The notes beneath the pieces are model-generated. The model saw only the letters and a list, made by a program, of their open reading frames with translations. It had not been told where the DNA came from and did not search any database. A DNA stretch of 28,218 bases from Saccoglossus kowalevskii (Eukaryota > Hemichordata > Enteropneusta > Harrimaniidae). Each line of letters opens with the position of its first letter. The stretch's first letter is position 1. Positions 1-28,218 of the stretch are shown here, piece after piece. A program made the translations under genes and the position numbers. The stretch spans positions 1 through 28,218 of the forward strand of contig NW_003123435.1 of NCBI RefSeq assembly GCF_000003605.2, written 5' to 3'.

Positions 1-309
1 GTGGTTTCAATCATCACTTGTATAAACTATTTTTCCTGGTGTTAGTACACTAATAGATTTTGCTGCATATTGATCATTGTGTTATGTAGTCTTTATTTAA
101 ATGAAAAATTGGCTACACTAACTCATCAATGTTTGACCCCAAATGTGACGTAATACATGCCACAATTAGCAGCTACATCCCATATATCACTAGATGACAC
201 ATTATTTAAAAATACTGATAATTAATTTATATATATATAATTAACGTGTAGGTTGTTTCACTAATCACATAAGAGAGATAGGTTACTATATTCAAACCAT
301 AACATTGAA
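1..309. other. AT-rich unassigned sequence
   Basis: I see no gene, RNA or clear repeat here. A short AT-alternating tract lies near 230-240. The tandem array to the right becomes recognisable from roughly 310-340. Confidence 0.4.
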
Positions 310-2270
310 AATCCATCCTTTGGTTCAATTTATCAAGTTGAACTTAGATTTGGAAAAGTTTCGAGGCAACGTTCCTGAAATCTGCCTAACTGTGATGTTG
401 ATAATTTATAGTAGAGAATTGTGGATTTTTTGTATTTTTTAATAAATGCACAGTTTTGAAATCCCTTGTAATTTTCAAAAACTAGTTGTTGATGCTGTCG
501 GAGTTTAAGCTTTTAACGCATCGTGGAAAGTAAATCAAAGTGATAGAAAAGTTGTGCAAAGTGTTGCAAAGTTGGTAGAAGTATTTGTATATATGACCTA
601 ATTGTTGGCATATAGAACTCCGCTGTTTTAAAGTCCACAAATTTTAATAAAAGCCAGTTGAAAGCAGTCTATAGATGTTCTCATGAGGTGACTATAAAAT
701 GTTAAAATACAACGTGCAAAGTTGGTAAATGTGATTGAATTCTTGTCGGAGTTGCTTGTACATTTAACCTGAGTCATAGTCATGACAACCCTGCAGTTAA
801 ATTTCGAAAATATTAAGTAAATATCTCGAAAATGCCTCAAATATAAGCATTTTATGACAACAGCGAACCCAGAAAACGACGACAAACTGCTTACAAAGTT
901 GTGAAAAGCGATTGCAAAGTTGGTAGATTTATTTGGAAATGTTATCTGTGATATTATATCAGCAAGTCCCATAATTGAAAGTTTGAAAATGTGAATACAT
1001 ATTTTGTAAATTGCCGTTAAATTAGTGTAGCGTTACTCGGAGAGGTCATAGGTCAATTCTAGAAGGTACTTGAGCAAATGATATCAATTTTAAAACATTC
1101 CAAATCATGAAATAGCCGCCAGTTCGGCTGAATTTCAAATAACTAATGCAGTTATGTAGTTGGGTGATCGATCAATGTCTAGAGTAAAGCACAATCGGGC
1201 ATGGTTAGTACTTGCCTGGGAGATTCCCCGATCAAACAAGCTGTTGGATTTTTTCTATTTATTTCATCACATACCTAGACAAGTTTTGGAGAAACATTCC
1301 TGCATTCTTTCTTACTGTGGTGTCAATCATTTATAGTAGAGAATCGTGGATTTTTTGTAATTTTATAAATTAATGGACAATTTTCTATTTTATTGTAATT
1401 ATCATAAACAAGTGTTTGATGCTATCGGCGCGTATTGGATTTTAAGCTGTTAACGGACCGTGAAAAGTTGTATAAAGTGATTGCAAAGTTGGTAGATGTA
1501 TTTGTATATATGACCTAAGTCTTTGGCATTTAGAACCCCGCTGTTTTAAAGTCCACAGATTTAATAATAGCCAGTTAAAAGCAGCCTATATTAGCTGAAG
1601 TTCATATGAGGTGACTGTAAAATGTTAAAAAGCAGCGTGCAAAGTTGGAAAATGTGATTGAATTCTTGTCGGAGTTGCTTGTACATTTAACCTGAGTCAT
1701 AGTCATGACAACCCCGTAGTTAAATTTCGAAAATATTAAGTAAATATCTCGAAAATGCTTCAAATATGAGCAGTTTATGACAACAGCGAACGGAAAAATC
1801 GACGACAAACTCTTTACAAAGTTGTAAAAACTGAAGACTCATTTGGAAGTGTTACCTGTGATATTATATTAGCAAGTCCCTTCGTTAAAAGTTCGAAAAT
1901 GTGAATAAATATTTTGTTAATAGCCGTTAAATTAGCGTAGTGTTACTTGGTGCATGTAGATGTCATAGGTCAATTCTAGAAGGTGCTTGTGGAAACGGCA
2001 ATAATTTTAAAGCACTCCAAATCATGGAATAGCCGCCAATTCGGGTGAATTTCAAATAACAAATGAAGCTATATGGTTAGGTGATTGACCAGTGTCTAGA
2101 ATAAAGCACAATCGAGGGTGGATAATACTTCCATGGGAGACACCACGCGCAAATAAGCCGTTGCACTTTTTCTTTTTGTTTCATTACAGACATGGAAAAG
2201 TTTATAGGCAACGTTGCTGTATTGTTTCTTACTGTGATGTGATTAGACTTCCTGTAGTTGAAATAATATT
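310..2270. repeat. Tandem array, unit about 918 bp, at least two copies plus a partial third
   Basis: Long stretches recur in direct orientation at a spacing of 917-918 bases. The segment beginning 'tggcatatagaactccgctg' near 607 returns near 1525 with few changes. The segment around 1164 ('gtgatcgatcaatgtctaga') returns at 2081. A block ending in 'tactgtgatg' occurs near 390, 1310 and 2230. The first copy is incomplete on its left and the third stops near 2265. Inside each unit a short motif close to 'gcaaagttggtaga' occurs several times (near 565, 717, 915, 1484, 1640). The array looks like a satellite or a multiplied mobile-element fragment. Open frames inside it are repeated with the unit and are not convincing genes. 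Confidence 0.85.
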
Positions 2271-2640
2271 ATAGTCACCAAAAAAAAATAATATGATTTC
2301 ATAATTTGTCAAACACTAGAGAAAGGTCAAATATTTTAGGTAATATAAATTTTGTTCAGCTTGTGTATATACCTGTCACACGCAACGTAATATTACCGTA
2401 ATTGGTATAGTACAGGTGTGATGGTTCAAATACCAAAATGGCAACAGTAACATAAAGACTTCCCTGGCGGCGATGATAACATACGAACACGAAGTCAACA
2501 GATGAGGTTTCAACTGGTACTCGTATTATTATACTCTGCAAACATCAAGTACAATAACTCGGTAAAACTCCAAACCTCCAATAACTAGATACTTAAACTC
2601 CAACACAATTCAAGATCTCCGATCTGATCTCAGTGCTGAA
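2271..2640. other. Unassigned sequence right of the tandem array
   Basis: No supported gene. A minus-strand open frame of about 60 codons lacks an ATG start, splice context and any recognisable motif. Confidence 0.4.
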
Positions 2641-2648
2641 CAACTCCC

Positions 2649-2827
2649 CTATATATACCCACACTGTCTATAAATAGACCATTACATCAGCATACATAAT
2701 GAGTCTGGAACATACTACAAATTTCTAGAATTTTCCATTACCTTCTATTGCCTTCTACAGTGTCCTATTACCTTTTCAATCAACATCTAAAAATTCCACC
2801 CAGACACAGTACGGTTCTAGAACATTC
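2649..2827 (-). promoter_or_regulatory. Possible stress-type promoter: two TATA-like boxes and two HSE-like motifs
   Basis: TATA-like boxes lie at 2649-2658 (ctatatatac) and 2668-2677 (ctataaatag). Two three-unit heat-shock-element patterns of the form TTCnnGAAnnTTC lie at 2723-2735 (TTC TA GAA TT TTC) and 2815-2827 (TTC TA GAA CA TTC). Read on the minus strand the HSE-like motifs lie upstream of the TATA boxes, the usual order for a heat-shock promoter. No gene was found on either side, so this may be a mobile-element promoter or LTR, or chance in AT-rich DNA. Confidence 0.3.
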
Positions 2828-2841
2828 TCAGTCACACGGAA

Positions 2842-3090
2842 GTGGTAAACAAGTCGTATGCGACAATACCTTATATTCAAATGACCGTAATATCTTGTTT
2901 AGAGAGTATTTGTTTTAAATTTTCATCGTTTTATTACGTCATTGCCTTCACTGCTGAAATATGTTGTTGCATCAATGAAATTGTGGAAGCGATGATGGAG
3001 GAGAAAAGAACACAAGGAACAACAGACCATTTTCCGTACACTGCGAGAATCACGCGTTATGCGTGAAATCGAACGTAAAAACAGGACAAA
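2842..3090. other. Unassigned, weakly coding-like stretch
   Basis: A plus-strand frame of about 74 codons is open here but starts without an ATG and matches nothing I recognise. The following bases belong to a dispersed repeat, so it may be part of a decayed mobile element. Confidence 0.25.
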
Positions 3091-3184
3091 CAAAGGTCAT
3101 AGCGTCGTAGTGGCGTCAAACATCGCGTGGGATTCGACAAACGCGAAAGTATTTTGGGGACATTTCCATGCTTAATAATGTGCT
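3091..3184 (+). repeat. Dispersed repeat, copy A
   Basis: The segment runs from 'ggtcatagcgt' through 'gacaaacgcgaaagtatt' to 'cttaataatgtg'. A second copy in the same orientation lies at about 17863-17941, 14.8 kb away inside intron 1 of the lectin gene. Copy A carries extra bases between 'catagcgt' and 'gacaaacg'. The ends of the element are not resolved. Confidence 0.65.
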
Positions 3185-3689
3185 GTCCACATTTGATGAT
3201 AGGCAATTTCGATTAAGTGAGGGTATTCGGAAGCAATATTCCTCTGTCGAAGATCGGCCGGTCAATGTAAGCTGCGAAATAAAGAAATTCTAGTTCAAAA
3301 TCAAATCGTTCGATTTTTGCGGCAGACGTTCGACGCGCGTCTTTCATGCATCTCGCGAGATCTCGCAATTGTTCGGAAAATCACCTATTTGGAGGCCATT
3401 TACGTTGTGGAAACATTATGTAATGAGGACAACAATCTTGTGTAGAATTAAATAATTTGAATATAGTAAATAACAAAGCAAGTAAATTACCGAATGGGTG
3501 ATTTTTTTTCTCTCATCCCAAAAAAAAAATCAATCAATTTCATGTAAAACATTTAAAAAAAAGGTGTTAAATTCGACAGAGAAATAAATCAAGCAACCGA
3601 ACATGTCACACTTTAAGCGTTCACATAAACAATGATTGAATGGAATTATTATCCAAAACGATGGTACGAAGGAGACCCTATGATAGGAG
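3185..3689. other. Unassigned sequence
   Basis: No gene supported. It contains a short CpG-rich palindromic stretch near 3350-3370 (tctcgcgaga) and poly-A/T runs. Confidence 0.4.
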
Positions 3690-3852
3690 TTAAAGGGGCA
3701 CCTTCCAGTTAAGATTAATCTCACAACAGATTTACTTTCTGGATTAAAATAACAATGGATAACAAAAGATAGATTAACATTGTAAACAACATAAACAATA
3801 GTGTCCCATGATTCTTTGGTGCAATCCATGGGATTGAGCGGTTCCCCTTTAA
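3690..3852. mobile_element. TTAA-flanked MITE, about 163 bp
   Basis: The left end reads TTAAAGGGGcACC (from 3690) and the right end, read on the minus strand, TTAAAGGGGaACC (from 3852). The ends are therefore short terminal inverted repeats, each with TTAA at its tip, the target duplicated by piggyBac-type elements. The interior has no transposase. A long minus-strand frame (3946-3530) runs straight across it and is best explained by chance. Confidence 0.55.
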
Positions 3853-5740
3853 GTAACAAATAAATGTTATAGCGGTTCTCTTTCGTGTGGATATTCATCA
3901 AACAATGTAAACGTTTAAACATACTTATACAATTAATTCGCTTCACGTCTTATACTATCTGACTGATTTCGTTGAAATTGCAACTCATAGTCCAGCATGT
4001 AAGAAAACGTGATAGATGGGGACGTACGTGTTAACGAAATGTCAGTCCAGATGTCAAAACACAAACAGTACATTTCAAATTTCCTGTTAAATTGAGTCAA
4101 AGAAAAATACAATGTAGGTGTTTTGGGGTTTTATGGATTGTGCAGATTTCACTTACTTTAAAAGTGTTTCAGTCCAATAAATATGGCTCGAAAATGTTAA
4201 AAGAATTTGCCTCAACCATTCTGTGCTGTTATAGCTTTCTAAACGTTTGAAAGACAATATTTTACAATTACAATTTACAATTTAACAATCCACAAAACCC
4301 AAAATACAGTCACAAGTGTTTTGTGTATAACAAATGTTAAAATACAATATTTTTCACAAGAAAATTACAATGTGGCGTATTTGTAAATTATTACCAGTAG
4401 CACGTGTCATTAGGGCTGTTTGTTTTAAAATATATAAATCAATATTATCAACACAGGGTCACGATAGGATGTTAACTCCAATCTCGGGTCATATGTTGTC
4501 ACAGTGTATGTGAATTATATAGCTCTTTTTGTACAGACGAATACTGGGCAAACGATCTGTAACAATAGCACCTGATCTATGTATCTATTACAGTGAACTG
4601 CATATTGCATTGAAATACAAATCACCTATTAAGCATATTTTGAATAATGATCGTGCATCCACACAGTCCGTCGGCCTGAACATCGTTTGTTCAAATACAG
4701 GCTACTTTTCAAAAAAGAGTGTCTCACTTTTAAGTAGTGAGTTGTGTCTTTCACATAGATCATGGTAGCCAAGATCGTTCTGAAAAACAGTTCTCTCCAC
4801 TAGTAAATGGACATTGTTGAGAACAAAGAGACAAGTAAACAGGTACTGAAGCTAGGTAAGATTACGTGAATGCGAAAATAACTGTCAGCTATCCACAGAG
4901 ACAAGTCAAAATATAACATTACTTCAAATTATATATTTTTAAACTGAGCATTGCGAACAAATAAATCCAAGCATGACTAAAGCTTATCGAAATATGAACA
5001 AGAAACGAAATTGATTGATGCTATATATTTTAATGTTAATGCAAGTAAAATAATAATAATGAGTTGTAGATACAGCTGTTCTATATACTGGATAACTATA
5101 TTGTAGATACACGGTAATTGTGTGAAACAAGCAGAGATTACTCACTAAATGCGTACACGAAACTATGATAACAATATTACATTGTAATACAGTAACGGCA
5201 TATCGGTATAGTATAATAGTATTGCAATAGAAATAACAGTTTCTCAATATAACAACGATATTGGGATATAATAAAGATTATGAAATGTAATATCCATATT
5301 GACGTTTCGCGAGTTTTCTATTCGATACATCATATCTAGAAGGGTTATGGACACGCCGTTTCAAAACCTGAAATGAGACAGTTTTACATTTTTAATATTA
5401 AACACTTTAAACATTATTGGTAAAACTTAGAGGCCCAGACAAAAACAAAAATAATGGGTGCCTGATGTGTGTGTTATTGTAATTTATTTTAAGGGCTGCA
5501 CGCATACTTTTTTATAATATACAATAGATATGGTCTGAAACTGGTTAATATGTAAATGAGCACAGGACGATATTCGTTTTAAAGGTAAAAGACAAATGAG
5601 AATTCCGAAGGAAATTATTGGAACAGAGATAGGAAATAACGGTTGGACCAGACAGGTGTGAAATAGTAGTATAATAGAAAATAAATACTAATCTGAAGGT
5701 CAGGATTGCCATATGTACCTGTCTCAATGCTGGCGTGGTA
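3853..5740. other. AT-rich sequence without a supported gene
   Basis: I looked on both strands for exons with splice borders and recognisable domains and found none. The final exon or 3' UTR of the minus-strand lectin gene could reach into the right-hand part, but I could not fix its end. Confidence 0.4.
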
Positions 5741-5766
5741 TCACATACATATACGTATCGCATTTA
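5741..5766 (-). CDS. Candidate last coding exon of the lectin-domain gene
   Basis: The preceding exon ends after one base of a codon. On the minus strand an AG acceptor (…gagctcag) sits just before 5766. Joining there completes an Ile codon and adds Asn-Ala-Ile-Arg-Ile-Cys-Met before TGA at 5743-5741. The implied intron of 75 bases is short but not far below the 89-base intron elsewhere in the gene. Nothing in the peptide is diagnostic and other acceptors further left would also fit, so this is only one possible ending. Confidence 0.25.
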
Positions 5767-5841
5767 CTGAGCTTAAATTCTAAGGGGTTTAATTGATATA
5801 GAAATAAAAAATACAAATACACATATACAAATAACACTTAC

Positions 5842-5909
5842 TGTATTCGCATACAAATCCAGCACGCCGATCACAATAACTATCGTCCCACTTAAATGCA
5901 TTCTTTTTC
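5842..5909 (-). CDS. Exon 16: C-terminal end of the C-type lectin domain
   Basis: A 68-base exon between a TAG acceptor and a GTAAGTG donor, entering in phase 2 and leaving in phase 1. It encodes the end of the lectin fold: KWDDSYC, the place of the conserved WND Ca2+/sugar-binding motif with Asp for Asn, then the closing motif AGFVCEY. The two cysteines are the standard last pair of a C-type lectin domain. It joins exactly in frame to the exon at 6485-6812. Confidence 0.9.
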
Positions 5910-8900
5910 CTACGAAAATAAATAAAGAAAATACGATTTAACATTCGTTGGCTACATTTCATAGTCATCCATGATTATAATAAATTTACATGTATTGTGT
6001 ATTTTATCAGTTAAATTGTCAACGTGGCTGTCCGAGTATATTTGTGTTAAATGTTACTTATTCTTTTGTTAATCCATTCTAGGTTAGAAATACAGTTGAC
6101 CACTTGAATAGCATAGCGTAGTATATTCACTGTATTACGTATTCTATTCAACTATTCTGTAGTGTCTGTGTTGTATTTTCTTCAAAAATGAAGTCTATAC
6201 CAGACAAGTGACGTAAATACCGTCTGAAACCATCTTCGTACCAGTGTTATCATAATTAACCACAACCTCTCAAATATTTTCTAAAATACAATTAGTGATT
6301 TGCTAGAAAAATCAAGGTTAATTAGTTTTAGGAGAGAAGGACAACATATGCTCCAGATGGACAAATACTAGAAACCAGTAAAGAGCTATGCTGTGTAACT
6401 CTAGGCAATTGATGATGATGATAACGTGACTACAACCATCTAAGTTTTGTAGTAGAAAAAACAACAGCCAAACGCGACGCTTACCATAACTGCACGCAGT
6501 CTTGACCTAGTGGGTTTTTGTTGACGTTATTGTTCGGCTCATTTTCTGCCCATCTCGTGAAGTCACCAAGGGCAGTTCCATCAGTCCAGTAAAATGTCCC
6601 TTCCGTGTCAATATCATTTAAACCAAACCAGAAGTTATTATTATCAATTCCATATTCGGATATGTATCTTCTAATTGCTTTATCGACTGAATGTGTGTCG
6701 ATCTTGGCAAGCATCCCACCTCTAACTTCGCAAGTGTTTTTTGCTGTAGTCCAATTCCTTTTCTGTGTAATAACCTCAAAATACCGTTCACCCACACATA
6801 TCTTGTCCGTAACTGTAAATAAACAATGTAAACAAAGTACACTGTAGCCTCGTTATAACGAACTGTTTGAGAGACATACAATTAGTTTGTTATAGTGAAA
6901 TGTTCACTATATTGAAGCACATATTACATTGGGTTTGTTGTAAGCGGGAGACATGTTATGTGTTCATTATATCAGGAAATTCATTATAAAAGTGTTCATT
7001 ATATTGAGGTTACAGTGTAATACTTGCAGTTTATCGATATTTACAAATATAATCCAGTCAACCATTACACATCTGTATTATGAAATATATCATTAAATAA
7101 AATATATCACATTACAGTATCCCTGGACCACCGCGATAAAGAGATTCTGTTTTCGACAATGTTGATTTTTGTTTTGGGGAAAGTGTGAATACAGTGTATA
7201 GTATATACTCACCGTTGCAACAACAATATTTCTCATTTGGCAGTTCTTCATGAAACTAAACGAAAACAATTGAAAACACATAAATACATAAAACCTGGAA
7301 TTCACGTGTTTGATTACGAAATCTGCATTAACCCGGTTGTATGTCAAAACTAAATACAAAATTCAGTGTTTCATGAATACCGACAATGTGTTTGATTAAA
7401 TACATTATGTTTGACATGTTTGATAAAACACATTACCCTGTACAGCGTTTCCAAATAGTAGCAACCACACTTAGATTCCTCAACACAGACTCCACCTTCA
7501 TCCAAGACTAATCCGTCCGCACAAAAGCACCCTTCGGTACATTTTTCAACACATGATTGTAACGGGTGGGGCTCCAAGCATGTCGGTGGGCAAAGTGGAC
7601 CACAGTGATTATAGGCCGTTCCAGCGACGGGACAGTCGATTTCTACTCAGTATGTAAAAAAAAACGAAGCACATGGGGCTTAGATACATATCAAATTGAA
7701 GTGTTTGATAATTTTCATTTTGGACGATTATAATCCAAAATATGCATTAATTAATAATTATTTGACTAGGTTTTACATACCACACTGGGTGCCACTTCGC
7801 CAGTCACCGATTTCAACACCAGCAACATTACACTGGTTTACATAGTCAGCAACTACACTACAGCCCTCAGTGGTACTAGGCAGAGAGTACTGAACGTCCA
7901 TAATACAGGAGTCTTGGTAAAAACCCGGATCAACTGTGCCGGCACAGTCGCGAATATTCCCTGTTGATAAGTGTATGAAAGAAAGAATACATATCTCAAA
8001 AAAGCATTCTGACCAATAGCATGGCAGCAGCTCATCTCAGAAAAGCATTCTGACCAATAGCATGGCAGCAGCTCATCTCAAAAAAAGCATTTTAACCAAT
8101 AGCGTGGCAGCAGCTCATCTCAAAAAAAGCATTTTAACCAATAGCGTGGCAGCAGCTCATCTCAAAACAGCATTCTGACCAATAACATGGCAGCAGTTTA
8201 ACATTTGTAAGCATTTATAGGACTTCACACTGCCAGATTATAGTTATAAACACACAATATTATTCACAGCGGGCACACTTCTGATTACAGCGACCGGGCG
8301 CTTTATCTTGGTCGTGGAGTCGAGTCGCGTCTTGTGTTCGTAGTAAGCCCGTGATTTCCATACAAGTAATGTATATTAAACATAATACACCAGACAGAGA
8401 TGTTAACGACATACCTGCATTGAATAAATCGTTGCAAATTGTTTTAGCTGAGCTACGGGTAACTAGTCTCTCAACTGATCTCCGAGCTGGGTTACAATCT
8501 GCATTTGCTATTATCCAGCTATCGCCAAATGTCGCAGCGTTATTAGTCTGTTGAGTATGAAATTCTAATTTAACAAATATCAGATTGACTATAACCAGTA
8601 TAATTGTATTGGGAGGAGAAATAATAGTGTCGTTCACTGCTGATATTAGTAGGTGTACATGTATGTGTAATTACAAGAACTTATATCAAATCATTTTCAC
8701 CACTTAAATGTGATCAAACTAAATGTATTTATATTCTGAATAGAGACTGTTCATTCATAAAATGTGCAACATTGTCTCTAAAAAACATTTTCACCACAAA
8801 AATCAAAATGGAGTTTTTTTTATACAAAAGGATATTCTGAATAGACATTGAATAAGAACTGTTCTTTCATTGAATTTTTTTATAATACTGTGGAATAATT

Positions 8901-11900
8901 TATTTTTGCTGGAATTAATTTTCGCTGAAAAGGCTTTTTGGACGTTTTGTATGGAATTTTGTATGTTTAATGTGAAATACATGAACAAAAGTATATACGC
9001 TGGATTTTATTTTCACAGAATCATCCCTTCATCGTAAATAGCAAAAATAAATTCCAAGCAAAAATAAAATATTCTACAGTACAAGACTTTCCTATACTTC
9101 TGAAGGTCTAGATAATCTGAAATGTCCAGATATGCGCATATGTAGTTTGTTTTGTTCTTAGCTCGTTGAAAAGCATTTGTATGATGATAAAAAAATGGTT
9201 CACTGGACCTTCAAAAGTGTCATTGGTCATGTAGTTTGACTGTCATATTGGTTTCCCGGATGCAAAATTCCCTGTTTCTAATGTACTTGGTTTGGGAAAT
9301 ATGTAATTTTTTTTGTCATAGTATAATTGACATATTGCCTAAAGACTTACCATCATATATCATTTTAACCAAAATGCAAAATAAAGAATTGTAAAAACTA
9401 TCATAGATCGATTTATCAGTGTGACAAGCATGAGTTGCAGCACAAAATCACCTAACGACATTGGTGGGGGAAATTGTTTTGTCCATCTGATCAAAATATA
9501 TTATTTAACTTAGTGAGTGATACAGCGGTCATGCAAAACTGGCAGTAGCAGCTTTTTTTTAAAAACAAGCCGCTCCATTCAAAAAACAAGCAACTGTTTC
9601 CGGCTGTTGCCTTGCTAGGACATGAACGTGAAGCTAACGTGGGTTCATAACTAAAGCCGGGTTTCGTATACGAATCGAAGTTTGCAAAAAGCATTCAGTC
9701 TTTATAAGTCACGTTACTTTATTACTAGTCCGTACCCTGTTGTTAGAATTATTATTTCCGACCGTTCTTTGATTTAATGCTGCAGTTACAGTACATTCAA
9801 AGTTGGTAAAGTAACAATGGCGGCGCCGGTTATCCCTCATCGGTGCGGAACTTAGCCAAAAGAAAAAGCATGATAATCTTCTGGAGGTAGATGCACGTCA
9901 AGGGATTGAGTAGCTAAGTAAAGCTACCTGTCACATGGCGGTTATCAATAAGTTGCTTATTATTAGTATTCCACACAAGTGACTTTTACGAAGAGGTTGC
10001 TAGAACTTAGGTGAGGTTACAAATGGACTGATTTAAATTCAGGTTTTCGTTCAAAGGATGAACAGTATGTTTATATTAGACCAGAATACACAAAGTAGTA
10101 CATTGCAAAGTTAGCTCACTGTTGAAGGAAACTTGTATTAGTGCCACTTGAATATATCGGAACTACAATATTGACATAAAATTGAACGAGCGCCAGAGTA
10201 TTCACTCACTTCTAACCTTCTAAAGACAGTGTGCCGAGATGTGGCCCTTGTACTTTTGGAACATATACACAGTGATGAAAGAATATGTACAGTACATACC
10301 ATGCAAATCAATGGCAACTTCATGCAGTGTGTTGAATATGTAACTAGAGACGATTATTGTATTGGTCCAGCACGGAGACTTTCGCCATATAACGAACCAC
10401 TATGACTAATCAGTAATACAGTAACAATAACCCAGTAGATAACCAGAATCAGTGGTCAGAATGGACAGACTGTAGTGGAGGCAACCAGGTGTGATAGATG
10501 GCTAGTTAAACCAACGATCTCAGTGCACAATCCCACCAAAAGACAATGCAACGCATGTTACGTGAAATTGGTGAGTGATAATATCAGAAAGTGCATAGAG
10601 TAATGCTCTCCAAACAAAAAATATGAATGAATAACTTGAGGTAAGTTTGTATGAGTGATGTACCGAAGAGGGCATTTAAAGAGGAGCATGGTTATGATTA
10701 GAGTCATGGGTGTGGGGGACGTGTGTGACTGAAATTATAACCATGGTTTCAGGAATTGAGATCATCATCTTGTATGTTGAACAGATTGACATAAATGAAA
10801 TACTGATACAAAAGAATGGAACTCAGGGAAGTATAGATGGATATATCATCTGAAGTGATTGGATTTGAGTATTTGAAAGACCTATGCCGTACGCGAGCGC
10901 CGGTTCGAGTCACGCACGCAGTAAGTGTTTACTATAATTAGACGTAGTATTTACCTTGCCGTTTATTCGGTGTTATTTGCTTACTATACCATATAAGCAA
11001 GGTTCAATTGACTAACACAAAAATGTGAAAATGTGCAAAGTTTTTACAAGATGACGGAGAAAAAACAAAACAAGTGAAAGTAACATTGGTCGTATAGTGA
11101 AACATGGCATTCACATAGGGGATCACGTTCTTAATTAGTCAGTCACAATGGCAGTTACAAATCTGATAGCATCTTGCACCAGATATGTGGGTGGGGCACA
11201 TATTTAGGTATAAATACTTAAAGCATCTATTCCACGCATTTTATGAATTAATATTGTTTACAAATCTTAGGAAATGCGCTTTATTTTGTATTCTGTATCA
11301 GCCATCATGTTATGCTTTATATGTTGTTATAAATGGTATCTTACAATTTTGCAACGTGTTAATATGTATTCCTCATCTTATTTGGTATACCATTCCCGAA
11401 TGACCCAGTAACTGTCTTTACTACTATATCGTTAAGTGGAAAGCTGAGATATTTCTTATTATTCATTACTGTTTAAGAATGCCTCCTAATTATCGATTTA
11501 TCAGACATTAGAAATGTTCTACCCCTCTCTGCTCGAAAGTGCTGGGGTAAACTGGTAATCAACTGTGTACATGGAAATACCACTAATACGATATTTATAC
11601 ATTTTACACAAAAATACTCTTAGTTTGACTTATCATTAAATTTGATGACTAATTTCAAAATTCAATTCTATATGGGTTTTGTGTTATTTTTTAAACCTAT
11701 TGTGACCAGTGTTTATGGAACACATTAGTTTGATTATTTTAATGTTTCTTTTACCTCTGGTGTGACAAGGGCTCACAGAATCTTGTTATAGAGTTTGAAT
11801 TATTGTACTTAACAAAAACAAACGTTTTACCAAGATCACCTGTGATGGCGCATTTCATAACATGTGAGTTCCTCTGCGATGACCTTTAACCCCACCTGCC

Positions 11901-14900
11901 AACTTTTGTGTGTTTATAGGTGAGTGATTTTTGTCATCCTTATAAAGTTCTATCAAGATAGTAATCCTTTACATCCCACTTGTTGAACTACTTGTATGAG
12001 TCGATAATGTGTTATTCGTTGTTGACATTTTTTGAAGTTTATGATCATTCTTTTGTATCTTTTGATATCTATAAAAAGTGTTGATGATCGTCCCATTGCT
12101 ATGTACATGCTGCCGTGTTGCCAAATACTATTTCTTGTTTTGATATGAATGATATGTATTTTAAAAACCCCACCTGCCATCTTTTGTGTGTTTCTAGGGG
12201 TTCGAAGGAGAAATAAAGATCAACAATGTAGAATCGGTTCATCAATCCACAATTGCATTCTCTGGTGTGTTATTATATTTCCATGTATGATCACCCAAAA
12301 TTATATACAACGCAAATCTCCGACTGACCGTCGAGTAGCCCTTTCACACTATAATCATGCAAATTGTATAAAGACTATTCGCATCTTGGTAATATTACAA
12401 TTATATCATTATTGTAAAGTTCTAACAAGTAACAATCGGACAGCCGGTGTACATGTACAATACATTCGACAACTGCAATGGAGTCAGTCACATGTGTGGA
12501 ATTAACACATTCAAAATATCTATGGTTCTTAAATAAGAAAAACAAAATCTCACCAGAGTGCCATCAGGCCTTGTAAAATCATTCCCCCAATTACCATCAA
12601 AGTTTCCACAAAGTCCGCATAATCGTCCACGATGTAGATTGGATGCTTCTATTCGAAGGTTGTATATTCCGTCAAAATATACAACAATTCCATACCCAGT
12701 TGTTACAACCTATTACAAAATATTTTATATATCAACTGAATTCGTATAGAAAACATGCATGAGAAGAATCCTGGACAAGCTAGGTGGTTTTAACATACCA
12801 GATATATCCCGGCTAGCGTCACCCTAGTTCTTGGGGTAACGTCAACAGGCACCGCGGTGAGTGTACCATCAATCATCAGTTTATTGCCCTGCATCAGCAA
12901 TATATCCTGTAAAAAGTGACACACTATGTAATTAACACATATGAATATAATCTGAACACGCATTTGCTTGTACTCTGGTTTTAAAAGGCCGCAAATGCAT
13001 CTAATTTCTAATTTACCATTACACCATAAAAAAGAATAATTACAATTTCACCTAAAATAAGAGAACATTTTTTTATTTCAGACAAAAGAAAATAATGAAA
13101 AATCAACGTACTATGCCTTCCACTATCACATGGACTTCTTTGGTCGTGGTTACTGGGCTTCCAGGATAAGGCCAATCACGATTTTTCACGATTATTTCAA
13201 GCTGCATGTATGGTTGTGGGCATCTGCTGGACATCATAACATATTCACACTTTCCCTGGTAGTCGAAACGTCTGTTATCAAAATTCGTGTAATGTGGATC
13301 ACCGCATCCAGAGCAGCTACCGTAACCTGTGATGCAGATTAATTGATCAGTTAATCAATAAAATAACCGCTTATAATAAAATTTTTTCAGAGACTATTTT
13401 TTGTCTCTTTAGATAGAGTTCTAGTTTGTTCTGTCATCGCATCCACATTTATATATTCGTGGTATCTGAAGCAGTGGGTTCGATGACAAATGTAAATATA
13501 TCTCTATTTCATGGGCAAAAGTGTTGTCTTCTCGGTCTCGTTCTCCGCGAGATCTTGGCGGCCATCTGTGCATATTTAGTATTTATGATTGTATTTTATA
13601 TATTTTTAGTATTTTTATTAGAGTGCATATCGAGACAACAACTTCATTGAAAGTAAGGTACTTTAAAAACTTTCACACACACAATCTATCATTTTGAAAC
13701 AGCAATATAAACGATGTATATTATAATGAAACAAATTGTGAGATTTGGGAAACAATATTACAGTTAAATTAAAATACCTGAGCAGTCGACCATATGATCG
13801 TCACAACAGTCTCCATATTTTACACAGTCGTCATCACACCAGCAATCTCGCTCAATAATCTTTTTTCCACAGTTATCTTTGCAGAATTCTGCAATTTGTT
13901 TGAAAGAAGAATTCATTCTGAAGGTTACAGCATTACTCAAATGTTAAAAATAATGGTGGTACTGTTTTTTGTTCATTGTCACATGTCATGTAACAAATTA
14001 TAATATTGAATAAACAAAACGGGTTACCATCCGTATAGAATGTATGTACTAAATTATGTTTGTTCAGAGCATTTTACTATTGTTTCCTTAAAGTTGAAAT
14101 ATTGTGGACACATTTTATGTATCAAAGCAGTGTCTAGAAGTCTACGTTTTATATAATTTACACTAATTTAGCTTGGATTTTCTATTGGTCTTTGAAAATT
14201 ACAACCCAATTGCTATTCCTGTATCTTATTTGAGTGTCAGCGAACTAATACATTTTGCACAGTTAACTAATACTAAATAAGAACAACGTTCTATAGGCGC
14301 GAATATATGACATATTTATAACTTTCTACCTGAATTAATGGTTTAGTGGAATTCATTCTGTTTGTATTTTTTCGTCGGGATTACACATGATCACTGTTCA
14401 AATTTGTCGATTTACTTGACTAATTAAATTGTTCAACTATTCGACAATATGGCAATATGCCTCACTTTTTTCACAACAGATCGCAACCGGAGTCGTTGTT
14501 GTCCCTCCAACCTTGTGACAATATTCTGTTGCGCGGCAAACAGTCGGAGGCAGTGGAGTTCGAAAAGGAGGACCCATACACAAACCAGCAGATTCAGTAC
14601 CATCTGGACACATCCATGCTATATTCGTATGAATAAAAAATAAAATAAAAAACGATGAGTTGTGATTTTGTAATAAAAGGTTCTCGTATATTTTCGATAA
14701 AAAATGCTCAAAAGTGAACAGTTTTCCCTTCCAAATAGTGATGTAACATTTTCAAACCTGATATGCATATTCCTACAATTTTTTATAACTGTGCTGAAAT
14801 ATACACAATTTTATTTCACATATTGCGCAAAGGAGAGTACTGGCGAAGTACTATAGATTCAAATTGATATGTTATTTGTCTGTTTCATATTTATTGTGTT

Positions 14901-17900
14901 ATATATATAATAATTAATCATTTGTTACGTGTGATTTCATAGACATCGCAACCAGTCGAAGTTCCTTCTCCAAATCGACATGATTCGTCTGCACCCCCTT
15001 CTTCATAATCTGCTGAAGTTGATACGGCGTAGCAGTCCCCATTGTCTTTCAACACAAAATAGTCATATCCTCCAGAATATGCAGCCCTTGCACATCCCTA
15101 AAAAACGTAATCGAAATACATTTTACCCTCTATGACGTAAATAAATAAGAGAAATGCATCTTTTTCATCTTTGGACGTTCATTAAAAATGTTGTTTTCAT
15201 TTAAATAAAGATGATGAACGACAGCACATCCAGAATCATGTTGACTCACAAACTACATTTTTAAACAAAAAAACAATTCTGCTATATTTCTAAACGATGT
15301 TTTTTATATAGTTGGTATCATATTTTGTGTGTGTGTGATCGTTTTTCTGTCTTTTGAAACAAGAAACAATTTCTCGCAGATCATTCAAAACATCTATTCC
15401 GAAATTGTTAATATTTGCATATTTATTCTTCTTATTATTATTATTTCTAATTGGCTTTGGCTGTAATTTCAGAACCCTTTGACATCGATCAATGGTGCTT
15501 GCAGCTGTCTTAGTTATCATGAATAAAAGTCAGTTCCGCTAGAGATTTCACAGTGAATCAGACTAGACTAGCTGTAAGCTACTTTCTGATTTCCTTTTCA
15601 CTCAGTTTCATTAAATACTTGTAATTATTCTTGTAATATTATCTCTACATTAAATTATTACTTGGTGAATGAACATCAATTGACATCAACATTAAATGTT
15701 CCGTTGGTTGTAAGTAACTCATTCAGGCTGTAACAGTTCACCGTGTAATCTGTATGACCTCCGACGTGAAAAATGTATTGTGTGATTGGATGGACATAAA
15801 GTGGTGAAAACGCACTTACTCTAGCTGGGTCGTTTGCATCAATATACCCATTACGAGTATTTTCCAATTTAACCATTTTCTCTGTGCAAGCCCAACATCC
15901 CTTATGACCATAGTCTACACAGTATCAAGCAAAAAGTATGACGTATTATACAAATACAGCCTTGTGGACACAGTGACGGGTACTAAAAATCAATTGGTTT
16001 AGAAACAAATCCACACAAAGTGAAACATGGAATCAAGTCGTACAGTCTATTCGTCAAATAAAATATGTCAAGGCCAAATACAAGTATTTTTTAGAAGAAT
16101 TTTGCAAAATTATTTTTTTGGAATCTGTTCTGTCTAATATTTCTTGATAACTGTACAAAATTAAAAGAAACGTTTACAATACGTCGAAGAGTCAGTAGGA
16201 GGATTGCTACGGATCAAACCTACTTAGAATGCAACTTTAAGTTTCAAGCTTAACGGACTTTTGGCGGATAGCATGTCCTAAGCAGCAATTTATAAGTGCT
16301 TATGGGTATGTAGGTACAGATGCTAATGGGTCATGGTTACCGCGTATGTAGACGTCATCTGTTTCCTCATTCTGGACCAGAATGTACAGCACGGAATCAA
16401 GATAACACTATGCAACGCCATACATATGCCACATGCTAAGATAAATCGTTATTTCTCGTGCTCACCTATTTCCAATGGGCAATCGACGTCCATACAAGTT
16501 TGTTCTTCGGTATCACTTCCAACGCATGGTTCAACGAGACAGACCCTTTTTCTAGTCTGCGTTCCGCCACCACAAGTTACTGAACAATCGCTCCAACTAG
16601 CATCCCAATCAGACCACGTTCCCCCTACATAATAATATATGAGAATACGAAGTTATTTGTTGCCACTTTACTGATATAAGTACGGCATAAGGAGTTCCAC
16701 AAAAACAAGAGCAACTGTTGATTGATGGAAAATGGAAATTGACCCTTCTTTTTAATTAAATGAGAAAAATTGAAACAGCTTAATTTTATTCAACCAGGTA
16801 GTGTCTTTTCCTCTTTGTGCATTGTGTTTGGTTAAGATGGAACTCCGAAAACAACAAGGTCTCCACTACCAAAACACTTTTTTGTTGTCTTGACTTTTGA
16901 GTAGCTATCAGTTTTTTGAAAGTACGCGTACATGTCATTCAGAACGCTCATGCGTACCCCTCGACCAGCCAAGTACCCCTCCAGGGTTCTCTCCTTTACT
17001 GAATGCGGTATATAAGAATGACACCCATTTATCACAATACTCAACAAGCTAAACCCATTTCCCAATTATATATATATATCGAGCTAAGGAATCTTCCGGG
17101 TTATCAAGGTGCTAACAAACTGCACAGTATACAGTGATCAATAAGATAGCAACATTCATTGTGAAAACTAAAACTAATGTAAACTTGCCCATCACTACTG
17201 TCCAAGACATAATGTGAGATAAATTTGTTTTACAGGTCACGTGACATACTTTTGTCAAACGCCATAAAACGCAATGGGTTGAAACATAACCTGTTTTGTG
17301 TGTGTGATTTCTATTTGGAAAACAGAGCGCAAAATAACAAACATAATTGATAGCAGCATAGACAGAAAATGCGACATTCCAAGCTGAAACATCACATTTG
17401 AAACATGCGGTAGCAGCTTTTGCATTCACACCCTAACACGACGTCAACCACCAAAGTCAAATTGATGAATGTAAACGTTCTTTTTTTGTCTCAGTAATTA
17501 TATATGGGTAATGTCACAGAAATGAAATATCTAAATCAATCGATAAGACAGTACTCACCATCTTCAGCAAAACAAAGCTGTAAAGAAATGAATCTTTGAA
17601 TTAGAGTCAATAATAACAGACCGATCGGCACCCTGACACATCTATACAAAAAATGGGCTATGTGGCTATACGCGTTACTGGTGTTAAAGGTAACGAGTTG
17701 AACATGGTATTATACTGCTAGGTCTGGCGCAAACTTTAAGGGTGTAAGAGTGTTTCCTTCATTAAATATTGCATTGTGGGTACTTTCATAGACAATTCTC
17801 TGTTCACACCGTGACCCTGCTTTATGTGTAAAATGTAATACACAAAAACATGACAAACAATTTAAGGTCATAGCGTTGCCATTGGGCGCGATTTGACAAA

Positions 17901-17938
17901 CGTGAAAGTATTTTGGGAATATTTTCACGCTTAATAAT

Positions 17939-18004
<66 letters not shown>

Positions 18005-21000
18005 ATTGAAGTCAATTTTGATGAAGAAAGAATATCTCAACTCTATATACCGCCTGATAGATTGGCATATCGATAATGGATAATTTGTGTACAATTTGTA
18101 AACTCATTCGAACTTTTTGTCCCACGGTCAGCGCCCTCAAACCATACGCGAGACTTCCCAATGAACGGGAAACCATGTTTGCAGCACTCGCGTAATGTAA
18201 TAAGCGATCGCAATATACTCACAAATTGACGTTGTTTTGTTTTGTTATGCGCATGGCCACGCATATAAGACTGGACAAGATGGCATTTAGCAGGGAGTGG
18301 AAGATTTACATGAAATCGGCCTCGTACAAGGTCAGACAACAACGAAGTATATCATAGATTGATTACGTGCATGTGCATTCGTGTACAGAAAAATAATTTT
18401 AATCCGGTTCTGCATTTACTGTCATAAATATAAACAGTTGACTCAACTAGAATCATTTAAATATACTTTAAGTCACGTGAACCACAAAATCTATCCCAGT
18501 ACGTATATCACTTTCGACATGAGCCGACTTTTGTTAGACACGTTTCAGCTATAGAGGGCGCTATTACACATATCAAGTGGCAGCTTGAGTCAATAAACAA
18601 ACACTGAGGGCGATATTTTGGAATCCTGAGGGTGGTCTATTGACAATGATATATCTTATTATTATCTTATTGTAATCTAACAATAACTTTAATTAATTTG
18701 TTTGCAAGTAATATTATGATCAGTGTTTTATTAACCTGTGTCCTGCCAGCTCCATGTGCTTTTACAATGTCATTGGCTTACTTGAAATACTAATTTTGCT
18801 TACAAATATCTTTTAGCAAAAATAAAATCTTTGCCGATCACCTGACACCAATTTCTACCTTTTGGTAGAACTTTAATTTGAGTATCGATGACGTCAATAT
18901 CACTTATGTGATGAGGTCAGATAACTTTTGAGTAAAAAATACAAGTACAAAACTTTTCCACAAAACATTTCTAGTTTTTGGTTTTGGTCCAGCTTCGTGT
19001 CCTATATTGAATTTTTAAAATGTTCATCTAATTATATATTTCCTCTTGTCTTGGGGTGTGGCACCTCTTCCCAGAGTTACGCTACCGCCATTGAACCACT
19101 TTCAAACAAAATCAGAAAAAAAATATTCAATGGCTAACTAACTGAATGCACTTCCATTCACTCCACACTAAAATGTAATTCATGGTGCATTATAAGTCCG
19201 CCATTCTAGTGTTATTTTCTTGCACCTTGCTTCCTTATAAACATTACCTTTCATATAAAATAAAAAATGATAAATAAATAAAAAAAATATTTATTAAAAA
19301 AAATTACCTTTCAAAAGTCAAAGATTACATAGATATGAAGTTATTCATGTACGATTAGAACTGGCGACAAGGACACCGAGCGTCTATGTGATATTCCCGG
19401 CGTTTCTTCCATTCAACCATAGATCAACGTCAATGAAAAGTTGCTTAATGAGTTAGCTTATTCCACGCCTCTAACGTGCAAACCGACAAGGTCAATGAAC
19501 AAACACAGCTTTATTCTGTATTTTTTTTCACTGCATACAGTGATATACAAATATATTTCTATTGTATTTGTTGTAGTGATTGATTAGGTTTGAGACAGCG
19601 CTGGTCTGGAAAATTGTTTTAAAATAAATATGCGATAGTAGTGAAAAATAAAATTGCAAAAAAAGAAAGAATATTTAATATGGCACAGAGCTACTTTATT
19701 ATCAAAATGTATGTTCGATAAAATAATTATTATTTTTTTTCTTTAAAAATATTGGGATCTATACATGTATCAATCATACCAAGAAACTTGTTCATTTTAC
19801 GTTATCAAACATTTCAAGAGAAATAGTTTCACACTAGAAACCAGGTGGAAAATGTCAATGTTGTTTTTTACATGACATTCCAGGCTTATAATAATGTATA
19901 ATCGTGCTTTCAATAATTTGTGGTATAAGTGGAATTAAATAAAGAATTGGAAAATCTTATCTGATTTTAGTAATCATCAGTCCGGTTAGAGAAGACAGAA
20001 CTAATTCTAGTAGGCGATCAGAATGGGGGGATGGGTGCTTCCACAGGGCTTATCGCCGTCTTTGGGTCCCGTTAGGGTACTTGGGGTGTATGTAGGTCAC
20101 GATAAATACGAAAAAGAAAAACTTAATTTTTGGACAAAAATAAAAAAAAATGAAAGATAAACTTCAGATACGAAAATCGAATTGGAATTGGAATTTGGGG
20201 TATTCCAAAACTTATAAGATATGTATATTTTCACGTATTCTATATAATTAATACTTTTCAAGGCTGATTTGAGCAACTGACTAATTAACATCATCATGCA
20301 TATGTATTTTACAATTGATAATTGATACTATCAATATCAGAAATATACTTCATAATTCGAAGGTAACTTCAGAAATGATTCCTTATTTTAATAAACAGTT
20401 TGTTCCTATTCTATCTAACAAATACACGCAAACAATATCATTCAATTACAAACGAACATCTCATAACTTTAAATGTGGACAATTTTGGTCAGAGTCAGAT
20501 TCTGTGTGGCTGGTTTACCTTGTTATTTAATTATAGCACCAGGTTTTCGGGTTTTTACTGGGGATGTGAACATGTTTTAACATGATTCTCTTCGAAAGAT
20601 AACAATTAGGGTCACAAATTAAAAATCATTATGAACTCAGTTGAGAAAATTGTAAGTAAATGTACTGAACGAAGGGAATTAGACCTGATACCTTAAGCTT
20701 GTTGGTGAATGCTATAAGAATTTAGCTACATTGTTAAATCAATAGACTTCGAAACATCTGTCAGCATACACACATAATTGGGCCTATTATTTTCCCCTTT
20801 ACAATGCATATAAACTGGTTATTCCATTCACTGGGGCATATTCAGAAAAAACAGTATCTGAATAGGAAAAATCAAATGTAACTAATATTAATTTGATATC
20901 GTGCACAGTTTTGACATTTTCATTTATTGAATTGTCAGAGTTGATATCCGGAAAGTTCTATATTCTTTCGTTATTGCCATGATGACGATTCACAAAACAT

Positions 21001-24000
21001 ATCTCCTTAACTAAAATATTCATACTATTTTAGCAACAATCGAGGTATCGATGATATATCCCCTTAACTAAAATAGTCATTCAGATCCCAATCAGGCTTA
21101 TTCCGCCTTTTATGACATTTTTCATGGTATATCATTTAAGCATGTACAGGTAAAAAAATAAAACAAATTACACAAAAGTCCCGCAAACCTTGGATATCTA
21201 AAGCCTTATTTAAATCAATTCATACAAAATATAACTTATTTAGTAAAATGAAGAAACACCCACAAAACACTGAACTCAAAAATAAATATAACTGTATAGA
21301 AATACATTGACAAAACTCCTTAAGTCAGCAAAAAAAGGTGTTTTATTCAAAGAAAGTATCATCTGCGAATGGTAACACGAGTAAAACGTGGCAAGTGGTC
21401 AATAAAATTCTAAATAAAACTATTACAAAAATGGCCCCCAAAAACTGCATTTCACTACGCTAAACAAATAACAATACCTGACAATAACTGACAGTTTAGA
21501 CATTGCAAATAGTTTTAACTCGTACTTCACCAACATTGGGCCCAATCTCGCTGCCAATATCAATTGCCCGCCACACAATTTTAGAAAATATTTAAGCGGA
21601 AATTTCAAACAAGATGTTTTAAATACAATTAAATCACTAAATCCCCGTAAATTGCCTGGGCATGACCAAATTACTCCAAACAAGTTATCCATGCTGCTGA
21701 CGTCATCTCTGGTCCCTTAGCCTACGTTATCAATTGTTCACTGAGCCAAGGAAAATTTCCCGACCCGCTCAAGATCGCAAAAATTACCCCAATCTTCAAA
21801 AAAGGTTCGGTAACAAATGTCAGTAATTATCGTCCAATTTCCATTTTACCAATTTTTAGCAAAACTATTGAATCGCTTGTAAATAAACAATTTATTGACT
21901 ACTTAGAAAAAACACATATAAAGATAAACACCCAATTTGGTTTTCTTAAAAAACACAGTCCCAAGCTTGCTCTTGCAGACTTACTTTCAGACATAGCTAC
22001 AAACCTTGACAATAGATCCATCACCTTTGGCATTTTTTGTTGATCTCAAAAAGGCATTCGACACAATTAACCATGACATCCTCATTTCCAAATTAGAGCA
22101 TTATGGCATTAGGGGGGCTCCCACTTTTAAGGTTTAGAGACTATCTTTACAATCGCCACCAATCAGTTACTTTAAATAACATTTCATCATTATACAATCT
22201 AATTAAATGTAACATCCCTCAAGAGTCTATTCTGGGTCATATTCTATGACATTGCAAATTCAACTAACGCCTTCAGTTTTCGGCTCTTCGCAGATAAAGC
22301 AAATCAATTTAAATTCCTCAAAGACAGCCACATCAATCTTTCCGATATCAGCAATGACTTTCAAAGAGTCTGCGAATGGTGCAGTGCTAACAAACTCACA
22401 ATAAATGTACAGAAAACAAATTATATAATTATTAAAACAGCACAACGAGCTGTTAACACCGAGATAAGTCTGCTTATCCAGAAATCTCCAATTGAAGGGG
22501 TTCTATCAACTAACTATTTGGGAATTGCAATTGATCATCATATCAATTGGAAATCCCACATTGACAAAGTCAGAACAATAATTGCCCCCAAAGTTGGAAT
22601 CATTTCTCAAATTCGACACTATATTCCTAAATATATACTTCTTTTGCTATATTACTCGTTGATATTGCCACACATAATTTACTATATAGAGATTCGGGGA
22701 AATACTTATTCAATGCTATTAAATCCAATTACGCTTCTACAAAAAAACATTGTCCACCTAATCTCATTTTCTGACTTTCGTTCCCATACCGCTCCTCTCT
22801 TCAAATCTCTTGATATTTTAAATATTCATAAGCTCTCTATGTTACTCACCTGTTTGTTCGTTTTTGACTTAAAGAAGAAGCAATATGCCCATAGTATTGA
22901 TAAATATTTAGACACACTACCCCATAATTACCCTACAAGATATGTTGCAGGCGACAACTATTATACTCCCAAGGTCAATCTCACATTAAATCAACATACT
23001 CTCAAATACGCTTCCACTCACTTTCCGATCACATAAAATGTATACAAAATAGACAGTCTTTCAAATGCCACTTTAAAGGGTATCTTCTAGAAGATATGTA
23101 AATTTTACTTTCTTATCAGTATTATGTGCATTTGTATGTTACGTTGTTTTATTTTATCAGAGCGTGTGAGTGTTTCTGTACTGCTTTATGTATTATAGTA
23201 TTCATTACATGCTTTAACTATGTCTTGTGTATCTTAGCTTATCATTATTTTATTATATATCTTGGATCATTGGTCACAGACTAGACGAGCTTGAATAAGC
23301 TAATTCTGTGACCCCACCAGAAACAAAAAAATATACACTATATTACTATCATTGTAATTACTACTATTATTAATTTTAAGTATTTATTTATTTATAATTT
23401 ACTACTCAATGTATACACTGTTTCTGGTGAAAAATATGTCATTCATTTATTCATTCATTCATTCATTCATTCATTCATTCATTCATTCATACTATTTAGA
23501 GCGAAAATCGAGGTATGGATGACATATTCCCTTCACTAAAATAGTCATACTCTTTAGAGCAACAATCGGGGTATTGATGACGAATCGCTATGAATAAAAT
23601 AACTGGTAAACATATTGTATTCATTTCGGCTTCAGAATGTTTCTTGCCGGCTTTTCTTTGTTCAAAACATAGACCAATATGTATGTCTTGTATGTTATTG
23701 ACATCCCGTCTAAGGTTTTCACAATCGGCTAACCAAAACGAATGTTTTTGTTTTAACATGAAAATAACTGGCTTTGTGTCTACCCAAACAGGTTGGCAAA
23801 AAGGATCATACCTGACCCTACTCTTGATCATCACAATTATTGTTGTTGAATATTTGTCACAAGAATACAATTCCAATCAAAACAAATTCGAGTGGCGATT
23901 TAAAAACACATACTTAGTAAGTACATACTTAGCCATCACTCTTTCTTATGATGCATTGCAGAACACGAACAAAAATGTGAAAAATCATTGATATTTTTTT

Positions 24001-24226
24001 TTTCTCAGTAATGGAATGGTGATTTCAAATTTAGTAGTTGTCAAACTGAATTTATGTGAATGTGAAGAAAAGAAGAAATATCAAAAGAAGTTGCCGATAA
24101 AGTGATCAACGTGATGTTTATTTACTTCTCTTGTGTATCAAATATAACTAGCATGGAAGCACTACTTACCTTACTTGTATGTACGAGTGCGATGGCAACA
24201 AGCATGCACTGTAGTCTACTCAGCAT
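5842..24226 (-). CDS. Secreted multidomain protein: TSP1, WSC-like, Cys-rich, SMB, VWD-C8-TIL, C-type lectin (16 exons, span includes introns)
   Basis: Joining the 16 exons listed below gives an unbroken frame of 733 residues plus one base. Approximate residues: signal peptide 1-22; TSP1 26-78; WSC-like module 79-167; six-cysteine module 168-217; somatomedin B 219-254; VWD 255-430; C8 431-518; TIL 520-587; linker 588-601; C-type lectin 602-733. All modules are extracellular and disulfide-rich. VWD-C8-TIL units are typical of mucins, von Willebrand factor and zonadhesin-like proteins; the EPN-type lectin domain suggests Ca2+-dependent sugar binding. I infer a secreted matrix, mucus, adhesion or defence protein. 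No transmembrane segment is seen in the rebuilt part. It is not a gene I can name. Confidence 0.85.
6485..6812 (-). CDS. Exon 15: main part of the C-type lectin domain
   Basis: A 328-base exon between an ACAG acceptor and a GTAAG donor (phase 1 in, phase 2 out). It contains the hallmark C-type lectin segments in order: [25 protein letters not shown], the WIGL-type core [22 protein letters not shown] and [11 protein letters not shown] is the classical motif for mannose-type sugars in Ca2+ site 2. An N-glycosylation sequon (NWT) is present. The domain is finished by the exon at 5842-5909. A weak N-terminal cysteine pair in the preceding linker suggests the long-form fold. Confidence 0.93.
6838..7019. 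mobile_element. TA-flanked MITE with 24-bp terminal inverted repeats (mariner-type)
   Basis: The left end (6838-6863) starts TA CACTGTAgCCTCgtTATA. The right end, read on the minus strand from 7019, starts TA CACTGTAaCCTCaaTATA. The arms agree except for a few transitions, and each is tipped by a TA dinucleotide, the target site of Tc1/mariner elements. At about 180 bp with no coding sequence it is a non-autonomous copy. It sits in the 400-base intron just upstream of the main lectin exon, very close to its acceptor. Confidence 0.8.
7213..7255 (-). CDS. Exon 14: 43-base cysteine-rich linker exon
   Basis: A very small exon (acceptor …cgtttag, donor GTGAGTA; phase 0 in, phase 1 out) encoding [14 protein letters not shown], followed by a Val codon shared with the lectin exon. 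It is needed to connect the TIL exon, which ends in phase 0, with the lectin exon, which begins in phase 1, and it fits both. The three adjacent cysteines may close the TIL region or start the long-form lectin hairpin. The junction creates an NVT sequon. Confidence 0.75.
7437..7642 (-). CDS. Exon 13: TIL (trypsin-inhibitor-like) domain
   Basis: A 206-base exon (acceptor …tgagtag, donor GTAATG; phase 1 in, phase 0 out). It shows the TIL pattern that follows C8 in von Willebrand-type D assemblies: [31 protein letters not shown], then [14 protein letters not shown]. It has eleven cysteines, against ten in a standard TIL core. In this context TIL is structural and need not inhibit proteases. Confidence 0.92.
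7781..7960 (-). CDS. Exon 12: second part of the C8 domain
   Basis: A 180-base exon (acceptor …atcaacag, donor GTATGT; phase 1 in and out). It encodes [16 protein letters not shown], then [13 protein letters not shown] and a final WRSGTQC. This is the cysteine spacing of the C8 domain, including the aromatic Y preceding its cysteine and the closing WR..C. It is in frame with the half domain at 8415-8547 and runs directly into TIL. Confidence 0.9.
7990..8200. repeat. Minisatellite, five units of 41-42 bp, in an intron
   Basis: Five direct units read approximately 'atctcaaaaaagcattctg' then 'accaatagcatggcagcagct' and so on; the last is more diverged. Units 3 and 4 share 'ttttaacc' and 'agcgtgg', which shows local duplication of the unit. 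Each unit carries a CCAAT pentamer. The array lies inside the C8 intron (7961-8414) close to its right-hand coding end. Confidence 0.9.
8415..8547 (-). CDS. Exon 11: end of VWD and start of C8
   Basis: A 133-base exon (acceptor …ctcaacag, donor GTATGTC; phase 0 in, phase 1 out). The start, [13 protein letters not shown], is the usual FGnSW end of a VWD domain. NADCNPA and [14 protein letters not shown] follow as the first helices and cysteines of C8. It completes the D domain begun at 12554-13326 and is separated from it by a 4.0-kb intron, the longest inside the domain region. Confidence 0.9.
10436..10570 (+). pseudogene. TSP1-like relic, opposite strand to the host gene
   Basis: On the plus strand the bases from 10453 read [11 protein letters not shown], the opening signature of a thrombospondin type 1 repeat. 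After about 10485 the frame meets TGA. A shift of one base continues as RCDRW and later [10 protein letters not shown], ending at a good donor (GTGAGTG at 10571). An AG acceptor stands at 10434-10435. The frame break and the sparse cysteine pattern suggest a dead exon, perhaps from another gene inserted here. A chance match is possible because the recognisable part is short. Confidence 0.35.
11888..12199. repeat. Pair of 33-base direct repeats
   Basis: 'aaccccacctgccaactttt' at about 11888 with its following 'gtgtgtttatagg' recurs at about 12166 with two substitutions, 278 bases to the right. Both copies lie in the 4.0-kb intron. This may be a small remnant of a mobile element. Confidence 0.6.
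12554..12709 (-). CDS. Exon 10: VWD domain, CGLCG segment
   Basis: A 156-base exon, exactly 52 codons (acceptor …gtaatag, donor GTGAGAT; phase 0 at both ends). It encodes [14 protein letters not shown], then [12 protein letters not shown] and [15 protein letters not shown] is the vicinal-cysteine motif of VWD domains, and the following N/D-rich loop is their Ca2+ site. Frame and sequence continue perfectly into the neighbouring exons. Confidence 0.95.
12799..12906 (-). CDS. Exon 9: VWD domain, central beta strands
   Basis: A 108-base exon of 36 codons (acceptor …tttttacag, donor GTATGTT; phase 0 at both ends). It encodes [20 protein letters not shown] and the following strands up to GIYL. 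This is the LLQ…V.VNG…P stretch in the middle of VWD domains. The intron to the next exon is only 89 bases. Confidence 0.9.
13112..13326 (-). CDS. Exon 8: start of the VWD domain
   Basis: A 215-base exon (acceptor …gcatcacag, donor GTACGT; phase 1 in, phase 0 out). It encodes [20 protein letters not shown] followed by CEYVMM, the canonical opening of VWD with the GDPH motif, and ends in EVHVIVEGI. In MUC2, MUC5AC and inter-alpha-inhibitor heavy chains the Asp-Pro bond of GDPH is known to self-cleave. Whether that happens here cannot be told from sequence. Confidence 0.95.
13778..13888 (-). CDS. Exon 7: somatomedin B (SMB) domain
   Basis: A 111-base exon (acceptor …aaattgcag, donor GTATTT; phase 1 at both ends). 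It encodes [20 protein letters not shown] and then [15 protein letters not shown]. All eight cysteines of an SMB domain are present in the family spacing, with the C.C, GDCC and D-rich segments. SMB domains fold as small disulfide knots and mediate protein contacts, as in vitronectin, ENPP enzymes and PRG4. Being a single symmetric exon, it is a typical shuffled module. Confidence 0.93.
14466..14618 (-). CDS. Exon 6: six-cysteine module, lustrin-like
   Basis: A 153-base exon (acceptor …cgaatatag, donor GTGAGG; phase 1 at both ends). It encodes [13 protein letters not shown], then [12 protein letters not shown] and VAICCEK. The six cysteines and the CP-G start, C-x5-C middle and CC end resemble lustrin-type cysteine-rich repeats. 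The match is by pattern only, so the family name is tentative. The coding assignment is well supported, since both neighbouring exons join in frame and the flanking splice sites are good. Confidence 0.75.
14929..15097 (-). CDS. Exon 5: second half of a WSC-like module
   Basis: A 169-base exon (acceptor …tttttag, donor GTAACA; phase 0 in, phase 1 out). It encodes [20 protein letters not shown], then DCYAVS and, after an acidic stretch, [17 protein letters not shown]. The C..A…GY.YF…G.CY…C.G…C..VY layout resembles WSC carbohydrate-binding domains and related metazoan modules, though it is diverged. Joined with the exon at 15820-15914 it contains six cysteines. Confidence 0.8.
15820..15914 (-). 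CDS. Exon 4: first half of a WSC-like module
   Basis: A 95-base exon (acceptor …ctgtgtag, donor GTAAGTG; phase 1 in, phase 0 out). It encodes [20 protein letters not shown] and ends IDANDPAR, just before the GCARAA of the next exon. A GCW start followed by a linker to C..A is the WSC-like arrangement. An open frame continues into the intron, but the strong donor and the in-frame match to the next exon mark the exon end. Confidence 0.82.
16466..16624 (-). CDS. Exon 3: thrombospondin type 1 (TSP1) domain
   Basis: A 159-base exon (acceptor …tatgtag, donor GTGAGC; phase 1 at both ends). It encodes [20 protein letters not shown] followed by [14 protein letters not shown] and DCPLEI. The layered W..W…W and R.R residues and six cysteines are the standard TSP1 fold. 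The WSxW motif is a known site of C-mannosylation in this family. One full domain is encoded by a single exon. Confidence 0.95.
16625..17558. other. Intron 2, with an unidentified 77-codon open frame
   Basis: Between the TSP1 exon and the 19-base exon. A minus-strand frame at 17065-16832 is less AT-rich than its surroundings and reads like protein ([24 protein letters not shown]), but it has no splice support and I do not recognise it. A longer minus-strand frame at 17429-17112 looks like chance. Short (TA)n near 17068. Confidence 0.35.
17559..17577 (-). CDS. Exon 2: 19-base exon at the signal-peptide cleavage region
   Basis: A tiny exon (acceptor …catttctttacag, donor GTGAGTAC; phase 0 in, phase 1 out) encoding LCFAED plus the first base of a Gly codon. 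It connects the signal-peptide exon (ends in phase 0) to TSP1 (starts in phase 1). Cleavage is expected around CFA|ED. The same frame is also open further upstream on the minus strand with a hydrophobic run (GLLLLTLIQ) but without ATG. That is an alternative first-exon reading which I consider less likely. Confidence 0.7.
17863..17941 (+). repeat. Dispersed repeat, copy B
   Basis: A diverged copy of 3091-3184 in the same orientation, including 'ggtcatagcgt', 'gacaaacgtgaaagtatttt' and 'cttaataatgtg'. It is shorter in its centre and abuts the (TA)n microsatellite. Confidence 0.65.
17942..18001. repeat. (TA)n microsatellite, about 30 units
   Basis: An uninterrupted TA dinucleotide run of roughly 60 bases. 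It creates artificial IYIYIY frames on the minus strand. It lies in intron 1. Confidence 0.97.
18002..20978. other. Intron 1 sequence without a supported gene
   Basis: AT-rich. A short stretch near 18100-18350 is less AT-rich and contains CpGs, an ATAAGA box and a 25-codon plus-strand frame from an ATG near 18282, but nothing identifiable. 'agagggcgc' near 18555 is a phrase often seen in mobile-element ends. No exon with domain support was found. Confidence 0.45.
20979..21084. repeat. Left part of repeat block 1, with a 58-bp tandem unit
   Basis: 'ccttaactaaaata' at 21004 recurs at 21062, giving a 58-bp unit with 'catactattttagcaacaat' inside. The LINE begins after the second, incomplete unit, and the same units continue on the other side of the LINE at 23488-23583. 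The first part ('gatgacgattc') also matches 24240 onward. Confidence 0.7.
22518..23036 (+). pseudogene. LINE reverse transcriptase, C-terminal 172 codons
   Basis: The longest intact frame of the LINE. It begins at [19 protein letters not shown] (just after the first codons) and continues with the typical post-RT segment: [34 protein letters not shown]. This layout is characteristic of CR1/L2/Jockey-type elements. It has no start of its own and is the remainder of a larger polyprotein frame. Confidence 0.85.
23272..23313 (+). other. 3' UTR hairpin of the LINE
   Basis: GGTCACAGA (23272-23280) pairs perfectly with TCTGTGACC (23305-23313). Inside it AGCTT (23288-23292) pairs with AAGCT (23297-23301) around a GAAT loop. 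Stem-loops near the 3' end of CR1/L2-type LINEs are thought to be recognised by their reverse transcriptase. Confidence 0.7.
23444..23490. repeat. (ATTC)n microsatellite, LINE tail
   Basis: About eleven tandem ATTC/TTCA units at the end of the LINE, consistent with the microsatellite 3' tails of L2/CR1-type elements. Confidence 0.9.
23488..24115. repeat. Repeat block 1, right part (paralogue of 24236-24775)
   Basis: Long collinear similarity with the block to the right. Shared phrases include 'actggtaaacatat', 'ggatcata', 'aattccaat…aaaac', 'gcattgcagaacacgaa', 'attgatatttttttt' and 'gccgataaagt'. Together with 20979-21084 it is one block split by the LINE. Opposed open frames of about 130 codons inside it are not conserved in the second block. 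Confidence 0.7.
24170..24226 (-). CDS. Exon 1: signal peptide of the lectin-domain gene
   Basis: On the minus strand ATG at 24226-24224 starts [19 protein letters not shown], followed by a textbook donor (AAG|GTAAGTAG) in phase 0. This is a classic signal-peptide exon: a basic Arg, a hydrophobic core, then small residues. It fits in phase to the 19-base exon at 17559-17577, giving …HTSK-LCFAED and a plausible cleavage site. The frame is open for about 48 codons further upstream with other Met codons, but the start chosen is the one directly before the hydrophobic core. The link to exon 2 spans 6.6 kb and rests on phase and signal-peptide logic, not on transcript evidence. Confidence 0.65.
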
Positions 24227-24235
24227 GATTGCTTC

Positions 24236-24775
24236 AGAATGATGACGATTCGCAAAGCTTGTTGTCTTAACTAGAATATTCATACTATTTTTAACAACCT
24301 GGGACGAACTGAATAAAGTAGCTGGTAAACATATGTCATTATTGTTGTATTGTATTGTTTGTAACATCAAAAATAAACAGCTTTTATGTCTACCCTATCA
24401 CGAATTTTTTTAATTTATTATTGCAGGTTCGCAAAATGGATCATAACTTTCCTCACCCCCACTCCTATTCTACATAACCACAATTGTCACAATAATATAA
24501 TTCCAATTAAAACTAATTAGAGTGGCAATTTAAACTATAAAGCACACACTTATTACCAGCACTCTTTATTATGGTGCATTGCAGAACACGAAAAACAAAT
24601 GTAAAATAAACATTGATATTTTTTTTCCAGGAATGGCTTGAGGCTGTGTTGAAAATAAATGTGATATGTTAGTTGGGGATTGCAATTTCAAATTCAGTAA
24701 TTGTCAAACTAATATTATGTGAATGGGGAGCAAAAAATAAAAAAAATATATAAAGAATTTGCCGATAAAGTCACA
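24236..24775. repeat. Repeat block 2, at the 5' side of exon 1
   Basis: A diverged copy of block 1 without the LINE, from 'gatgacgattcgcaaagc' to 'gccgataaagtcacaag'. As the gene runs leftwards, this copy covers its 5' UTR and promoter region, while block 1 lies in intron 1. Confidence 0.7.
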
Positions 24776-24999
24776 AGACTGATAAAGTATGTGAATGTCA
24801 GTGATGGAATACATTTACAGCTAGAATTATTGTTACTAATTTAGTACATTATTTATCACTTAATACATTTATCTTCTATTCATCTGTCATGTCGGTAAGA
24901 CCACTACCATATGCCACTTGCTCTGGTATATTTTTGAAAACTGAAACGTGGCTCTGTAATAAATTACAATTATATCTAATTATAATTTTTAATATTTCA
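24776..24999. other. AT-rich unassigned sequence
   Basis: Nothing recognisable between repeat block 2 and the SINE. Confidence 0.4.
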
Positions 25000-25402
25000 A
25001 ATCATATTACACTTTTTTTTGTACCAAGCGACAGTTCCGGACATTAGATGTCACTGTTGTCTCTTTTGACTTTTTTTATGTGCAAATTCCAAGTGCTACA
25101 TGACAGGACTGTGCGGCCATCTCTCTATCAAATGTCGATTCAATACGCTATCCTGGCGTCAACCATGCTTGGTCGAACACAAGCACCTGCGGACCTTAAC
25201 CAAGGTTCCCCCAAAGTCGGATTCGTTAGTGAATGAATCTCGGCCGGTGGAATTGGCCTTCCCATTGAGTCTGTGGCGCACTCACCCAGGGTAGGGGTCA
25301 ACCCTTTTGATGTTCAGCCTAAGGGTCTACCAATCATGAGTCTGATGCTACAACCACTATGCTACCAGTGACCGGTGGTGTAAGTGTAATCATATTACAC
25401 TT
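25000..25402 (-). mobile_element. tRNA-derived SINE with 15-bp target-site duplication
   Basis: The 15-mer 'aatcatattacactt' occurs at 25000-25014 and again at 25388-25402, bounding an insertion read on the minus strand. Its head contains an A box (TAGCATAGTGG, 25364-25354), an anticodon-arm-like ATCAGACTCATGATTGG resembling tRNA-Met, and a degenerate B box (GGTTGACCCC, 25303-25294). The body follows and ends in an A tail of about eight (the T run at 25013-25020). Target duplication plus A tail indicate LINE-assisted retroposition. Confidence 0.75.
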
Positions 25403-25409
25403 ACACCAC
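25375..25409. repeat. Perfect 16-bp inverted repeat at the SINE 5' junction
   Basis: gtggtgtaagtgtaat (25375-25390), a CAT spacer, then attacacttacaccac (25394-25409). One arm is the extreme 5' end of the SINE before its tRNA part; the other is flanking DNA and target duplication. Confidence 0.9.
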
Positions 25410-27739
25410 TATTTAGATTTTACTTGGACTCTTGGACAATTTAACAGCAATAAAATATCTTCTTTTGTGTTTTTATATCGTGCCCAGTCATCACGTTTTC
25501 CTTCCATGTGCTAGACGATGAGTTGTCATTTCAACAAAATCAGTCAGAAAGTCAGTATAATACGTTACACAGGATTTATTATATTTTTGATTTACAAAAA
25601 AGAGAATAACTAAAACTGCTAAGACGATAAAAGGGTTCGATGTACACATTGTTTTGATACAAGATATGATCAATGAATTCATGAATATTCATACGAAAAA
25701 GACCCCCTATGACATTCATTTTTATCTAAATCCTATCCTAAGGTCTCCTTAGTTCTATTGTTTTGAACAATAATTCTTGTCAATTGTTCTTTATATGCAT
25801 GGTAAATGTGTGAAATTTCTCGATAGTTAATAGTTTATTTTGAAGATGTTTTTTTATATGTTTTATGTGCAACTGGATGTTGTGAGAGTTATTAGAGAAA
25901 AGCTGCCACACAAAAATCGGAAGACATGTTTGCATACAATTGATACCAACTATCGTGCCAGTGGCGCCAAGTGCTTTCATTTTAAATGGCTCATTGGCAC
26001 ATATTAACAAGCACAGTTTCAAATTCACAAGAAATGACATTTTTAAATGATTGTAAATTTTAAAAAACGCTAGAACTATTAGAATATTAGTTTTAAAGTA
26101 TGGAAACAGACACCTATTACAATCACTGCAATAACGACTTTCCATTTTCGACAATGTGAATTGTTTTCGCTTTTATGCAGAAAAATACAGTATTTTCACC
26201 AAGTAAAATCATATTTATTAAAGTTATTGTTCATACATGAGTTGTTGAACACACTACATAGTTTGTAATTTTATCCAGCTTCTTTCAGTCATAATTCAAG
26301 ACAAATAAAAGACAAAAACTATAGAGAATATAGCAAATTATATTTTTTTCTGTAATATTCTTGTGTAATCAGTAATTATGAAAATTGAATTATTCTTAAT
26401 ATAAATTTCTGAATTATTTTGTCAAAAAAGTTTTTCAGTTTTTTTTTCCACCCAGTAAACGAACACATTTCACAGTGTTTATTGTGGTGTTTACAACGCT
26501 ATGTGGTAAGCCAGCTTTTAGCGTCTTTTTTGTCATATGTAATTTCATAAACAGAGACCATAAAACGGATTAGAAAAGGGTTTACATTTTTTATGTGAGG
26601 TTTGGTGATTCATTGTGGTTAACTGTGGTTTCCATCATGCGTGATTTGTTGAATCCAGCTTGAATCAAAGTTTTCAGTTAGTTTACCAAGCATATTATAG
26701 TCATTAGTTCAACGCATGTGCACCTTGCTTCAGTACATGGAGAGTTGTGTTTAGAGTCTCCGAGTTTGCAACTCTCAATGCCATGGCAAAAAATACATCT
26801 GGTGCTTGTCGCAGATATGCAAGATAACATCTGAATCACATATTGCCAGATTTCATGAGCCACCACATTTAAAAAAGAGACATATGTTGTGACCATTCTA
26901 TATTTGCCATTATTCTCCCTTCTAGTGTTATTTTATATACTTGATGCTTGATTTGTGAGTGGTGCTTGTACAATGTTTCATGGTCGGGGTTAGCAAAGTA
27001 CAAATATATGCAGGAGCATGTATGACAGTCACTCTAGGACTGAACAAGCTGTCGCACCAACTCTAACATTTTCAGAATTTGCATTGAAGTAAAACTAGTG
27101 GCTTGGCTGGTGAAACAGGTGACAACTGCATACTTGTTGGCTTTCCTCTATAGAATAGTTGGTATCAACACGTCATGTTTCAATAAAAGATACACTGATG
27201 GGTTTGAGGGCATAGTGAATGGGGAGTCAGTTTTTTATATTCTTACTAGACTTCACAAAATGATGATATATGTTTATTCAAAGTATTTATCATACATTTG
27301 TCCATTATAAGTACATTAAAGCATTTCAAAATATTGTTGGGAATACTGATACAACACTACACGACCTGTTTACAATATATTCACAATAAAATGTTGAGAA
27401 TGTAGATGGATGAAGGGAACTTAACTTATGAATATGAACAAAATATGTTCTTCAAAAATAGGCTTGATTGTTTGTGTGTATTATGTATACTTATCTCTTT
27501 TATGTATAATCGCAAGATGGCATCATATATATTGCAAGTAGGGTATCACAGCAATGTGGCATGGATCTGATTCAAACTGCAACGGTTTTGTGCCCTTCTG
27601 ATTCACCCTGTAGGAAACACATGCATTGAACATTGTCACGCGAGAATCAGTCTTGAAATTAGATTGGTATACAGGTGCATGTTGTGAATGCAGAAACAGG
27701 TGTATGTTATATTTAATTTATTCAAAATTCCTTTGTTGT
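25410..27739. other. AT-rich sequence without a supported gene
   Basis: Open frames of 60-124 codons occur on both strands (for example 26154-25780 and 26896-26678 on the minus strand), but none has a recognisable domain, splice borders or a composition unlike the background. Nothing else seen. Confidence 0.4.
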
Positions 27740-28218
27740 GTTTGCGTGGTGTGGTCGGAGGACACGTCACTCTGTCTCAGGACGCCGCACTAGCAAGACG
27801 GGCTTTCAGTCGTCCGTGTGCAAACTGAGAGACGAGCCAACACGTTTATCACGGGGCACCTGAGACATGCAAGTCCAGGTATAAGCTGGGGCCAGGTTAT
27901 TGTGGGAACATATATTCCTTTATTTCTGGCGGAAACCGTGTAGGGTGTCATAAATGAACCCGGTGTTGTTGGGAGACAGCGTTTACAGGAGGAAAAATTG
28001 TACAAACTCAGCAAGCTGTGCTCCGGGGGCTCGTCTGTACAGAGTATCAATGACCATTTTCCACTTATTGGACCTATGCTCTTGTATGGCGAAGCTTAAG
28101 AACCGACCGTACTACCAAACTTGAGCTTATTCGAACTAGACATCATCTACCGGAATCTGACGATATTGATGGACTGTAGTCTGTGATATCATGTACCGGA
28201 ACCAGCCAAGTTCGACCG
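27740..28218. other. GC-richer block with coding-like but interrupted frames
   Basis: Base composition rises sharply relative to the rest of the window. On the plus strand one frame between stops reads …TERRANTFITGHLRHASPG to LFLAETV and stops; it continues after TAG as GVINEPGVVGRQRLQEEK to LLYGEA. A minus-strand frame at 28050-27790 is also open. I recognise no family. It could be a decayed mobile element or the edge of a neighbouring gene cut by the window end. Confidence 0.35.

Follow-up and report, generated by a model that had tools for sequence, protein, structure and literature searches.

A lectin-ended VWD-C8-TIL protein with a conserved GDPH site belongs to a gene family of Saccoglossus kowalevskii

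Introduction

The assembly formed by the VWD, C8 and TIL domains is common to FCGBP, the gel-forming mucins and VWF. In FCGBP, cleavage at the sequence GDPH is autocatalytic: a change of the Asp prevents cleavage and a change of the His inhibits it, protease resistance rises, and after the cut the first strand is retained by a disulphide (PMC10880436). Proteins of wet adhesives contain the same domains. In the flatworm Macrostomum, ap1 combines a C-type lectin domain with VWD-C8-TIL, and RNAi abolishes attachment (PMC8621496, PMC6410801); ap1 of Theama is similar to that of Macrostomum (PMC9229212). The sea-star protein Sfp1, which is called autocatalytically cleaved, contains VWD-C8-TIL in three of its four parts (PMC8621496). 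The adhesive mucus of limpets contains a vWFD-lectin protein and a vWFD-TSP1 protein (PMC7333891). These statements, and the comparisons made below, refer to portions of the papers cited.

The window, as the whole stretch of DNA analysed here is called, comprises the entire contig C1619 (28,218 bases) of the 572-Mb assembly of the hemichordate Saccoglossus kowalevskii, which consists of 4830 contigs. The protein encoded in the window contains CGLCG and, as in FCGBP, GDPH, but it has a single VWD-C8-TIL set whereas FCGBP has many. Relative to FCGBP, the mucins and VWF it adds a TSP1 domain, unnamed modules, an SMB domain and a lectin domain, and a mucin stretch was not seen. Flatworm ap1 likewise joins a C-type lectin domain and VWD, C8 and TIL in one protein; however, ap1 is longer, with the lectin domain in front and many EGF domains, and neither SMB nor TSP1 is named in the portions cited, whereas the lectin domain of the window protein is C-terminal and EGF gave no Pfam match at E up to 1. 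Among the limpet proteins of adhesive mucus, P-vulgata_1 combines vWFD with a C-type lectin-like domain, P-vulgata_2 with TSP1 and P-vulgata_3 with C8/TIL. They differ from the window protein in their EGF, Kazal-type, cystine-knot or LDL-receptor repeats, and the word somatomedin is absent from the paper text (PMC7333891). Sfp1 resembles the window protein as a cohesive glue protein with VWD-C8-TIL and differs in its several units, its galactose-binding lectin domain and its EGF domains, with SMB and TSP1 not named in the portions cited. SCO-spondin also unites VWD and TSP1 in one secreted protein, but it has multiple TSP1 domains, instead of the single one in the window protein, as well as SCO-spondin repeats and LDL-receptor repeats, the latter without a Pfam match in the window protein; the portions cited name no lectin domain.

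Results

Gene model

The preliminary description had joined 16 exons in frame into 733 residues. Rebuilding of the chain on the minus strand yielded the same end points, 24226 and 5842, with fitting phases, GT-AG introns and no stop codon. The 16 exons are correct but do not complete the gene; position 5842 was rejected as its end because exon 16 terminates there in an open donor. The true last exon, located via paralogues, encodes SFETACP followed by the stop codon TAA. When the window was searched for it with a 21-base pattern, one match with three mismatches was obtained, compared with none in 100 shuffles. The full model has 17 exons, with GT-AG in 16 of 16 introns, and encodes 740 residues, among them 61 cysteines (Table 1). 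It describes a single gene, with a provisional start, for a secreted, disulphide-dense protein in which a signal peptide is followed by TSP1, an unnamed cysteine module, a six-cysteine segment, SMB, VWD-C8-TIL, a C-type lectin domain and a short Cys-containing tail. The largest introns measure about 6.6 and 4.0 kb, and the first intron is rich in repeats.

Table 1. Exons of the gene in the window
Feature	Position	Strand	Support or remark
Exon 1: start and signal peptide (provisional)	24170..24226	-	unmatched in two paralogues read
Exon 2: 19-base microexon, end of signal peptide (provisional)	17559..17577	-	
Exon 3: TSP1 domain	16466..16624	-	Pfam; paralogues
Exon 4: unnamed cysteine module ('WSC-like'), first part	15820..15914	-	conserved in paralogues
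Exon 5: unnamed cysteine module, second part	14929..15097	-	conserved in paralogues
Exon 6: six-cysteine segment, no Pfam match	14466..14618	-	
Exon 7: SMB domain, eight cysteines	13778..13888	-	Pfam/profile comparison
Exon 8: VWD part 1, GDPH, Cys262 directly before GDPH	13112..13326	-	Pfam
Exon 9: VWD part 2	12799..12906	-	Pfam
Exon 10: VWD part 3, CGLCG	12554..12709	-	Pfam
Exon 11: C8 part 1	8415..8547	-	Pfam
Exon 12: C8 part 2	7781..7960	-	Pfam
Exon 13: TIL domain	7437..7642	-	Pfam
Exon 14: short cysteine-rich link	7213..7255	-	
Exon 15: C-type lectin domain part 1 (EPN, GQDC)	6485..6812	-	Pfam
Exon 16: C-type lectin domain part 2 (WDD)	5842..5909	-	paralogue comparison
Exon 17: SFETACP and stop TAA	5345..5367	-	paralogue last exon; pattern search

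Exons 1 and 2, which form a plausible signal peptide, are the weakest part of the gene model and provisionally provide the best start available. They are unlike the corresponding region of the two paralogues on contig C2164, in which a single signal-peptide exon lies about 0.2 kb before TSP1. A scan of 11.6 kb upstream for alternative starts returned four combinations, all of which use exon 1 of the preliminary description and two of which skip exon 2; with a simple donor score and hydropathy as the sole measures, no better signal-peptide start was found in these 11.6 kb.

Several repetitive elements were observed in the window. The first intron contains the remains of a non-LTR retroelement with a broken reading frame at 21140-23036 on the plus strand, for which one of three pieces matched RVT_1 weakly (E 0.0037, below the cut-off), and the simple repeats (AT)30 at 17942-18001 and (TCAT)13 at 23439-23490. 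A 42-base unit is repeated in tandem 4.9 times at 7993-8196, within the intron that separates C8 part 1 from C8 part 2. The adjacent segments 353-1323 and 1278-2240, roughly 970 bases each, share 79.5% identity and represent a diverged tandem duplication.

Domains

The Pfam models TSP_1 (residues 35-74, 6e-9), VWD (259-413, 4.2e-29), C8 (452-519, 1.1e-11), TIL (525-577, 2.5e-10) and Lectin_C (619-732, 3.6e-16) matched the window protein above their cut-offs. VWD, C8 and TIL each occupy one stretch, in this order, and tandem D assemblies are absent. The best PDB matches to residues 251-601 were FCGBP, followed by VWF and mucins. Somatomedin_B (residues 220-254) scored 21.3 bits in the window copy, just under the cut-off of 23.1, and 23.6, 26.0 and 26.5 bits in three paralogues, all above it. 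A profile made from four copies of this stretch matches the SMB domains of ENPP1 and vitronectin, so that the eight cysteines and the profile match, together with the Pfam scores of the paralogues, identify it as an SMB domain.

The domains proposed earlier in this order, TSP1, SMB, VWD-C8-TIL and C-type lectin, were thereby recovered, SMB passing the Pfam cut-off in three paralogues; the exception is a module that had been labeled WSC-like. The latter had no profile support in the window copy or in the paralogues: a Pfam match to WSC was absent at E up to 1 in the window protein and at E up to 5 in the paralogues, searches in which the HMMER filters lose most matches above about E 0.1. Lacking a Pfam match, the exon 4-5 module was not accepted as a WSC domain. 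Four copies were compared, and both this module and the segment of exon 6 proved to be conserved; neither corresponds to a Pfam model, and their PDB matches reached only E 0.18 or worse, which leaves the WSC-like label unproven. Inspection by eye of the 740 residues revealed no long Pro/Thr/Ser-rich mucin region, and two N-glycosylation motifs are present.

GDPH, the lectin site and cysteines

GDPH, the sequence required for a self-cleaving VWD, is located at residues 263-266 of the window protein and is kept in all 12 copies for which exon 8 was read (the window copy, two each on C2164 and C4257, and one each on C2793, C4071, C48, C3976, C2244, C2076 and C1345).

The usual mannose-type site of C-type lectins consists of EPN, the glutamate of GEDC, and WND. 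In the lectin domain of the window protein EPN is kept, GQDC stands in place of GEDC and WDD in place of WND, and the Glu-to-Gln position of GQDC was seen in a comparison with the mannose receptor. Among the nine lectin domains read, EPN occurs in two (the window copy and C4071), QPN in four and QPS in three; QDC replaces EDC in all nine, and where WND is usual WDD is found in eight and WYD in one. The preliminary description of a Ca2+-type lectin domain thus holds for the domain and its EPN but has to be qualified for GQDC and WDD, which are variants at calcium-site residues. From these residues, binding of calcium and sugar is possible but not assured.

The window copy retains each of the 56 mature cysteines of the copy designated B and adds three: Cys262 and, within the module of exons 4 and 5, Cys88 and Cys160, which could perhaps pair with each other. 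The codon of Cys262 lies at 13306-13304 on the minus strand, and no cysteine occurs at this place in the other 11 copies read. With the signal cut taken after residue 23, the mature protein contains 59 cysteines. As this number is odd, at least one cysteine has no partner within the chain.

The gene family

Four parts of the gene served as queries against the genome: exons 4-7 as one block, the stretch from VWD to TIL as another, and the exons for TSP1 and lectin singly; since only the best candidates were scored, the family counts are lower bounds. The whole order, on one strand and with every part at E <= 0.01, occurs at no fewer than five other loci (two on C2164 and one each on C4071, C48 and C3976, the last counted as complete after its first VWD exon had been read directly). 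At two further loci one part is weak, namely SMB on C2244 (E 0.13) and the module on C2076 (E 0.099). Loci not counted as complete are the two on C4257, those on C2793, C3249, C1345, C3619 and C3981, and a second locus on C2076. In the paralogues these exons lie close together on a single strand, within some 5 to 10.5 kb, with no sign of a split into two genes. The claim that the window encodes one secreted protein of unusual domain order, belonging to a gene family of this lineage, is thus supported by the recurrence of the order in paralogues.

In the two compact C2164 paralogues, exons 3-17 have the same order, the same intron phases and the same last exon, a short exon encoding SFATACP and a stop that was read by eye and then joined. 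A strict SFxTACP pattern gave no match in six loci (C48, C3976, C2244, C2076, C3249 and C4071), so possibly only the closest copies possess this tail. The family may not be uniform: the two C4257 copies extend from TSP1 through TIL with no lectin domain among the 141 matches listed (best 150 of 236 candidates). On C1345 there are many TSP1 and module matches, and on C3249 three TSP1 matches, with SMB not among the matches listed; the repeated TSP1 and exon-5 matches of these two loci suggest longer members with several TSP1-module pairs.

In addition, the searches disclosed half a lectin exon with 61% identity at C2164:242201-242353, between the two complete copies, which is perhaps a decayed third copy. 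On C4110 (37.8 kb), lectin exons with nearly equal scores are spaced at intervals of about 8.0 kb, five on the minus and four on the plus strand; either paired lectin genes are arrayed in tandem here or the pattern is an artefact of the assembly. A C-type lectin match at C4613:481026-481202 lies within an open frame of 5,929 amino acids.

Selection

Over 652 aligned codons, which omit the partly retrieved exon 11, the window copy and copy A are 69.8% identical; for copy B the identity is 58.8% over 689 codons. dN/dS amounts to 0.24 and 0.26, respectively, and to 0.20 between copies A and B (656 codons), values from a simple Nei-Gojobori count in which dS is high (0.86-1.22). As whole-exon averages, pN is smaller than pS for each exon in all three pairwise comparisons, with the narrowest gap in the 22 codons of exon 16 relative to copy A (0.15 and 0.18). 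All exons are therefore under purifying selection in the three pairs, and these averages give no sign of positive selection. The recurrence of the order in paralogues and the lower pN throughout indicate more than chance.

The mitochondrial contig

Contig C4830 (17,037 bases) is mitochondrial. With its genes named by eye, COX1 has the orientation opposite to that of ND1 and COX2 and is preceded by 16S-ND2-ND1, and ND4L adjoins ND4. Of nine ATA sites in COX1, five correspond to Ile in the human protein, two to Leu, one to Val and one to Met, and the one AAA site corresponds to Lys. For S. kowalevskii compared with Balanoglossus, an inversion of COX1, a transposition of ND1 or ND2, and AAA as Lys are described in the portion cited, according to which ATA as Ile marks the Ambulacraria and ND4L has moved in echinoderms (PMC3121625). 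The contig thus agrees with an acorn worm of the Saccoglossus type, most likely Saccoglossus or a close relative.

Discussion

The observed gene model, apart from its provisional start, the domain order, the family, the selection and the conserved GDPH provide the basis for considering how the protein acts. By analogy with its nearest functional relatives, FCGBP and the glue proteins of flatworms and limpets, the most likely role is that of a secreted, disulphide-dense cross-linker or accessory protein of mucus or an adhesive, a reading to which we attach slightly better than even confidence. Cleavage, disulphide pairing, glycan binding, the site of secretion and the function itself are predicted from the sequence and from those relatives. 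In the proposed mechanism, VWD would cleave itself at the Asp-Pro bond of GDPH, and disulphides would keep the two resulting chains, of about 26 and 53 kDa, together in a compact core that resists proteases. Partners might then be held by TSP1 and SMB at the N-terminus and by spare cysteines, and glycans by the C-terminal lectin domain, such that the protein would cross-link or arm mucus or glue, as proposed for FCGBP and the adhesive proteins of flatworms and limpets. Several points argue against a role in mucus or glue: no mucin stretch was seen, there are two N-glycosylation motifs, the calcium site of the lectin domain is a variant one, the signal-peptide exons are not shared with the paralogues read there, and immune and matrix proteins contain these modules too. 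Regarding a direct role in glue, VWD-C8-TIL and TSP1 have been argued, in the portion cited, to be unlikely surface-binding parts of glues (PMC8621496).

An alternative that we regard as unlikely, though less so than those that follow, is immune recognition. In mucus or coelomic fluid the lectin domain would bind glycans of microbes, which the remaining domains would clump or tether, and the family would reflect a diversification of recognition. Several copies have diverged and differ in their lectin motif (EPN, QPN or QPS), which fits this alternative, as does the abundance of lectin-domain genes in the genome, with at least 147 matches. It is opposed by the purifying selection on each exon in the three pairs, with no sign of positive selection in the whole-exon averages, and by the VWD-C8-TIL core, a feature more typically found in mucus and glue proteins.

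A protein of connective-tissue or basement-membrane matrix, with TSP1 and SMB making contacts to matrix or receptors as in vitronectin or SCO-spondin, is improbable. The TSP1 and SMB matches are what such a protein would contain, and hemichordate relatives of SCO-spondin, which has VWD and TSP1, have been reported (PMC8261243, in the portion cited); yet the window copy has a single TSP1 domain, a C-terminal lectin domain, and a VWD-C8-TIL assembly closest to that of mucus proteins. Least probable of these alternatives is that two adjacent genes, or a chance or mis-assembled fusion, were read as one: the introns of about 6.6 and 4.0 kb, the repeat-rich first intron and the signal-peptide exons unmatched in two paralogues would allow it, but the two compact C2164 paralogues repeat exons 3-17 with order and phases unchanged, and the order is found at other loci as well, for which reason accidental fusion was rejected.

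Within the reading as a mucus or adhesive protein, a more specific proposal, which we consider very improbable, is that the family is a hemichordate class of self-cleaving, lectin-tipped cross-linkers and that in the window copy Cys262, which is apparently unpaired, could trap the reactive intermediate of Asp-Pro cleavage or form an inter-chain bond, so that the mucus or glue sets covalently.

The architecture had been described as unfamiliar. With respect to the order, no named orthologue that shares it was found in the open-licence literature among the matches listed, and a predicted database entry with the same order may exist. The combination of a C-type lectin domain with VWD or VWD-C8-TIL, by contrast, is known from glue and mucus proteins, as far as the portions cited describe them (PMC8621496, PMC6410801, PMC7333891, PMC9229212).

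The two conserved cysteine modules that remain unnamed merit family models of their own. The mucus and wet-glue proteins of animals draw on a small set of modules, and TSP1 and SMB placed before a self-cleaving VWD-C8-TIL, with the lectin domain last, would be a further assembly from this kit, in a deuterostome near the chordates. With its single D assembly, the protein is compact enough for GDPH cleavage and lectin cross-linking to be tested in one molecule.
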